NCBI GenBank assembly: GCA_002238605.1
Contig: MPMR01000025.1
Coordinates: 1-61,908 of the forward strand
Direction: 5' to 3'
DNA: 61,908 bases
Source: BD2-11 clade cluster bacterium bin43
GTDB taxonomy: Bacteria > Gemmatimonadota > Gemmatimonadetes > Longimicrobiales > Gaopeijiaceae
Shown here piece after piece: positions 1 through 61,908 of this stretch. Both the position numbers and the translations under genes were made by a program. Each line of letters begins with the position of its first letter. Position 1 is the stretch's first letter. Below the pieces are notes generated by a model. The model saw only the letters and a program-made list of their open reading frames with translations. It did not search any database and was not told where the DNA came from.

Positions 1-272
1 TCGGGGAAGCCGCTGATGGTGACCGTGTAGGTCCCGGCTTCCACGCCCGAGAAGGCGAAGCTGCCACCCGACCCGGTCGTCGTGGTCGCACCCGACGACA
101 GGGTGGCGGTGATGCCGCTGGCGGCCGTGCCTTTAATCGTCGCCGTCCCGGAGATGGTTCCCACGGGAGTGGGCGGCGGGGGCGGCTCCACGGGCGGCGG
201 AGTGCCCTCGTCGCAGGCGGTGAAGGTCAGGGCCATCAGCGTTGCTGCGGCGAAGAGTTTGAGTCGGTTCAT
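1..272 (-). CDS. Secreted lipoprotein with carboxypeptidase-regulatory-like domain (partial, C-terminus off the window)
   Basis: Reading the minus strand from an ATG at 272 gives MNRLKLFAAATLMALTFTAC, a type II signal peptide whose lipobox cysteine is residue 20. A proline-rich linker follows, then a Gly/Thr/Ser-rich segment ending in GSFAFSGVEAGTYTVTISGFP. That pattern is typical of carboxypeptidase-regulatory-like or SdrD-B-like beta-sandwich domains, which usually act as stalk or surface modules. A perfect AGGAGG ribosome-binding site lies five to ten bases upstream of the ATG (complement of 277-282), which fixes the start. The open frame runs off the left edge, so length and any catalytic domain are unknown. 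The lipoprotein call is strong; function is not known. Confidence 0.75.
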   Translation of the reverse strand, partial: MNRLKLFAAATLMALTFTACDEGTPPPVEPPPPPTPVGTISGTATIKGTAASGITATLSSGATTTTGSGGSFAFSGVEAGTYTVTISGFP

Positions 273-731
273 GGAACCTCCTGAGTGGTGGAAAGGAAAA
301 CCGGCCTGGAGCGGCTGGAGAGTGTCGCGTACCTTCGGATAGGCAAAGGCGGTGCCAATTTCAGAACCTTCATAATTGGCAACCGGTTACGCACTATCAC
401 CCCGCTCTGTGGCATCCGGCGGACCCCACAGATTCTCGGATTATCGGCGATGGCCACTGTTTTCTGAATGCGACTAAAACGATAAGATTGTTGGCGATAT
501 CGCCCGTTTATCAGCAATGTGTCTCAAATATCACTCCGATCGCCCCTGTCTCGTCGTATACGACGTTATCGATATCCGCAATGCCAGAAGCGACTGTAGG
601 ACGATCCGTCACGGCCCTAAATTGACAAGATCGCTGATCGTACATACTGGTATATACCAAGACTCACCATGGGGGCAAAGGAATGGGGCGCCACGGTTGG
701 CAGCGCGCCTCGTCACGGCGGGATCGCAGGG
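273..731. other. Intergenic region, divergent promoters expected
   Basis: No convincing gene is present. The stretch is less GC-rich than its surroundings, especially 350-660, and separates the minus-strand lipoprotein from the plus-strand AraC-like gene, so it should carry promoters in both directions. I could not single out a -35/-10 pair with confidence. Confidence 0.5.
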
Positions 732-1595
732 ATGGAGTCGAAACAACTGGTCTGCATGCTGTATTGCGGCGACGGCGAACTGGGGAACCGACTGGAGCGC
801 GTGCTCGCCGGTGTCGCAGTTCAGCGAGTGCGCTCGAGAGAGGCACTCCTGGCGCCGCCCGCGATCGTTTGCGCGACGGTATACGGAACCACCACCTGCT
901 CCGATGACGAAGTCGAGTGGTTGCGGTCGGCCTTCAGGCCTCTGAGTCCGCCATGCGTCGTGGTGGCTGACCTCTCCGTAGACTGCCTGCGACGACTGTA
1001 CCCACTTCGCTCCTGCAGGCTGAAGGTCGTGTGGACCGCCGAGGCCGAAGACCGCCTCGGTGAAGTCCTCGGGGAGTTCGCCAGGGTGAGCTGGGGTCCG
1101 ATGTGGCGTCTCGGCCTGGGACTGGTGTCGGAGCCTTCCCTGCGGCCTTTCGTAAAGGAGACGATCCGCCGGGCGTGCGGCTTGCGCAACGATCCCGCCG
1201 GCACTCCGTTCGTCCCCGAGAAGTCGGTCGGAAAGCTGGCGCGCGAGGTCGGCGTCGCCACGTCGACGCTTCGGCTTTGCTGGAGGGAGGAAGTTCCGCT
1301 CCGGTGCAGCCTCAAGGAATTCCTGAGCTGGACGGTCACCCTCTGGGGCACGCGCGCGCGCAAACTTGAGGAATGGACTCCCCTCGCCAAACGGCTGGGA
1401 CTCCAGCGCCGCTCGCTCGAGAGAAACTTCCTTCGGACGGCCGGATGTACCCTCGCGGAGGCGGCCGAGGACTCGGAGCGGGTGGTCGGGCGATTCAATG
1501 AGTGGGTCGATTCCGTGTGGGAGCCCCACTCCGCCAACGGGTCCGGGGCGTATGATCGGGTTCCGACGCAGGCGCCCCGCGAGGAGATGCCTTGA
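732..1595 (+). CDS. AraC-like helix-turn-helix transcriptional regulator (putative)
   Basis: The 287-residue protein has an N-terminal half without a recognised domain and a C-terminal half with two helix-turn-helix-like segments. One begins SVGKLAREVGVATSTL and the other, about 50 residues later, PLAKRLGLQRRSLERNF. This spacing recalls the paired HTH of AraC/XylS regulators, although the match is loose. I chose the ATG at 732 because GGCGGGA lies a few bases upstream; an in-frame start at 669 would add 21 residues without protein-like character. The stop codon overlaps the TTG start of the next gene by four bases (TTGA, 1592-1595), implying translational coupling with the TnpB-like protein. 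It could instead be a receiver-like or unknown regulator. Confidence 0.5.
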   Translation: MESKQLVCMLYCGDGELGNRLERVLAGVAVQRVRSREALLAPPAIVCATVYGTTTCSDDEVEWLRSAFRPLSPPCVVVADLSVDCLRRLYPLRSCRLKVVWTAEAEDRLGEVLGEFARVSWGPMWRLGLGLVSEPSLRPFVKETIRRACGLRNDPAGTPFVPEKSVGKLAREVGVATSTLRLCWREEVPLRCSLKEFLSWTVTLWGTRARKLEEWTPLAKRLGLQRRSLERNFLRTAGCTLAEAAEDSERVVGRFNEWVDSVWEPHSANGSGAYDRVPTQAPREEMP

Positions 1596-2638
1596 CGGTG
1601 GCCGGATCGACCGCCCGGCGTTACGTCGGGTGGCGTTGCAGGCTCTACCCGAGCCCCGCGCAGGATGAAGCGCTGCTCCGGTGCAGGAACGGCCTGCGCG
1701 AACTCGCCAACGCCCTGCTCGCCACCTCCCAGCTCAGGTACGGGGAGACCGGACGGCGCCTGTCCCTGATCGAGATGCGCGCCTTCGCGCGGGACTGGAA
1801 GCGGCAGCCGAAGCACCGGGAATTCCCCGCCAGCGCCAGCTACCGCGTCGCCGCCGATCTCGACCGGACCTTCCGCACCTGGTTCAGCAGGCCGGGAAGA
1901 CGCGGGCGCAGAGGATTTCCCCGGATCAAGAGCACCGGACGGGAGCCCGGCATCTACTTCAGCAACCAGGGGATCCGCTTCGACGGCAGCCGGGTGTGGC
2001 TGCCCAGGTTCGGGTCCGTGCGCTGGAAGGGCGGAAAGCTGCCCCAGGGGAGGCTGCCGGGTCCGTCCGGACGCAAGACCCTCGGTCTGCTCTCGGGACG
2101 GGCCTGGCTCGATGCGGGAAACCGGTGGATGCTGTCGTGCCTGTTCGAGTGCGCGCCGCTCACCCCCGTCGAACCGAGAACGGAGAAGGCAGCGGTCCGT
2201 CAGAACGGCCGCGAAATCAGTGTGTCGGTGGACGGGGAGGCCCTCCACGTGATCCGCGAGAGCAGGACGCTCAGGAACGCGAGGCGCCGCCTGGCAAGGC
2301 TCGAGCGGCGGCTGGAGCGATGCGAATTCGGGTCCGAAGGCCGAAAGCGCACCCTCGCCCTCATGCGCAACCAGGCACGCAAGGTCCGGAACCACCAGGC
2401 GGATCTGCAGCACAAGGCCACGACCGGCGTCGTGCATGAGGCCCGCGAGATCGAAGTGGAAGGCGCGGGCAGCGAACTGCTGCGTCAGCTCGAATACAAG
2501 GCGGAGTGGCACCGCCGCCGACTGAAGGTACGGCGAGGCCCGCCGGAACCGGGGACTGGCAAGCCCCGACGCGCGCGGAGACCGGGGAGCCGGTCGCAGA
2601 AACGCGAATCGCGGACGCGAAGGCCGAAAGCCCTGTAG
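1592..2638 (+). CDS. tnpB: TnpB/OrfB-like protein (IS200/IS605 family) with degenerate RuvC and no zinc ribbon
   Basis: The N-terminus (CRLYPSPAQDEALLRCRNGL) is the HTH of IS605 OrfB/TnpB. The centre has the arginine-rich RRRLARLERRLERC helix and the QLEYKAEWHRRR segment, also diagnostic. Where active TnpB has the RuvC-I GIDxG motif, the protein reads AVRQNGREIS, so the catalytic Asp is missing. Roughly 20 residues expected after the RuvC-II region are absent, and the CxxC zinc ribbon with the RuvC-III Asp is replaced by a basic tail. Part of the lost end may survive in another frame around 2506-2640. No TnpA is adjacent. The TTG start overlaps the upstream regulator's stop, with GAGGAG at 1581-1586. 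It is either a decaying transposon gene or a nuclease-dead RNA-guided repressor type of protein. Confidence 0.75.
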   Translation: MTVAGSTARRYVGWRCRLYPSPAQDEALLRCRNGLRELANALLATSQLRYGETGRRLSLIEMRAFARDWKRQPKHREFPASASYRVAADLDRTFRTWFSRPGRRGRRGFPRIKSTGREPGIYFSNQGIRFDGSRVWLPRFGSVRWKGGKLPQGRLPGPSGRKTLGLLSGRAWLDAGNRWMLSCLFECAPLTPVEPRTEKAAVRQNGREISVSVDGEALHVIRESRTLRNARRRLARLERRLERCEFGSEGRKRTLALMRNQARKVRNHQADLQHKATTGVVHEAREIEVEGAGSELLRQLEYKAEWHRRRLKVRRGPPEPGTGKPRRARRPGSRSQKRESRTRRPKAL

Positions 2639-3082
2639 CCGTCTGCGAAGGCCGGAACGAATCAGGGAGCAGGACCTCGCCAGGTACAGGAAAGCAGGTG
2701 GTATGTGATCCGCGAGCGATAATATTGGCTACTATGATGATATCATGGAGTCCGAGAGAGTCGAGGCAACAACCGGCCCCCACGCAAGAGGTAGCCGATT
2801 GAACTGCGATCTATCAGTTATATTTCAAGGTAGTATGCTGATATTTGGATGATAACGTGGATGCATGCACCCTGAAACTCCATCCGCAGTCCCCAGGCGG
2901 CTTTGTACGCTCAATCCACACTTCCACCGCGAACCCTGCCGAGACTAGGGGAGGTGCCCTTGAATCCCGGTCGACAATTTATGACGTTTGGATGATAGTT
3001 CGGGTGCATTTGCGATGTTTTGGCGATCACTGGTTGTGCCCGAGGACGCGACGCCGGGCGAGGATCCGGGGAGGACGGGCCG
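2639..3082. other. AT-rich intergenic region downstream of the TnpB-like gene
   Basis: No gene recognised. The first 80 bases may hold the out-of-frame remains of the TnpB C-terminus. From 2710 to 2870 the sequence is markedly AT-rich and includes the perfect 10-bp palindrome ATGATATCAT at 2737-2746. If the TnpB-like gene once worked, its guide RNA would be expected to overlap this 3' side, so the region is worth folding. It must also hold the promoter of the sensor kinase that begins at 3083. Confidence 0.4.
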
Positions 3083-5448
3083 GTGACTAAGCACCCGGAC
3101 GCGTTGAGAATCGAGGCGCTGCAGGAGCGCGTCTCGAGGCTGTGCGGCGCGATCCTGCGCATCAACGCGAGCCTGGACCTTGACACGGTCCTGCAGGAAG
3201 TCGTAGACAGCGCCCGCGCCCTGACCGGCGCCCGCTATGGCCTGATTGCGACCGTCGACGACGCGGGCGAACCCGGGCCGTACCTCGTCTCCGGCCTGAC
3301 GCCGGAGCAGCTGCGGCAGCTTCAGGAGTGGGAGGACGGGCTCCGGGTCTTCGAGCACTTCCGGGACCTTCCGGGTGCGCGGTGCGGATCGGAGACCTGC
3401 CGACCTGGCTCCGTTCGCTCGGTTTCTCGCCGGTCGCGCTTCCATCGAAGACGCTGCAGGGCACGCCGATCCGACATCGGGGCATTTACGCCGGCAGTTT
3501 CTTTCTCGGTGGAAAGGACGGGGGAGGCGAGTTCACCCGCGAGGACGAAGAGGTTCTCGTCCTGCTGGCGTCGCAAGCAGCGACGGCAATCGCCAATGCC
3601 CGCAACTTCCGGGACGAACAGCGGGCGCGGGCGAAGGTGGAGACCCTCGTCGACACGTCACCGGTCGGCGTGGTGGTCCTGGACGCCAGAACCGGAAGTC
3701 TGGTGTCGATCAACCGGGAGGCGAAGCGAATCGTCCGAGGCCTGCGGATGCCGGACGGGTCAACGATGGAGCTTCTGGAATCGGTTACGTGCCGGCGCGG
3801 CGACGGGCGCGAGTTCGCCTTGAAGGAATACCCGCTGGCGCGCGAGCTGAGCAGCGCCGAGACGCTGCGTGCCGAGGAGATCGAGCTCTCGGTCCCCGAT
3901 GGACGCAGCGTTAAGACGCTGATAAACGTGACGCCGATCCATGAGCCCGACGGTCGCGTCGAGTCCGTTGTGGTCACCATGCAGGATCTGGCGCCGTTTG
4001 AGGAGCTCGAGCGGATGCGGACCGAGTTCCTCGGGATCGTGAGTCACGAGTTGCGCGCGCCACTTGCCGCCATCAAGGGCTCGGCGGCCACAGTGCTCGC
4101 CGGCTCCGGGCGCGTCGCTCGTGCCGAGATGCTGCAGTTCTTCCGCATCATCGACGAGCACGCCGACAACATGAGCGTCCTGATGGGCGACCTGCTCGAT
4201 GCGGGACGCATCGCGACGGGCACATTGTCCATCTCGCCCGAGCCCTCGGATGTCGGGGCGCTGATCGACCGGGCGCGGACCACCTTCCTGAACGCCGGCG
4301 GCCGACACAGCGTGCGGGTCGACCTGCCTCCGGACCTGCCGAAGGTGATGGTCGACCGGCAGCGCATCGTACAGGTCCTCAACAACCTCCTCTCCAACGC
4401 GGCGAGATACTCCCGGACGTCGTCGCCCATAGAGGTCAACGCGCGGCTCGATGGCGTCCATGTCTCGATCACGGTCTCCGACCATGGCAGAGGCATCGCG
4501 CCCGAGCGGCTCGCGCACTTGTTCGCCAAGCGGGCCGGCGCGGGCGAGGGAAAGCGCGGTCTGGCGACGGGCCTGGGCCTCGCCATCTGCAAGGGACTGG
4601 TAGAGGCGCACGGGGGCCGCATCCGGGCTCGGAGCGAAGGAGAGGGTCGGGGGGCGCGATTCACGTTCACCGTCCCTACCGCCGAAGAGGTCGGCGGCGA
4701 CATCGCGGCTTCGGATTCCTCCTCGCAGGAACGCTCCCGTCCAGGTCCGGACGCGACGCGCATCCTGGTGGTGGACGACGACCCACGGACGCTGCTCTAC
4801 ATCCGCGATACGCTCACCACGGCGGGGTATACCGTACTCGAGACGGGCGAGCCTCCGGAACTGGCGGGCGTCATTCGCGCGGAGAAGCCCCACCTGGTCC
4901 TGCTCGACCTGATGTTGCCGGGGACCGACGGCATCAAGCTGATGCAACAGGTTCCCGACCTGGCCGACATGCCGGTCATCTTCATCTCCGCCTATGGGCG
5001 GGACGAGACGATCGCAAAGGCCCTCGACGCCGGGGCCGCCGATTACATCGTCAAGCCGTTTTCGGCGACGGAGTTGACGGCGAGGATCCGGGCGGCGCTG
5101 CGCAGGCACGCCGAGCCCGCATCCTTCATGCTGAGTGGGCTGGCCATCGACTACGATCGGCGCCAGGTGACGCTCGGCGGCCAGCCGCTGGAACTCACCG
5201 CCACCGAATACGAGCTGCTGCGGGTGCTTTCGGCCAACGCGGGGCGCGTGCTGACGTACCGCGCGCTGCTGCGCAAGGCCTGGGACACCCGCTACCGGAG
5301 CTCCGTCGACCCGAAGCTGGTGCATGCCGTTGTGAGGAGGCTCCGCCACAAACTGGGCGAGGACGGCGCTCGGCCGACCTACATTCTCAACGAGCGAAGG
5401 GTAGGCTACCGGATGCCCGCGCCGGACGACCGCGCGAGCGAGCCGTGA
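3083..5448 (+). pseudogene. Hybrid sensor kinase with receiver and OmpR-type winged helix (GAF-PAS-HisKA-HATPase-REC-wHTH), frameshifted in GAF
   Basis: Translation from GTG 3083 (GAGGAC upstream) gives the first half of a GAF domain (LDLDTVLQEVVDSARALTGA) up to about 3372. The rest (IGDLPTWLRSLGFSP onward) continues in another frame, so one base is missing, or two gained, around 3370-3385. Downstream are a PAS-like segment, a HisKA H-box (VSHELRAPLAAIKG, about 4040), an ATPase domain (N-box NNLLSNAARYS; DHGRGIAPE; GLGLAICKGLVEAHGG), a receiver with acidic DDD, phospho-acceptor LLDLMLPGTDG and lysine VKPF, and an OmpR/PhoB winged helix ending in RRVGYRM. Kinase, receiver and DNA-binding output therefore sit in one polypeptide. 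If the frameshift is real, only a version lacking half of GAF could be made, from a start near 3328. A sequencing error is a live alternative because both sides remain well conserved. Confidence 0.85.
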
Positions 5449-5521
5449 TCCGCCGGCACCGGCCATCTCCCCTCGCACAGTCCACCCGGCCCCGCCGTGT
5501 GCCGTGTGCCGCGAGCATCAT

Positions 5522-8404
5522 CTACCAGCTGTAGCCCAGCCGCGTGTAGTAGAAGCCGCCGTTGAAGCCGAACGGCGTGAACTGGCCGAAGCGGTTGCCG
5601 ACGCCGGCCGCGGCGCCCGGATACTCCTCCGGATAGGTGTTGAGCACGTTCTGGGCGCCGGCCGTGAGCGTCCACCGGTCGGCGAGCTTCCGGGACGCCT
5701 CCACATCGAAGAGGACTCGGGACGGGTAGTCGATGGTGTCGGAGGGATCCGACTCGTAGTAGGGCTGCTCGCCGTCGAAGTAGCCGCCCCAGTAGCTGGC
5801 GCGCGCCAGAAAGCGGGATCCGCCGGCGAAGACGTGATTCATCGCGAGGTTGCCGCGCACGCCGGGGAGCCCTTCCTCGAGAATCCGGATCCGGTGCGCG
5901 GTGAGGGTCTCTTCGTTGAAATCCGTCACGGCGGTCCGGGTCCAGTTCCACGCGCTGCTGAAGGTGGTGGTGGAACCGCCCCCTCCGCGCACATCATACG
6001 CACCCACCAGGTTGACGCCGTCCGTCCGGGTCGCGAAGTCGTTGATGAAGAAGCGGAAGCGTGCGAGTACCCCGCCGGGCCGAATGATGTCCTGGGCGAT
6101 GAGCTGCTCGATCTCCGCCGGGGTGAGCTCCCGGTCGGCGCTGGTCGTCAGGCGGTCCGAAACCCGGATCTGGAAGAAGTCCAGCGAAAGACGGAAGGGA
6201 CCATCGTCGTACACGGCCCCCAGGGCCAGGTTGACGGACTTCTCCGGCTTGAGCGGCTCGCCCCCGAATCTTTCCGCCAGCGGTGACGTCGACGGGATCG
6301 TGCCGTTGTTGGTCAGGTCCATGATCGCGGGATCGTAGATCGTCGAGATGTTGAAGGCGTTCTGCTGTCCCGGCGAGGGGGCACGGAAGCCGGTGCTGAG
6401 GCTGCCGCGCAGCCCCAGGGTCTGCGACGCGCTCACGCGTCCCGCGACCTTCCCGTTGACCGTCGTCCCGAAGTCCGAAAACCGCTCGACGCGCCCCGCC
6501 GCGCCGAACGTCCAGGCGCCCTCGGGCTCACGGAGCTCCATGTCGCCATAGGCGGCGAAGTTGCTCCGGTTCCAGACGCCCTCGGTAAGGGGTCCGAACC
6601 CGGTGAACCCGTTGGAGCCGGGGGTGAAGCCCTGCGTCGCCAGCGGACCCTCGATCCACGACTCCGTACTGCCCTGGATGATCTCGAAGCGCTCGTTGCG
6701 CCACTCGGCGCCGCCGGCGAGGTTGGTCCGCTCGTTGAGCGCGTAGGACAGGTCGACGTTGAAGTTGATCTCCTGCTGGTCGTAGATCCCCGGGTTGAAC
6801 CAGGGGGTGCAGGGTTGATCCGGCACGACGAACGAGATCTTCCGGCTCGCTGCGGAACAGGGCTGGTCCGGTCCCAGGGACGCGTTCACCGTGTTGTACA
6901 TGTAGAAGTCGAGGTTGGATCTGCCCCAGGATGCGCTCGCGTCCCAGTTCAGGGCGCCGCCGGCGCCCTTCAGCCCGGCCACCGCGGATGCGTCCAGGAG
7001 GTAGGAGCCGAACTGCGGCGTGAATCCTCCGGGGAAGAGCTCGCGGAAGGTGAAGCAGTCGGGATCGGCCATGACCTGGTTGAACGCGCCCTGGTCGAGC
7101 ACGACTCCGTCATCGTCGACCCGCACTTCGGGGCAGCCCGCCGAGCCGTCGAGCACGCCGTCCCGCGCATCGAGCATGTCGCCGATCAGGAGGATCCGCT
7201 GGTCGTCGGCGTTCCTCGTTCCGAACACCCCGTTGCGCGTGCCCGGGTTGCGGTAGTAGAAGCCGCCCTCCACCTGCTTGCTCACGTAATTGCCGTGGGA
7301 ATAGAGTTGCATGTCGTCGTTGAACAGGTACCCCATGTTCGCCCACAGCTTGAGCTCGTTGGAGACCTGCGGCGCGCCCCAGATCTGCGCCGGCGCCCGG
7401 ACGCCCGAGTTGCCGGACGCGAGCAACGCCAGGGCGTCGGTGCGCTGCGTGCTGCGATCGGTGGGATTGGCGTTGCCGTACTCGCCGGTCAGGTTCAGGA
7501 AGCCCGCCTCTCCGAGCGGCAGGCCCACATTGCCGGACAGGGTGTACGCCTCGCCATCCCCGGGGAACGCGCCGTCCTCGAACGGCTCGCTGGTCTTTCC
7601 CAGGGCGTACCCGCCGGTCTTGAAGTCGATGGAGCCGCCGGAGCGATCGTTCCTGAGGACGAAGTTGACGACGCCCGCGATCGCGTCGGAGCCGTACTGG
7701 GCGGAGGCGCCGTCGCGCAGGACCTCTGCCTGCTGCAGCACCAGCCCCGGGATGAGGGCGATATCCGGGCCCTGGGAGCCGTCGGAGAGGCCGTTGCCGT
7801 ACCAGGTGATGACCGCCGCGCGGTGACGCCGCTTGCCGTTGACGAGGACCAGCGTGTGGTCCGGGGCGAGGCCGCGGAGGTTCGCGGGCCGCACGAAGGT
7901 GGCCGCATCGCTGATCGGCTGAATGTTCACGTTGAAGGACGGCACCACGTTGCGCAGCAGGTTGGCGAAGTCGGTATCGCCCTGCTGCAGGATCTCGGGG
8001 GCCGGAATCACGTCGACGGGCACCGGAGACTCCGTGATGGTGCGGGGGCGCGCGCGGCTCCCGACCGCGACCACGCCCTCGAGCACGAGCACCGTCTCGG
8101 TGAGCACCACGTTCAGCGTGGTGGGCTGGCCGTCCGCGATGGTCACCTGCCGCCGTTCGGTCTCGTAGCCGATCAGCACCACCACCACTTCATGGACGCC
8201 CGGCGGGATGGGCTCGATCCGATAGGTGCCGTCGGAACCGGTCAGCGCGCCGATGCCCAGGCCTCCCAGGCTGACCTGTGCTCCCGCGATGACGCCACCC
8301 TCGGCCGCCAGGGTGACCGTTCCCCGCAGGGTGCCCTGCGCGGCGGCCGGACCCGCGTGGGCGAGGGCCAGGAACAGGGCGGCGGCGGCGGCTCTTCTCA
8401 CCAT
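5522..8404 (-). CDS. TonB-dependent outer-membrane receptor with N-terminal carboxypeptidase-like domain
   Basis: The 960-residue protein begins with a Sec signal peptide ending PAAAQ. A CarboxypepD_reg-like domain follows (about 25-105, GTLRGTVTLAAEGGVIAGAQ), then a plug (about 125-260, with LRGLAPDHTLVLVNGKR and EVLRDGASAQYGSDAIAGVV), then a long beta-barrel. The chain ends in aromatic RLGYSW, as expected for outer-membrane insertion. Receptors of this class import ligands too large for porins using TonB energy; the substrate cannot be read from sequence. Its start overlaps the stop of the upstream periplasmic-binding-protein gene by 7 nt, so the two are probably translated together and handle the same ligand. 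No frameshift is seen. Confidence 0.93.
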   Translation of the reverse strand: MVRRAAAAALFLALAHAGPAAAQGTLRGTVTLAAEGGVIAGAQVSLGGLGIGALTGSDGTYRIEPIPPGVHEVVVVLIGYETERRQVTIADGQPTTLNVVLTETVLVLEGVVAVGSRARPRTITESPVPVDVIPAPEILQQGDTDFANLLRNVVPSFNVNIQPISDAATFVRPANLRGLAPDHTLVLVNGKRRHRAAVITWYGNGLSDGSQGPDIALIPGLVLQQAEVLRDGASAQYGSDAIAGVVNFVLRNDRSGGSIDFKTGGYALGKTSEPFEDGAFPGDGEAYTLSGNVGLPLGEAGFLNLTGEYGNANPTDRSTQRTDALALLASGNSGVRAPAQIWGAPQVSNELKLWANMGYLFNDDMQLYSHGNYVSKQVEGGFYYRNPGTRNGVFGTRNADDQRILLIGDMLDARDGVLDGSAGCPEVRVDDDGVVLDQGAFNQVMADPDCFTFRELFPGGFTPQFGSYLLDASAVAGLKGAGGALNWDASASWGRSNLDFYMYNTVNASLGPDQPCSAASRKISFVVPDQPCTPWFNPGIYDQQEINFNVDLSYALNERTNLAGGAEWRNERFEIIQGSTESWIEGPLATQGFTPGSNGFTGFGPLTEGVWNRSNFAAYGDMELREPEGAWTFGAAGRVERFSDFGTTVNGKVAGRVSASQTLGLRGSLSTGFRAPSPGQQNAFNISTIYDPAIMDLTNNGTIPSTSPLAERFGGEPLKPEKSVNLALGAVYDDGPFRLSLDFFQIRVSDRLTTSADRELTPAEIEQLIAQDIIRPGGVLARFRFFINDFATRTDGVNLVGAYDVRGGGGSTTTFSSAWNWTRTAVTDFNEETLTAHRIRILEEGLPGVRGNLAMNHVFAGGSRFLARASYWGGYFDGEQPYYESDPSDTIDYPSRVLFDVEASRKLADRWTLTAGAQNVLNTYPEEYPGAAAGVGNRFGQFTPFGFNGGFYYTRLGYSW

Positions 8405-9735
8405 TGGAACCTGGCCTCCCAGTCGTCGAGGAGCGCGAAGTGGTCACCGTCGGCAACCGTGTAATAGACTCTCTGCATCCCCTGCCGGCGGGTGGGCTCG
8501 AAGGACACGGATTCGCCGATTCCCAGCGCGAAGTTGCGCACGCTGAAGACCGTCTCTTCCAGCCGGGACCTGTCTGGACGTCCTCCCAGGCGCCGGAGGA
8601 TTTCCGTCATCAGCTTCGCGTTGAGAAACCCCTCCAGGCTGACGAAGCCGCGGGCGAGGGGTTGATACGATTCACCCTCGGTGATTCTCTCCAGATCGTC
8701 CGGCAGCCGAGGGTCGTACTGGAACATCAGCCGATGGTACTCGTTCACGGACGGGAACGTGGCGTCGTCGAAGGCGGGCACGACCTGCGAATTCACCAGG
8801 AAGCGGGTGTAGGAATCCGGGTCGGAGCGTCTCTCGCGCAGGACTCGCTGCAGGTTCTCGCTCCCCACGAACGACAGGTTGGCCACCGGCACGTGCAGCC
8901 CCAGTTCGACGGCGTCGCGGGCGAAGGCCGCGCACGCCGCGTAGGCGCCGATACAGATCACGGCGTCGGGCGAGCCGGCCTTCAGGATCTCCACCTGGCG
9001 CCTCATGCTCGCGCCGAACGGCGTGCCCCGCCGGTAGGTGGCCTCCCCCGCGATGGTCTCTCCGTGCCGGGCCAACGCCTCTCGCACCCCCGCCCAGCCG
9101 CTGCGTCCATACGCGTCGATCTGGTAGAAGACCGCCACGCGCCGGCGTCCGATGCGGACGAAGTTGTCGACCAGCCCGGCGGTCTCCTGCCGATAGGAGG
9201 CCCGCAGGTTGAAGGCGAACTCGCCGTAGGGAGGTTCGCGCTGCGGCTCCGCTCCCGTGAAGGGGAAGAAGAGGTAGAACCGCTGGTCGCGAAATCGCTT
9301 CAGCAGAGGCAGCACCCGGGTGACGGTAGGGGTGCCCACGAATCCGAAGAGCAGGAACACACCGTCGTCCTGCATGAGCCGGAGGGTGTTCGCGACGCAG
9401 GTTTCGGGTTGATAGCCGTCGTCGTAGAGCTTGAGGACGATCCGGCGGCCGTTGACTCCCCCGTTGTCGTTGACGTGGCTGAAGTAGGCCATCGCGCCGC
9501 GATACAGCTCCGTGCCCAGGCCGCGAGAGGGGCCCGAGAACGCGGCCGACACGCCGAGTACGATGTCATCGGCCTGCGTACCCGCGTTGCGGCGGCTCCG
9601 GTGCGTCGACGGGGAGGAAGCGGCGAGCGCCTTCCCCCAGGGAGCGGCGGCCAGCGCGGCGAGCCCGGATCGCAGGAGCGATCGGCGGGTCAGCAGGTTC
9701 GCGTTGCACACCTTCCTGTCTCGCCCTCCAATCAT
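8398..9735 (-). CDS. Periplasmic substrate-binding protein, branched-chain amino-acid (Peripla_BP_6) type, Tat-like signal
   Basis: Starting at ATG 9735 (AGGAGGG on the minus strand at about 9747-9753), the 445-residue protein opens with TRRSLLRSGLAALAAAPW, a twin-arginine-like leader. It then reads DIVLGVSAAFSGPSRGLGTELYRGAMAYF and NDNGGVNGRRIVLKLYDDGY, hallmarks of LivJ-type type I periplasmic-binding folds. No ABC permease or ATPase gene is beside it; the only partner is the TonB-dependent receptor whose start overlaps its stop. It may pass ligand from that receptor or serve as a sensor. A longer upstream reading to 9870 has no signal peptide and was rejected. Confidence 0.85.
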   Translation of the reverse strand: MIGGRDRKVCNANLLTRRSLLRSGLAALAAAPWGKALAASSPSTHRSRRNAGTQADDIVLGVSAAFSGPSRGLGTELYRGAMAYFSHVNDNGGVNGRRIVLKLYDDGYQPETCVANTLRLMQDDGVFLLFGFVGTPTVTRVLPLLKRFRDQRFYLFFPFTGAEPQREPPYGEFAFNLRASYRQETAGLVDNFVRIGRRRVAVFYQIDAYGRSGWAGVREALARHGETIAGEATYRRGTPFGASMRRQVEILKAGSPDAVICIGAYAACAAFARDAVELGLHVPVANLSFVGSENLQRVLRERRSDPDSYTRFLVNSQVVPAFDDATFPSVNEYHRLMFQYDPRLPDDLERITEGESYQPLARGFVSLEGFLNAKLMTEILRRLGGRPDRSRLEETVFSVRNFALGIGESVSFEPTRRQGMQRVYYTVADGDHFALLDDWEARFQW

Positions 9736-10141
9736 GCGAGATGCCGCCCTCCTGGTCGGTTGCAAAACGAGCCTGACGGGGTCGCCTCCAAACCCATCCC
9801 CGCTGGCTTGCCTCCAGCGTACTCGCTGTTTTTGAGTTCCGCAACCGACGGACGAGCACAGTGTCCACACCCTCTATTGTCTGATAGAATCGCCTCCTAT
9901 GGCGATAAATGCCCGATTTTCCACGAGTTATCCACAGCAGAACGGCGCGCGGGCGGGCATTCGGGGTTCCCAGGCAGGGATCTGAAACAGGGACTCGCGC
10001 GCCGCGACGGCAGCCGGCCGCCGGGGCGGCGCCCTGCCTGATTCAGCGCATCAGCGAGTCACGCCCAACGCGGCAAGGCTGAGGAGGAAGCCGGCAACCG
10101 GGGTCCACGGGATGATCGCGCTCCACATCCGATCCCGCTCC
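9736..10141. other. Intergenic region upstream of the binding-protein/TonB-receptor pair
   Basis: Contains the 5' leader and presumably the promoter of the minus-strand binding-protein operon, and the 3' end region of the membrane-protein gene that stops at 10142. I see no supported gene. A perfect DnaA-box consensus is described separately. The left 100 bases can be read in frame with the binding protein but do not look like protein. Confidence 0.4.
9928..9936 (+). other. Single consensus DnaA box
   Basis: The nonamer TTATCCACA is a perfect match to the bacterial DnaA-box consensus; a weaker relative (TTTTCCACG) lies about 10 bases to its left. There is no cluster of boxes, no dnaA/dnaN gene and no extended AT-rich unwinding element, so this is not an origin. 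It could be a chance match or a regulatory DnaA site upstream of the binding-protein operon. Confidence 0.35.
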
Positions 10142-11233
10142 TCAGTCGCGGCCGTCGTCCGCGAGATGTCGTGCGATGCGGTCCAGCTTCGGGCCGATAG
10201 AGGACATTACCGCCGCGAACAGCACGAGCGCCCAGCCCGCCGAGAGGATGAGGTGGGCGCCGACGAGCACGCGCGCGCTGAGCGAAACCGGGGTGAGGGC
10301 CGTGAAGTCGTGCCCCAACGCGGTGAAGAACGCGAAGGACAGCCAGTCGGTGATGCCTGCGCCGGCTCCGGCGAACGAGCCCGGCCCGAGGCGCTCCAGC
10401 GCCCCATAGAAGCCCGCAAAGAGGAAGATGATCGTCAGATAGCCGACCGCGAATCCGCCGATCGGGACCCACATGACCCGCAGGTAGGCTGCAAGCTGGC
10501 CGTACACTTCCAGCCGTGGGCGGAGCCAGACGGCGGCGGCGCGCCCCAGAAGAAACGCGACCGCGGGAATCACCAGGATCGAAAGGATGATGGTCAGGAC
10601 GATCCACACGGTTGCAATAGCCCCCGAAAACCCGTCGTCTTCCCGGATCACTCCGAACCCGAACAGCAGACCCAGCAGGATGGGAAGGGCAACCGCGCCG
10701 AGGACCAGCAGCCAGGGAGGACGGGCGTCGACCCATCCCTCGCGGCGCCGGCTGAGGAGGCCGATCAGCAGCGCGGTCCAGGGCATGGCGAGGAGGGGGA
10801 ATATCGCCAGTAATGGTACCAGGTCGAAGTCGCCTGCGGCCAGCGCGGGGATGAACCCCAGGCTCAGCAGGACGGCGAGAATGAACGTCTCCCGGATCAC
10901 GTCCCGATATCCGGAGAGAGACGACCGGCCGAGCCCGGCGATCAAGCCGACCGCCAGGGGGAGCAGGGGCGGCAGGATGACGCCCCAGCCGACATCCATT
11001 GCTCCGCTCAGAAACGCCGTGACGACTCCGACCACCGAGCCGATCAGGATGCCGCTCCAGGGATGATTCCCCGATCCGCCGCGGAGACCGACGCCGACTC
11101 CGACGGCGACCGCAAACCCCGTCCCCAGCAGAACGTCGGTGTGGTTCCCGGTAATGGCGTAGCCGAAGGTCACGACCACGAGAGCGATCGTGGCCGCGAT
11201 CCGGACCGTCAGCCAGATCAGCCGGCTCGCCAT
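10142..11233 (-). CDS. Multi-pass membrane protein with a C-terminal ion-channel-like pore segment
   Basis: The 363-residue protein is almost entirely hydrophobic, with about nine to ten predicted membrane spans and small glycine-rich loops. Its last 90 residues contain a pattern like the two-helix pore module of ion channels (Ion_trans_2): a hydrophobic helix, the loop FFTALGHDFTALTPVS, then another hydrophobic helix. In potassium channels the loop reads T-x-G-Y-G-D-x-x-P; here ALGHDFTALTP keeps the spacing of Gly, Asp and Pro but lacks the second Gly, so selectivity would differ. The remaining N-terminal spans are not recognised. It may form a small module with the S9 peptidase gene upstream (gap 45 nt), but no shared function is evident. 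Confidence 0.6.
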   Translation of the reverse strand: MASRLIWLTVRIAATIALVVVTFGYAITGNHTDVLLGTGFAVAVGVGVGLRGGSGNHPWSGILIGSVVGVVTAFLSGAMDVGWGVILPPLLPLAVGLIAGLGRSSLSGYRDVIRETFILAVLLSLGFIPALAAGDFDLVPLLAIFPLLAMPWTALLIGLLSRRREGWVDARPPWLLVLGAVALPILLGLLFGFGVIREDDGFSGAIATVWIVLTIILSILVIPAVAFLLGRAAAVWLRPRLEVYGQLAAYLRVMWVPIGGFAVGYLTIIFLFAGFYGALERLGPGSFAGAGAGITDWLSFAFFTALGHDFTALTPVSLSARVLVGAHLILSAGWALVLFAAVMSSIGPKLDRIARHLADDGRD

Positions 11234-11278
11234 TCTCCTCCCAGGAGTGTCATGAAGTCCTGGAATCCGCGGATGCAG

Positions 11279-13519
11279 CTAGCGCTGCGGTTCCGACACC
11301 ACCGTCGGTCCCTCTCCCTCCTCCAGCGTCTCCAGCACCTGTCGCCACTCGAACTTCTCGCCGAGGCCGCGCACGTAGTAGTCCATCCAGGCCATCTCGC
11401 TTACGGCCTTGACGAGGCGATTGCGGGGGTCCGGGATGCCGTGGCTGCGGCCGGGATACATGAAGAGTTCCGTCGGCACGTCCAGCTTCTTCAGCGCCAT
11501 GTGCAGCTCGACCGACTGCGGGCTCGGCACGCGCGGGTCGCCCTCCACCACGTGGATCATGGTCGGGGTGACCGCGTTCCTGATGTACTTGAGCGGTGAC
11601 TGGTCGAAGTAGGTGTCGAAGTCCTCGTACAGGAAGCCGTCGCCGACGTAGAACTGGCGGTTCCGCTGCACGTCGCTCTGCGCGTACATGCTGATCCAGT
11701 TCATGGTCCCGGCACCGGAGCTGATGGCCTTGAAGCGGTCGGTCTGGGTGAGGATCCAGTTGGACCAGTGGCCGCCCGCGCTCCAGCCCAGCGCGCCCAT
11801 GCGCTCGCCGTCGACGATGCCCTCGGCGATCAGATGGTCCACGCCGGTGATGATGTCTTCATAGCCCATCGTGAAGTAGTCGCCCACGATGTCGGTGCGG
11901 TGCGCGTTGCCGTAGTTGCGCGAGCCGCGGTAGTTGGGCTTGAGGACGGCGTAGCCGGCGCCCGCATACACCTGCGCGTTGTAGCCGCCGTTGAAGCGGA
12001 GGACATCCGCCGATGCCGGCCCCCCGTGGATCGCGACGATGAGCGGATAGCGCGTTCCCTCCTCGTAGCCGACCGGGTAGACCAGCACCCCGCCGACCAT
12101 CTTCCCGTCCGACGAGCGCCAGTTGACCTCCACTTCCTCGCCGAGGGCGATGTCGCGCACGTGCGGGTTCACGTCCACGAGCTGCGTCCACTCGGAGCGG
12201 TCCGCAACTTCGTCCACGTTCGCCACGGTGAACACGGTGGGCGGGGTCATCGGGTCGCTGTAGCCGATGAGCAGGGTGCCGGTGTTGTCGTCCCGGGACA
12301 CCGAGAGCGCCGCCCGCTCCTCGGTGAGCTGGCGCACCGCACCCGTCTCCACATCGAGCGCATGCAGCTGCGTCGTCACGGTCACGCCGGCGTTGAAGTA
12401 GATCGTCTCCGAGTCCTCGGACCAGAAGCCGACGCTCGAGCTCTGGTCGAAGTCCGCGCCCAGCTTCCGGAACGCGCCCCCGCGATCCTCGACTTCGCGG
12501 ATGTAGACGCGGTTCTCGGTCATGGAGTAACGCTCCATGTCGTCCGGCGCCGAGAAGGCGATCCAGCGGCCGTCGGGGGAGAAGCTCATCCCGCCCTCGC
12601 CGATCTCGTAGTTGTCGGTGAGGCGCTCGATCTCGCCGGTCGCAACCTCCTTCAGATAGAGGTCCGCATAGAGCCGCTGCGCGGTGATGTTGCGCTCGTA
12701 GCGCTCGGGCGAGCCGCCCGTGATGCCGATCCAGCGGCCGTCGTCGGAGAGGACGAAGCCGTTGACGCTGTACGACGCGTCGCTGGTCTCGCGCCGCTCG
12801 GCGGCCGACGCTACATCCACGCTCCAGAGGCTCGAGAGCGGGGTGACGGTGTTCCGGATGTCGACCGTGAAGCCGCGCTCGCGCCGTTCAACCTCGTCCT
12901 CGTCGAAGGAGTCGGGGCGCGTGAAGTAGATGCGGCTCCCGTCCGGGGAGAAGTCCCACTGGTCGACGCCGGCCTCGCCGTCGGTGAGCTGTTCGGGCTC
13001 GCCGCCCGCGAGGTCGTCGGCCGGCAGCCGGTAGAGCTGCTCCCGGTCGCTCTCGCCGGAGCGGTACACCAGCCAGCCGCCATCGGGGCTGAACTCGAAG
13101 CCCGACACCCCCTCGGCCGCGTCTGTGATCTTCCGGGCCTCGCCGCCGTCGTGGCGCATCATGTAGAGCTGGTTGGCGTCGCCGTCGCGATTGGACGAGA
13201 AGACGAAGAACGACCCGTCCGGCGCCCAGGCCGGGCTGGTCTCGTTCTTGTCGTCGGTATAGGTGAGCTGCCGGCTCGACGAGACGCCGTCGCTCAGCGA
13301 CACGAGGTGGATGTCGGTCTGGGATTCGGCCGCATCCCAGTCCGGGGTCGTGACGGTGTAGAGCATCCGCGCGCCGTCCGGGCTCGGGGTCCACGATCCG
13401 GCACGCTTCAGCTCCTGCACATCCATGAACGTGAGCGGCCGCTGCTGCGCGGCCAGCGGCGAGCCGAATGCCGCGAGAGCGGTGACGAAGACGGTGAGGG
13501 CGACGGAAAAGAAGCGCAT
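11279..13519 (-). CDS. Secreted S9 family (prolyl oligopeptidase/DPP-type) serine peptidase
   Basis: From ATG 13519 the 746-residue protein has a signal peptide (MRFFSVALTVFVTALAAFGSPLAAQ), a beta-propeller with repeated SPDG/SPDGRW motifs (TolB/PD40-like, about 40-480), and an alpha/beta-hydrolase domain. The nucleophile lies in GWSAGG (about residue 578). The acid is probably in EGDPRVP (about 658) and the His in GRSHGIPDP (about 691). S9 enzymes cleave short peptides, often after proline or alanine. The longer open frame to 14002 overlaps another gene's territory and has no protein-like character. The secreted form suggests peptide scavenging in the periplasm or outside. Confidence 0.9.
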   Translation of the reverse strand: MRFFSVALTVFVTALAAFGSPLAAQQRPLTFMDVQELKRAGSWTPSPDGARMLYTVTTPDWDAAESQTDIHLVSLSDGVSSSRQLTYTDDKNETSPAWAPDGSFFVFSSNRDGDANQLYMMRHDGGEARKITDAAEGVSGFEFSPDGGWLVYRSGESDREQLYRLPADDLAGGEPEQLTDGEAGVDQWDFSPDGSRIYFTRPDSFDEDEVERRERGFTVDIRNTVTPLSSLWSVDVASAAERRETSDASYSVNGFVLSDDGRWIGITGGSPERYERNITAQRLYADLYLKEVATGEIERLTDNYEIGEGGMSFSPDGRWIAFSAPDDMERYSMTENRVYIREVEDRGGAFRKLGADFDQSSSVGFWSEDSETIYFNAGVTVTTQLHALDVETGAVRQLTEERAALSVSRDDNTGTLLIGYSDPMTPPTVFTVANVDEVADRSEWTQLVDVNPHVRDIALGEEVEVNWRSSDGKMVGGVLVYPVGYEEGTRYPLIVAIHGGPASADVLRFNGGYNAQVYAGAGYAVLKPNYRGSRNYGNAHRTDIVGDYFTMGYEDIITGVDHLIAEGIVDGERMGALGWSAGGHWSNWILTQTDRFKAISSGAGTMNWISMYAQSDVQRNRQFYVGDGFLYEDFDTYFDQSPLKYIRNAVTPTMIHVVEGDPRVPSPQSVELHMALKKLDVPTELFMYPGRSHGIPDPRNRLVKAVSEMAWMDYYVRGLGEKFEWRQVLETLEEGEGPTVVSEPQR

Positions 13520-13594
13520 CTGAACCTCGCGTGCGAGGGGGAACCCGGCTGTCACAGACGGGCATAGTAAAGGAGTAATGGGTATCTTGGCGAG

Positions 13595-13972
13595 GTGAAA
13601 TCGAAGGACGCATCCGGGACAAAGCCTATGCTTGGAGTGACGACATTCCTGGGGGCCGTCTGGCTCTGGCTGCTGCTGGTCGCGCGTCACCGGCTCGAGT
13701 CCGGCAAGCCGCCGAGCCATCCCGAGGCCCGCGAGTCGCGGGGATGGGTTCGGGCGGCGCAGGCCGCGAGCGGGTTCTTCGGGGGAATGCTCGGTGCGTC
13801 GTTCGGAGGGATGCTGGAGGTGATCGGCGTGGCCGTCGCCACGGCGATCCTGTCGGCCGGAATCATCCCGCACCAGAAGCGACTGCGATCGGGCGCGGTC
13901 CGGGATCGCCGGATCCGGGCACCCGTTGACGACGAGACGGAACAGGCGTGGGACGCTGATTCCGGACCGTAG
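13595..13972 (+). CDS. Small putative membrane protein, unknown function
   Basis: A 125-residue frame opening with GTG (an in-frame ATG at 13628 is an alternative). It has a first hydrophobic helix (MLGVTTFLGAVWLWLLLVA), a glycine-rich second one (GFFGGMLGASFGGMLEVIGVAVATAILSAGI) and a charged C-terminal tail (RIRAPVDDETEQAW). The alternation of hydrophobic helices and charged ends looks protein-like, but no family is recognised. It stands alone between the divergent S9 peptidase and the RHH-nucleotidyltransferase gene. The start is not secure since no strong ribosome-binding site is visible. Confidence 0.5.
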   Translation: MKSKDASGTKPMLGVTTFLGAVWLWLLLVARHRLESGKPPSHPEARESRGWVRAAQAASGFFGGMLGASFGGMLEVIGVAVATAILSAGIIPHQKRLRSGAVRDRRIRAPVDDETEQAWDADSGP

Positions 13973-14054
13973 CCGACAGCCTGAGATTCTCCGCCGGAGC
14001 ACATCCTCGGCGGCCTTGTTCGATCGGAGCGGGAGCGCGTAGTATCATTCCGAC

Positions 14055-14669
14055 ATGTTGAGTGATACTACTTTCGCATCCGGCGACTCCGGCGCATCCC
14101 CCGAAGCCCCCGAATCCCGCGCTCCTTCGGGTCGTTTCGTCCTCCGAATCGATCCCGGACTGCATGGCACCCTGCGGGAGGGCGCGCGTGCGGCGGGTGT
14201 CTCCCTTAATGAATACTGTGCGCGCAAGCTGGCATCGCCCGGCGTCTGGCTGGACGAGGAAGCCGCCGCAATCGTCGAGCGCGCCGCATCCATCCTCGGT
14301 GAATCGCTGGTGGGCGTCATGGCCTTCGGTTCGTGGGTGCGCGGCGAACACGATGCGACCTCGGATTTCGATATCCTCCTGATCGCGGCGGATGATGTGC
14401 CGGTTGCGCGGCAGCTGTACCGGCGCTGGGACGATGCCCCCGAGCTCTCCTGGCAAGGCCTCGAGGTGCAGCCCCATTTCGTCCATCTCCTGCCCGAAGG
14501 GGAGGTGCCTTCCGGTCTGTGGGGGGAGGTCGCCACGGATGGCGTGATCCTGCTCGAGCGCGGCTTCGAGGTGTCCCGGCGACTCGCCGAAGTCCGAAGG
14601 CGGATCGCCGACGGGGACATCGTCCGCCGCTTCGCTCAGGGGCAGCCCTACTGGGTCCGGTCGGGCTGA
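14055..14669 (+). CDS. Fusion of RHH/HicB-like DNA-binding segment and MNT-type nucleotidyltransferase
   Basis: The 204-residue protein has two parts. Residues about 28-65 (VLRIDPGLHGTLREGARAAG then VSLNEYCARKLA) match the ribbon-helix-helix tail typical of HicB antitoxins. Residues about 75-200 are a minimal nucleotidyltransferase with the exact GSx10DxD signature (GSWVRGEHDATSDFD) followed by ILLI. MNT proteins paired with HEPN toxins act as antitoxins by adding AMP to the HEPN partner. The stop overlaps the start of the HEPN gene (TGATG at 14667-14671), so they are one transcript. The DNA-binding front end could give direct autoregulation, which standard MntA lacks. I judge the domain calls sure and the antitoxin role likely. 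Confidence 0.82.
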   Translation: MLSDTTFASGDSGASPEAPESRAPSGRFVLRIDPGLHGTLREGARAAGVSLNEYCARKLASPGVWLDEEAAAIVERAASILGESLVGVMAFGSWVRGEHDATSDFDILLIAADDVPVARQLYRRWDDAPELSWQGLEVQPHFVHLLPEGEVPSGLWGEVATDGVILLERGFEVSRRLAEVRRRIADGDIVRRFAQGQPYWVRSG

Positions 14670-15079
14670 TGCGAAACCCGGGGCTGGCCGTCGACTATCT
14701 CCGGCGGGCGAAGATCCGGCTTGCGGCCCTGGAGGTGCTGTTCGAGGGGGAGAGCTGGGCGGACGTGGTCCGCGAGTCGCAGGAGATCGTCGAGCTCGCC
14801 CTGAAGGGACTGCTGCGCTTCCGTGGCATCGACCCGCCCCGGATGCACGACGTCTCGGAGGTATTGCTCGCGGAGCGGGAGCGCCTGCCAGCCAGGATCG
14901 AGCGCGACGTCGAATCGCTGGCGGAATGGTCCCGGCACCTGCGGCGTGACCGGGAGCTCGCGTTCTACGGGGCCGAGGATCTGACTCCGTCCGGGTTCTA
15001 CTCGCGGGAGGACGCGGTCCATGCTCGCGCCAGCGCGCGCGGCACGATCGAGCTGGTGTATCCGACCGTGATTGGGTAG
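14669..15079 (+). CDS. HEPN domain protein (probable toxin partner of the MNT gene)
   Basis: The 136-residue protein matches the PF05168-type HEPN fold. It has a first helix NPGLAVDYLRRAKIRLAALE, a second helix with the QEIVELALKGLLRFRGIDPP pattern followed by RMHDVSEVL, and a late segment FYSREDAVHARASARGTIEL. Many HEPN toxins are RNases with an R-x4-6-H motif. I do not see a canonical one here; RDRELAFYG sits where it might be, without the His, so catalysis may be altered. The start codon overlaps the MNT gene's stop. The gene ends the module; about 200 bp without genes follow. Confidence 0.78.
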   Translation: MRNPGLAVDYLRRAKIRLAALEVLFEGESWADVVRESQEIVELALKGLLRFRGIDPPRMHDVSEVLLAERERLPARIERDVESLAEWSRHLRRDRELAFYGAEDLTPSGFYSREDAVHARASARGTIELVYPTVIG

Positions 15080-15283
15080 CCGACAGCCGCCTCCGCGGCC
15101 ACCACCTCGCGGCCACGACCTCGCAGGCGCCATCTCGCGGGCGCCATCTCCGTTCGTACTCCGCGCTCGTGTTAACCAGGTGGGTGGGCCGAACGTTCTA
15201 CTTGTGAGGCACGGAGTTCCGGGCATTCGGGCGTGGCCGCCGGAAGAGTTCGGTCCGTTGGGCGCGAGACACGGAGGTGATCG

Positions 15284-15694
15284 TTGTTCTGGGAAGCTGT
15301 TGAGGAGTTAGGGCCCCTTCTTCTGATATTCGGCGCCATCGTGGCCATCGTCTGGCTCAGGGGCAGAGAGAGACAGGTTCGGCTGGCCAAGCAGGCGGAG
15401 ACGCAACAGCAGTTGCTGGCCAAGTTCCAGTCGGGCCAGGAACTGGCCGAGTTCATCGAGACGGAGGGTGGACGCGAGTTCCTGAGCCAGTTCGAGTCCA
15501 ACCCGCATGGGACCATCCTGGCCGTGCTCGGTGCCGGCATCCTCGCCTTCGTCCTGGGCCTGGGGATCCTCGTAATGGTGATCTGGGAAGGTGGCCTTCT
15601 CATCCCCGGCGTGGGCATCATGGCGCTCGGGGTCGGTCTCATCCTCGCGGCCGTCATCTCCCGGAGGCTGTCGCAGGAATGGCAGCCGGACTAA
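15284..15694 (+). CDS. Membrane protein of unknown function upstream of ECF sigma factor
   Basis: The 136-residue protein, probably starting at TTG 15284 after an ACGGAGGTG ribosome-binding site, has one N-terminal helix (LLLIFGAIVAIVWLRG), a coiled-coil-like polar middle (RQVRLAKQAETQQQLLAKFQ) and two closely spaced C-terminal membrane helices. A conserved-looking acidic stretch (ELAEFIETEGGREFLSQFE) lies in the cytosolic part. It precedes the sigma/anti-sigma pair by 39 bp on the same strand, so it may belong to the same operon and be a third component of the signalling unit. No family name can be given. Confidence 0.65.
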   Translation: MFWEAVEELGPLLLIFGAIVAIVWLRGRERQVRLAKQAETQQQLLAKFQSGQELAEFIETEGGREFLSQFESNPHGTILAVLGAGILAFVLGLGILVMVIWEGGLLIPGVGIMALGVGLILAAVISRRLSQEWQPD

Positions 15695-15733
15695 CAGGCG
15701 AGGCAGCCGGGCGCGGGCCGCGAATGGCACGAT

Positions 15734-16234
15734 ATGGACGAAGCCGCCTTCCGTGACATCCATGAGCGAACGGCACCGCAGCTTCGAGCCTACCTGTACC
15801 TGGCGGTGAAGGATGCCGCTCTGGCGGACGATCTGCTTCAGGAGGCGTACTGCCGTCTCCTGCGCGCGAGACTGCGCGACGCAAACATCCATCAGGTGCG
15901 GTCATACCTGTACAAGACCGCGCTGAGCCTCATCTCGGATCACGGGCGCGAAGTCGTTCGCGAGCGAAGACGGCGGGAGGGGTGGAGCGCGCCGGCGGAG
16001 TCCGAAGGCCCCAGGCATGAACTGACTCTCGACATGGAACGCCTTTTCGCCCGATTGCCGCGGAAGCAGCAGACACTTCTCTGGCTGGCATACGTAGAGG
16101 GCGCCAGTCATCGCGAAATCGCAGCCTCCCTGGGGATGGCGGAAGGGAGCGTTCGGGTGGTGCTCTACCGGGCGCGCAAGAAGTTGGCGGGGATGCTCCA
16201 GGAACACGGCTGGGGCCCCAGGGAGGTGCGATGA
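15734..16234 (+). CDS. ECF-type RNA polymerase sigma factor
   Basis: The 166-residue protein shows sigma region 2 (LRAYLYLAVKDAALADDLLQ, RSYLYKTALSLISDHGRE) and region 4 (LPRKQQTLLWLAYVEGASHR then EIAASLGMAEGSVRVVLYRA), the two-domain layout of group IV sigma factors. It would direct RNA polymerase to a small stress or envelope regulon. The stop overlaps the start of the zinc-finger gene by four bases (ATGA at 16231-16234), the usual sigma/anti-sigma arrangement, so activity should be held off by that product. The target promoters cannot be read from this window. Confidence 0.92.
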   Translation: MDEAAFRDIHERTAPQLRAYLYLAVKDAALADDLLQEAYCRLLRARLRDANIHQVRSYLYKTALSLISDHGREVVRERRRREGWSAPAESEGPRHELTLDMERLFARLPRKQQTLLWLAYVEGASHREIAASLGMAEGSVRVVLYRARKKLAGMLQEHGWGPREVR

Positions 16235-16701
16235 TGGCGGAGTCCTGTCCTCACGAGCGATCGGCGGCCGAAGCCGCGCGTGGCGGAAGATGGAATGACG
16301 AGCTTGCCGCGCACCTGGCGGAGTGCGTCCCGTGCCGGGAATCCCGCCGGGTGGCTCGATGGATGGCGGCGTTGGCCGAGGAGTTGGACTCCCGGTTGCC
16401 TGCGGTGCCGGACCCCGACCTGATCTGGCTGAAGGCGCGGCTCCTCGGGCGAGCGCGGCGCGCCGACCGCGCGCTGCTTCCGATCAGGATCGCGGGCGCG
16501 TTGGCGGCCATGGGCTCGGGCGCGGTTCTGGCGAGCCTCCCCGAAGTGAGCTGGAACCTGAACCTGGAATGGCTGACGAAGGCAGCCGCGGGGTGGGCCG
16601 GTCTGTCGGATCTCCTGCCGTCCCTTCCGCTCACGGTGCTGTGGATTCCGACCGCGATCGCAGCGGGCTTCCTGCTGCTGTTCACCTGGAACGAGGCGTA
16701 G
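16231..16701 (+). CDS. Zinc-finger anti-sigma factor with membrane helices
   Basis: The 156-residue protein has HLAECVPC near residues 30-37, the H-x3-C-x2-C zinc-binding core of ZAS anti-sigma domains, with an upstream Cys-His (CPHE) that can supply the remaining ligand. Two hydrophobic stretches follow, one near residues 85-105 and one at the C-terminus (LPLTVLWIPTAIAAGFLLLF), which would tether it to the inner membrane. It overlaps the ECF sigma gene by four bases. The signal that releases the sigma factor is unknown. Confidence 0.88.
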   Translation: MMAESCPHERSAAEAARGGRWNDELAAHLAECVPCRESRRVARWMAALAEELDSRLPAVPDPDLIWLKARLLGRARRADRALLPIRIAGALAAMGSGAVLASLPEVSWNLNLEWLTKAAAGWAGLSDLLPSLPLTVLWIPTAIAAGFLLLFTWNEA

Positions 16702-16775
16702 CCGGGCAGGGGGATGCAGCGAGCACCGACCAGACCAGGAATCCGGGGTGCTGCGCCGGGCCGCGCGGGCGGACG

Positions 16776-18194
16776 CTACCGAAGCAGCGCCTCCAGCTCC
16801 TCGGGCGAGCGCGGCAGCGAGGCGGTCAGCACCTCGGCGCCGTCCTCGGTCACCAGGATCACGTCCTCCACGAAGACGGCAACGCCGATCTCGTGGTTGT
16901 AGTACCAGGGCTCGACGGTGAAGACCATGCCGGGCGCGAGGGGCTCGTCCAGGAGCGCCGGGTCGCCCGCGGACAGGCCGATGTGGTGGCCGAAGAACGA
17001 ACCGGTCTGCATGTGGGGCTCCTCGTCGTCCGGGATTGCCTCATAGGCCACTGAGGTGAGCTCGCGCAGGGTGACGCCGGGCCGGACGGCGGCGATGATC
17101 GCGTCGGCGGCCCGCGTGCTTACCAGCAGCTTCTCCCGCTGGATGTCCGTGAAGGTCCCGTTTACCGGGAACGTGCGCCCGACGTCGCTGATGTAGCCGT
17201 CCACCTCGCAGCCGACGTCCAGGATGACCAGATCGCCGTCCTCCATGCTGCGGTTGCGGCGGTCGTAGTGGGCCGCCAGCACGCGCCAGGGCCAGAGGCT
17301 GTTGCGACCCGACTTGATGATGGGCGTAAACGGCATCGATTGGGATCCGAAGGTTCGGCAGGTATTCTCGAACTCGCCCTGAAGCGTGCGCTCGTCGACC
17401 CCGGGACGGATGCGCCAGGCGACCGACTGGATGCCCGCCATGGTGGCATCGGCGGCGACGCGCATGTGATCGATCTCGGCAGGGGTCTTGATCATGCGCA
17501 GACGCGCGACGACGTCGAAGGCGTTGGCGATTTCGGCGTCGGGATGGTCGGTGCTCAGGCGGAGGATGAGCGATGCCGTCGCATCCAGGCTTCCGATCAG
17601 CGGGACGGTCGGGGGCGTGATCTCGCCGCTCGAGCCCGCGTTCACCCGCAGCACCGCTCCTCCACCCAGCCGCGTCCGCAGGAAGGCGTCCAGGTCGTCG
17701 ATGTCCCGGTACTCGTCGATGCCGGCGATGCTGCGCAACTGATAGTCGCCGAGCAGCGGGCGCCCGGGGAAGTCGTTGGGCCGCCCCGGATTCTCGAAAC
17801 GCGGGTCCCGCCGGGGCATGAAGAGGATGGAGCGGTCCCGGTCGGCGTCGAGGACCAGCATCGACTGCACGACTTCGAGGCCGGTCAGGTACCAGAAGTC
17901 CTCCAGCTGCCGGAAGGTATCGCCGTGGGTGAGCCCGTCGGAGGACGGCGTGAGCAGGAGTCCGCTCCCGCTGGCGCGCAGGCCGTCCAGGATGCGCGCG
18001 CGGCGGTACGCGTATTCCTGAGCCCGGAATTCCAGCCGGGTCCAGTCGCGGTACCGCTGCTCGGGGGTCTGGGCGGCCAGGGGTGACGCCGGGACCGGGA
18101 CGCCTCCCCCCGGGCTGGTGGCGACGGACAGGGCGGGGCTCGCGCATGCGAGCACGAGCACGATGACACCGCGGCGAAGCAAGCTGGCCGACAT
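16776..18194 (-). CDS. Secreted M24 family Xaa-Pro aminopeptidase (aminopeptidase P-like)
   Basis: The 472-residue protein starts at ATG 18194 with a signal peptide (SLLRRGVIVLVLACASPALS). An aminopeptidase-P N-domain follows (TPSSDGLTHGDTFRQLEDFW, YLTGLE, FMPRRDP), then the pita-bread catalytic domain. Metal ligands are visible in order: two Asp in ILDVGCEVDGYISDVGRTF (about 325-337), His in GHHIGL (about 403), Glu in FTVEPWYY (about 426) and Glu in VFVEDVILV (about 443). Enzymes of this class remove an N-terminal residue preceding proline, complementing the S9 peptidases in the window. The much longer antisense continuation to 21086 lies over the BNR gene and was rejected. Confidence 0.92.
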   Translation of the reverse strand: MSASLLRRGVIVLVLACASPALSVATSPGGGVPVPASPLAAQTPEQRYRDWTRLEFRAQEYAYRRARILDGLRASGSGLLLTPSSDGLTHGDTFRQLEDFWYLTGLEVVQSMLVLDADRDRSILFMPRRDPRFENPGRPNDFPGRPLLGDYQLRSIAGIDEYRDIDDLDAFLRTRLGGGAVLRVNAGSSGEITPPTVPLIGSLDATASLILRLSTDHPDAEIANAFDVVARLRMIKTPAEIDHMRVAADATMAGIQSVAWRIRPGVDERTLQGEFENTCRTFGSQSMPFTPIIKSGRNSLWPWRVLAAHYDRRNRSMEDGDLVILDVGCEVDGYISDVGRTFPVNGTFTDIQREKLLVSTRAADAIIAAVRPGVTLRELTSVAYEAIPDDEEPHMQTGSFFGHHIGLSAGDPALLDEPLAPGMVFTVEPWYYNHEIGVAVFVEDVILVTEDGAEVLTASLPRSPEELEALLR

Positions 18195-18416
18195 GATTCC
18201 GATCCCTTGCAGAAGACGGATACCGTTCCGGCAACCTGGCGGTCGGGAAGTCCCCCGTCCATGGCGCGGAATCGCAAGGGCGGGCGCGGACGAGGCCGTG
18301 CGAGTCCATGAGGGGTGCGGGGCGTCCGAATTGAGCATGTTGTCGCCCCTACTCCCCGGCCTGCAAAAACCGTACACTTTCCCGTCCCTAAACACCTTCG
18401 CCCGAGGATCACTACG

Positions 18417-21400
18417 ATGTACGACCTCCCTCTCCGACCCGGCCTGCCGTTCGCGCGCTCCGGCCGCACGTTCTCCCGCCGCATCCGCGCGCTGTCGGTC
18501 TTCGTCGCGCTCGCCGCGCTGCTTCCGCTTCTTTCCGTTGGGCCCGGTGCGCTCCACGCCCAGGAGGCCGGCGAGGACGCCGACGACCCGGCCGAGCTCA
18601 ACTCCGGCCTGCTGTCGTCCTTCAGGTGGCGCAGCATCGGGCCCGCCGTCGCATCGGGCCGCATCGCGGATATCGCCGTCGACCCGACGGACCGCAGCAC
18701 CTGGTACGTCGCGGCCTCTTCGGGGAACGTGTGGAAGACGACCAATGCAGGCACCACCTGGACGCCCATCTTCGACGACTACGGGTCGTACTCCATCGGG
18801 GCCATCGCGCTCGATCCCAACGACCATCTCACCCTCTGGGTGGGCAGCGGCGAGAACAACGGGCAGCGCTCGGTGGGATACGGCGACGGCGTCTACAAGT
18901 CGGTCGACGGGGGGCGCTCGTTCACGAACATGGGACTTGAGACCTCCGCGCACATCGGCATGATCGCGGTGCATCCGGACGACTCGCGCACCGTCTTCGT
19001 GGCCGCGCAGGGGCCGCTCTGGAACGCGGGCGGGGAGCGCGGGCTCTACCGGACGCGCGACGGCGGCGAGAGCTGGGAGCTGGTGCTCGAGATCGACGAA
19101 CACACGGGGGTGAACGAGGTCTACTTCGACCCGCGCAACCCCGAGGTGATGTACGCGTCCTCGTGGCAGCGGCGCCGGCACCAGTGGACGATGATCGACG
19201 GGGGCCCGGGCTCGGGCATCCACAAGTCCACGGACGGGGGCGAGACGTGGCGGGCCATCAACCGCGGACTTCCCTCCGGGGACAAGGGCCGCATCGGGAT
19301 GGCGATTTCGCCGATCAACCCGGACGTGCTTTACGCCATCGTCGAGGCGTCGGGGAACGAGGGCGGGACTTTCCGTTCGGAGAACATGGGCGAGAACTGG
19401 AGCCGCACGTCGCGCTACCAGTCGTCCGCGCCCATGTACTATCACGAACTCTATGCCGACCCTCATCGATTCGACCGCATCTATTCCCTGGACACCTTCC
19501 TGGAGATGTCCGACGACGGGGGCGAGACCTGGAGCCGGCTGCCCACGCAGAGCGTGCACGTCGACCATCACGCCCTCGCATTCGACCCGGACGATCCCGA
19601 GCATCTGATTCTGGGGAATGACGGCGGACTGTACGAGACCTTCGATTTCGGGGAGAACTGGAGCCACTTCGCCAATCTTCCCCTGACCCAGTACTACAAG
19701 GTCGCGACCTCCAACGACGAGCCCTTCTATTACGTCTATGGCGGGACGCAGGACAACAATACCATGGGCGGACCGTCGCAGACCCTGGGGGGCGGCATCC
19801 GCAACTCGGACTGGTATGTGACGCTGGGGGGCGACGGCTTCGATCCCGTGGTCGATCCCGAGAACCCCGACATCATCTATTCGCAGCTGCAGCACGGGGT
19901 GCTGTCGCGCTTCGACCGGGGAAGCAAGGAGCGGCTGGACATCCAGCCCCAGGCCGATCCCGGCGGGCCGCCGCTGCGCTGGTACTGGGACGCGGGGCTG
20001 ATCATGTCGCCGCACGACAATCACCGGCTCTATTTCGGGGCCCAGATCCTCTTCCGGAGCGACGACCAGGGCTCGAGCTGGCGCGCGATCTCCGGGGATC
20101 TGTCGCGCAACATCGACCGCAACCAGTTGGAGGTGATGGGGCGCGTGTGGAGCGTCGACGCCGTGGGCAAGAACCGGTCGACGTCGGTGTTCGGGCACAT
20201 CGTGGCCATCTCGGAGAGCCCGCTGGTCGAGGGGCTCATCTATGTGGGCACGGACGACGGGCTGGTGCAGGTCACCGAGGACGGGGGCGAGACCTGGCGC
20301 GAGATCGCGAGCCTGCCGGGCGTGCCGGACACGAGCTTCGTGCACGACGTGGAGGCCTCCCTGCACGATCCCGACGCCGTCTTCGCCGTGGTGAACAACT
20401 TCAAGCGCGGCGACTTCCGGCCTTATGTCCTGAAGTCGGAGGACCGCGGGCGCAGCTGGACCGCGATTACCGGCGGCCTGCCGGACAACAGCCCGTCCTT
20501 CTCCATCGTGCAGGACCACGTCGAGCCCGACCTGCTCTTCCTGGGGGCCGAATTCGGGGCCTTCGTGTCGGTGGACGGGGGCGAGTCGTGGATGGAGTTC
20601 GACAGCGGGCTGCCCACGATTCCCGTGCGCGACCTGGAGATCCAGCAACGGGAGGGCGACCTGGTGGCAGCGACCTTCGGGCGCAGCTTCTACGTCATCG
20701 ACGACTACACGCCGCTGCGCGAGCTGGCGCGGGGATCGGAACCCATCCTCGCTTCCGCGGGACACCTGTTCGAGGTAGCCGATGGCGAAATGTACGTGCC
20801 CTGGAACCCGGGCGGGGCAAACGGCGCGGACTTCTATGCGGCCGACAATCCGGAGCTGGGCGTGACCTTCACCTATTGGGTCGGCGAGACGATGCGGACC
20901 CGGCAGGCCGAGCGGCGGGCGGCGGAGAGACGTGCGGCGGGCCGGGGTGAGGACACCCCCTACCCTTCCTGGGAAGAGCTGCGCGAAGAGGACCGCGAGG
21001 AGGCCCCCCGGGTGTTCCTGACCGTGCGCGACGAGGGCGGAGAGGTGGTGAACGTGGTCAACGGGTCGACGTCGCGGGGCGTCCACCGGGCGGTGTGGAA
21101 CTACCGCTACCCCGCGTTCACGCCGGTCACCGGCGGGGGCGGCGGGGGCGGCTTCGGCGGCGGGAACGGGCCGATGGCGCTGCCGGGCAGCTACACGGTG
21201 TCCCTGGCGCAGCGGGTGGACGGCGAGGTGACCGAGCTGGCCGGCCCCGTCTCCTTCGAGATCGCCCCGATCACCACGCCGGTCATCGCCGCCCAGGACC
21301 GGGCGGCCGTGCTCGCCTTCCAGCGCGAGACCGGCGAGCTGCTGCGCGCCGTTACCGGTTCGCAGCGCGCCGCCGCGGGGGCCGCCCAGCGGATCGGCGC

Positions 21401-21779
21401 CGTCAAGCTGGCGCTCGAGCGCTGGCCGGCCGCGCCGGACGGCCTCATGGGGGAGACGCGCGCCCTGGAGCTCCGCCTGCTCGACCTGCGCGAGGCGCTC
21501 GATGGTTCACGCACGCGGGCATCGCGCGCCGAGCCTGACCTGCCGGGGATCGCCGGTCGGGTCAACCAGGTCGTGCGCGGGCACTGGAACGGCACCCACG
21601 GCCCCACCGGCACCCACCGGGAGCAGTACCGCGTCGCGCGCGAGGCGTTCAGTACCATGTACCCTGAGCTGCAGCGGCTGGTGGAGACCGACCTGCCCGC
21701 GCTGGAAGGGCGGCTGGAGGAGGCGGGGGTGCCGTGGACGACGGGGCGCGCGCTCCCGAGCTGGCCGCCGGGGGGTTAG
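18417..21779 (+). CDS. Secreted sortilin/VPS10-like BNR beta-propeller protein
   Basis: The 1120-residue protein starts at ATG 18417 after CGAGGA. A signal peptide ends LHAQEA. About 700 residues of beta-propeller follow with many Asp-box (BNR) motifs of the SxDGGxTW type ([32 protein letters not shown]), as in sortilin VPS10 domains and xyloglucanase-type glycosidases. After about residue 790 comes a region with a Gly-rich loop ([11 protein letters not shown]) and a C-terminal helical domain. No catalytic glycosidase residues can be assigned. Such proteins are abundant in Gemmatimonadota and Bacteroidota and probably bind peptides or glycans at the surface. It is divergent from the M24 peptidase gene. 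Confidence 0.88.
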
Positions 21780-21905
21780 CCCGAACTCACAGGATCGAGG
21801 CTCCCGGCCGTCAGGTGCGCTCCGCCGAGGGTCGGGGGCCTCTCCAGCCTGCAGGCCGGTGGCCGGGGGCTCCGGCGATCCGGCGGACGGGACGGCCGGC
21901 GGCGG

Positions 21906-23552
21906 TCAGCCGATCAGCTGCCGGCTGCCCGAACCGCGCTTCTTGAGGAGTTGAACCGCGACTTCGCGCGCGTCGTCGAGCGTCCTCACGACCTGCTTCC
22001 TGGGCACACCGTGCAGGATGTCCAGCGTCCTGAGCGTCTCTGCCGGCGTGCCCGAGAGACCCATCACGATGACCTCGGTCTCCTCGCGCTCGGCGACATC
22101 GAGGAGCTGCAGGATGAGCATGGCGGCGCTGTCGTCGAGGTAGGACACGTTGGTGAAGTCGAAGATTGTGACTTCGTGCTCCTTGATGTCTCCGCCGATC
22201 ACCGCGACCAGCTTGTGCGCGGACGCGACGGTGAAGCTTCCCTTCAGGGCGACCAGGCCGACCCGGGCCGAGTACCAGTCCATGACCGTCGGATCCTCGT
22301 GTTCGGCGAAGAACATCTTATCGAGCAGGGGCACGGACACCACGCTGTCCAGCTCGAGGCTCTCCAGCTGCTGCGAATGAGCCATTCCGGCCACGATGAG
22401 CCCGATCGCGACGCCGGTCATCAGATCCACGAACACCGTCAGCCCCAGCGTGACCAGCATGACGATCATGTGTTCGCGCCGGAGGTGGTGGACGCGCGCG
22501 AGCATGCGCCAGTCGATGATGTCCCATCCCACCTTGATCAGGATGGCGGCGAGGACGGCGTGGGGAATCGGCTCCACGTACTGCCCGAGTCCCAGAAGAA
22601 GGCCCAGCACCAGCGCCGCCCGCAGGGCCCCGGAAACCGGTGTGCTGCCCCCGGCCCGGATGTTGACCACCGTGCCCATGGTCGCTCCGGCGCCGGGAAG
22701 CCCGCCGATGAGCCCGGAGGCGATGTTGCCGATGCCCTGCCCGACCAGCTCCCGGTTGGCCTCGTGGCGGGTTCCGGTGATGGAGTCGGCCACCAGCGAT
22801 GTGAGGAGGCTGTCCACCGAGCCCAGGATCGCGAGAATGAGCGCCGGCTGAACCGCGCTCACCAGGAAGCCCAGGGAGGGCGTGGTGAACTGAAGGGACG
22901 GCAGGCCCGTCGGGATCTCGCCGATGACCGGGATGCCTCCAAGCCACGGGACGGCGACCGTGGTTCCGACGACCAGCGCGACCAGGGGGGGCGGAATCAG
23001 CTTCGCGTAGCGCTTCGGCCACAGCAGGCTGGCCGCGAGCGTGATGACGCCGATCGCAACCGCGGTCGGGTTCGCGGTGGTGAGCGCCTCCGGCATCGCC
23101 CGCAACGCGCCCATCGGCCCGCCGGCAGCCGGGGGCAGTCCGAGGAACGGCATGCTCTGGATCAGCATGATGATGATGCCGATCCCGGACATGAAGCCGG
23201 ACACCACCACCGCCGGCGTATAGGCCACGAAGCGTCCGATCCTGAGCACGCCCATGGCGATCTGCAGCAGCCCCGCCATGATCACCACGATCATGGCCTC
23301 CGCGAGCGTGGCCGAGTGCGTGGTGAGGATCGCCGCCATGGCGACGGTCATGGGCGCCGTGGGACCCGAGATCTGCGAGCGCGTGCCGCCGAACACCGCC
23401 GCGAAGAACCCCACCGCGATCGCGCTGTAGAGGCCCGCGGCCGCGCCCAGCCCCGACGCCACGCCGAAGGCCAGCGCCACCGGAAGCGCCACGATGGCGG
23501 AGGTGACCCCGCCGAAGAAGTCCCCGCGCAGCCTGTGATAGTCGTATTTCAT
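21906..23552 (-). CDS. SulP family anion permease with C-terminal STAS domain
   Basis: The 548-residue protein has the SulP signature near its N-terminus (DFFGGVTSAIVALPVALAFG; SQISGPTAPMTV) and around ten to twelve membrane helices. A cytoplasmic STAS domain occupies about residues 440-545 (FDFTNVSYLDDSAAMLILQL). SulP carriers move sulfate, bicarbonate or other small anions; substrate cannot be decided here. The start ATG overlaps the stop of recQ (ATGA), so it is translated from the recQ transcript, an unusual pairing. The stop is convergent with the BNR gene, with a GC-rich 126-bp gap. Confidence 0.92.
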   Translation of the reverse strand: MKYDYHRLRGDFFGGVTSAIVALPVALAFGVASGLGAAAGLYSAIAVGFFAAVFGGTRSQISGPTAPMTVAMAAILTTHSATLAEAMIVVIMAGLLQIAMGVLRIGRFVAYTPAVVVSGFMSGIGIIIMLIQSMPFLGLPPAAGGPMGALRAMPEALTTANPTAVAIGVITLAASLLWPKRYAKLIPPPLVALVVGTTVAVPWLGGIPVIGEIPTGLPSLQFTTPSLGFLVSAVQPALILAILGSVDSLLTSLVADSITGTRHEANRELVGQGIGNIASGLIGGLPGAGATMGTVVNIRAGGSTPVSGALRAALVLGLLLGLGQYVEPIPHAVLAAILIKVGWDIIDWRMLARVHHLRREHMIVMLVTLGLTVFVDLMTGVAIGLIVAGMAHSQQLESLELDSVVSVPLLDKMFFAEHEDPTVMDWYSARVGLVALKGSFTVASAHKLVAVIGGDIKEHEVTIFDFTNVSYLDDSAAMLILQLLDVAEREETEVIVMGLSGTPAETLRTLDILHGVPRKQVVRTLDDAREVAVQLLKKRGSGSRQLIG

Positions 23553-25363
23553 GCCATCCCTCGATCCGCCTTCGCGATCACCGCCAGGAAGTCCTCACCG
23601 TAACGCTCCAGTTTGGTCTCGCCCACCCCGGTAATGCCAGCCAGCTCCTCCGGCGTGCCCGGACGGAGTTCGACCATCTCGCGCAGGGTGGCGTCGTGGA
23701 AAATGACGTACGGCGGCACGCCCTGCGCCCGCGCGAGTTCCAGTCGATGCGCGCGGAGCGCCTCCCAAAGCCCTTCATCCCACGTCTCGGGATCGGGCGG
23801 CGGGCGCTCCCCGCGGGGTTTGCGCTTTCGCGCGGAGGCCGGCGCGCGCACGTCCCGGCGCATGCGCACCGGCGTCTCGCCCCGCAGCACGGCCCAGCTC
23901 TCGTCCGTGAGCCGGATCGAGCCGAATCCCTCCATGTCGACCCACAGCAGGCCGCGGGCGACCAGCTGGCGGAACACCGAGCGCCACTCCCAGGGACCCA
24001 TATCGGCGCCCACCCCCCAGGTCGGAATGCGGTCGTGCCCGAAGCGCTTGACGCGGTCGGTCTCCCTGCCGCGCAGGACATCCGTGAGATACGCGGCGCC
24101 GAAGCGCTGCCCGGTTCGATACACGCAGGACATCGCCTTCTGCGACGCCTCGGTCGCATCCCAGGTATCGACGGGCGTCAGGCAGTTGTCGCAGTTGCCG
24201 CAGGGCTCGGGCAGAGTTTCGCCGAAATAGGCCAGCAGAGTCTGACGGCGGCAGGTGGTGAGTTCGCAGTAGCCCAGCATCGCATCGAGCTTGCGCACCT
24301 CCAGCCGCTTGCGCGCCTCCCCGGCATCCGACCCCTCCACCATGTTGCGCAGGGTCACGACCTCCTGCAGCCCGTACACCATCCAGGCGCTGGCGTGGAG
24401 CCCGTCGCGTCCCGCGCGCCCCGTCTCCTGGTAGTAGGCCTCGATGCTTTTCGGCAGATCGAGATGGGCCACGAAGCGGACGTTGGACTTGTCGATGCCC
24501 ATGCCGAAGGCGATGGTCGCGACCATGACCACGCCTTCCTCCTGCTGGAAGCGGTCCTGGTTGCGCCGGCGTTCGGCGGCCCCGAGCCCCGCGTGGTACG
24601 GGAGGGCGTTCACTCCCTCGTCGCGGAGCCATTCGGCGGTTGCGTCCACCTTCTTGCGCGACAGGCAGTAGACAATGCCCGCGTCGCCCCTGTGGTTCTG
24701 TTGCAGAAAGCGACGGAACTGGGCGCGCGCATTGTTCTTCGGGACGACGCTGTAGCGGATGTTCGGGCGGTCGAAGCCGCTCACGAAGACGGGGGCGCCC
24801 CGGAGTCCGAGGCGGTCGACGATCTCGCGCCGGGTCAGCTCGTCCGCGGTGGCGGTGAGCGCGATGCGGGGCACGTCGGGAAAGTGCTCGCGCAGGGCGG
24901 AGAGCTGGAGGTATTCGGGGCGAAAATCGTGCCCCCACTGGGACACGCAGTGCGCCTCGTCGATGGCGAAAAGGGACAGGCGGGCCTGGGTCAGAAGGCT
25001 CAGCGTGCGCTCCCCGAGAAGGCGTTCGGGCGCAACGTAGAGCAGATCCAGCCGCGCGGCCCGCACGGCAGCTTCGGTGTCCAGCACCTCCCGGTAGGAG
25101 ATGGAGGAGTTGAGGCAGGCGGCGCGAACGCCCAGCTGGCGAAGCGCCTCCACCTGGTCGCGCATCAGGGCGATCAGCGGCGAGACCACGACACCGGTTC
25201 CCTCGCGCACGATGCCCGGAATCTGGTAACAGAGGGACTTGCCGCCGCCCGTGGGCATGAGCACCAGGCAGTCGCCCCCGTCCACCATGTGGCGGATGAT
25301 CTCCTCCTGCTGCCCCCGGAACCCGGAGTAGCCGAAGGTGCGCTCGAGGACGCGGCGGATCAT
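23549..25363 (-). CDS. recQ: ATP-dependent DNA helicase RecQ
   Basis: The 604-residue protein carries all SF2 RecQ motifs: motif 0 (FGYSGFRGQQEEII), Walker A (MPTGGGKS, about 36-43), DEAH box (FAIDEAHCVSQWGHDFRP, from about 132), motif III (LTATAD) and motif VI (QETGRAGRDG). The zinc-binding region (CELTTCRR and CGNCDNC) is followed by a winged helix and an HRDC domain (about 520-600, ELAGITGVGETKLERYGEDF). RecQ unwinds forks and recombination intermediates in the RecF pathway. A basic linker (SARKRKPRGERPPP) sits before HRDC. The gene overlaps the SulP gene by four bases. Confidence 0.96.
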   Translation of the reverse strand: MIRRVLERTFGYSGFRGQQEEIIRHMVDGGDCLVLMPTGGGKSLCYQIPGIVREGTGVVVSPLIALMRDQVEALRQLGVRAACLNSSISYREVLDTEAAVRAARLDLLYVAPERLLGERTLSLLTQARLSLFAIDEAHCVSQWGHDFRPEYLQLSALREHFPDVPRIALTATADELTRREIVDRLGLRGAPVFVSGFDRPNIRYSVVPKNNARAQFRRFLQQNHRGDAGIVYCLSRKKVDATAEWLRDEGVNALPYHAGLGAAERRRNQDRFQQEEGVVMVATIAFGMGIDKSNVRFVAHLDLPKSIEAYYQETGRAGRDGLHASAWMVYGLQEVVTLRNMVEGSDAGEARKRLEVRKLDAMLGYCELTTCRRQTLLAYFGETLPEPCGNCDNCLTPVDTWDATEASQKAMSCVYRTGQRFGAAYLTDVLRGRETDRVKRFGHDRIPTWGVGADMGPWEWRSVFRQLVARGLLWVDMEGFGSIRLTDESWAVLRGETPVRMRRDVRAPASARKRKPRGERPPPDPETWDEGLWEALRAHRLELARAQGVPPYVIFHDATLREMVELRPGTPEELAGITGVGETKLERYGEDFLAVIAKADRGMA

Positions 25364-25426
25364 CCTGCGCTCACTTCAACACCTCCACACCGCAGTGGGG
25401 TGGCGAGGAGAATACGCAAGCCCGGG

Positions 25427-27049
25427 TCAAAGAGGGCCGAGCTCCGGGAATCCCGGCGGCGGGCGCCGATGCCGCGTCCCCTGCTCGTACGCGTAGGCGA
25501 GGCCAAAGAGCAGACCCTCGTCGTAGGGGCGCGCCAGGATCTGCAGTCCCGCCGGATGCGTGCCCTCGGTGAACCCCATGGGCACCGTGATGGCGGGCAT
25601 CCCGGTGGCGGGCGCCACCCGCTGGCTGTTGTCGCCGCTGTACTCCTCGTTGCCGCGGTCGATGTGCGCGGGCGGGCTCAGCCAGGTGGGATAGACGACG
25701 GCGTCCACCCCGGCGGCGTCCATGGCGCCCGTCAGGTCGGCCAGGTAGCCCTGCCGCTGCTCGTTGTCGAGGTACTCCGGACAGGGCGGGTCCCACTCGG
25801 CCGGGGGGACGTCCAGCGGCATCCCCTCCGAGCGGCGCAGCCCGCTCTCCGCGTCGCCGCCGAACTCGCCGGTTTCGAGCACCGCCAGCACGTCGGTGAA
25901 CGGGGCCGCGTCTCCCAGCGACTGCAGGTAGACGTACATGTCGTGGCGGAAGCGGCGGCACGACATGCCCTCGCGCTCCAGCTGCGCCTGCACGTCGAAG
26001 TCGAAGGGATCGACGATCTCGGCACCGAGCCCCGCCAGTTCCCCGAGCGCGTTCTCGAAGACGGCCACCACCCCCGAATCGGCGTCCTCGGTGTCGACCA
26101 GGGCGCGAAGGACCCCGATGCGCGCGCCCTCGAGGCCGTTCGCGTCGAGGAAGCTGGTGTAGTCGTCCTCCTTGCGCCCCCGACCGGCCTCGGTGTAGGG
26201 ATCGGCCGGGTCGTAGCCCGCCACCACGTTGAAGAGCCGGGCCACATCCTCCACGGTGCGCCCCATGGGGCCGGCGATGTCGCGGTCGAAGGCGAGCGGC
26301 ACGACGCCGTCCCGGCTGGTGAGACCGATGGTCGAGCGGATGCCCACAAGCGCCAGGCGCGAGGAGGGGCCGCGGATGGAGTTGCCGGTATCGCTCCCGA
26401 GCCCGATCAGGCCGAAGCTGGCCGCGACCCCCGAGGCGGTGCCCCCGCTCGACCCGGCCGGAACGCGGTCCAGCGCGTAGGCGTTGCGGGTGGTGTCGAA
26501 CGACGAGCTCACCGACTGGCGCGGGCTGAACGCCCACTCGGCCATGTTGGTCTTGGCCACCACGATGGCGCCTTCCTCGCGGATGCGGCGCACCATGAAG
26601 GCGTCGTCGGGCGGCACGCTCCCGGCGAGCCCGATCGAGCCGGCCGTGGTCACCATGTCGTGGGTGTCGAAGTTGTCCTTCACCAGGACGGGCACGCAGA
26701 AGAGCGGGCCCGGCTCCTCGCCGACGGCCAGCGCCGCGTCCAGCTCGTCGGCGCGGTCGCGGGCGGCGGGGTTCACCACCGTGACTGCGTTGATGCGGTC
26801 CTCGTAGGCTTCGATGCGGTCGAGGTGGGCCTCGACCACCAGGCGGCAGGTCGTCTCGCCGGAGAAGATGGCCTCCTGCACCCCCGCGATCGTGGCCTCC
26901 ACCACGTCGATGGGGGCGGGGGCGGGGGCGTCGCAGGCCGCGGCGAAAGCGGCCAGGGCGGCGGCCACAGGGCCGAGGGGCCTCAGGTTCGCGTGCGTTA
27001 CGCCCCTCGCCTGCACGCGCGGTCGGGCTGGTCCGGTCTTCCCTGCCAT
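25427..27049 (-). CDS. Lipoprotein amidase (amidase-signature family)
   Basis: The 540-residue protein has a signal with lipobox (ALAAFAAAC, Cys39), so it is membrane-anchored outside the cytoplasm. Amidase-signature catalytic residues are visible: Lys124 in VLVKDNFD, the cis-Ser in PAGSSGGTASG (about 200) and the nucleophile Ser224 in DTGNSIRGPSS. The family hydrolyses linear or cyclic amides; it is not a GatA, which is cytoplasmic. Its ATG overlaps the stop of the downstream-oriented oxidoreductase partner by one base, and together with the RidA-repeat gene forms a three-gene minus-strand unit (29203 to 25427). A second secreted amidase of the same type lies at 48.7 kb. Confidence 0.9.
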   Translation of the reverse strand: MAGKTGPARPRVQARGVTHANLRPLGPVAAALAAFAAACDAPAPAPIDVVEATIAGVQEAIFSGETTCRLVVEAHLDRIEAYEDRINAVTVVNPAARDRADELDAALAVGEEPGPLFCVPVLVKDNFDTHDMVTTAGSIGLAGSVPPDDAFMVRRIREEGAIVVAKTNMAEWAFSPRQSVSSSFDTTRNAYALDRVPAGSSGGTASGVAASFGLIGLGSDTGNSIRGPSSRLALVGIRSTIGLTSRDGVVPLAFDRDIAGPMGRTVEDVARLFNVVAGYDPADPYTEAGRGRKEDDYTSFLDANGLEGARIGVLRALVDTEDADSGVVAVFENALGELAGLGAEIVDPFDFDVQAQLEREGMSCRRFRHDMYVYLQSLGDAAPFTDVLAVLETGEFGGDAESGLRRSEGMPLDVPPAEWDPPCPEYLDNEQRQGYLADLTGAMDAAGVDAVVYPTWLSPPAHIDRGNEEYSGDNSQRVAPATGMPAITVPMGFTEGTHPAGLQILARPYDEGLLFGLAYAYEQGTRHRRPPPGFPELGPL

Positions 27050-28017
27050 CAGTTCATCTCCTCAAGCAACTCCACGTTGCGCAAACCCTCGCGCGCGTCC
27101 ACCGCCGGGGGGCGCCCGTTGCGTACCGCGGCGGCGAAGTCCGCCAGCTCGCCCACGTAGGGGTTCTGGACGACGTAGGGCACCATTCCCGCCTTGGTAA
27201 AGACCGTGCCGGCGCCCCGCGGCCCCAGGGTGTGGTTGCCGATGACGTATCCCTGGTCGCCGTAGACCTCCACGCGCGAGGGCGACTCGAACTGCACCGA
27301 GGAGCAGAACTCCGCGGTGGCTCCCGACTCGAAGGTCACCGCCACCAGGGCGGTCTCGTCACGCGGCCCGCCCCACACCGCGTTGCTGGTGACGGCCCGC
27401 ACCTCCACGACCTCGCCGCAGCCCGGCACCATGAGCCAGCGGATCATGTCGAGGCAGTGGGTGCCCACCCCGGCCAGGCTCCACCAGCGCCCCACATCCG
27501 ACCCGGCGCGCCAGTTGGAGTCGTCGGGGGCCGGCCAGGTCCACTGCACCCGCATGTGCCGGAGCGCCCCGAGCGCCCCGCCCCGGATGAGCCGCTCCAT
27601 GGCGCGGTGGCCCCCGTGCCAGCGCAGGTGGTATGCGACCCCCACGGTGACGCCGGCGGCCTCGGCGGCCTCCACCACGCGCCGCCCATCGGCCGAGGAG
27701 GTCACCATCGGCTTCTCCACGAAGACGTGCTTCCCCGCCGCGATGGCCGCGAGCGCCTGCTCGGCGTGAAGCGCGTCCGGCGTGGCGATCAGCACGGCGT
27801 CGAGCCCCGGATCGGCCAGCATTTCGTCCAGGCGGTCGCAGCCCGGCCGCGGCGCCCTCGCCCGATGGCGTCGCGCGAAGTCGCTCGCCCGCCCGCGGTC
27901 CCGGCTCAGCACGCTCCACAGTCGAAGCCCCGAGGCCGAGGCAAGGGCCGGGGCCAGCTGGGTCTCGGAGATGCGTCCGGTCCCCAGCAGCGCCACGCTG
28001 AGGGGCTTCGGCTTCAT
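27049..28017 (-). CDS. Gfo/Idh/MocA family NAD(P)-dependent oxidoreductase
   Basis: The 322-residue protein begins LSVALLGTGRIS, a Rossmann G-x-G-x2-x dinucleotide motif, and contains the family signature VEKPM (KHVFVEKPMVTS), whose Glu-Lys-Pro supplies the catalytic lysine. The C-terminal half is the alpha/beta dimerisation domain (ETALVAVTFESGATAEFCSS). No signal peptide is visible, so it is cytoplasmic, unlike its two neighbours. ATG 28017 is preferred; a GTG at 28023 is possible. Seven bases separate it from the RidA-repeat gene and one base overlaps the amidase start. The substrate is probably a sugar or amino-acid derivative but is not determined. Confidence 0.9.
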   Translation of the reverse strand: MKPKPLSVALLGTGRISETQLAPALASASGLRLWSVLSRDRGRASDFARRHRARAPRPGCDRLDEMLADPGLDAVLIATPDALHAEQALAAIAAGKHVFVEKPMVTSSADGRRVVEAAEAAGVTVGVAYHLRWHGGHRAMERLIRGGALGALRHMRVQWTWPAPDDSNWRAGSDVGRWWSLAGVGTHCLDMIRWLMVPGCGEVVEVRAVTSNAVWGGPRDETALVAVTFESGATAEFCSSVQFESPSRVEVYGDQGYVIGNHTLGPRGAGTVFTKAGMVPYVVQNPYVGELADFAAAVRNGRPPAVDAREGLRNVELLEEMN

Positions 28018-28024
28018 GCCCACG

Positions 28025-29203
28025 TCAGCGGACCGCCATCATCTGAATCTCCACGCCCAGGCGCCCCACCAGCGGCAGGCCCGCCACGGTCGGCTCCGGA
28101 GCCCCCTCGGGCATCACTTCGCCCAGCACCTCCAGCACCGCTTCCGCATCGCGCACGTCCGTGAGGTACACCCAGACGTTGGCCACGTTGGAAAAATCCA
28201 ACTCGGCAGCTGCCAATGTCGCATTCAACCTGTCCAGCGTGTTGCGTGTCTCCGCCGGAATGTCCTCCCCCGCCGCCAGCATCCCCGACAGCCACAGCCG
28301 CTCGCCCGTATCGATCGCCGGCGAAAGCGGCGCGCGCCCCGGACCCTGACCCGCGGGCCGGACCACCGCGCGGGCATCGGAACTCTCGGCGACGCACTGG
28401 ATTTCGACCAGGAAGTCGGAATTCATGAGCCCGCCGCGCACCGCTGCCCGGGCCGGCGGATCGTCCGCGGTGACGAACTCGCGGTAGGCCTCGTTCATGT
28501 CGCCCCACAGGCGCACGTCGTCGAGAAAAACCTGACAGCTGACGAGATCCCCGTAGTCCATGCCCGCCGACTCGAGGATCATCCCGATGTTGCCGAACAC
28601 GCGACGGGTCTGCGTCTGCACGTCGCCCCGCACCGGCTGGTAGGTGTCGGGGTCGCGGCTCGTCGCGCCCGCGACGAAGAGAACGTCGCCCGCCCGGATC
28701 CCCCACGAGTAGGGCAGCGCCGGGGACTGCAGCCCGGAGGGAGAAATCACCTCGGTGTCGTCCGGGGTGGCCACCACCGAGATCTGAATCAGCGCGTCCA
28801 CGTCGGGCAGGTCGGCCTCCACGGTGGCGCGCGTGGGCGCATTCTCCGCGAAATAGGTGCGATAGACGCCGTTCATCCCCTGGAAATGACGGGTGTCCCG
28901 GAGGAACACGTTGACGGCGACGACGTCCTCGTAACCGAGCCCGTGCCCGGCGAGTTCCGCCCCCAGCGCATCCAGCGTGGCCGTGGTCTGCTCCTCGATC
29001 GTGGTGAGCGCGCCGGCTCCGTCCGAGGTCCCGGTGATGTTGGACAGGAACACCAGCTCCGGTGCCTGCGCGGAGGCTGCGGGCGCGCACGAGAGCGCGA
29101 GCGGAAGGGCCAGCATGACGAGTGCGGGGGTGGCGGCGCGTCCGGCGCGGCCATGCCGTCCCGCACTCCGGACATCGAGGAAACGCGAAGGGGGCAAGTT
29201 CAT
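28025..29203 (-). CDS. Secreted protein with three tandem RidA/YjgF-like domains
   Basis: The start at ATG 29203 follows GGAGG at 29211-29215 with a 7-base gap. The 392-residue protein has a signal peptide (ALVMLALPLALSCAPAASAQ), then three consecutive units with the RidA pattern of an edge strand, the T-x2-x-L-x2-L helix and a VxVFL/VYL strand. They are about 45-155 (VAVNVFLRD), 165-280 (VSCQVFLDD) and 290-392 (VANVWVYLTD). RidA proteins are normally about 130-residue cytoplasmic trimers that hydrolyse reactive enamine/imine intermediates. Here one chain could fold as a pseudo-trimer outside the cytoplasm. It heads the operon with the oxidoreductase and amidase. Confidence 0.82.
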   Translation of the reverse strand: MNLPPSRFLDVRSAGRHGRAGRAATPALVMLALPLALSCAPAASAQAPELVFLSNITGTSDGAGALTTIEEQTTATLDALGAELAGHGLGYEDVVAVNVFLRDTRHFQGMNGVYRTYFAENAPTRATVEADLPDVDALIQISVVATPDDTEVISPSGLQSPALPYSWGIRAGDVLFVAGATSRDPDTYQPVRGDVQTQTRRVFGNIGMILESAGMDYGDLVSCQVFLDDVRLWGDMNEAYREFVTADDPPARAAVRGGLMNSDFLVEIQCVAESSDARAVVRPAGQGPGRAPLSPAIDTGERLWLSGMLAAGEDIPAETRNTLDRLNATLAAAELDFSNVANVWVYLTDVRDAEAVLEVLGEVMPEGAPEPTVAGLPLVGRLGVEIQMMAVR

Positions 29204-29474
29204 GAGGTGACCTCCGGATGGGCGATGGAAGGCTCGCAATCCTGATGGTAGCCGCGCCGGGCGCGCGCGCAAAGGGAACCGGATGAAGTCGTCCCAATCG
29301 CCCCTGAATGCGCCCATCGGCCCGTCGGCTTGACTTGATCCGGCCCGCCCCCTACATCCAACCCACATCACCGCCGGGACCTTCCGGGATGGCCATCCAC
29401 GCCCCCCGGCACGCCTCCGTTTCATCGACGAGGCACCGTGCGAGGCGGCACTGTCGCGGAGGATCGGCGCGCGC

Positions 29475-30845
29475 ATGGCAGACTCGACGACGCAGGATCA
29501 GGGCATCGCGGCACGCCTCCTCAACATGGAGCGCGGCGAACTCCCGCTCGCCGTCCTCTCGGCGATCTTCTTTTTCTTCGTGCTCTGCGGGTACTTCTTC
29601 CTGCGGCCCGTGCGCGAAGCCATGGGTGTCGCCCGCGGAATGGACGAGCTGCGCTGGCTCTTCGCAGTCACCTCGGTGATCTCGCTGATCGCCGTGCTGG
29701 GCTTCGGCGGGGTGGTGGCGCGCATGAACCGGCGCCGCTTCATCCCCGTGGCCTTCCTCTTCGTGATCGCCTGCCTGTTCGTCTTCTCAGGGCTGATCAT
29801 CCAGGATGTGCGGGCCGGCGGCGGGCTCATCGGCACCGATGCCGAAACCGCCCTCGCGCGCGGCGTGGGCTACACCTTCTACGTGTGGCTGACGGTGATC
29901 AACCTCTTCACCACAAGCCTCTTCTGGTCCTTCATGGTCGATATCTTCGACGTGGACCAGGGGAAAAGGATGTTCGCCTTCATCGGGATCGGCGGCACCC
30001 TCGGGGCGCTGGCCGGGGCCGAGGCCACGAGCATCATCAGCGGGATGACCGAGTCGTCGTACCTGCCCGCCGGGCTCATGCTGATCGCGTGCGGATGCTA
30101 CGCCGTGGCGATCGCGACGGTGCTCTCGCTGGATCGGATGGCCCTGCGCTCGCGAGCGTCCCGCCTGGAGGCGCTGCCGAAGGGGCGCCGCGACGCCGCC
30201 GGGGCCGACGGAAGCAGCAGGATCGGGGGCACCTTCTGGGAGGGCGCCAAGGCGGTGGTGGCTTCACCGTACCTGCTGGGGGTCGGGCTCTGGGTGGTCT
30301 TCATGGCCATCTCGAGCACCATGATCTACTTCACCCAGGCCAACATCATCCAGCAGGCCACCGACACCTTCAGCCAGCGGGTGGAGAGCTTCGCCAACTT
30401 CGACTTCCTGGCCCAGTTCGCGACCCTCCTGACCCAGATCTTCATCACGACGCGCATCATCAGGAAGCTGGGCGTGGGATGGACGCTCGCGATCCTGCCG
30501 CTGGTGACCGTCGCCGGGTTCGCGGTGCTGGCGATATGGCCCCTCTATGGGGTGATACTGATCTTCCAGGCGGTGCACCGGGCGACCCGCTACGCCATCT
30601 CACGGCCCTCGCGGGAGACGCTCTTCAGCGTCGTCACGCCCTCCGAAAAGTACAAGGCGAAGCCCGTGGTCGACGTGTTCCTGTACCGCGCCGGGGATGC
30701 CACCGGGGCCGGGATCGACGCCACCTTCGCCGCCCTCGGCATGACGCTGGCGCTGGTGGCCGCGTCGACGGTGCCGCTGGCGGGCATCTGGATCGCGCTC
30801 TCGATCGGGCTCGGACGCGCGCAGGCCAAACGGGTCGCCGAGTAG
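29475..30845 (+). CDS. ATP/ADP-exchanger-like (NTP/NDP exchange family) membrane carrier
   Basis: The 456-residue protein has about twelve membrane helices. Its signature stretches (LCGYFFLRPVREAMG, SLFWSFMVDIFD, and SEKYKAKPVVDVFLYRAGDA) are those of the ADP,ATP carrier-like branch of the MFS superfamily, first known from Rickettsia, Chlamydia and plastids but also found in free-living bacteria without nucleotide-uptake evidence. Nothing in the sequence proves ATP transport. It stands alone between the RidA operon and a tandem repeat. The start ATG follows GGAGG-like sequence at about 29458. Confidence 0.82.
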   Translation: MADSTTQDQGIAARLLNMERGELPLAVLSAIFFFFVLCGYFFLRPVREAMGVARGMDELRWLFAVTSVISLIAVLGFGGVVARMNRRRFIPVAFLFVIACLFVFSGLIIQDVRAGGGLIGTDAETALARGVGYTFYVWLTVINLFTTSLFWSFMVDIFDVDQGKRMFAFIGIGGTLGALAGAEATSIISGMTESSYLPAGLMLIACGCYAVAIATVLSLDRMALRSRASRLEALPKGRRDAAGADGSSRIGGTFWEGAKAVVASPYLLGVGLWVVFMAISSTMIYFTQANIIQQATDTFSQRVESFANFDFLAQFATLLTQIFITTRIIRKLGVGWTLAILPLVTVAGFAVLAIWPLYGVILIFQAVHRATRYAISRPSRETLFSVVTPSEKYKAKPVVDVFLYRAGDATGAGIDATFAALGMTLALVAASTVPLAGIWIALSIGLGRAQAKRVAE

Positions 30846-30892
30846 ACGAGGTTCGGGCGGAAGACCCGACGCGTACGGGTCGGAGATGGGGA

Positions 30893-30958
30893 GGAGACGG
30901 ATCGGAGACGCGGAGAGCCGGTGAGGAGACGCGGAGAGCCGGCGAGGAGACGGGCCGA
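30893..30958 (+). repeat. Short tandem repeat, 21-bp period
   Basis: Two near-identical 21-base units begin GGAGACGCGGAGAGCCGG at 30904 and 30925, differing at one base. They are flanked by partial copies (GGAGACGG at 30893 and 30946). It sits between the convergent ends of the carrier gene and the flavoprotein gene. It does not look like an attachment site and may be a replication-slippage product. Confidence 0.8.
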
Positions 30959-30976
30959 TCGCCCCGGGGCCCTCGG

Positions 30977-32035
30977 CTACCGATGCAGGCCGAAGAAGAC
31001 CTTGCCCGCGACCTTTCGGAACAGGCTCCGGGTGAGGAGGCCTGCTTCCAGGGCACGCGCCACCGGCAGGCGATCGTAACCCCAGCGCGCGGCGTGCTTC
31101 CACGTCAGCCCGGGATACGCGCGCCGGACGACCGGACCGGGATGTGCGCCGCCCGCCAGGTGGTCCGCGATGGCGTCCCCGGCGATCTTGCCGAACCGCC
31201 AGGCGTGGTGGATGCCCCCGGCTGTGAGCGGTGACACCATGCCGGCGGAGTCCCCGATGAGCATCACTCGTTCCCCGTAGAAGTTGCGAAGCAGACCGCC
31301 AAAGGGGATCACACCGCCCCGCTTCTCCACCACCCTTCGCCCGGACAGCGCGAAGAGGGGATCGAGCTTCGCGACGAACCCGGGCAGGTCGGCCTGCCGG
31401 TCGCGGTGCAGCGCCAGCCCGACCTGCGTCGTCGCGACCCCCGGCACCACCCAGCCGATGTAGCCGGGGGCGTACTCGGGATCGATGAAGCAGTGCAGGC
31501 AGTCGGCAACGCCGTCCAGAGGTTCGAATTCCCATTCGACCCCCTTCAGGAGACGGCGGTTTCGGTCGAGGCCGAAGCTCCCGGCCACTCCGGAGCGCGC
31601 GCCATCGGCGCCCACGAGGAAGCGACAGGTGACGTCGGAGCCCTGAAGCAGCAGGGAGGATCTCTCCGGAACCGCGCCCCGATACCTCTCGCCGAACCGG
31701 ATCTCAACGCCCGCGCGCTGCGCCTCGCGCGCCAGGTGGCGCATGAGCCGGGCGGTATCGGTGGCCATGAAGAAGTAGCCGTCCCGCTCCAGGTCGATGT
31801 AGTCGTGGGCGGGCGTGTAGACCCTGACGCGGTCGATTCTGCGAACCAGCCGGGCCGGCACCCTCCACTCGACCCACGCTTCGTGCACGAGGATGCCGGT
31901 GGTGTGGATGCGCTTGCCGGGTTCGGACTGCCGTTCCAGAACCAGGACGGAGAGGCCGCGCCGGGCCGCCTGGCGCGCACAGGCGAGACCGGCAAAGCCG
32001 GCCCCGGCCACCACCACATCGTATTTCTCCGGCAA
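30977..32035 (-). CDS. FAD-dependent oxidoreductase, geranylgeranyl-reductase-like
   Basis: The 352-residue protein opens with YDVVVAGAGFAGLACARQAA, the FAD-binding Rossmann motif. It contains the second dinucleotide-binding motif VGADGARSGVAG and the late GD motif VMLIGDSAGMVSPLTAGGIH, the layout of group A flavoprotein monooxygenases and of geranylgeranyl/digeranylglycerol reductases (FixC/ChlP-like). The absence of a long substrate-domain insertion and the ending with LFRKVAGK favour the reductase-like branch, which saturates isoprenoid chains; this is a family-level guess. I prefer TTG 32035, preceded by AGGGGAGAGG, over ATGs at 32077 or 32128, which add a basic tail unlike the family. 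Confidence 0.8.
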   Translation of the reverse strand: MPEKYDVVVAGAGFAGLACARQAARRGLSVLVLERQSEPGKRIHTTGILVHEAWVEWRVPARLVRRIDRVRVYTPAHDYIDLERDGYFFMATDTARLMRHLAREAQRAGVEIRFGERYRGAVPERSSLLLQGSDVTCRFLVGADGARSGVAGSFGLDRNRRLLKGVEWEFEPLDGVADCLHCFIDPEYAPGYIGWVVPGVATTQVGLALHRDRQADLPGFVAKLDPLFALSGRRVVEKRGGVIPFGGLLRNFYGERVMLIGDSAGMVSPLTAGGIHHAWRFGKIAGDAIADHLAGGAHPGPVVRRAYPGLTWKHAARWGYDRLPVARALEAGLLTRSLFRKVAGKVFFGLHR

Positions 32036-32249
32036 GCCACCTCTCCCCTTGCGTGAAACGCTGACCGAACACCGCATCCCGGCGCCCGGCGCGACCCCGA
32101 CCCTGGAGGGCCGTCGCGACACCGCCACAGAAGATATGTCACGGAGGGTGCGGGGTTCCTGAAACGGCTTGCGGGGACCTCGCCGCGTGAGCCACCTTCA
32201 CGCGCATCCGTCCTCCCGCCTCCCCGGCGCTCGTTCCCAGGAGCCAGCC

Positions 32250-34787
32250 ATGAACGCGCACAGCCGCTTTCGGTCATCGACTTCGACACTGGTGGCCGGT
32301 CTGATTCTGACGCCCATCTGTCTGATATCGCCGCTCATCGCCCAGGATGCCGGCGACGCCCTCGACATCGACCGGGGATACATCCTCCCCGACCAGGTCA
32401 TCCAGGACCTCTTCGCCACCGATCCGAACTTCGCCACCCTGGACCACGTCAGCCCCGACGGCGACCACTTCGTCGTTCCGCTCTCGACCGAGCTGTCGAC
32501 GCTGGAGGAGGTGGGGGAGGAAACCCTGCGTCTGGCCATGCTCGAACTCCGGGCTGCCACCGACCGGCCCTGGCACCTCGACATCTACGGCCTCTACGGA
32601 TTCCGCTTCTATTCGCTGAGCGAGCGGTCGTTCACGGATGTGGAGCTGCCCGACGGGATCTACGTGAGCGACCTGATGTGGTCTCCCGACGGCGCGCGGC
32701 TGGCCTTCCTGGCGCACCTGGAGGAACGGACCGAAGTCTGGATCGCGTCGGCCGGGGACGGCAGCGTCACCGTGGCGGGCGACGCGCGCGTGATCGCCAC
32801 CCTGGCCACCTCGTCGCGCGGGCAGGGCTCGGCGCCGTCCCGGATGCTGCAGTGGACGCCCGCGGGCTCGGTCATCACCCTGGCGGAGCCGGCCGATCGT
32901 GGCAGCCGGTCTCCCGCGCCCGTCCTCCCCGCCGGGCCCACCATCCGGCACACGCGCGCGTCCGCCACGCCGACGCGCACGATGCCCTTCCTGCTCGAGG
33001 GCGACCACGACTCCGACCTGTTCGAGTACTACACGCGCAGCCAGATCGTCGAGCTGGCGCCCGGCCGGCCTCCCCGCCCCATCGGGGACGCCGGGATGTA
33101 CGAATCGGTCTCGCTCAGCCCCGACGGACGCCACCTGATCGCAACCCGCATCGAGCGGCCCTTCTCCTTCATCGCCAGCTACACCGGCTTCCCGCGCGTG
33201 ACGGAGGTGCTGGACGCGGAGAGCGGCGACGTGCTGGCGACCCTCGAGGAGCGCGAGCTGCAGGAGGGCCGGGGTGGCGGGACGGGCAGCGGCCCGCGCG
33301 ACTGGCAGTGGCGCCCGGACGGGAGCGGTGTCGCGTATCTGCATCGCGCCGCCCCCGGCGATGAGGACGACTCGGACGCGCCGCGCCCCGACCGCATCAT
33401 GCTGCTGCGCGCGCCCTTCGGCGACGGCGACGAGGTAGAGGTGGCCTCGAGCGACGATCCCATCAGCGAGGTGACCTACTCGCTGGACGGCAGCCACGCC
33501 TTCGCCGCCGTGCGGCGGGACGGAGAGAACGCGCTCGCCCATTTCGCGCTGGACGATGGTGCCCAACGCAACATCATCGTGCCCTTCCACGACCCCGCCG
33601 ACCTGGTCTCGCTCCCCGGCGACCTGCTCACCGCGCGCACCGCCAACGGGCTCGACCATGCATGGGTCTCCTCCGACGGCGAGCGCGCGTATCTGCGCGG
33701 CGGGGGACTCAAGGAGGACTTCCGCCCGCAACCCTTCGTCGACCGCGTCTCCCTCTCCGACGGATCCACCGAGCGGCTCTTCGAGGGCTCGCGCGACAGC
33801 TTTGACCAGCCCCTGGTCCCGCTGGACCCCGACCTCGAGCGCATGGTCGTGAGCCGCGAGGGCAGGAACACCTTCCCGGACAGCCATCTCTGGACGGGGG
33901 GCGGGGAGATGGAGAATCTGACCCGCAACGTGGACCCCTTCCCCCAGCTCACCGCCGCGCGCCGCATCGACTTCGAGTTCACGCGCCGGGACGGACTCGA
34001 AGTCCAGGGGCGGGTCTCGCTCCCCATCGACTATGTCGAGGGCGCCAGGGTGCCGGCCATCTTCTGGACCTATCCCCGCGAGTACAGGAGCGAACAGGCC
34101 TTCACCAACGCCACCATCCGCTCGCGCAATCACAACGCGTACACCCGCCTGACCTGGCTCCGCTGGTCGGACATCTGGCTGACCCAGGGATACGCGCTCG
34201 TCTATCCGGACATTCCCATCGTCGGCGAGAACTATAACGACTACTATATTTCAAATATGGTCGACGGGATGTACGCCGCGATTCGCGCGGTCGATGGCCT
34301 CGGCGTGATCGACATGGACCGAATCGGGCACGGAGGCCACAGCTACGGCGCCTTCGCGACCGCCAACTTCCTGGCCCACACCCCCTTCTTCAAGGCGGGC
34401 ATCGCGGGGGACGGCGCCTACAACCGCTCGCTCACGCCCATGGGCTTCCAGGCGGAGCCGCGCGACATCTGGGAGGCGCCCCATGTCTACATGGAGATGT
34501 CCCCCTTCTTCAAGGCGGACCAGATCAACACGCCGCTGCTCCTCTACCACGGGGCCGACGACAACAACTCGGGCACCTATCCCATCCAGTCGAGGCGGAT
34601 GATCCAGGCGCTCACCGGGCTGGGGAAGACGGCCGCGCTCTTCGAGTACCCCTTCGAGTCGCACACGCCGCGCGCGATCGAAAACAACCTCGACATGTGG
34701 GCGCGGTGGGTGGGCTGGTTCGACATGTACGTGAAGGGCGAAGGAGCGGATACGCGACCGGTGTCGGAGGGAGGCTCGAGCCGCTAG
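32250..34787 (+). CDS. Secreted S9 family peptidase (second copy)
   Basis: The 845-residue protein starts at ATG 32250 with a signal peptide (STSTLVAGLILTPICLISPL). A propeller-like region follows (MWSPDGARL, SLSPDGRHL), then a C-terminal alpha/beta-hydrolase with nucleophile elbow GGHSYGAFA, acid in YHGADDNNSG and His in YPFESHTPRA. The S9 glutamyl-peptidase-like subgroup of Bacteroidota and Gemmatimonadota has this long N-domain. It differs widely from the S9 protein at 11.3 kb, so this is not a recent duplicate. It is followed after 27 bp by the NCS2 permease on the same strand. Confidence 0.9.
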   Translation: MNAHSRFRSSTSTLVAGLILTPICLISPLIAQDAGDALDIDRGYILPDQVIQDLFATDPNFATLDHVSPDGDHFVVPLSTELSTLEEVGEETLRLAMLELRAATDRPWHLDIYGLYGFRFYSLSERSFTDVELPDGIYVSDLMWSPDGARLAFLAHLEERTEVWIASAGDGSVTVAGDARVIATLATSSRGQGSAPSRMLQWTPAGSVITLAEPADRGSRSPAPVLPAGPTIRHTRASATPTRTMPFLLEGDHDSDLFEYYTRSQIVELAPGRPPRPIGDAGMYESVSLSPDGRHLIATRIERPFSFIASYTGFPRVTEVLDAESGDVLATLEERELQEGRGGGTGSGPRDWQWRPDGSGVAYLHRAAPGDEDDSDAPRPDRIMLLRAPFGDGDEVEVASSDDPISEVTYSLDGSHAFAAVRRDGENALAHFALDDGAQRNIIVPFHDPADLVSLPGDLLTARTANGLDHAWVSSDGERAYLRGGGLKEDFRPQPFVDRVSLSDGSTERLFEGSRDSFDQPLVPLDPDLERMVVSREGRNTFPDSHLWTGGGEMENLTRNVDPFPQLTAARRIDFEFTRRDGLEVQGRVSLPIDYVEGARVPAIFWTYPREYRSEQAFTNATIRSRNHNAYTRLTWLRWSDIWLTQGYALVYPDIPIVGENYNDYYISNMVDGMYAAIRAVDGLGVIDMDRIGHGGHSYGAFATANFLAHTPFFKAGIAGDGAYNRSLTPMGFQAEPRDIWEAPHVYMEMSPFFKADQINTPLLLYHGADDNNSGTYPIQSRRMIQALTGLGKTAALFEYPFESHTPRAIENNLDMWARWVGWFDMYVKGEGADTRPVSEGGSSR

Positions 34788-34814
34788 GGGCTTCAGGGGA
34801 GGAGGAGAAACGGC

Positions 34815-36566
34815 ATGGCATCGCACGAAGGCGGGTCCGCGTCGACGGTTCGCTACGAGCCCGACGAGAGGCCGCCCTGGCCGTTGGCGGTCGGGCTCGC
34901 GCTCCAGTACAGCGTCCTCGCGCTCGGAGGGGTCGTCCTGACCGTCGCCATCGTGCTTCGGAGCGCCCAGAGCAGCGACGCCTACCTCGCCTGGGGCGCG
35001 TTCGGAGCGCTCATGGTAAGCGGGCTGACCAGCATCGTCCAGGTGGTCCGGATGGGACGCCTGGGGTCGGGCTACGTGCTCATCATGGGCACCTCCGGCG
35101 CCTTCATCGCCGTATCCGTGGCCGCGCTCGTCCAGGGGGGCCCTGCCCTGCTCACGACGCTTGTGATCGCGTCGTCGATCTTCCAGTTCCTGCTCGCGGG
35201 GCGTCTGTCGATTCTGCGCCGGATCATTACGCCGACGGTCGCCGGAACCGTGATCATGCTGATCGCGGTCAACGTGATGCCCTTCCTCTTCGATTTTCAG
35301 GACAACGCGCCGCCCGGCGCCTCGCCGTTCGCTGCACCCGTCACCGTTCTCGCCACGCTCGGCGTGACCCTGGCGGTGATGCTCAAGTTCACCGGACCAG
35401 TACGCCTCTGGGGCCCGATCATCGGCATTGCGGCCGGGTGCGCGGCCGCCTCCTGGTTCGATCTGATCGATACCACCAGCCTCGCGCAGGCCGCATGGGT
35501 CGGCGTGCCGGCGGCCGGCTGGCCGGGCCTGGGCTTCGATTTCGGCGCCGCCTTCTGGGCAATCCTGCCCGCCTATACCTTCGTCACCCTCGTGGGCGCG
35601 ATCGAGACCGTGGGCGACGCTGTGGCGATCCAGCGGGTCTCGTGGCGGGAACCGCAGGCCACGGACTACCGCGCGGTCCAGGGAGCGGTCGCCGCCGACG
35701 GCCTGGGCAACCTGCTCTCGGGACTCTTCGCCACGGTCCCCAACACGACCTATTCGAGCAGCGTCTCCATCGTCGAGATCACGGGCATCGCCGCGCGCCG
35801 GGTCGGCCTCTGCATCGGCCTGGCCTTCTGCGCGCTGGCCTTTCTTCCGAAGCTGACGGCTCTGCTGCTCATCATCCCCGATCCCGTGATCGGCGCCTAC
35901 GCCATGGTGATCATCGCCGTGCTCTTCGTGCTCGGGACACGGATCGTCATCCAGGACGGCATGGACTATCGCAAGGCCACGATCGTGGGCGTCTCGTTCT
36001 GGATCGGGGTCGGATGTCAGAGCGGCGAGATCTCGACGGCGGCGCTGAACCCCTTCCTGCAGCAACTGCTCGGCAACGGCATGACGTCCGGAGGCCTGAC
36101 GGCGCTCGTGCTGACGGCGTTCATGGAGCTGACCGGGCCGAGGCGGGTGCGCATGCAGACGACGCTCGATGTGCAGTCGCTGCCGAAGCTCCAGGAGTTC
36201 CTGGAGAGCTTCGCCAGCCGCAAGCGACTGGGGGCCGGGACCGGGCTGCGGCTGGGGCTCGCCGCCGAGGAGACGCTGCTGCTGCTCATCGAGCAAGGCG
36301 AGGGCGAGGCGCCGGGGCAACGCCGACTGCGCCTGACCGCGCGCACCGATTCGGGCGGTGTGGAGATGGAGTTCCTGGCCGCCGGCGGCGAGGGCAACAT
36401 CGAGGATCGCATGGCCGTGCTCGGCGGGCGCGCCGCCGAGGAGCCCGGGGAACACGAGATCTCGCTGCGGCTCCTGCGCCACCTCGCCACATCGGTCCAT
36501 CACCACAAGTACCAGGACGCCGACATCGTGACGGTGCGGGTCGATCCGGCGCCGGCCGGAGCGTAG
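34815..36566 (+). CDS. NCS2-type uracil/xanthine permease fused to an RsbW-like histidine-kinase-type ATPase domain
   Basis: Residues about 20-440 form an NCS2 nucleobase permease with some twelve to fourteen helices (GSGYVLIMGTSGAFIAVS, ETVGDAVAIQ, VPNTTYSSSVSIVEITGIAA); the FATVPNTT motif and following Ser-rich loop are the family's binding site. Residues about 450-583 are an extra cytoplasmic domain (LPKLQEFLESFASRKRLGAG, LRLGLAAEETLLLLIEQG) that resembles anti-sigma-factor kinases of the HATPase_c_2 type. There, an N-box Glu-x2-x-Asn binds ATP-magnesium; here the Glu pair is present but the Asn is not obvious. GGGAGGAGG lies ten bases upstream of the ATG at 34815. Confidence 0.82.
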   Translation: MASHEGGSASTVRYEPDERPPWPLAVGLALQYSVLALGGVVLTVAIVLRSAQSSDAYLAWGAFGALMVSGLTSIVQVVRMGRLGSGYVLIMGTSGAFIAVSVAALVQGGPALLTTLVIASSIFQFLLAGRLSILRRIITPTVAGTVIMLIAVNVMPFLFDFQDNAPPGASPFAAPVTVLATLGVTLAVMLKFTGPVRLWGPIIGIAAGCAAASWFDLIDTTSLAQAAWVGVPAAGWPGLGFDFGAAFWAILPAYTFVTLVGAIETVGDAVAIQRVSWREPQATDYRAVQGAVAADGLGNLLSGLFATVPNTTYSSSVSIVEITGIAARRVGLCIGLAFCALAFLPKLTALLLIIPDPVIGAYAMVIIAVLFVLGTRIVIQDGMDYRKATIVGVSFWIGVGCQSGEISTAALNPFLQQLLGNGMTSGGLTALVLTAFMELTGPRRVRMQTTLDVQSLPKLQEFLESFASRKRLGAGTGLRLGLAAEETLLLLIEQGEGEAPGQRRLRLTARTDSGGVEMEFLAAGGEGNIEDRMAVLGGRAAEEPGEHEISLRLLRHLATSVHHHKYQDADIVTVRVDPAPAGA

Positions 36567-36599
36567 TCCGACCTCGGGGCGGGTGGGGACGGTGCCCCC

Positions 36600-37439
36600 T
36601 CAGCGCATCCTGATGGCCGCCCCGACGCCCGCGAAAAGGTCCTCGGCGGCATCGTTCAGGCCGACGCCGATCCGGAAATCCCATTGCGCATCGTCGGTCG
36701 TGAGCCAGGTGAGGCCCGCGTTGAAGTAGTGCTCTCCGGGGGCATCCGCGCCGCCGGGCAGAAACGCGTACCATTCGCCATACACGCCGCCGCGCGCTCC
36801 CAGGCCGGCTCCCGCGACCGCGGACTGCGCCCACTCGGCGTAGCTGTCGTCGCCCTCCGCGACGGCCAGGTTGACCTGCGTGCTCCCCCCCAGGGAGAGT
36901 CCGCCCGCCACATCCCAGCCGTAGACCAGGTTCACACCCGGCAGCGCGCGTCCACCGGAGAACAGCGTGCTGCCCGTGGGGAGGGTCATTTGCGGCAGGA
37001 GCGCGAGCGCCGGACGCCGACCCGCCTGCCGGATGAGCTCGAGCTTGGCACCCAGGTAGAGGTCCTCGATCCCGGTTTCGCTGGCTCCGCTCCCGTCGGA
37101 GTCGACGCGGGTCACCGGGGTGGCCGCCAGGCGGAGTTCCAGCCAGTCCGCGGCAAAACCGCCGCGCACCAGCAGTTCGCCCAAGGTATGCGTCTGCACC
37201 GAATTGCCGCCGGACCAGTCTCCGCCGAACGTGTACCCGAACTCGATCTGAAGAACCCCGCGGCCCACGGTGGATGCCGCTTCCGTGAAGTCCGGCCGGT
37301 CGGCGGCCAGGGAACGGAGCGCCGGGGTGGGAGCCGGCGCCCGGGCCGGCTCCTGTGCGCATCCGTCCGCCGGGTGCCCGAGCACCGCACCAACCGCCAG
37401 CGCGGCGGGCAGTACAACGGGAACCAGTCGAGTCGTCAT
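36600..37439 (-). CDS. Outer-membrane beta-barrel protein (Phenol_MetA_deg/transporter-like)
   Basis: The 279-residue protein has a Sec signal peptide (VPVVLPAALAVGAVLGHPADG). It opens the mature part with ADRPDFTEAASTVGRGVLQI, the start typical of the Phenol_MetA_deg family, and alternates hydrophobic and polar residues through about twelve strands, ending GVGAAIRMR. The family is named for a gene near meta-cleavage genes but its members are general outer-membrane proteins of unclear function. It is convergent with the NCS2 permease gene (34 bp) and divergent from the spondin-domain lipoprotein gene. Confidence 0.75.
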   Translation of the reverse strand: MTTRLVPVVLPAALAVGAVLGHPADGCAQEPARAPAPTPALRSLAADRPDFTEAASTVGRGVLQIEFGYTFGGDWSGGNSVQTHTLGELLVRGGFAADWLELRLAATPVTRVDSDGSGASETGIEDLYLGAKLELIRQAGRRPALALLPQMTLPTGSTLFSGGRALPGVNLVYGWDVAGGLSLGGSTQVNLAVAEGDDSYAEWAQSAVAGAGLGARGGVYGEWYAFLPGGADAPGEHYFNAGLTWLTTDDAQWDFRIGVGLNDAAEDLFAGVGAAIRMR

Positions 37440-37553
37440 CGCTTACGATCGCACTCAATCCGATGGCAACACAAACAGGTAACGGGAACCGCGATTGACC
37501 CCGGCGTGCGCGGCGGGTCTCGATTGACCCGCGATTCCAGATAGTTTCCAGAC

Positions 37554-38840
37554 ATGAGCAACGTCATCCGCACCTCGGTCCGCAGCGACGGCCTTCCGCG
37601 CATCGTCCGAAGCTTCCTCTGGGTCGCGGCCCTGGCCGCCTGCGGGGGCGACTCCGGCACCGACCCGCCCGAGGTCACGCCGGAAGACCCGCCGCGCGCC
37701 GCCGCCCTCGCCATCTCCCCCGAGTCGGTGGCGCTCTCGTCGCTGGGCGAAACGGCCGGGTTCAGCGCGACCCTCACCGACCAGAACGGCGCCGCCTTCG
37801 CGGGCACGGTCGCCTGGTCGAGCAGCGACCCGGCCGTGTTCACCGTGACCCCCACCGGAGTGGTCAGCGCCGTCGCGAACGGCTCGGGTACGGTCACCGC
37901 GTCGTACGAGGCGCTGAGCGCGACCGCCCAGGTGGTGGTGGCGCAGGCCCCCGCGGCCGTCGTGGTCGTGTCCGGGGGCGGGCAGGAGGGGATGGCGGGC
38001 AGCACGCTCGCCGAGGCCGTGGTGGTGCGGGTGGACGACGGGGGCGGCTCGCCGGTCGCGGGCGCCACCGTGACCTTCGCGGCGGGCGAGGGGCACGGGT
38101 CGGCCGACCCGGCCATGGTGGACACCGACGCCGGCGGCCTCGCCCGCACCACCTGGACGCTCGGCGACGCGGTGGGCGCCCAGACCCTGACCGCGTCGGC
38201 GGCCGAGGGAGTGTCGGCCGACATCCGAGCGGCCGCGGGCGAGCTTCCGGTTCCGCCCGACTCGGCGGTCTACAGCGTCGCCTTCGAGGCCACCTGGAGC
38301 CCCGCCACCCATCCCGACAACTTCCCCCGCGGCGCGCACTTCTCGCCGCTGATCGGCGCCGTGCACAACGACGGCGTGCGCTTCTGGGCGAGCGGCGAGA
38401 CGGCCACCCCCGGGATCGAGAGCATGGCCGAGACGGGCGGAACCAGCACGCTCAGGTCGGAAATCAGCGCGCACATCCCGGTCAGCGCGCTCTCCATCAT
38501 CGCCGGACCCGGCCTCGGCATCAGCCCGGCGCGCACGACCGTCCGCCGCGTGGTCGTCCGGCTGGACTACCCCCTCGTCACCCTGGTCACCATGATCGCC
38601 CCGAGCCCGGACTGGTTCGTGGGCGTGTCCGGGCTGTCGCTGATGGACGAGTTCGGGCAGTGGGTGGAGGAGCTCGAGTTCACCCTCTATCCGTACGACT
38701 CGGGCACCGACGACGGGACCGGCTACACCTCCGCCAACGCCGAGTCCTCGCCCAGGCAGCCCATCCACAGCCTCCGGGGGATGGCCCCCTTCTCGGACGC
38801 GCCCATCGGGACGTTCACGTTCACGCGCATCGGGGGTTAG
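37554..38840 (+). CDS. Lipoprotein with bacterial Ig-like domains and a Spondin_N domain
   Basis: The 428-residue protein has a signal with lipobox (VAALAAC, Cys30). A BIG2 Ig-like domain covers about 48-130 (AISPESVALSSLGETAGFSA, VAWSSSDPAVFTV). A BIG1-like domain covers about 131-225 (DGGGSPVAGATVTFAAGEGH). A Spondin_N domain covers about 237-428 (YSVAFEATWSPATHPDNFPR, FSPLIGAVHNDGVRFWASGE, SPDWFVGVSGLSLMDEFGQW, GTFTFTRI). In animals Spondin_N is found in F-spondin-type matrix proteins, and it also occurs in bacterial secreted proteins. The layout suggests a surface adhesin. The tail-proximal WFVGVSGLSL pattern matches the domain's conserved core well. Confidence 0.82.
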   Translation: MSNVIRTSVRSDGLPRIVRSFLWVAALAACGGDSGTDPPEVTPEDPPRAAALAISPESVALSSLGETAGFSATLTDQNGAAFAGTVAWSSSDPAVFTVTPTGVVSAVANGSGTVTASYEALSATAQVVVAQAPAAVVVVSGGGQEGMAGSTLAEAVVVRVDDGGGSPVAGATVTFAAGEGHGSADPAMVDTDAGGLARTTWTLGDAVGAQTLTASAAEGVSADIRAAAGELPVPPDSAVYSVAFEATWSPATHPDNFPRGAHFSPLIGAVHNDGVRFWASGETATPGIESMAETGGTSTLRSEISAHIPVSALSIIAGPGLGISPARTTVRRVVVRLDYPLVTLVTMIAPSPDWFVGVSGLSLMDEFGQWVEELEFTLYPYDSGTDDGTGYTSANAESSPRQPIHSLRGMAPFSDAPIGTFTFTRIGG

Positions 38841-38850
38841 ACCGCGACCC

Positions 38851-38970
38851 CAGGTCCGCGTGCGCACCCTGGGGCAGAGCTACGATCAGCAGGACTTCGA
38901 GGAGATCGTCCTTCTCAGCAGCAGTGACGGCACGGTCGTGCGTCTGCGCGACGTCGCCGACGTGCGCGCG
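38851..38970 (+). pseudogene. Remnant of an RND permease gene (40 codons)
   Basis: Reading from 38851 gives QVRVRTLGQSYDQQDFEEIV and continues LLSSSDGTVVRLRDVADVRA. The RND permease at 42335-45568 has the same 23 residues at the start of this stretch and 34 of 40 overall; the corresponding DNA is 44756-44875 on the opposite strand. No start, no membrane helices and no continuation are present on either side. It therefore lies as a 120-bp inverted copy just after the spondin gene and just before the end of the methyltransferase gene. It is a dead fragment, from a paralogue or a local rearrangement. Confidence 0.85.
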
Positions 38971-38983
38971 GTGGGCTGTTGTT

Positions 38984-40036
38984 TCAGGCCTGAGAAGGTT
39001 TGCGAGCCAGAAAACAGTACAGCGGCGTGAAGATACCCGTCTTGCCGCCCGCCACATACGCCTCCGCGGTCCGATCGAGGAGCCGGACGACTTCCGCCGA
39101 GCCATTCGGAAAGAGCCGCAGCAGCTCGGCCAGCTTCGATCCCGCGATGATCGCCTTGCGGCCCCACGGAAGCCTTACCAAGGCGTTCCCCAACGTCCCG
39201 TGGCGACTCTCCATGGGCTGATACCAGGGCGTGGAGGGTCCCTCCTGTACGTCCCAGTCCCTTCCCTCGATGACTTGAAATCCCGCGGCTTCGAGCGCGT
39301 GATTCACTTCCTCGAACGTGGCGATGTCGTGCAGCGCGATACCGCGCATGAGATCCTGCTTGACGGCCCGGTGCCGACCGTCGTTCGGATCGAACCGGTC
39401 CGTAAGACACATTTCCTGACCCCAGAACAGGGCACCCGGTTTCAGCACGCGGAATATCTCCGCGAAGGCACGCTGCTTGTCCTGCGCATGGCATGTTGAC
39501 TCTATGGCGTAACCCCGGTCGAAGGTGTCGTCCTCGATGGCGCTCATGTCCATGAAGCTGCACCCTATCAAGTCCACCAGGTGTTCGAGCCCCGCCTCGG
39601 CGTTCAACTTCTTCGCTTGCGCCAGCTGGACCTCATTGATGTTGATACCCACGACCCTGGTGCCGGTCTCGCGGACGACGCGGCGCATGGGGCCGCCGAT
39701 CCCGCAACCAACGTCGACCACCGTCATGCCCTGTTCCAACTCCAGCTCGGCGATCATCGCGCGCTGGTGCCGGACCTTGGATTCCTTCAGACTTTCATGA
39801 GGCGTAAGGGGCGCGAAATGCAGGGATTCACCCCAACCCCACACCATGAAGCCGTTGCAAAGCTCGTAGTATTCCCTGACCGTTTCCGCGTGGTCGTAGC
39901 CGCCGGCGTCTCCGGTCTCCGGCACCGCCCGGTCGACCCAGCCGTTGAAGTATCGCACGCGACGCGCGACGCCCGATCCGCGGTACGCATCCCTCAGCGC
40001 TTTCGACAGTTCGCCCAGTCGGATTCGGTGCCTCAA
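38984..40036 (-). CDS. Sterol C-24 methyltransferase (ERG6/SMT-like)
   Basis: The 350-residue protein transfers methyl from S-adenosylmethionine, by family knowledge to C-24 of a delta-24 sterol side chain. SMT region I is VWGWGESLHFAP (65-76; plant and fungal enzymes have YEYGWG-S-FHF). The SAM motif is DVGCGIGGP (108-116) and region II is AIESTCHA (177-184). Region III is TPWYQPM (269-275), and the C-terminus GGKTGIFTPLYCFLARKP is that of eukaryotic SMTs. Length and motif order match ERG6; cyclopropane synthases and ubiquinone methyltransferases lack these sterol boxes. It starts at TTG 40036, overlapping the P450 stop by 4 nt (TTGA), so the two are co-translated. Substrate, and whether sterol is endogenous or host-derived, is unknown. 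Confidence 0.88.
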   Translation of the reverse strand: MRHRIRLGELSKALRDAYRGSGVARRVRYFNGWVDRAVPETGDAGGYDHAETVREYYELCNGFMVWGWGESLHFAPLTPHESLKESKVRHQRAMIAELELEQGMTVVDVGCGIGGPMRRVVRETGTRVVGININEVQLAQAKKLNAEAGLEHLVDLIGCSFMDMSAIEDDTFDRGYAIESTCHAQDKQRAFAEIFRVLKPGALFWGQEMCLTDRFDPNDGRHRAVKQDLMRGIALHDIATFEEVNHALEAAGFQVIEGRDWDVQEGPSTPWYQPMESRHGTLGNALVRLPWGRKAIIAGSKLAELLRLFPNGSAEVVRLLDRTAEAYVAGGKTGIFTPLYCFLARKPSQA

Positions 40037-42084
40037 GCAGGCAACTCGCGCCGCTGCTCCGTGATGCGGAACTTCAGCTTCTTGCTGGGCTTCATCGACG
40101 GAAACGGATTGAATTGGAGTTTCCGCGCGTACTTCGCCGGCGACACCTCAATCGTGAAGTGATGCGCCAGCATCAGCAGGTTGACCGTCAGGTGCATCTC
40201 CATCCACCGCGTGCCGAGACACCTGTGCGTGCCCAGCCCGTACGGGGCGAACCCGAGGCTGTCATGCTTCTTGCGCGACGGCAGGAAGCGGTCGATGTCG
40301 AACTTGTGGGGCTCGGGAAAGACGTCGCTCATGTAATGCGTGGCGGTCATGGCGATGTGGATCCGTTCCCCCAGGGGCAGCTCGTGGTTCTCGACCACGC
40401 AGGTATTCATCACGTTGCGAACCGACATGGTCACGATCGGGTACATGCGCAGGCACTCCATGAGGAAGCGGTGCGTCACGTCGATGTTGGCGGGGGTGAA
40501 GTCCTCCTTCCCGGGGTCGCCGTTGGCGAACAGGGCATCCGCTTCGGCCTGGATCCTGGCGTACAGGTCCGGCTGCGACGCCATGGCGTAGACCATGAGG
40601 CTGAACGTATCGCCGAGGTACACGCTGGCAATCAAGGCTGCGGAAAAAGAGAAGAGCAGGTTGGACTCCGGGAGAAACTGCGGGTCGCTCGCGTGCAGGC
40701 TGAGATAATCGTCCACCAGGTTCCGCGGGCCGTCCGCCCGTTGGCCGGGCGTGTTGACCTGCAACACCCGTTCCATCAGGGTGTCCAGGGTCTTCGCCCG
40801 GCGTTTCATGCCTGGGGTATTCAACGTGAACCTGGGCAGGAGTCGGGCGATATGCACGCTCAGGGCCCGTTCCTTGTACGTCATCAGGTCGTCCATGAGA
40901 TCTTGCGTATCGACGCCGATGAACAGCGGTGAAAGCTGGGCGTTGACGAACGCCCGGGACATGGACGTGGCGCGGTAGGAATCCCCAACCGTCAAGCTCG
41001 CCATGTATGCGCGGCCCCTGTCGTAGAGCTGATCCATCTGCCCTGCCAGCCTCGCCTGGGAATAGGCCGGCGCCAGGAACTTGCGAAGCCGGAAGTGATC
41101 GGCGCCGTCCAGGGCGGGAAGGACGCCGGCCGCACCGTACACCTTCTCGAAATCGCTGAAGTAGTCCCTGGTTCTCAGGTGCTGCCGCCCCTGCTTGTGC
41201 ACCCAGCGGTTCGTTTCGAGTCCGGCCAGGAAGATCAGGGGCTTCGAGAAGGGAGGGCGGACACTGAACACCGGGCCGTATTCCTCCGCGAGGTGCCCGA
41301 ATAAGGCGTTCAGGTTGCCGTCCCGAATATGCGGGTTGGCCAGCAGCTTGCGCAGCGGAACCGTCGGAATCTTCTTGGAAAGAGCGGAATGTCTGCGGAT
41401 TGGGCCGACGAGATTCCGAGAGACCGCATCGGCAATGGACCGGCCGATCAAGTCCATCTGGCAGACGAACTTGATGCGCTCCTCCGCCTTCTCATCGAGT
41501 TCAAAAATCAGGCGAAAGACGTCGCACGTATTGACGAGGCATACGATGACGACGTCTCTGGGGTCGGGAATCTGGTCGGTGAAGAGAACCTTGCCGATCC
41601 GCGCCTTGATGAACCGGTCGGGCGTGCCTTCCGCAGACATCCCGTACTGTTGCCCATGCAGGACGGTGGGGGACAGCGTCCAGAATTCGCCTTCGTGGTG
41701 TTGGAGGATATCCCGTTCAACCAGGCGCGCCAGAGTAATATCGATGACCGACTCCGCACGGGACGCGAGCCGTTCGATCCAGTACCGGGCAGTGTGCTGT
41801 TCCGGTGCGTCCACGATTTCCCGCAGGAAGGGGTCCAGGACGGGATCGCCCGTTTCGGCCGGGTCCACGGCGAACAGGGATGTCAGGTCCGAGTCGAGCC
41901 GCGACCGGAAGGAGAGTTCCGCCAGCACTCCGCCGACGACGGCGCAGTTCAGTTGCCAGCCGGGTACCTGATGGAAGTAGCCGCCCTTCTCGTCGAGAAG
42001 CATCAGGATGAGTTCGTCGACCAGGCTCAGGGGTTCACCCGTCGAACTTTCCGCCGTCTCCGCCGTTTTCGCCCTGTCAGTCAT
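40033..42084 (-). CDS. GPP34 (GOLPH3/Vps74-like) domain fused to cytochrome P450
   Basis: From ATG 42084 the 683-residue protein has two parts. Residues about 18-225 match GPP34: SLVDELILMLLDEKGG, LNCAVVGGVLAELSF, TGDPVLDPFLREI, the W-x2-RL and LARLVERDIL helices, and a late VIVCLVNTCDVFRLIFELDE helix. Residues about 250-683 are a P450 with I-helix LGDT (about 490-493), ExxR E543-R546 (FLMECLRMYP), PERF-like FPEPHKFDIDRFLP and heme loop FAPYGLGTHRCLG with Cys622. It is normal P450 length after the GPP34 part. GOLPH3 proteins bind PI4P membranes in eukaryotes; bacterial GPP34 functions are poorly known. No ferredoxin partner is adjacent. It is coupled to the SMT, so a sterol substrate is likely but unproven; CYP51-specific motifs are not seen. 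Confidence 0.88.
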   Translation of the reverse strand: MTDRAKTAETAESSTGEPLSLVDELILMLLDEKGGYFHQVPGWQLNCAVVGGVLAELSFRSRLDSDLTSLFAVDPAETGDPVLDPFLREIVDAPEQHTARYWIERLASRAESVIDITLARLVERDILQHHEGEFWTLSPTVLHGQQYGMSAEGTPDRFIKARIGKVLFTDQIPDPRDVVIVCLVNTCDVFRLIFELDEKAEERIKFVCQMDLIGRSIADAVSRNLVGPIRRHSALSKKIPTVPLRKLLANPHIRDGNLNALFGHLAEEYGPVFSVRPPFSKPLIFLAGLETNRWVHKQGRQHLRTRDYFSDFEKVYGAAGVLPALDGADHFRLRKFLAPAYSQARLAGQMDQLYDRGRAYMASLTVGDSYRATSMSRAFVNAQLSPLFIGVDTQDLMDDLMTYKERALSVHIARLLPRFTLNTPGMKRRAKTLDTLMERVLQVNTPGQRADGPRNLVDDYLSLHASDPQFLPESNLLFSFSAALIASVYLGDTFSLMVYAMASQPDLYARIQAEADALFANGDPGKEDFTPANIDVTHRFLMECLRMYPIVTMSVRNVMNTCVVENHELPLGERIHIAMTATHYMSDVFPEPHKFDIDRFLPSRKKHDSLGFAPYGLGTHRCLGTRWMEMHLTVNLLMLAHHFTIEVSPAKYARKLQFNPFPSMKPSKKLKFRITEQRRELPA

Positions 42085-42334
42085 CGGCTCTGTCTCTCCG
42101 CATCTGAGATGGACTACGCGGGACTGCCGCTGGGTCGACGCCACGAAAGCATCAGACGCAGTGCAGGGAGTATAGCACCGGAACAACCATCACAAGAATA
42201 GCCGTGATAGAGAGAACGCCGCAACCGAGCGGCAAAGGCCGTTGGCGACCGAGCCAGCTCGCCTCACCCGCTCGGCGTCAGGCGGGATCAGCCCGTCGCA
42301 TAGGCTGAAAAAAGCAAGATGACATTATCGACGG

Positions 42335-45300
42335 TTACGCCGAAGTCGGCTCCGGCATCGCAGGGCGGACATCCGAGCGGCCACGCGCCCGTGCCCGCCG
42401 CGCAAGCCAGCGCTGGTGGAGCGAGGTAAGCGCCGGCACGAGGAGCATCAGCAGGACCGTGGTGAAGAGGATGCCGCAGCCGATCGAGGTGGAGAAGGGC
42501 ACGAAGAACTGGGCCTGAGTCGCGTCTTCGAGGATGAGGGGCGTGAAGCCGAGGAAGGTGGTCAGCGACGTCAGCATGATCGGGCGGAAACGCCCCTTGG
42601 CGCCCTCGATGATCGCTTCTCGCGCCGGAAGGCCTTCCTCGAGCTCCTGGTCGATAAAGTCGATCATGACCAGGGAGTCGTTCACCACCACGCCGGCGAG
42701 GCCGAAGACCCCGATGAAGGACTGGGAGCTGAGTGCGACGCCCAGGACCCAGTGGCCCAGAATCACCCCGATCAACCCGAACGGGATGATAGCCATAATG
42801 ATGAACGGCTTGGTATACGAGCGCAGCGGAATCGCGAGCAGCGCGAAGATCAGGATCATGGCGATCCCGAAGCCGGGTCCCAGCGCGTTCAGGGATTCCA
42901 GCTGCTGCTGCGGTTCACCTCCGAAGGAGTAGGTCAGTTCCGGGTCCTCGGCGACGATCGCCGCGAGGATGTCGTCTTCCAGAATGCGGTTGGCGCGCCC
43001 GCCGGATATCACCGCCGGATCCACATCCGCAGTGACCCTGACGATGCGCTGGCCGTCCTGGCGATGGATGGCGGGCGGCGACATGCCCGAACTCAGCGAA
43101 GCCACACGGCTCACCGGGACCTCGGCGCCGCCGGCCGTCCGAACCAGCGACCCTTCGATGTCGGTGATCGAGTTGCGCTGCTCCTCGGGCAGCCGCACGT
43201 ACACCAGAACCTCTTCGCGGCCGCGCTGCACCCTGAGCGCTTCCGCGCCGAAGAACGCGGACCGCGTCTGCCACGCGAGGTCCTCGAGGGTGAGACCGAG
43301 AGTTCGCGCTTCGGGCAGCAGTCCCAGCTGGATCTCAGGGATGCCGGGAGTGTGATCGGAGCGGATGTCGTGGATGCCTGCCACTTCGCGCAGGTCATTG
43401 ACGACCGCGGTTGCGATCCCCGGGAGGCGGTCGGGATCCGGATGAGCCAGCACGGCCTCGACGGGGTTGCCCAGATCGTAGATTGTGCCGCTGATGGTGA
43501 GCGCGCGCACATAGGGCAGGACACCCAGCTCCTCGCGCCACGCCTGCACGACATCTCCCGTGGGAATCCGCCGGTGCTGCGCGTCCAGCAGCTTGAACGA
43601 TATGGTGGCGACATTGGGCTCCGGGTTCAGGGTGAGGTTGGGACTGAGCCCCCCTCCATCTACTCGCGGCCGTTGACCGACGATAACCGTTACCCCGGAC
43701 AGCAGGGGCGGCGCATCGGTGGGCCTGTCTGCGGAGATCCGCTCGATGACCCGGTGGCCGGCCGCCTCCAACTCGCGCGCCACCTCGTAGGTTCGCTGGG
43801 CCGTCGTCCCGTCCGGCATCTCCAGGGTGGCCGTTGCGAAATCGCCTTCGACCTCCGTGGAAAAGATGAATGGAACGATGCCCGCCGGCAGCATGGCAAA
43901 GCACAGGATGAGGAGGGCGATGGCTGACGAGAGCGTCACTCCGGGTCGATCAGTCGCGAAACTCACGCCGCGGTGCAGGGGGCCCTGCACGAATCTGCCC
44001 AACTGCAGATCGACCTGACCCTGAATCCGGGATACGAATCGCTCAAGGCGCGTTCGGGGCGCCCACTCCGGTCCGTGGAGGTGGTGAGAGAGGTGGTTGG
44101 GCAACACCAGCAGCGATTCGATCACCGAAATCACCAGCATCGCGATGACGATGGTCGGCAGCGCTTTCCAGGTCTCTCCGATCCCTCCGGGAATGAAAAG
44201 CAGAGGAGAGAACGCGGCGATCGTGGTCAGCACCGCGAAGATGAGAGGCACCTTGATTCGCCGGGCCCCGCGTATCGCCGCGACGACGCCCGGCGTTCCC
44301 CGCATGCGTTCCAGGTGGATGTACTCGGAGACGACGATCGCATCGTCCACGACGATTCCGATGGCGAGCACGAACGAGAAGAGGGACACCGCGTGGATGG
44401 CGAGGTCGAACGCCATCATGGCGGCCAGGGCGCCGACGCCGGACACCCCGAGGCCGACGGCTACCCAGAAGGCAAGCCGGAGTTCGAGAAACAGTCCCAA
44501 AGCCAACAGCACCAGCATCAGCCCGAGAAGACCATTCTTAATGAGGATGGCGGCGCGCTCCTCGAAGGCATCGGATGAATCGTTCAGGATGGTGACGCCC
44601 ACGCCGTCCGGGAGTGACGGGGCCACCTCTTCGGCGACGTGCTGCCGAACGGCGCCCGCCACATTCATCACCTTCTCGCCCTCGGCCCTCGATACCTCGA
44701 CGAAGACGGCCGGCAGACCATCGTGCCGGACGATCAGGTCCAGGTCCTGGAAGCCGTCGCGCACCTCGGCGATGTCGCCCAGTCGTACCACCGTGCCGTC
44801 CCCGCGGCTGAGCAGGACGATCTCCTCGAAGTCCTGCTGATCGTAGCTCTGTCCCAGGGTGCGCACCCGCACCTGGGACTGCTCGGTGTCGATGCTGCCG
44901 GCGGACAGATCCAGCGAACTGCGGCGAATCGTGTTGGCGATATCCGGGAGCGTGAGTCCAAGCGCTCTGAGCCGCTGCAGCGGCACTTCGATCGAGATCT
45001 CATAGTTGCGGATGCCGCTCGTCTCTACCTGGGAGACGGCAGGCAGCGCGGCGAGTTCATCCTCGATCTGGTAGGCAAGCTCCTTCAACGTCCGCTCGGG
45101 GACATCGCCGTAGACGACCAGGCGCATGATGCTCTCGGCGTTGGTCATCTCCCTGATCTGGGGCCGCTCGGCCTCTCCCGGGAACGTCTGGATTCGGCCG
45201 ACCGCCGCTTCCACCCTGGCCACGGCATCGTTCATGTCCGTGCCCGACCGCATTTCCACCCTGACCGACGCCATGCCCGGGGCCGCCGCGGACTTCACCG

Positions 45301-45568
45301 CCTTCACGTTGCCCAGCCCTTCGACCTCGTCCTCGATCTTGGCGACGATGGACTCCTCCACCTCCTCGGGGGTGGCGCCCGGATAGGCGACGGAGACCTC
45401 GACCTGATTGAAGGGCACGGTGGGCCAGGCTTCCAGCTCGAGCCCGAAAAACGACGCCACGCCCGCGACGATGATGCCGACCATCAGCAGGTTGGCGGCC
45501 ACGCCGTTGCTGGCCATGTAGGCGATGGGACCGCCGGGTTCGCCGTGATTCCTTCCGTTCGAAGTCAT
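42335..45568 (-). CDS. RND superfamily inner-membrane permease (AcrB/HAE-like)
   Basis: The 1077-residue protein has the N-terminal helix, the PN/PC porter half-repeats (VSVAYPGATPEEVEESIVAK), and the proton-relay helix FVLAIGIVVDDAIVVSEY with paired Asp. A second half-repeat is present, with VFGLAGVVVNDSLVMIDFID near the C-terminus. Tripartite pumps normally need a membrane-fusion protein and an outer-membrane channel; neither is adjacent. It lies between the Rieske oxygenase and the P450-SMT pair on the same strand (gaps 173 and 250 bp), so it may move the product of that locus, but an ordinary drug efflux pump caught between them cannot be excluded. A 120-bp remnant of a close relative is at 38851-38970. 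Confidence 0.92.
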   Translation of the reverse strand: MTSNGRNHGEPGGPIAYMASNGVAANLLMVGIIVAGVASFFGLELEAWPTVPFNQVEVSVAYPGATPEEVEESIVAKIEDEVEGLGNVKAVKSAAAPGMASVRVEMRSGTDMNDAVARVEAAVGRIQTFPGEAERPQIREMTNAESIMRLVVYGDVPERTLKELAYQIEDELAALPAVSQVETSGIRNYEISIEVPLQRLRALGLTLPDIANTIRRSSLDLSAGSIDTEQSQVRVRTLGQSYDQQDFEEIVLLSRGDGTVVRLGDIAEVRDGFQDLDLIVRHDGLPAVFVEVSRAEGEKVMNVAGAVRQHVAEEVAPSLPDGVGVTILNDSSDAFEERAAILIKNGLLGLMLVLLALGLFLELRLAFWVAVGLGVSGVGALAAMMAFDLAIHAVSLFSFVLAIGIVVDDAIVVSEYIHLERMRGTPGVVAAIRGARRIKVPLIFAVLTTIAAFSPLLFIPGGIGETWKALPTIVIAMLVISVIESLLVLPNHLSHHLHGPEWAPRTRLERFVSRIQGQVDLQLGRFVQGPLHRGVSFATDRPGVTLSSAIALLILCFAMLPAGIVPFIFSTEVEGDFATATLEMPDGTTAQRTYEVARELEAAGHRVIERISADRPTDAPPLLSGVTVIVGQRPRVDGGGLSPNLTLNPEPNVATISFKLLDAQHRRIPTGDVVQAWREELGVLPYVRALTISGTIYDLGNPVEAVLAHPDPDRLPGIATAVVNDLREVAGIHDIRSDHTPGIPEIQLGLLPEARTLGLTLEDLAWQTRSAFFGAEALRVQRGREEVLVYVRLPEEQRNSITDIEGSLVRTAGGAEVPVSRVASLSSGMSPPAIHRQDGQRIVRVTADVDPAVISGGRANRILEDDILAAIVAEDPELTYSFGGEPQQQLESLNALGPGFGIAMILIFALLAIPLRSYTKPFIIMAIIPFGLIGVILGHWVLGVALSSQSFIGVFGLAGVVVNDSLVMIDFIDQELEEGLPAREAIIEGAKGRFRPIMLTSLTTFLGFTPLILEDATQAQFFVPFSTSIGCGILFTTVLLMLLVPALTSLHQRWLARRARARGRSDVRPAMPEPTSA

Positions 45569-45741
45569 TGTGCCGGATTGGCCTCGGTCTGGAGGGGCTT
45601 CTGGTTTCGCAACGGCGCCGCACCAAAGATAGGAAAATGAGGAGATTCCTGCCCGGCTGGAGGCCTCGGTTCAGCCCAGTCCTCGATGGCAGCTACCCGA
45701 CTCCTCGACTTGCAGCAGAAGAAGAAGTTCTTCGGGCAATC

Positions 45742-46854
45742 TCATGTGCCGTTCCCCTCCGGCAGATGCCCGGATGCAGCGCGACCCGTCCACTGGCGGC
45801 GTAAACTCCCCCCTGTCTCCAGATCTGCTTCCGGATAGAACTGTCGGCTATAGAGGCGGTATTTTCCGATAGGGCCGTCGGCCCGGCACAGACGCGGAGG
45901 AGACTGGTAGCGCTTTCGCTCCCAGATGACCACGTCCTGCGCGACGAACCGCCTCTCCTCGGAAATCAGAACGCGGTTCATCAGCCTGTTGCGGAACTTC
46001 CTCGGCAGGAACCCCAGACCGACGATGTACCGCCCCGGCTTCCGCACCTCCCGCGCCTGGCTGACCAAGGTCAGATCGACGAGCTCGCCGTCGACGGGGG
46101 TCGACAGGACCCACAGTCTCGAATCCATGCCGATGGTCTTCTCGTGGACCTCGACGAACGAATATCCCAGACCATGGACGTGGGTGACGGCCGATACCTC
46201 GGATTCGACGCCGATCAGTCCCGCGATGGTCCGGACGTTCTTGAAGTCGAAGCAGCTCTTCAGATATGCGCCGTCGATCGAGAATGCGGTCGGTTCCACA
46301 TCGTGGTAGCCGTGCGTGTACTCCAGGTGCTCTACGTCCACGGAGTTCTCGGCGGTCTCCTGGGGGTGGCCGCGGAACCGCATGGTGGCGAATCGCAGCC
46401 CGCTCCAGTCCGCCCCCGTGGGCGGCTCCTCCGGCAGATGCCACTGGGGCGCTCGCCCGCCGACGCCCCACCAGGCGAAGACCATGCCCAGGATCTCGGT
46501 CGTCTCGTAGAGCTTCAGCTTCGCGGCCCGCGGGGCCGGGGCGTTGGGCGTGGAGACGCACCGGCCGGCGGTATCGAAGGTGAACCCGTGGAAGGGACAT
46601 ACCAGGCAGCCGTCCCGGATGGTGCCGCCGGCCGCCGGTCCCAGGTGCGAGCCCAGGTGGGGGCAGAACGCATCGGCCACGCAGACGCGGCCCTCCTCGT
46701 CGCACCACGCGACGATCTCCTCGCCCATCCAGGTCTTCTCGATCAGCCGCTCTTTCAGCAGGGTCTCGCGGGCCGCGATGAAGTACCATCCCTCCGGGAA
46801 CGGCGGGAGTGCATCGATGCGCCGCGGGATCCGCCCGTTGCCCTTCATGATCAT
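45742..46854 (-). CDS. Rieske non-heme iron oxygenase, oxygenase subunit
   Basis: The 370-residue protein has an N-terminal Rieske domain with the 2Fe-2S ligands CPH (Cys64, His66) and CPFH (Cys86, His89), and a C-terminal catalytic domain. The latter has the mononuclear iron motif D-x2-H-x4-H (Asp173, His176, His181 in DVEHLEYTH). The start GWYFIAARE and the order of motifs recall steroid-acting relatives (KshA, DAF-36/Neverland 7-desaturase, bacterial sterol C-4 demethylase SdmA), but other substrates are possible. No reductase or ferredoxin is adjacent. It leads the minus-strand series Rieske-RND-P450-SMT. ATG 46854 or 46848 could start it; GGAG lies just upstream of both. Confidence 0.88.
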   Translation of the reverse strand: MIMKGNGRIPRRIDALPPFPEGWYFIAARETLLKERLIEKTWMGEEIVAWCDEEGRVCVADAFCPHLGSHLGPAAGGTIRDGCLVCPFHGFTFDTAGRCVSTPNAPAPRAAKLKLYETTEILGMVFAWWGVGGRAPQWHLPEEPPTGADWSGLRFATMRFRGHPQETAENSVDVEHLEYTHGYHDVEPTAFSIDGAYLKSCFDFKNVRTIAGLIGVESEVSAVTHVHGLGYSFVEVHEKTIGMDSRLWVLSTPVDGELVDLTLVSQAREVRKPGRYIVGLGFLPRKFRNRLMNRVLISEERRFVAQDVVIWERKRYQSPPRLCRADGPIGKYRLYSRQFYPEADLETGGSLRRQWTGRAASGHLPEGNGT

Positions 46855-46884
46855 GCGGCTCCGAGTTGCTGAAGTGTCGCTGGT

Positions 46885-46898
46885 CGAGCCCGGGCTCG
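46885..46898. promoter_or_regulatory. Perfect 14-bp palindrome upstream of the Rieske gene
   Basis: CGAGCCCGGGCTCG is self-complementary without a spacer and lies 31-44 bases upstream of the Rieske ATG, where an operator could overlap the promoter. GC-rich palindromes also arise by chance in this genome, so this is only a candidate. Confidence 0.3.
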
Positions 46899-46969
46899 TG
46901 AGACCCGAGCTAACTGCTGCCCTCTTCCGCCGTTACGGACTCTGTAAAATATCGCGCCGAGAGCGCAGT

Positions 46970-46998
46970 TTGGCAAACACCTGCGACAAAAATATGAT
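46970..46998 (+). promoter_or_regulatory. Sigma70-type promoter for the AAA-nuclease gene
   Basis: TTGGCA at 46970-46975 and TATGAT at 46993-46998 are separated by exactly 17 bases, in a locally AT-rich stretch. A transcript starting near 47005 would have a leader of about 100 bases before ATG 47108, or 25 bases before the GTG at 47030, which has GGTGGAGGG upstream. Confidence 0.5.
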
Positions 46999-47107
46999 AA
47001 TAAGCGACAATTTCGGTGGAGGGCGCAGCGTGCGTACCATGCGGGCGGGATGCCGGCGTGGGCCGCCCGCCTTGCTCGTCGCGCGGCAAAACGGCAAGCT
47101 TGCCCAC

Positions 47108-48688
47108 ATGCGCCGCTTCAACACCGCCGGTCCCGTCCGTCCCGCCGAGCACTACTGCGTTCCGCCGCTTGAGCGGCTTCATCTGGGCGAGTTGCTGGCC
47201 CTTGTTCGCGGCAAGCAGTACTTCGTGCTTCACGCCCCGCGGCAGACGGGCAAGACGTCCCTGCTGTTTGCTCTGCGCGACCTGCTGAACAGTGGGACGG
47301 AGGGCGCGTACCGCTGCGCGTACGTGAACGTGGAGATGGCGCAGACGGCGCGCGAGGACGTTGGGCGAGCGATGGGCGCGATCGTGGACGAGATGGGGGC
47401 GGAGGCGCTGGACACGCTGGGCGACTCCGACACCGCCGGGTTGGCGTCGTCGATGGATACCACGACTCGGCCGGACACCGCGCTCCGGAGGTTGCTCGCC
47501 CGCTGGGCCGGGGCCGATCCCAGGCCGCTCGTTCTTCTGATTGACGAGATCGACGCGCTGATCGGCGACTCGCTTGTGTCGGTGCTGCGGCAGCTGCGAG
47601 CAGGGTATCCGCGCCGCTCGCGGCACTTTCCGCAGTGCGTGGTGCTGTGCGGTGTGCGGGACGTGCGCGACTATCGCATCCACGCAGGCTCGGAGCGCCA
47701 GCCGATCACGGGGGGCAGTGCCTTCAACATCAAGGCGCGGTCGCTGCGGATGGGCGACTTTACGGAAGCCGAGGTCCGTGCGCTGTACGCGCAGCACACG
47801 GAGGCGACCGGACAGGAGTTCGCGGAGGAGGCCCTGGCCGCCGTCTGGGGGCAGACGTGCGGGCAGCCGTGGCTCGTGAATGCGCTGGGGCGGGAAATGT
47901 GCTTCAAGCACGAGGAGGCGCGGCCGCGCTCGCAGCCGATTTCGGAGGCCGACGTCTACGAGGCGCGCGAGGCGCTGATCCTGCGGCGGGAGACGCACCT
48001 CGACCAGCTGACCGACAAGCTGCGGGAGCCGAGGGTGCGCAGGGTCATCGAGCCGTTGCTGAGCGGAGGCAACGCGGGGTATTCGGACCTGGACCGGGAG
48101 TACGTCCGCGACCTCGGGCTGGTCGCGGGGGACCCTCCGCTCCGGATCGCGAACCCGGTCTACGCGGAGGTGCTGCCCCGGGTGCTGACCTGGGTGCTGG
48201 AGGACGAAATGCCGGGCGGGACGGCGTCGTACGTGAAGCCGGACGGGAGCCTGGGCATGGACCGGCTGCTGGGAGCGTTCCAGGATTTCTTCAGGGAAAA
48301 CTCGGAGCACTGGATCAAGCGCGCCCAGTACACGGAGGCGGGTCCGCAGCTGGTTCTTCAGGCGTTCCTGCACCGGGTGGTGAACGGCGCGGGGCGCATC
48401 GAGCGTGAGTACGCGCTGGGAAGCCGCCGGGTGGACCTGCTGGTGTTCTGGCCCCGCGGCGAAGGCCGGAACGACAAGTATGTGGTGGAGTGCAAGCTTC
48501 TCCGGGGGAGCCGTGCCCGGACGGTGGAACGGGGGCTCGAGCAGACGGCGGCGTACATGGACATCTCGGGGGCCGAGGCCGGGCATCTCGTCGTCTTCGA
48601 CATGCGCGAAGGGAGGACCTGGGCGGACCGACTCTTTCGCGAGAGGCACGAACGGGGGAACAGAAACATCACCGTATGGGGGATGTGA
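47108..48688 (+). CDS. AAA ATPase with C-terminal PD-(D/E)XK nuclease-like domain
   Basis: The 526-residue protein begins RRFNTAGPVRPAEHYCVPPL. Walker A is APRQTGKTS (43-51) and Walker B is LVLLIDEIDAL (about 140). A helical lid with a winged-helix-like section (QPWLVNALGREMCF) follows. The C-terminal domain reads EREYALGSRRVDLLVFWPR then KYVVECKLLRG, the D-x(n)-E-x-K core of restriction-like nucleases. Such ATPase-nuclease proteins are common in accessory and defence-rich regions, but a role in immunity is not shown. In-frame starts also exist at 47030 (GTG, good ribosome-binding site) and 47039 (ATG). I kept 47108 because family members begin with this FNTAGP segment. The amidase gene follows after 10 bp. 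Confidence 0.8.
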   Translation: MRRFNTAGPVRPAEHYCVPPLERLHLGELLALVRGKQYFVLHAPRQTGKTSLLFALRDLLNSGTEGAYRCAYVNVEMAQTAREDVGRAMGAIVDEMGAEALDTLGDSDTAGLASSMDTTTRPDTALRRLLARWAGADPRPLVLLIDEIDALIGDSLVSVLRQLRAGYPRRSRHFPQCVVLCGVRDVRDYRIHAGSERQPITGGSAFNIKARSLRMGDFTEAEVRALYAQHTEATGQEFAEEALAAVWGQTCGQPWLVNALGREMCFKHEEARPRSQPISEADVYEAREALILRRETHLDQLTDKLREPRVRRVIEPLLSGGNAGYSDLDREYVRDLGLVAGDPPLRIANPVYAEVLPRVLTWVLEDEMPGGTASYVKPDGSLGMDRLLGAFQDFFRENSEHWIKRAQYTEAGPQLVLQAFLHRVVNGAGRIEREYALGSRRVDLLVFWPRGEGRNDKYVVECKLLRGSRARTVERGLEQTAAYMDISGAEAGHLVVFDMREGRTWADRLFRERHERGNRNITVWGM

Positions 48689-48698
48689 AGGAGGCACC

Positions 48699-50393
48699 AT
48701 GTCCGAAATGAATCGACGCACGTTTCTCGGCACCGGGGCGGCGGCCGGCGCTCTGGTCGCGGTTGGCGGCTGTAATCCTCCGGGGGGCGACGCTGGTTCG
48801 GGTGGCGACGCTGGTTCGGGGCGCGGTGGCGCGGGGGGCGAGAGCGCTCCGGGCAGCGTTCCGGACTTCGCACTCGACGAGATCACGATCGACGCGGTCC
48901 ACGAGGGCATGCGGACGGGTGAGTACACCTGCAGCTCGATCACGGAGATGTACCTCGAGCGCATCGAGGCGCTGAACCGGCAGGGGCCGCGGCTGTTCGC
49001 GGTGCTCGAGGTGAACCCGGACGCGCTCGAAATCGCCGACGCGCTCGACCGCGAATTCCAGGCCTCGGGGCCCCGGGGGCCGCTGCACGGCATCCCCATT
49101 CTCCTGAAGGACAACATCGATACGGCGGACGGGATGACGACGACCGCCGGGTCGACGGCGCTCGCCGGATCGATCGCACCGCAGGACGCCTTCGTGGCCG
49201 CGCGGCTGCGGGAGGCGGGCGCGCTCCTGCTCGGCAAGGCGAACATGAGCGAGTGGGCGGGCTGGAAGTCGTTCGAGTTCGGGGCGTCGGGCTGGAGCGG
49301 CCGCGGCTGGGACGGCGGCCGGGGCGGCTTCTGCAAGAACCCCTACGCGCTCGACCGCACCCCGGGCGGGTCCAGCTCCGGGTCCGGGTCGGGCGCGGCG
49401 GCCAACCTGGCGGTCGCGGCGATCGGCTCCGAGACGGACGGCTCCATCGTCGGCCCGTCGTCGCGCAACTGCCTGGTCGGCATCAAGCCCACGATCGGCC
49501 TGCACAGCCGGGGCGGCGTCATCCCCATCGCGCACAGCCAGGACAGCACCGGCCCGATGGCGCGCACCGTGCGCGACGCCGCGATCATGCTCGGCACCAT
49601 GGTCGGGGTCGACCCCCGCGACCCGCTGACCGCCGCGAGCGCGGGCAACTTCCTGACCGACTACACCGGCGCGCTGGACCCGGCCGGCCTGGGCGGCGCC
49701 CGCGTCGGCGTCCTGCGCGAGTACGCCGGCTTCGACAGCCGCGTCGACGCGCTGTTCGAAGAGGCGCTCGACGTCATGCGGGCGGAAGGCGCGACGGTGG
49801 TCGATCCCGTCACGCTTCCGGGAGAGCTGCGCTTCGGCAACGAGTACGAGATGGAGGTGCTGTACCACGAGTTCAAGGCGGACCTGAACGCCTATCTCGC
49901 CTCGCTGGGTCCCGACGCGCCGATCAGGTCGCTCGCCGAACTCATCGAGTACAACGAGGCGAATGCCGACCTGGAGCTCGCCCTCTACGGGCAGGAACTC
50001 CATGTGCGCTCCCAGGAGCGGGGGCCGCTGACCGACCAGCGCTACATCGACGCGCTGGCCGCCAGCCACCGGCTTTCGCGCGAAGAGGGGATCGACCGCG
50101 CCATGGACGAGCACCAGCTGGACGCGCTGGTCGGGATCACGTCGGGGATTCCCGCGATGCAGGACCCGCTCGACGCGTCGGGCGGAGGCGGGGGCGGATG
50201 CTCAACGCCGCCGGCCATGGCGGCCTATCCCAACATGTCGGTGCCCATGGGGTTCATCCACGGGCTCCCGATCGGCATGTCGCTGTGCGGCCGCGCCTGG
50301 AGCGAGGCGACCCTGATCCGCCTCGCGTATGCGTTCGAGCAGGCGACGAACGTGCGGCGGCCGCCGACGTTTCAGGCGACGGTGGGGGTGTGA
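48699..50393 (+). CDS. Tat-exported amidase (amidase-signature family)
   Basis: The 564-residue protein starts at ATG 48699, preceded by AAGGAGG. The leader NRRTFLGTGAAAGALVAVGG has twin arginines and is followed by Cys25 in a lipobox-like site and a Gly/Ser-rich linker. Catalytic residues are Lys137 (ILLKDNID), the cis-Ser in GGSSSGSGSG (about 225) and Ser249 (ETDGSIVGPSS). A family-typical insertion GWSGRGWDGGRGGFCKNPY precedes the Ser motif. The function is hydrolysis of an extracytoplasmic amide; substrate unknown. It resembles the amidase at 25.4 kb in fold only, being clearly divergent in sequence. Confidence 0.92.
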   Translation: MSEMNRRTFLGTGAAAGALVAVGGCNPPGGDAGSGGDAGSGRGGAGGESAPGSVPDFALDEITIDAVHEGMRTGEYTCSSITEMYLERIEALNRQGPRLFAVLEVNPDALEIADALDREFQASGPRGPLHGIPILLKDNIDTADGMTTTAGSTALAGSIAPQDAFVAARLREAGALLLGKANMSEWAGWKSFEFGASGWSGRGWDGGRGGFCKNPYALDRTPGGSSSGSGSGAAANLAVAAIGSETDGSIVGPSSRNCLVGIKPTIGLHSRGGVIPIAHSQDSTGPMARTVRDAAIMLGTMVGVDPRDPLTAASAGNFLTDYTGALDPAGLGGARVGVLREYAGFDSRVDALFEEALDVMRAEGATVVDPVTLPGELRFGNEYEMEVLYHEFKADLNAYLASLGPDAPIRSLAELIEYNEANADLELALYGQELHVRSQERGPLTDQRYIDALAASHRLSREEGIDRAMDEHQLDALVGITSGIPAMQDPLDASGGGGGGCSTPPAMAAYPNMSVPMGFIHGLPIGMSLCGRAWSEATLIRLAYAFEQATNVRRPPTFQATVGV

Positions 50394-50408
50394 GGGGGCG
50401 CGTCCCGA

Positions 50409-50434
50409 TTACACAAATTACGTATTTTGTGTAA
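50409..50434. promoter_or_regulatory. AT-rich inverted repeat, candidate operator/promoter of the antitoxin genes
   Basis: TTACACAAA (50409-50417) and TTTGTGTAA (50426-50434) are perfect 9-bp arms around an 8-bp AT-rich spacer, in a 40-bp AT-rich island inside GC-rich DNA. It sits 67 bp upstream of the DUF433 gene. Antitoxins of this kind bind such dyads to repress themselves. It could equally be a terminator for the amidase gene, although no U-tract follows. Confidence 0.5.
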
Positions 50435-50500
50435 AATACGTGGTTTACGAGACTGGCCAGATAGAGTTCATTGGGAGTGGCACCAGGCCGGGAGGCACGC

Positions 50501-50722
50501 ATGCTCAATTGGCGAGACTACATCACGGTCGACCCCGCGGTTTGCCATGGGCGAGCCTGCTTCACCGGCACCAGGGTTCTTGTCACCACCGTATTGGACA
50601 ACTTGGCGGCGGGGCTGGACACCGAGGAAATCATGCGGAGCTACCCGTCCGTCACGGCCGAGTCCGTGCAGGCTACGATGTGCTACGCTGCCGATCTCGC
50701 CAGGATTCGCGTTCGGGACTAG
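50501..50722 (+). CDS. DUF433 family protein (antitoxin-like)
   Basis: The 73-residue protein reads WRDYITVDPAVCHGRACFTG then TRVLVTTVLDNLAAGLDTEE, the DUF433 fold with a winged-helix-like core. DUF433 genes are usually followed at once by a PIN-like (DUF5615) toxin gene. None is found here: the next 86 bp end in what looks like the tail of a HigB gene. It is probably an orphan antitoxin or regulator. Confidence 0.8.
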   Translation: MLNWRDYITVDPAVCHGRACFTGTRVLVTTVLDNLAAGLDTEEIMRSYPSVTAESVQATMCYAADLARIRVRD

Positions 50723-50760
50723 TCGGTTCCGGCCCTCCAGGCCCATCGCATCGGGCTCAC

Positions 50761-50796
50761 GACGACCATGGTCCTCTCCACGTTGACTACCACTGA
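50761..50796 (+). pseudogene. Probable C-terminal remnant of a HigB-type toxin gene
   Basis: The last codons before 50796 read DDHGPLHVDYH and stop, close to the conserved HigB/RelE-type ending (GP-x-VEIVDYH). They are followed by a 12-bp gap and the higA ATG, the normal higB-higA spacing. Upstream codons do not give a HigB protein. This is a short match, so the claim is modest. Confidence 0.4.
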
Positions 50797-50808
50797 GGGA
50801 GCTACACC

Positions 50809-51123
50809 ATGACTCGCCTCGAGCCGGTTCACCCCGGCGAAGTGCTGAAGCACGACTTCATGGAACCGTTCGCGTTGTCGTCCAACGCGCTGGCCAGAGC
50901 GATCGGAGCGACACCGGCGCGAATCAACGAGATCGTCCGCTGCCGGCGCGGCATCACGGCGGAGACCGCTCTGCGGCTCGCCCGGTATTTCGGGACCGAC
51001 GCGCAGAGCTGGATGAACCTGCAGGACCGATACGAACTTGCCGTGGCGAAGAGACGCGTGGAGGACGCCCTGGCGGCGATTCGGCCGCTGAGATCCTCCC
51101 TCCCTCTCACGTCCCGGAGATAG
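50809..51123 (+). CDS. higA: HigA-type antitoxin / XRE-family regulator
   Basis: The 104-residue protein begins EPVHPGEVLKHDFMEPFALS, the HigA start, and has the Cro/C1 HTH SSNALARAIGATPARINEIV followed by ITAETALRLARYFG and WMNLQDRYEL. Antitoxins of this family bind the HigB RNase and repress their own promoter through the HTH. No intact higB is present beside it; only a likely C-terminal scrap lies 12 bp upstream. So it is probably a solitary regulator, or helps neutralise a HigB encoded elsewhere. Confidence 0.88.
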   Translation: MTRLEPVHPGEVLKHDFMEPFALSSNALARAIGATPARINEIVRCRRGITAETALRLARYFGTDAQSWMNLQDRYELAVAKRRVEDALAAIRPLRSSLPLTSRR

Positions 51124-51133
51124 CCGCGCAGCC

Positions 51134-51286
51134 ATGGCCCGCAAAGAAAACGGTCGCGGGAAGGCCCGGCAGGGCAATCCCGCCGCGATGCACGAGCTCA
51201 GCCAGCTGTACGCGTTGGGCGAACTGGTACCACGGGACGAGGCGAAGGCTCTCGACCACCTGCGGCGAGCGGCGGAAGAGGGATAG
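51134..51286 (+). CDS. 50-residue protein made of one Sel1-like repeat
   Basis: ATG 51134 opens a 50-codon frame. After a short basic leader (MARKENGRGKA) it reads QGNPAAMHELSQLYALGELV and PRDEAKALDHLRRAAEEG. This is the Sel1 consensus of about 36-40 residues (A-x-x-G-N-x-x-A, L-x-x-LY-x-x-G, D-x-x-K-A-x-x-x-x-x-x-A-A-x-x-G). Sel1 repeats are helical hairpins that mediate protein binding and usually occur in arrays. The gene lies 10 bp after higA and is probably co-transcribed. Confidence 0.7.
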   Translation: MARKENGRGKARQGNPAAMHELSQLYALGELVPRDEAKALDHLRRAAEEG

Positions 51287-51378
51287 CCTGGCACGACGGA
51301 CTCCAAGTGGCCATCGGAGCCACCGGGCGCTAGGTTTCGGCATACCAACCAACCACGCGGTGACGAGGCATCCCACCG

Positions 51379-52500
51379 ATGTTCAAGCGTATCTGCATCG
51401 ACAACTATAAGTCTTTTGTCAACTTCGAGTTACGGCTTGGAGAACTGACGTTGCTCGTCGGGCAGAACGGGGCGGGCAAGACGGGAGTGCTGGACGTGGT
51501 GTACGCTTTGCGAAAGCTCTTGGAAGGCACAGCTCGGGTTACCGACAGGGATGTGTTCCCCCCGTCCTCCCTTACCAGATGGCAAGAGCGGGCCGTTCAG
51601 GCCTTTCAGGTGGAAGTGGAGTTGGACCGAGACGCGTTCCAGTATCGTCTGGAGGTGGAACACGACCGCCGCGAACGCCGCGCACGGATCATCCTGGAGA
51701 CCCTGTCGAGGAATGAAGGCTATTTGTTCCGGTTCGCACGAGGCGACGTGCGATTGTACCGTGACGACCACTCGGAAGGGCCCACCTTCAAGGGCGACTG
51801 GAGAGAATCCGCACTCGCCCGCGTCGTACCTGTCGAGGAAAATGTTGGCCTCACGCGTTTTCTCGAATTCATGCGCGGTGTGCTGGTTTGTGGGCTCAAC
51901 TCGCCGACTCTCGTCTCGGAGTCGGCCAGCGAGGATCTGATCCTGGCAAGGGATGGACGGAACTTCGTCGATTGGTATCGTCACCTCCTGCAGGAACGGC
52001 AGCACCTGAATCCAGGGTACATTCAAGCGATGCAGCATGTACTGGACGGACTGCGTGGATTCCGTTTGGAGAGGGTGGGCATCGACACGCGGGTGTTGTC
52101 CGCGGTCTTCGGTGAGGCTGGTGAGACCCACGAATACAGATTCCACGAATTGTCGGATGGCCAGAGGACCTTGATCGTCCTCTACGCCATTACGCTCCTC
52201 ACCGCCGACCAGGGGACCGTGCTCTTCATTGACGAGCCCGTTAACTACGTGGGTCTGCGGGAAATCCAGCCTTGGCTGATCGCGCTCGCAGATGCTTGCG
52301 GAGGCGCCGTTCCTCAGGCTGTCCTGTGCTCGCACCACCCCGAAGTCATTGACTATCTGGGAGGTGACCGAGGCATTCTGCTGTGGCGCTCGGGGGTCGG
52401 GCCTACGAGGGCGGAATCGCTGGCCGAGGGGTTGAAGCAGTCGACTGGTAGGAGTCCGCTAAGGCTCTCGCAGCTGATGGCCCGAGGCTGGGAACGGTAG
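51379..52500 (+). CDS. AAA/SMC-like ATPase (AAA_21, OLD-type)
   Basis: The 373-residue protein starts ICIDNYKSFVNFELRLGELT. Walker A is GQNGAGKTG (28-36), an ABC-like signature is LSDGQRTLIVLYA, and Walker B is VLFIDEPVNYVG followed by a His-containing switch (CSHHPEVIDYL). This is the ATPase half of OLD-family proteins, lacking its own TOPRIM domain. Its stop overlaps the GTG of the next gene (TAGTG), which encodes a TOPRIM-like protein. The two could thus be a split OLD-type nuclease, as in AbiL or RloA/RloB-like defence pairs. That function is inference. Confidence 0.8.
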   Translation: MFKRICIDNYKSFVNFELRLGELTLLVGQNGAGKTGVLDVVYALRKLLEGTARVTDRDVFPPSSLTRWQERAVQAFQVEVELDRDAFQYRLEVEHDRRERRARIILETLSRNEGYLFRFARGDVRLYRDDHSEGPTFKGDWRESALARVVPVEENVGLTRFLEFMRGVLVCGLNSPTLVSESASEDLILARDGRNFVDWYRHLLQERQHLNPGYIQAMQHVLDGLRGFRLERVGIDTRVLSAVFGEAGETHEYRFHELSDGQRTLIVLYAITLLTADQGTVLFIDEPVNYVGLREIQPWLIALADACGGAVPQAVLCSHHPEVIDYLGGDRGILLWRSGVGPTRAESLAEGLKQSTGRSPLRLSQLMARGWER

Positions 52501-53048
52501 TGGCCCGACGAAGAGTGCAGTATGTCCTGGTGTGCGAGGACGTACAGCACGAAGCGTTCGCGCGCCGGTTTCTGAAGGAAATGAGACTCGTAACCGACCC
52601 TCACCAGCTACGGGTAGAGCGTAGTCCCGGTGGCCGGGGAGCAGCTGACCAGTTCGTTCAGGAGACATATGTGACGGAACTGGATGCGGGCCGCAGGATT
52701 CATGTCACCAGGACCTTGCTCGTCCTGACCGATGGCGACGCGATGGGCCCCGAGGAGCGGTTGCGCAGGCTGGACGACGCATGTACTCGGCAGGGCGTGG
52801 AGCCAAGGTCACCTGCCGAGAGGGTTGCCGTTTTCATCCCCACGTGGAATATCGAGACATGGCTTGCCTACCTGGAAGACCAGAACGTGGACGAGAGACG
52901 GCAGGATTATCCCAGGTTGACGAGGCCGGGAGACTGTAGACAGCACAGTCGGGTGTTGGCTGAGATGTGTCGGCGCAGGGAATTGCGACGGCCTGCCCCG
53001 GAATCTCTTCGGGCTGCCTGCGAGGAATACGATATGCGATTGCGCTGA
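52500..53048 (+). CDS. TOPRIM-like/RloB-type small protein, partner of the ATPase
   Basis: The 182-residue protein has a first strand and acidic residue YVLVCEDVQHEAF (Glu13), then LLVLTDGD (Asp78, Asp80) and a WNIETWLAYLED segment. That is the order expected for TOPRIM-like nucleases of the RloB/DUF4276 kind, where Glu and the D-x-D bind magnesium and an I-E-x-W motif follows. Start is GTG at 52500, overlapping the ATPase stop. Family assignment rests on these short motifs. The pair would act together on DNA or tRNA. Confidence 0.6.
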   Translation: MARRRVQYVLVCEDVQHEAFARRFLKEMRLVTDPHQLRVERSPGGRGAADQFVQETYVTELDAGRRIHVTRTLLVLTDGDAMGPEERLRRLDDACTRQGVEPRSPAERVAVFIPTWNIETWLAYLEDQNVDERRQDYPRLTRPGDCRQHSRVLAEMCRRRELRRPAPESLRAACEEYDMRLR

Positions 53049-53165
53049 TCCCGCGTAATCCCAGATCCACTGAACAACCCCGACCCGCTGTCCAGTGGCG
53101 GAGCGCACGGTCCCCTACATCGAGGCCCTGAAACAGCTCCGACCACGGGCTCGTAGGTCCGCCCC

Positions 53166-53995
53166 ATGCACGTCGGAACAACGCATGGTCCCACCCTCGC
53201 CAGCCTTTCGCGCGTGACGCACCGGTACGGACCGGTGCTGGCCTGCTCCTCGGGAGCCTGGGCGTGCAGGAGGGCGCCGCGAGCGTATTCGGCCTCGAGC
53301 CGGGAGCGGCCGAAGTGCGGGTGCGCCGGGGCGCGATGCTCCAGATCTCGGGGATCTCCGCGAACCTGACCGTGCGCGAGCACCTCGAGCTCTTCCGCGC
53401 ATACTATCCGGCCCCGCTCCCGACTGCGCGCCTGCTTTCCATGGCTGGCCTCGAGGATCTCGCCCGGCGCCGGTACGGGAAGCTCTCCGGGGGTCAGAAG
53501 CAGCGGGTGATGTTCGCGCTGGCGCTGGCCGGCGATCCCGAGCTCCTGTTTCTGGACGAGCCCACGACCGGGCTCGACGTCGATGCGCGGCATCGGCTGT
53601 GGAGCGAGATCCGGGCCCTGCGGGAGTCCGGGCGCACGACCGTCCTCACAACGCACAATCTGGACGAGGCGGACGCGCTGGCCGACCGCGTGGTGGTCAT
53701 CCACAAAGGGCGGCGGATCGCGGAGGGCACCCCGGCGGAGATCAAGTCGCGCACGGCGGGGCGCCTGGTGCGGTGCGTCACCCCGATCGGGCCGGACGAG
53801 GTGGCGAGCATGTCTGGCGTGGTCGAGGCCAGGAGCCGTGGCCAACACCTGGAGGTCCTGACGACGCAGCCCGAGGCGTTGGTGCGGGAGCTGCTCGGAC
53901 GGGACGTGGGGCTGGCGGATCTGACGGTCGTCTCGGCTGGCCTTGAAGAGGCATTTCTCGCGCTGACGCGGGATGGGAAGGAGGGTGGGCGATGA
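53166..53995 (+). pseudogene. ABC transporter ATP-binding protein with Walker A deleted
   Basis: The first codons (RVTHRYGPVLA, ending about 53243) match the N-terminus of DrrA/CcmA-type ABC ATPases. The next recognisable residues, LLLGSLGVQEGAASVFGLEP, are in a different frame and normally lie about 30 residues further on. The missing block holds the whole GPNGAGKTT Walker A. Everything after is intact: Q-loop AMLQISG, signature KLSGGQKQR, Walker B LLFLDEPTTGLD, H-loop TTHNLDEAD, to the stop at 53995. No ATP-binding subunit could be made. The permease gene starts within its stop codon. Confidence 0.85.
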
Positions 53996-54849
53996 CCGGC
54001 GGGGCGGAATCCGGGGGCGCGGGCGAGGGCGAGAGCGCGGGCGCGGTGATGCAAGTTCGCGACGCGCGCCGCCTCGGATCCGCCCGGCGCTTCCGGATCT
54101 ACCTGCTGGAGGCGCGCTTCCAGGTCGTGGAGGTGCTGCGGGAACCCATGTTCGCCATCCCCACGCTGGCGTTCCCGCTCATCTTCTACCTGTTCTTCGG
54201 CGTGATCATGGGCACAGGCGGGGCGTCGCTGGCCGTGCCGACCTACGTGCTGGCGACGTACGGCGTCTTCGGCGTCCTGGGCCCCGCGCTCTTCGGCTTC
54301 GGAGCCGGGCTCGCGAACGAGCGCGACACCGGCGTCCTGCTCCTGAAGCAGACCACGCCCATGCCCGCCGGCGCCTACCTGTTCGCCAAGGTGATGTCGG
54401 CGCTGATCTTCGGGGCGGCCGTCGTGCTCGGCCTGTTCCTGATGGCCGCGCACGCGGCGGGCGTGGCGCTCTACCGCTGGCAGTGGTTCGCACTGGCCGG
54501 GGTGCTGCTCACCGGCGTGATCCCGTTCTGCGCCCTGGGCCTGGCGATCGGCGCGTGGGCGAAGGGACGCGCGGCCGTCGCCGTGGTCAACCTCGTCTTC
54601 CTGCCCATGTCCATGCTCTCCGGGCTCTGGCTCCCGATCTACATGTTCCCGGATGTCATGCAGGACATCGCCCTGGCGCTTCCCGCCTATCACCACGCGC
54701 AGCTCGCGCTCAAGGTCATCGCCATGGACGCCGGGCAGTCGGTTGCGGTGCACGTGTCGGTTCTGGTGATCGAGACGCTGATCTTTCTCGCGGTCGCGGC
54801 GCTCGGGTTTCGCCGCGCGGGCACCTTTTCGATCAGGAGATCCCGGTGA
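53992..54849 (+). CDS. ABC-2 type transporter permease
   Basis: The 285-residue protein overlaps the broken ATPase gene by four bases (ATGA). After a Gly-rich, probably disordered N-terminus it has six membrane helices typical of ABC-2 exporters (FAIPTLAFPLIFYLFFGVI; LANERDTGVLLLKQTTPMPA; FLPMSMLSGLWLPIYMFPD) with the re-entrant Met/Pro-rich loop. It appears intact, yet its dedicated ATPase cannot function. It may borrow another ATPase or be on the way to decay. The gene's stop overlaps the GTG of the next one (GTGA). Confidence 0.85.
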   Translation: MTGGAESGGAGEGESAGAVMQVRDARRLGSARRFRIYLLEARFQVVEVLREPMFAIPTLAFPLIFYLFFGVIMGTGGASLAVPTYVLATYGVFGVLGPALFGFGAGLANERDTGVLLLKQTTPMPAGAYLFAKVMSALIFGAAVVLGLFLMAAHAAGVALYRWQWFALAGVLLTGVIPFCALGLAIGAWAKGRAAVAVVNLVFLPMSMLSGLWLPIYMFPDVMQDIALALPAYHHAQLALKVIAMDAGQSVAVHVSVLVIETLIFLAVAALGFRRAGTFSIRRSR

Positions 54850-56467
54850 AGAGTGCACGTCATCTCGTTGGCCGCAGCCTGGCCTGGCTCCTGATCGGAA
54901 TCGCGGGGACGGGCGCGGCCACACGCTGATGCCGGGGCTGATCGACGGCCACGTGCACACCTTCGGCTCGACGCTGAACGACGCGCTACGTTTTGGCGTG
55001 ACCACGGTCATGGACCAGTTCACGCCCCCGGACTTCGTGGCGACGAAGAGAGGCGCGCGCGAGGAGGTGGGGCGCGGCACCGAGGCGGACCTGTTCTCCG
55101 CCGGCATGGCCGCAACAGCCCCGGGCGGGCACGGCACGCAGTACGGGGTGCCGGTGGAGACGCTCACCGGCCCGGACGAGGCGGCGGGATGGGTGCGGGC
55201 GCGCAAGGCCGAGGGCTCCGACTGGATCAAGATCATCTACGAGGACGGCAGCGCCTACGGCCGGGAGATCCCGTCGCTCGACGGGGAGACCGTCGCCGCA
55301 CTCGTGGAGGCCGCGCACGCCGAGGGGCTCGCCGCCGTGGTGCACGTGAGCATCCTCGACCGGGCGCTCGAAGCGGCGTCTTTCGGCGCTGACGGCCTGG
55401 TGCACGTGTGGCACGACGAGGTCATCTCCGAAGCGGATGCCCGGCGCTTGGCGGAGGCGGACATCTTCGTGGTGCCGACGCTTTCGGTGATGGCGTCCGC
55501 CGCGGATTCCGCCGTAGCCGAGCTGGTGCGTGAGGCCGGCGAAGCCATGCTCTCGCGGATGCAGCGTCAGACGCTCGCAGATCGCTTTGCGCGCGGCCTG
55601 GGGGAGGCGGCGGCGGTGGCGACGGAGAACGTCCGGCGGCTGCGTGCGGCGGGGGTGCGGCTGGTGGCGGGTACGGACATCCCGAACCCCGGGACCGGGG
55701 CGGGGATCTCGATGCACGGGGAGCTGCGGCTGCTGTCGCGCGCCGGCATGGGGAGCGCGGAGGTGCTGGCAGCGGCGACTTCGGTGGCGGCGGACGCGTT
55801 TGGCGTCGCGGACCGCGGCCGGATCGTCGAAGGCCATCTCGCCGATCTGGTGCTGGTGCGCGGCGACCTCGAGGAGGACGTGTCGGGCAGTCACGACATC
55901 GTAGCGATCTGGAAGGACGGGTATCTGGTGGAGCGGGGGTTGGGGGGCGCGCCGGCGGTGGCCGCGCTTCAGGCCGCAGCGGTTCCCGCCCCTGCAGAGA
56001 CGCTCGTCGCAGACTTCGAGAACGGGCTCGAGGCGACGTTCGGCGCATGGGACCTGACGACCGACCAGATGGCCGGCGGCTCCTCCAGCGCCAGCATGGC
56101 CGTGCGGGACGGCGCCCTGGTGGTCACCGGCGAAATCGCCGCAGGGGTGGCCTTCCCCTGGGCGGGCGTGATCTGGATGCCCGGCGCGCAGCCCATGCAG
56201 CCCGTGGACTTTTCCGGCCGCGAGGTGATCCGCTTCCGCACGCGGGGGGATGGGGGGGAGTACTCGGTGATGCTGATCAGTAGCGCTGCCCCGACCGGGC
56301 CGCCGCCCACCGTGACGTTCGTCGCGCCCGAGGAGTGGACCCAGGTGGAGATCCGGCTGGAGGACTTCCCGACGGCCACGCCGGAAATCATTGCGGGGCT
56401 GGCGTTTGTGGCGGAGGGGCCGGTTGGTATCTTCGGGTTCGAGGTGGATGAGGTGGAGGTGAGGTGA
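54846..56467 (+). pseudogene. Amidohydrolase (imidazolonepropionase-like) with C-terminal CIA30 domain; 5' portion deleted
   Basis: GTG 54846 starts a signal peptide (SLAWLLIGIAGTGAA) that reaches a stop at 54929. One frame over, DGRGHTLMPGLIDGHVHTFG begins the amidohydrolase. The first 50 or so residues of the enzyme are missing between them. The rest is complete: metal ligands HVHT, the Lys in DWIKIIYED, VHVS, HVWHDEV and GTDIPNPG, then EGHLADLVLVRGDLEED. A CIA30 beta-sandwich (ADFENGLEATFGAWDLTTDQ, YSVMLISS, FGFEVDEVEV) forms residues about 350-512 of the frame starting at ATG 54929. From that ATG a protein without signal peptide could still be translated, so residual function is possible. 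Confidence 0.8.
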
Positions 56468-56515
56468 GGGAATATCGGCGCCGGGGTAGGTGACGACGGA
56501 GGTCAGCCCGGAGAG

Positions 56516-57060
56516 GTGGATGGATCCACCATTCGCGCGCAGGGCCGACTGATCCTCGGCGACATTCGCCAACCCGTCATGGTCGTCGGTGCCGGGCAGG
56601 GGCTGATCGTCGAGGAGCTGCGGCGTCAGGGGCTGCGATGCGACGGCATCGATCTGAGCGGCGCAGCAGCGCTTCCTGACCTCGCTTGGACTTCTGCGGG
56701 ACGGCACGATGCACATGCGGTGGGCAATGGTGCTGAATCGCCTCGGCTTCGGTGCGCTGGTGGCGTGAGTGGCGAAGATGGCCGGGATCAGCACGTTCCA
56801 AGCCGTCCTGTTGTGCGTCAGCACGGGCCTCAGATCGACGCAACGGGAACGCGCAGTTGCCCTCGCGATGCGGCCGGTGATCGCTCAGGCCAGGGATCCC
56901 GACGCCTTCATCGAAGCGGCGCCGGAAACACAGCCGTTTCCGCGACAAGTCGGCAATTGGACGCCTGCTCGAGAGCTTGTCGATGACAATCGAGGATTGG
57001 CAGGCATCGAGTAGCTGCCATCTGGTACGGTGTCGCGGCAGGAAGCGAGGATCGTCGGTA
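56516..57060 (+). pseudogene. Decayed SAM-dependent methyltransferase gene
   Basis: Piece one (56516-56665) reads RQPVMVVGAGQGLIVEELRR then QGLRCDGIDLSG, a class I methyltransferase motif I and following acidic strand. Piece two, in another frame (about 56664-56760), reads AAQQRFLTSLGLLRDGTMHM then RWAMVLNRLGFGALVA and a stop. Piece three (about 56769-57060) reads AKMAGISTFQAVLLC and VIAQARDPDAFIEAAPE, then shifts again to RLLESLSMTIEDW. The central part of the fold is absent. No single frame gives a protein. Confidence 0.65.
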
Positions 57061-57067
57061 AGCGATG

Positions 57068-57309
57068 CGTTACCCTTGGGCGGGCGTAATCTAGATGCCC
57101 GGGGAGCAGCCCCTGCGGTCCGTGGACTTCTCCGGCCAGGAGGTGATCCGTTTCCCAAGGCGGGCGATGGGCGGGAGTACTCGGTGATCCTGATCAGCAG
57201 CGCGGCGCCCGCCGGGCCGCCGCCCACCGTGAGGTTCATCGCCCCCGAGGAAGTGGCCCATGTGGAGATTCCGCTGGAGGGTTTCACGACGGCCGCGCAG
57301 GTGTTCTAA
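57068..57309 (+). pseudogene. Fragment duplicate of the CIA30 domain of the neighbouring amidohydrolase
   Basis: This stretch aligns with 56150-56390 of the amidohydrolase gene over its full length (for example EYSVILISSAAPAGPPPTV against EYSVMLISSAAPTGPPPTV). It has a stop (TAG where the intact copy has TGG, about 57092) and a frame change, and ends at GFTTAAQVF. It is a direct, degenerate repeat, the tail of a second amidohydrolase-CIA30 gene whose front is gone, or a tandem duplication. Confidence 0.8.
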
Positions 57310-57408
57310 GGCGGACCCAACCCTGTGGGGACCAGTTGCCCTTGGGCTCAGGTCTGCCTATTGTTTGCCGTCCATTATTCCAGCTTCCAACCGACCACGA
57401 GGCTAGCC

Positions 57409-59223
57409 ATGCTCGATAGTCCTTTCCGGACCATTACTCCTAACGTAGTTGGCAATGCACGCCTACGAACTCCCCAGTTGGAGGCATACCAAGCTCTGAC
57501 AAGCTTCTCAGCGGAGTCCCATAGCAACGACCGCGAAGTAGGCATCATCATGCCGGTCGGGTGCGGCAAGTCCGGTTGCATTGCGCTTGCACCCTTTGCC
57601 TTCAAGAGTGGTCGTACACTCGTCGTTGCACCAGGGTTAAAGATCGCGGACCAGCTTCACGACGACTTCGACCCAGCTCGGTCCGACATGTTTTACATCA
57701 AGTGTGCGATCTTGGACGGCCACCTCTATCCGGAGCTTGCTCCAATTAGAGGACAGAGCACCAACAAAGCCGACCTTGAAGAGGCCCATGTCGTCGTGAC
57801 CAATATCCAGCAGCTCCAGGGGCAGAACAACCGATGGCTACAAGATCTCCCGAATGATTTCTTTGACCTTGTCCTTGTTGACGAAGGACACCACAACGTG
57901 GCACAAAGCTGGGAAACGCTGCGAAGCGCCTTTCCGTCTGCCCATATTGTCAACTTCAGCGCAACGCCCGTCCGTGCAGACGGCCAGCTAATGGCCGGTC
58001 GTATACTATACTCATATCCGGTCTTCCGGGCAATTCAAGACGGCTACGTCAAGCGCCTGAAGGCCGTCGTCCTCAACCCTCGTACCCTTCGGTACGTTCG
58101 TCGGGAAGACGACCACGAGATCGAGGTCAGTTTGGAGGAAGTACGTCGCCTTGGCGAGCAAGATGCAAGCTTTCGTCGAAGCATCGTCACGTCGACCGAG
58201 ACACTCAATACTATTGTTGACGCATCGATCCGCGAGTTAGAGAAGCGACGATCGGCAGCCGATGACCGGAGACTGAAGATAATTGCTTCAGCTCTAAACT
58301 ACCATCATTGCCAACAAATCGTTCAAGCTTATCGCGCTCGTGGACGCCGAGCAGACTACGTGCATTCCCGCGAAGATGCAGCTGCCAATCAGCGTGTGAT
58401 GAAACGGCTTGAAAACCACGAGTTGGATGTAATCGTTCAAGTTCGCAAGCTCGGTGAAGGGTTTGACCACCCATTTCTCACAGTAGCAGCTGTTTTTAGC
58501 ATCTTCGCAAATCTATCGCCCTTTGTGCAGTTCGTTGGCCGCGTGATGCGCGTCATTAGGCAAAACGCGCCAGACCATCCCTCGAATAGAGGAATCGTCG
58601 TGTTCCACGCGGGGGCTAACGTGGCTAGTCGGTGGACCGATTTCCAAGAATACAGCGAAGCTGATCAAAAGTATTTCGACCAGCTCTTGCCTCTTGAAGG
58701 GCTGGATTTCACCTCCGGCGACGAACTAGAGGTAGTACCTAGCGGCCCGAAGGACGGAACGGGAGTCGAAGTGCGTGCACAAACGGTGGTGGAACTCGAG
58801 GAGATTCCGTTGATCAAAGAGAATCCCCGGGCGCTTGCTGCCCTTAAGGCGCTTCGAGAGGAAGGGTACACTTCAGAGGAAGTCCAACGGGCGTTCGAAC
58901 AACTTGAGCCTGTTCCCGTCTCAAGGGTTCGTGAGAGGCAAGCTATGCGGAGCGCTCTCGACATGCGCGTACATACCAAAGTTGGCCAAGTGCTCGGCGA
59001 GAGGGATATCAATCCGCAGAGCCATGAACTCGATCGTCGATACCAGGGGCGGACAAACTATGTCGTACTCAAGTCAGCCATGGACCGTGAAATCAACGCA
59101 GCGGTCGGTCGTGGCTCCGGCGAACGGCACGAGTTCACCCGTCCAGAGTTAGATGAAATAGAAAGCAACTTCTCGGATATTGTGGAGCGCGCGATGGAGA
59201 AGATCTTCGATGCCACGGATTAG
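57409..59223 (+). CDS. DEAD/DEAH-box superfamily 2 helicase, type III restriction/DEAD-like
   Basis: The 604-residue protein has Walker A MPVGCGKSG (49-57), motif Ia (TLVVAPGLKIADQL), motif II VLVDEGHHNVAQ (about 155), motif III FSATP (about 175), and in the second RecA fold VQVRKLGEGFDHP and QFVGRVMRVIRQ. The C-terminal 200 residues are acidic and helical without a recognised domain. Base composition is visibly less GC-rich than most of the window and codon choice less biased, suggesting transfer. It could be part of a restriction-like defence unit with the zinc-finger gene that overlaps its end and the HNH gene opposite. Confidence 0.85.
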   Translation: MLDSPFRTITPNVVGNARLRTPQLEAYQALTSFSAESHSNDREVGIIMPVGCGKSGCIALAPFAFKSGRTLVVAPGLKIADQLHDDFDPARSDMFYIKCAILDGHLYPELAPIRGQSTNKADLEEAHVVVTNIQQLQGQNNRWLQDLPNDFFDLVLVDEGHHNVAQSWETLRSAFPSAHIVNFSATPVRADGQLMAGRILYSYPVFRAIQDGYVKRLKAVVLNPRTLRYVRREDDHEIEVSLEEVRRLGEQDASFRRSIVTSTETLNTIVDASIRELEKRRSAADDRRLKIIASALNYHHCQQIVQAYRARGRRADYVHSREDAAANQRVMKRLENHELDVIVQVRKLGEGFDHPFLTVAAVFSIFANLSPFVQFVGRVMRVIRQNAPDHPSNRGIVVFHAGANVASRWTDFQEYSEADQKYFDQLLPLEGLDFTSGDELEVVPSGPKDGTGVEVRAQTVVELEEIPLIKENPRALAALKALREEGYTSEEVQRAFEQLEPVPVSRVRERQAMRSALDMRVHTKVGQVLGERDINPQSHELDRRYQGRTNYVVLKSAMDREINAAVGRGSGERHEFTRPELDEIESNFSDIVERAMEKIFDATD

Positions 59224-59476
59224 GTCAATTTTGGTACGGGTCGAGGTGGACGAAGCCAAGAGAGCTCATAACTGTCAAGCGAACCGTCGCCACCGGCTGA
59301 GGAAGGGTGATAAACGCTTGAAGGTTCAGCGTAATCGGAGTTGGGAGCATTATTGTGTGGCTTGCGGCGAAAGAATAATTGGGCGAGGAATCGATAGGCT
59401 TGAGAGGGTGAATCGGGAGTTGACCTCCGCTGTTCTAAGAGTAGAGCCAGGAGCGAACGGTAGCGATACCGCGTAG
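59210..59476 (+). CDS. Small zinc-finger-like protein
   Basis: The 88-residue protein starts at ATG 59210 and overlaps the helicase stop by 14 bases. It has HNCQANRRHRL, KGDKRLKVQRNRSWEHYCVA and CGERI, giving Cys and His residues (C, H, C-x2-C) arranged like a treble-clef or PARP-type finger. Its low-GC composition matches the helicase gene. No family can be named. It is probably co-expressed with the helicase and may provide DNA binding. Confidence 0.55.
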   Translation: MPRIRSILVRVEVDEAKRAHNCQANRRHRLRKGDKRLKVQRNRSWEHYCVACGERIIGRGIDRLERVNRELTSAVLRVEPGANGSDTA

Positions 59477-59593
59477 AGCATTGTTCAGATGGGTTCCCGG
59501 AGCCAAAGGTAGCCAGACGTCTGGGTTGAATCCTCGAGGAGATGGGATTCCCAGAACGATGGACGTCCGAACCCGAGCAATCCCAGGACTGAA

Positions 59594-60493
59594 TTAACCC
59601 TTGAACACGTGCCTCCGATGATACCGGAGGAAGCGCCTGTGCGGATAGTCTCGCGACTGAGCAGGCAACCTTAGGCGGCGCTGCGGGTTGATGAGCCCTC
59701 GCGCCCTGTTGGGTATAGACGCCTTGTTCAGAAGCAACGTGTAGTCATCCTTAATGGATATGAGGCCACGATCAAACATCCAGTGGACCGTTGCACTTAG
59801 TGCCAGGCCGTTGCGCACGCTGTCCGGGCCAGCATCCTTCACCGGACGGATATGAGCCGCCTGCGCCTCTGCCCTTCCGCGGCCGTTGAGAATCTGAAGC
59901 CCGCTGATCGCGCATGTGTTATTGTATGCCCTCTTGACGCCCTTCGCAAACACTTGATCCCGAAAGGGTCGATATGATACCTGCTGGACGAAGGGACGAT
60001 CTCGCAACAACTGCTCATCGCCGGAGTCTCCTTCGTGAACCAACTGGCCACCCTCCTGGTCGTCCGTCTTCGGTTCGAAACCTGCGGCAAGGATAAGGCT
60101 GTACTCCCCTTCCCTGAGAAGGCGAACAGCTCGCCCGAACTGCCCTTTGTTGGTCGATCCATCGCCTTTCCTAAGCTTGCTCTCGTAGTAGTGATCACCC
60201 TCTCGGAATGGCACCGGCCGGTCGAATTCGAGATAATCTTTGACGTATGCGTAATAGTGGTTGGCGAGGTGAGGGTCGGGTTGGATGTCCTCAAGCAGCG
60301 CGGTTGCGAAGTAGGACTGACGCCCACCTGAACTCGACAGATCTGCGCTGGTACGGCGAGGTTCGTAGTACACGATCCAGTCCTTGAGGGCGCCGCGGGC
60401 GACGCCGAGGTACGTGCGCGGGAAGTGGTATCGCTGCTCCGGAAGATCGTCGTAAGCGGGGTCGACCTTCGTAGTGAAAACGGCCTTGGCCAT
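59594..60493 (-). CDS. HNH endonuclease with an N-terminal PUA/EVE-like domain
   Basis: The 299-residue protein has an N-terminal half reading YHFPRTYLGVARGALKDWIV, YYEPRRTS and YYAYVKDYLEFDRPVPFREG. This style is seen in modification-recognising domains joined to HNH nucleases. The C-terminal HNH is clear: YNNTCAISGLQI, AQAAHIRPVKDAGPDSVRNG, LALSATVHWMFDRGLISI, where the His of AAHI, the Asn of RNG and the His of VHWMFD form the beta-beta-alpha metal site. Modification-dependent restriction is a plausible role but is not shown. It is convergent with the helicase/zinc-finger pair. Confidence 0.8.
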   Translation of the reverse strand: MAKAVFTTKVDPAYDDLPEQRYHFPRTYLGVARGALKDWIVYYEPRRTSADLSSSGGRQSYFATALLEDIQPDPHLANHYYAYVKDYLEFDRPVPFREGDHYYESKLRKGDGSTNKGQFGRAVRLLREGEYSLILAAGFEPKTDDQEGGQLVHEGDSGDEQLLRDRPFVQQVSYRPFRDQVFAKGVKRAYNNTCAISGLQILNGRGRAEAQAAHIRPVKDAGPDSVRNGLALSATVHWMFDRGLISIKDDYTLLLNKASIPNRARGLINPQRRLRLPAQSRDYPHRRFLRYHRRHVFKG

Positions 60494-60511
60494 GGTCTCC
60501 TGATCCCAGCG

Positions 60512-61045
60512 TTATGTGTCGAAAGTGCGTGTCGCCCGTCCTGATCCCTGCGCCTCCCTATCCTCTACATCGAAAACCTCGGAGAGTTGTCGCGCCATCG
60601 TGGCCCGCGTTTCCGGATCCGCTTCTCCCTCGATGAAGGAGAGCATGATCCAGAACAAGCGATCGAACAAGGTCAGGACGATGCGGTGGTACGAGTCGGG
60701 GATCGACTCGGCATGGATGAACCGGATGGCGTGATCCACGACCAAGCTGATGCCTTCAAGCGGGCTCTCGTCGCTCTTGTCCCTCGTGGACCCGCGCGCC
60801 ATCGCGGTCCAGCGCTCCAACCAATGCTCTACGGTGTCGGACACGGAATAGACGGTTGCTCGCCCACCGCGCTCGATCCAAAACCGCGAATCGGACCTCA
60901 CCCAATTTGGCATTTCGGCCTTCTCAAGCGCCCGGGAGATTGGGTTCACGCTCGGGTCCCCCGGTACGAATGGGCACGTGCCGTCAGAATTCGGATCAAT
61001 CCAGATTCGGTCCAGGTCGTTGTCGACCGAGCTGAGTTCGCCCAC
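60512..61045 (-). CDS. Protein of unknown function upstream of the HNH gene
   Basis: The 177-residue frame lies 18 bp before the HNH gene on the same strand, so it is probably in the same transcript. It has an acidic, soluble composition with an aromatic region (SRFWIERGG, VEHWLERWTAMARG) and a helical C-terminal half (FDRLFWIMLSFIEGEADPET). No motif is recognised. The composition resembles the HNH gene and not the GC-richest parts of the window. The N-terminus is uncertain because the frame runs in from IS21 debris. Confidence 0.55.
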   Translation of the reverse strand: MGELSSVDNDLDRIWIDPNSDGTCPFVPGDPSVNPISRALEKAEMPNWVRSDSRFWIERGGRATVYSVSDTVEHWLERWTAMARGSTRDKSDESPLEGISLVVDHAIRFIHAESIPDSYHRIVLTLFDRLFWIMLSFIEGEADPETRATMARQLSEVFDVEDREAQGSGRATRTFDT

Positions 61046-61224
61046 GAAATCGCCTCCTCCAGCAGTGGTTTCGGTGCGAGACGCGTGCGGACTGATTCAG
61101 CTGCGTTGGAGTCGGAACCTCCATTCGATGAGAGGTTCACAAAGGCGTTTCGTCTCACGTTGAACATGACGCGGAGCATGCCACGAGGCCGCTTCCTGGT
61201 CAAGGATCGCGTCAGATCTTCGAG

Positions 61225-61357
61225 CCGATCGAAGCGGCCCTGGCCTGTCAGCCGAGCGAGCCCCTAGTCGTCGAGGTCGAGGAGGCAGATCTTGGCGAAG
61301 CGCTGGACGAGCTTGGGGTAGAATCTGTCGGCCCGCGCGAGGGCGACTGCGTCGAGG
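61225..61357 (-). pseudogene. istB: IS21 istB fragment, middle part
   Basis: On the minus strand the frame reads LLDAVALARADRFYPKLVQR then FAKICLLDLDD, a stop at 61264-61266, and GLARLTGQGRFDRLEDL in the same frame. IstB helper ATPases have the Walker B block LLVLDDWGL-x-PLT at this point, so the stop replaces the conserved Trp. There is no N- or C-terminal part next to it. It is a degenerate piece of an IS21-family element. Confidence 0.75.
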
Positions 61358-61361
61358 AGAC

Positions 61362-61440
61362 ATGCGCGGTGACCACGAGGAAGACGAGGCGCGGAGCCAC
61401 TACATCGTCGCGATCTGGAAGGATGGTGCCTCACGGACCG
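61362..61440 (+). pseudogene. Amidohydrolase gene fragment
   Basis: MRGDHEEDEARSHYIVAIWK followed by DG matches VRGDLEEDVSGSHDIVAIWK and DG of the amidohydrolase at about 55856-55921, in both spacing and sequence. Only about 22 codons are preserved, bounded on the left by the IstB fragment and on the right by the IS21 end at 61446. It is the scar of a third amidohydrolase copy. Confidence 0.7.
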
Positions 61441-61445
61441 GGCAG

Positions 61446-61540
61446 TGCCAATTCCGACGAATTCGTCCACCGATTCCGAGCGAAACCGTCCAACTGTTCC
61501 GGGCCAAGCCGTCCACCGATTCCGAGCCAAGTCGTCCGGG
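61446..61540. mobile_element. IS21-type element terminus with 23-bp repeats
   Basis: Units beginning CGTCCACCGATTCCG occur at 61464, 61487 and 61510, with a partial unit at 61533, at exactly 23-bp spacing; a degenerate first unit starts TGCCAATTCCG at 61446. Multiple terminal repeats that bind the transposase IstA are typical of IS21 ends. The end lies just beyond the 3' end of an istB fragment in the expected orientation. Confidence 0.7.
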
Positions 61541-61580
61541 CTGAGCGGTGATCCTTGAAGGGGTGCTGGACATGGATGGA

Positions 61581-61763
61581 TCAGGCGTGGTCGTGAGGGC
61601 TTGGAGCCTCGTTGGTTGAGTCGTGGAGCCGCCTCATGGAACCGCCCTTGAGGGTGAATGCAGTGGCGTTGTTGAGGATGGCGTCCCCGAAGGTGGGGTC
61701 GCCGACGACGTCGTGCCAAAGCTCGACGGGCGTACGCTCCCGGCCATGTCCAAACGAACGGTA
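61581..61763 (-). pseudogene. istB: IS21 istB fragment, C-terminal part
   Basis: The minus-strand frame reads TPVELWHDVVGDPTFGDAIL then NNATAFTLKGGSMRR, the IstB C-terminal block (LPVEHWHEVIGDPTLADAIL...LKGESMRK) with a few residues lost in the middle. The N-terminal side is cut at about 61765, where DNA of the IS3-type element begins. Because its orientation and order differ from the middle fragment at 61225, at least two IS21 copies are represented. Confidence 0.75.
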
Positions 61764-61843
61764 TCGAAGCCTTCTGGGCAACGATTGGAGTTGCCCCGTT
61801 ATGACGGACACCTTTCCATTGGGTCGAACCAAGGAGGTGAGCC

Positions 61844-61908
61844 ATGGCGGGAAGAAGGCGAGGGCGATATCCGCCCGAGTACAAGGAGCGTATCGTCGAG
61901 CTGGTGAG
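61844..61908 (+). mobile_element. IS3-family transposase OrfA, start only (runs off the window)
   Basis: ATG 61844, after AAGGAGGTGAG, begins MAGRRRGRYPPEYKERIVEL, the opening of the HTH of IS3/IS911-type OrfA. The rest lies beyond the window. The sequence just upstream (about 61790-61840) may hold the element's left inverted repeat. Confidence 0.75.

Follow-up and report, generated by a model that had tools for sequence, protein, structure and literature searches.

Four minus-strand genes of the BD2-11 clade bacterium bin43, encoding a Rieske oxygenase, a permease of the RND superfamily, a cytochrome P450 fused to a GPP34 domain and a relative of the sterol methyltransferases (SMTs), probably constitute a horizontally spread sterol-remodelling module of sponge and coral symbionts that works on sterol from outside. 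The genes lie in a stretch of 61,908 nt (the window), contig C60 in a genome of 4.47 Mb and 97% completeness:

38984-40036, minus strand: SMT-like SAM methyltransferase of a divergent clade, 350 aa, TTG start
40033-42186, minus strand: fusion of a GPP34 (GOLPH3-like) domain with a cytochrome P450, ORF of 717 aa
42335-45568, minus strand: RND-superfamily permease, HAE1/AcrB-like, probable exporter, 1077 aa
45742-46854, minus strand: Rieske non-haem iron oxygenase of the KshA_C type, 370 aa

The ORFs and Pfam searches confirmed the four genes at 38984-46854 that a preliminary description of this DNA had named, together with the 4-nt overlap between the P450 and SMT genes, in which the letters TTGA combine the TTG start of the SMT gene with the TGA stop of the P450 gene. 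All Pfam scores were far above the cut-offs: the SMT matched Methyltransf_11 with 65.4 bits and Sterol_MT_C with 57.5 bits (cut-offs 21.2 and 21.7), the fusion protein matched p450 (122.2 bits) and GPP34 (99.2 bits), the permease ACR_tran (534.7 bits) and the Rieske protein KshA_C (83.3 bits) and Rieske (57.5 bits). Promoter and terminator scans of the locus gave results at chance level. The module is directly adjoined by a gene for a Spondin_N protein with bacterial Ig-like repeats (37554-38840, plus strand); Spondin_N is an animal-type extracellular domain, found here in an apparent symbiont. Next to it, a PF13557 (Phenol_MetA_deg) protein that may form a channel for hydrophobic compounds in the outer membrane is encoded at 36600-37439 on the minus strand, and this gene is not kept with the module elsewhere. 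On the other side, a 714-aa ORF with an AAA ATPase region (46544-48688, plus strand) extends across the 5′ end of the oppositely oriented Rieske gene, and the real start of this ORF is probably downstream of the called one.

A joint function of the four genes had been proposed in the preliminary description, with gene order in related genomes as a check. We looked for the window-type SMT in 121 genomes of the bacterium's own family and found a close relative (at least 67% identity) in 19, 17 of which belong to two genera, g1 and g2. The SMT and P450 genes were at most 5.6 kb apart in 16 of these 19 genomes; two of the three exceptions have an SMT gene that reaches a contig end, and the third has the two genes on separate contigs, far from the ends of these. 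The Rieske gene was located no more than 9.4 kb from the SMT gene in 14 of the 19. Scanning 84,980 species genomes, we obtained 267 SMT relatives, the best 80 of which (68-91% identity) were kept as loci. Within about 10 kb of the SMT gene, these best 80 of 267 carried a P450 in 69 cases, a Rieske gene in 57 and an RND gene in 31, and in most of them the P450 was a GPP34 fusion. For the 44 loci with both flanks, among the same 80, the corresponding counts were 38 for the P450 and 35 for the Rieske gene. The linkage of the four genes is more than chance. Order and orientation followed 17 different arrangements over 12 NCBI phyla in the best 80 of 267 loci, which argues that the association is not simply inherited gene order. 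The genes of the proposed module, then, stay together over about 12 phyla despite their shuffled order, in line with one conserved module. The SMT is not an obligatory member, since roughly half of the g1 and g2 genomes with both the Rieske and the P450 genes do not have it. Read from the isolate names, among which Porites lutea, Rhopaloeides, Coscinoderma and Ircinia- and Aplysina-style prefixes occur, the loci apparently come from sponge and coral symbionts.

In a quick SMT tree that gave long-branch warnings and had nine canonical bacterial SMTs as its reference sequences, the 76 window-type sequences formed one branch (SH-aLRT 100) apart from the canonical enzymes. This tree mixes phyla, which indicates that the module spreads horizontally: the sister of the window SMT belongs to a Bryobacterales (Acidobacteriota) MAG, five further Acidobacteriota SMTs nest among those of Gemmatimonadota, and 16 phylum changes are required among the phylum-assigned rows. 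Among the best 80 of the 267 relatives, the one nearest to the window SMT (91% identity) is encoded on a 626-kb contig of an Acidobacteriota MAG. The between-locus distances of SMT, P450 and Rieske proteins correlated with each other (Mantel r 0.58-0.77, p 0.0005), as expected if the genes travel together.

Where the sterol might come from was examined through the genes needed to make it. It had been noted that no cyclase or epoxidase is encoded nearby, and this observation holds for all 4.47 Mb of the genome, in which neither the cyclase model PF13243 nor the squalene epoxidase model PF08491 had a match. The genome thus does not hold the oxidosqualene cyclase and squalene epoxidase that mark de novo bacterial sterol clusters. 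A cyclase was also absent from all 19 family genomes with a window-type SMT, most of them more than 90% complete. Within g1 and g2, cyclases were found in none of the 17 genomes with this SMT versus 6 of the 17 without it (Fisher p 0.018, kinship ignored). Gaps in MAGs weaken single cases and not the pattern; the absence of the cyclase is strong for the group and no proof for each genome. Since the own genome cannot make the triterpene ring, the sterol would come from outside, and with neither cyclase nor epoxidase in this genome and no cyclase in the 19 family genomes, the substrate is most likely sterol of the host or of a co-symbiont. The earlier suggestion of a substrate that is not self-made, possibly host sterol, is strengthened by these absences. 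A self-made hopanoid, considered as another candidate, is ruled out in this genome, which has no cyclase.

Beyond the family, both Dadabacteria genomes examined were likewise without a cyclase. Among 44 module genomes of other phyla, 10 had an SE-OSC-type cyclase (defined by scores of about 185-196 bits in frames of more than 1,100 residues, a type that Pfam confirmed in L049, L056 and L060), 16 had no cyclase over the cut-off and the rest had cyclases of squalene-hopene type by score. Most carriers of the module would therefore be tailors and not makers of sterols, because most module genomes lack an SE-OSC-type cyclase. In four Nitrospirota loci (L047, L049, L056 and L060) genes of de novo sterol synthesis stand no more than a few kb from the module; pooled over the loci, since not all of them occur in each stretch examined, these neighbours comprise ERG24, CYP51, a fusion of squalene epoxidase and oxidosqualene cyclase, a canonical SMT, an SdmA-like Rieske protein and a 3beta-HSD-like protein.

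The SMT-like protein has the methyltransferase core and the Sterol_MT_C domain of the Erg6/SMT family and does not group with canonical bacterial SMTs in the tree. In Erg6p, C-24 methylation passes through a cation that the aromatic residues of Region I (Y81-EYGWG-86) stabilise, and one glutamate at the flank of this region has a catalytic role (PMC6997595, PMC5711494, PMC10968281). Region I of the window clade reads FMVWGWGESLHF, so that the Erg6p signature Y81-E-Y-G-W-G is broken by the replacement of Tyr81 by Met and of Glu82 by Val; Met64 was present in 82 of 82 members and Val65 in 77 of 82. The GWG core of Region I is largely retained in the clade, and the canonical SMTs from the same loci retain FYE[FY]GWG. 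The window enzyme should still methylate, since it keeps both the SAM motif and the Glu of Region III. A structure search with the SMT model retrieved general class I methyltransferases only, which do not separate sterol from small-molecule substrates. The nematode 4-SMT illustrates that the position of methylation can shift when Region I changes (PMC6997595). With a separate clade and a fixed change of the Region I Tyr-Glu to Met-Val, the initial label 'sterol C-24 methyltransferase' ('C-24 METHYLTRANSFERASE') goes too far, and so does the side-chain-methylated product, since the enzyme may methylate C-24 or another position. What endures of the earlier interpretation is the joint module and the outside substrate.

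The P450 part of the fusion protein is canonical at its haem site, with Cys656 and the ExxR motif invariant in 30 homologues. In an HMM alignment, the I-helix motif (A/G)Gx(D/E)T aligned to A520-S-V-Y523-L, with Tyr523 in 30 of 30 homologues, and the canonical acid/Thr pair was missing. Ordinary monooxygenation is not assured with such an atypical I-helix; judging by this motif, the enzyme may act as a peroxygenase, as an isomerase or as a monooxygenase whose proton delivery is altered. As far as the sequences tell, neither a known SMT reaction nor a known P450 reaction can be assumed for the module, the Region I and I-helix pairs both being lost. The best profile match was CYP51 of M. capsulatus (119.7 bits), and the fold comparison was near-tied between CYP46A1 (Z 34.2, rmsd 2.9, 403 residues aligned), BM3 (33.2) and CYP51 (32.7). 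In the AF2 model of the fusion (pLDDT 79.5) the first ~49 residues are disordered, with pLDDT below 50, and because they are unsupported the true start is probably downstream of 42186. The eukaryotic GPP34 domain binds a membrane phosphoinositide and, by analogy, the domain may serve here to recruit the P450 to the membrane. A literature search of partial coverage found no relevant paper on a GPP34-P450 fusion. Several GPP34-P450 paralogues are carried by family relatives, and the fusion thus represents a larger bacterial family. The own genome also encodes a second, distant GPP34-P450 (C17:105565-107289, 30% identity) and, at C28:87258-87860, a GPP34 protein that stands alone. At six loci (L052, L055, L076, L077, L084 and L085) another GPP34-P450 subfamily (39-40% identity) stands beside the same SMT clade, which indicates that the fusion partner is exchanged within its own family.

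The closest solved relatives of the Rieske protein are 3-ketosteroid 9alpha-hydroxylases (KshA), with 111 bits against 79 bits for the next family. Both domains of a KshA-like steroid Rieske oxygenase are present, and the Rieske ligands C64, H66, C86 and H89 and the iron motif D173-x2-H176-x4-H181 were invariant in 29 homologues. Like KshA, the protein has the KshA_C domain and keeps the iron ligands; unlike KshA, it lies outside any steroid-degradation cluster, and its identity to that nearest solved relative is low. An identity as SdmA, the 4beta-methylsterol monooxygenase, was rejected, since NF052579 scored 33.4 bits with a cut-off of 600. The SdmA-like Rieske protein near the module in L056 carries a VanA_C domain instead of KshA_C. 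Degradation of the steroid rings was probed by one proxy, the model TIGR03213 for the ring-cleaving extradiol dioxygenase, which had no match in the own genome; this test is a weak one, as the model also gives weak matches in control genomes.

The permease matched ACR_tran with 534.7 bits versus 28.4 bits for MMPL, which assigns it to the HAE1/AcrB type; it lacks the MMPL/HAE3 architecture of BstA/HpnN-like proteins and fell below every NCBIfam equivalog cut-off. It resembles BstA/HpnN (PMC10942540) in belonging to the RND superfamily and adjoining sterol genes, and differs in being HAE1/AcrB-like, only the replacement exporters elsewhere being of MMPL type. The proposal of sterol export by an RND protein accordingly keeps its superfamily, with an HAE1/AcrB-type pump in place of an HpnN-like BstA and with export as a putative role. 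In other phyla the HAE1-type RND protein is swapped for MMPL-type RND proteins, as in a Chloroflexota locus (L067:11052-13529, minus strand) whose replacement pump has a Sterol-sensing domain (47.6 bits). Of the 44 loci with both flanks (among the best 80 of 267), 34 hold one of three RND-superfamily exporter clusters. Several HAE1 copies are accompanied by an HlyD-type partner; within the window, no membrane-fusion protein was found beside the permease.

When the neighbour genes of the best 80 of the 267 loci were clustered, 38 loci had a FAD amine-oxidase-like protein and 11 had an ERG4/ERG24 reductase. The own genome has both, each on a contig other than that of the module, and they are 79-84% (FAD protein) and 68-80% (reductase) identical to module-associated copies from several phyla; they are likely further members of the module. 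The FAD amine-oxidase-like copy (C46:129347-130696) reaches 84% identity with one from a Nitrospirota module, and the reductase (C38:31635-32687) is 80% identical to that of a Gemmatimonadota locus (L033) and 77% to that of a Dadabacteria locus (L086). An ERG4/ERG24-family sterol reductase is hence present in this genome despite the absence of a cyclase. In the partial stretch around the two genes, no obvious sterol genes were seen among the ORFs called.

We propose the following mechanism, with sterol as the presumed substrate and the steps in a presumed order. Sterol from the animal host or from a sterol-producing co-symbiont would enter the inner membrane, where the KshA-type Rieske enzyme would oxidise (or desaturate) the ring system and the GPP34-P450, putatively recruited to the membrane, would oxidise or rearrange the sterol. 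The divergent SMT-family enzyme would add a methyl group from SAM, the ERG4/ERG24 and FAD proteins would adjust double bonds, and the RND-type pump would take the product from the inner membrane towards the outer membrane or the outside, that is, it would export and not import. The positions modified and any benefit are likewise presumptive.

Other explanations were weighed against this mechanism. A substrate other than a sterol, such as a different isoprenoid or some other lipid (hopanoid, carotenoid or quinone), is unlikely; the enzymes of the module would then only descend from sterol enzymes. Such a substrate would fit the altered chemistry to which the Region I and I-helix changes point, and squalene-hopene-type cyclases occur in many module genomes of other phyla; however, hopanoids are excluded in the own genome, its 18 relatives and both Dadabacteria, and the module adjoins complete sterol clusters and is accompanied by ERG4/ERG24 reductases and a sterol-sensing exporter. 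A sterol module limited to the three enzymes, with the RND protein serving in general efflux as a defence against drugs or toxic host lipids, is very unlikely. Although the HAE1 type of the RND protein, the window without an adjacent membrane-fusion protein and the linkage in only 31 of the best 80 loci (of 267) would agree with general efflux, some RND exporter from the three clusters is found in 34 of the 44 full loci, which argues that the role is kept and the protein exchanged, and several HAE1 copies have their HlyD-type partner.

Even less probable is de novo synthesis of the sterol, with the missing genes in assembly gaps or unrecognised: the SE-OSC-type cyclases in 10 of 44 module genomes of other phyla speak for it, but the 19 SMT-bearing family genomes, most of them above 90% completeness, have no cyclase, and the own genome is also without a squalene epoxidase. 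Least credible of all is steroid catabolism, in which the Rieske protein would be a KshA, host sterol would be food and the other genes would be incidental. KshA is indeed the nearest solved relative, yet the single proxy TIGR03213 is unmatched in the own genome, and catabolism leaves the conserved adjoining SMT and exporter unexplained. Remodelling of sterol from outside therefore remains our preferred reading.

The pathway of STRM-1 and DAF-36, the latter a Rieske enzyme, offers an analogy, likened by description: in both cases an SMT with altered Region I and a Rieske protein would act on sterols made elsewhere. The nematode does not make sterols, and its sterol C4-methyltransferase STRM-1, a member of the SMT family without the Region I residues, acts on a scavenged 3-oxo sterol and works alongside DAF-36 (PMC6997595). 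The differences are that the organism is a nematode and that the substrate is a 3-oxo sterol. Among bacteria, working SMTs of sponge symbionts have already been published (Brown et al. 2023, PMC10070321). The window SMT shares with these sterol 24-C-methyltransferases Methyltransf_11 and Sterol_MT_C, the WGWG core, the SAM motif, the Region III Glu and the kind of host. It differs from them in its separate clade, in the change of YE to MV in Region I and in its linkage to a GPP34-P450, a KshA-type Rieske gene and an RND pump, with a cyclase absent in most cases. In Ircinia symbionts, steroid gene clusters with ERG24-CYP51-ERG7 have been described from about 10 phyla, with horizontal transfer and often an SMT nearby (Kelly et al. 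2022, PMC9531527). Those clusters, too, are horizontally spread sterol genes in sponge symbionts of many phyla; however, they make sterols de novo, whereas cyclase, CYP51 and C-4 demethylase are all absent from the window module, which neighbours a cluster of that type in some lineages only. The main text of PMC9531527 has no mention of GPP34 or Rieske proteins. What appears to be new is thus a cyclase-free tailoring and export module with a divergent SMT clade, a conserved GPP34-P450 and a swap of exporters.

C-26 methylation of sponge sterols is without a known enzyme (PMC10070321). As a tentative and rather doubtful extension of our reading, the SMT clade could methylate sterols where no characterised bacterial SMT does (for example at C-26, or at C-4 of a 3-oxo sterol), and at the same time the shared module could let symbionts of about 12 phyla convert host sterols to unusual sponge sterols, including biomarker precursors.

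The oldest animal biomarkers proposed so far are founded on sponge sterols, and it is disputed who makes the odd side chains of these compounds. The present analysis names a compact gene set, consisting of the divergent SMT, the GPP34-P450, the KshA-type Rieske enzyme, the exporter, the FAD protein and the ERG4/ERG24 reductase, and suggests that symbionts of many phyla, often unable to make sterols, reshape those of the host or of a neighbour. A module kept by selection in so many symbiont phyla means that symbionts may edit, and not synthesise, host sterols, and it predicts cross-feeding within one sponge, from sterol makers (e.g. Nitrospirota) to sterol editors.
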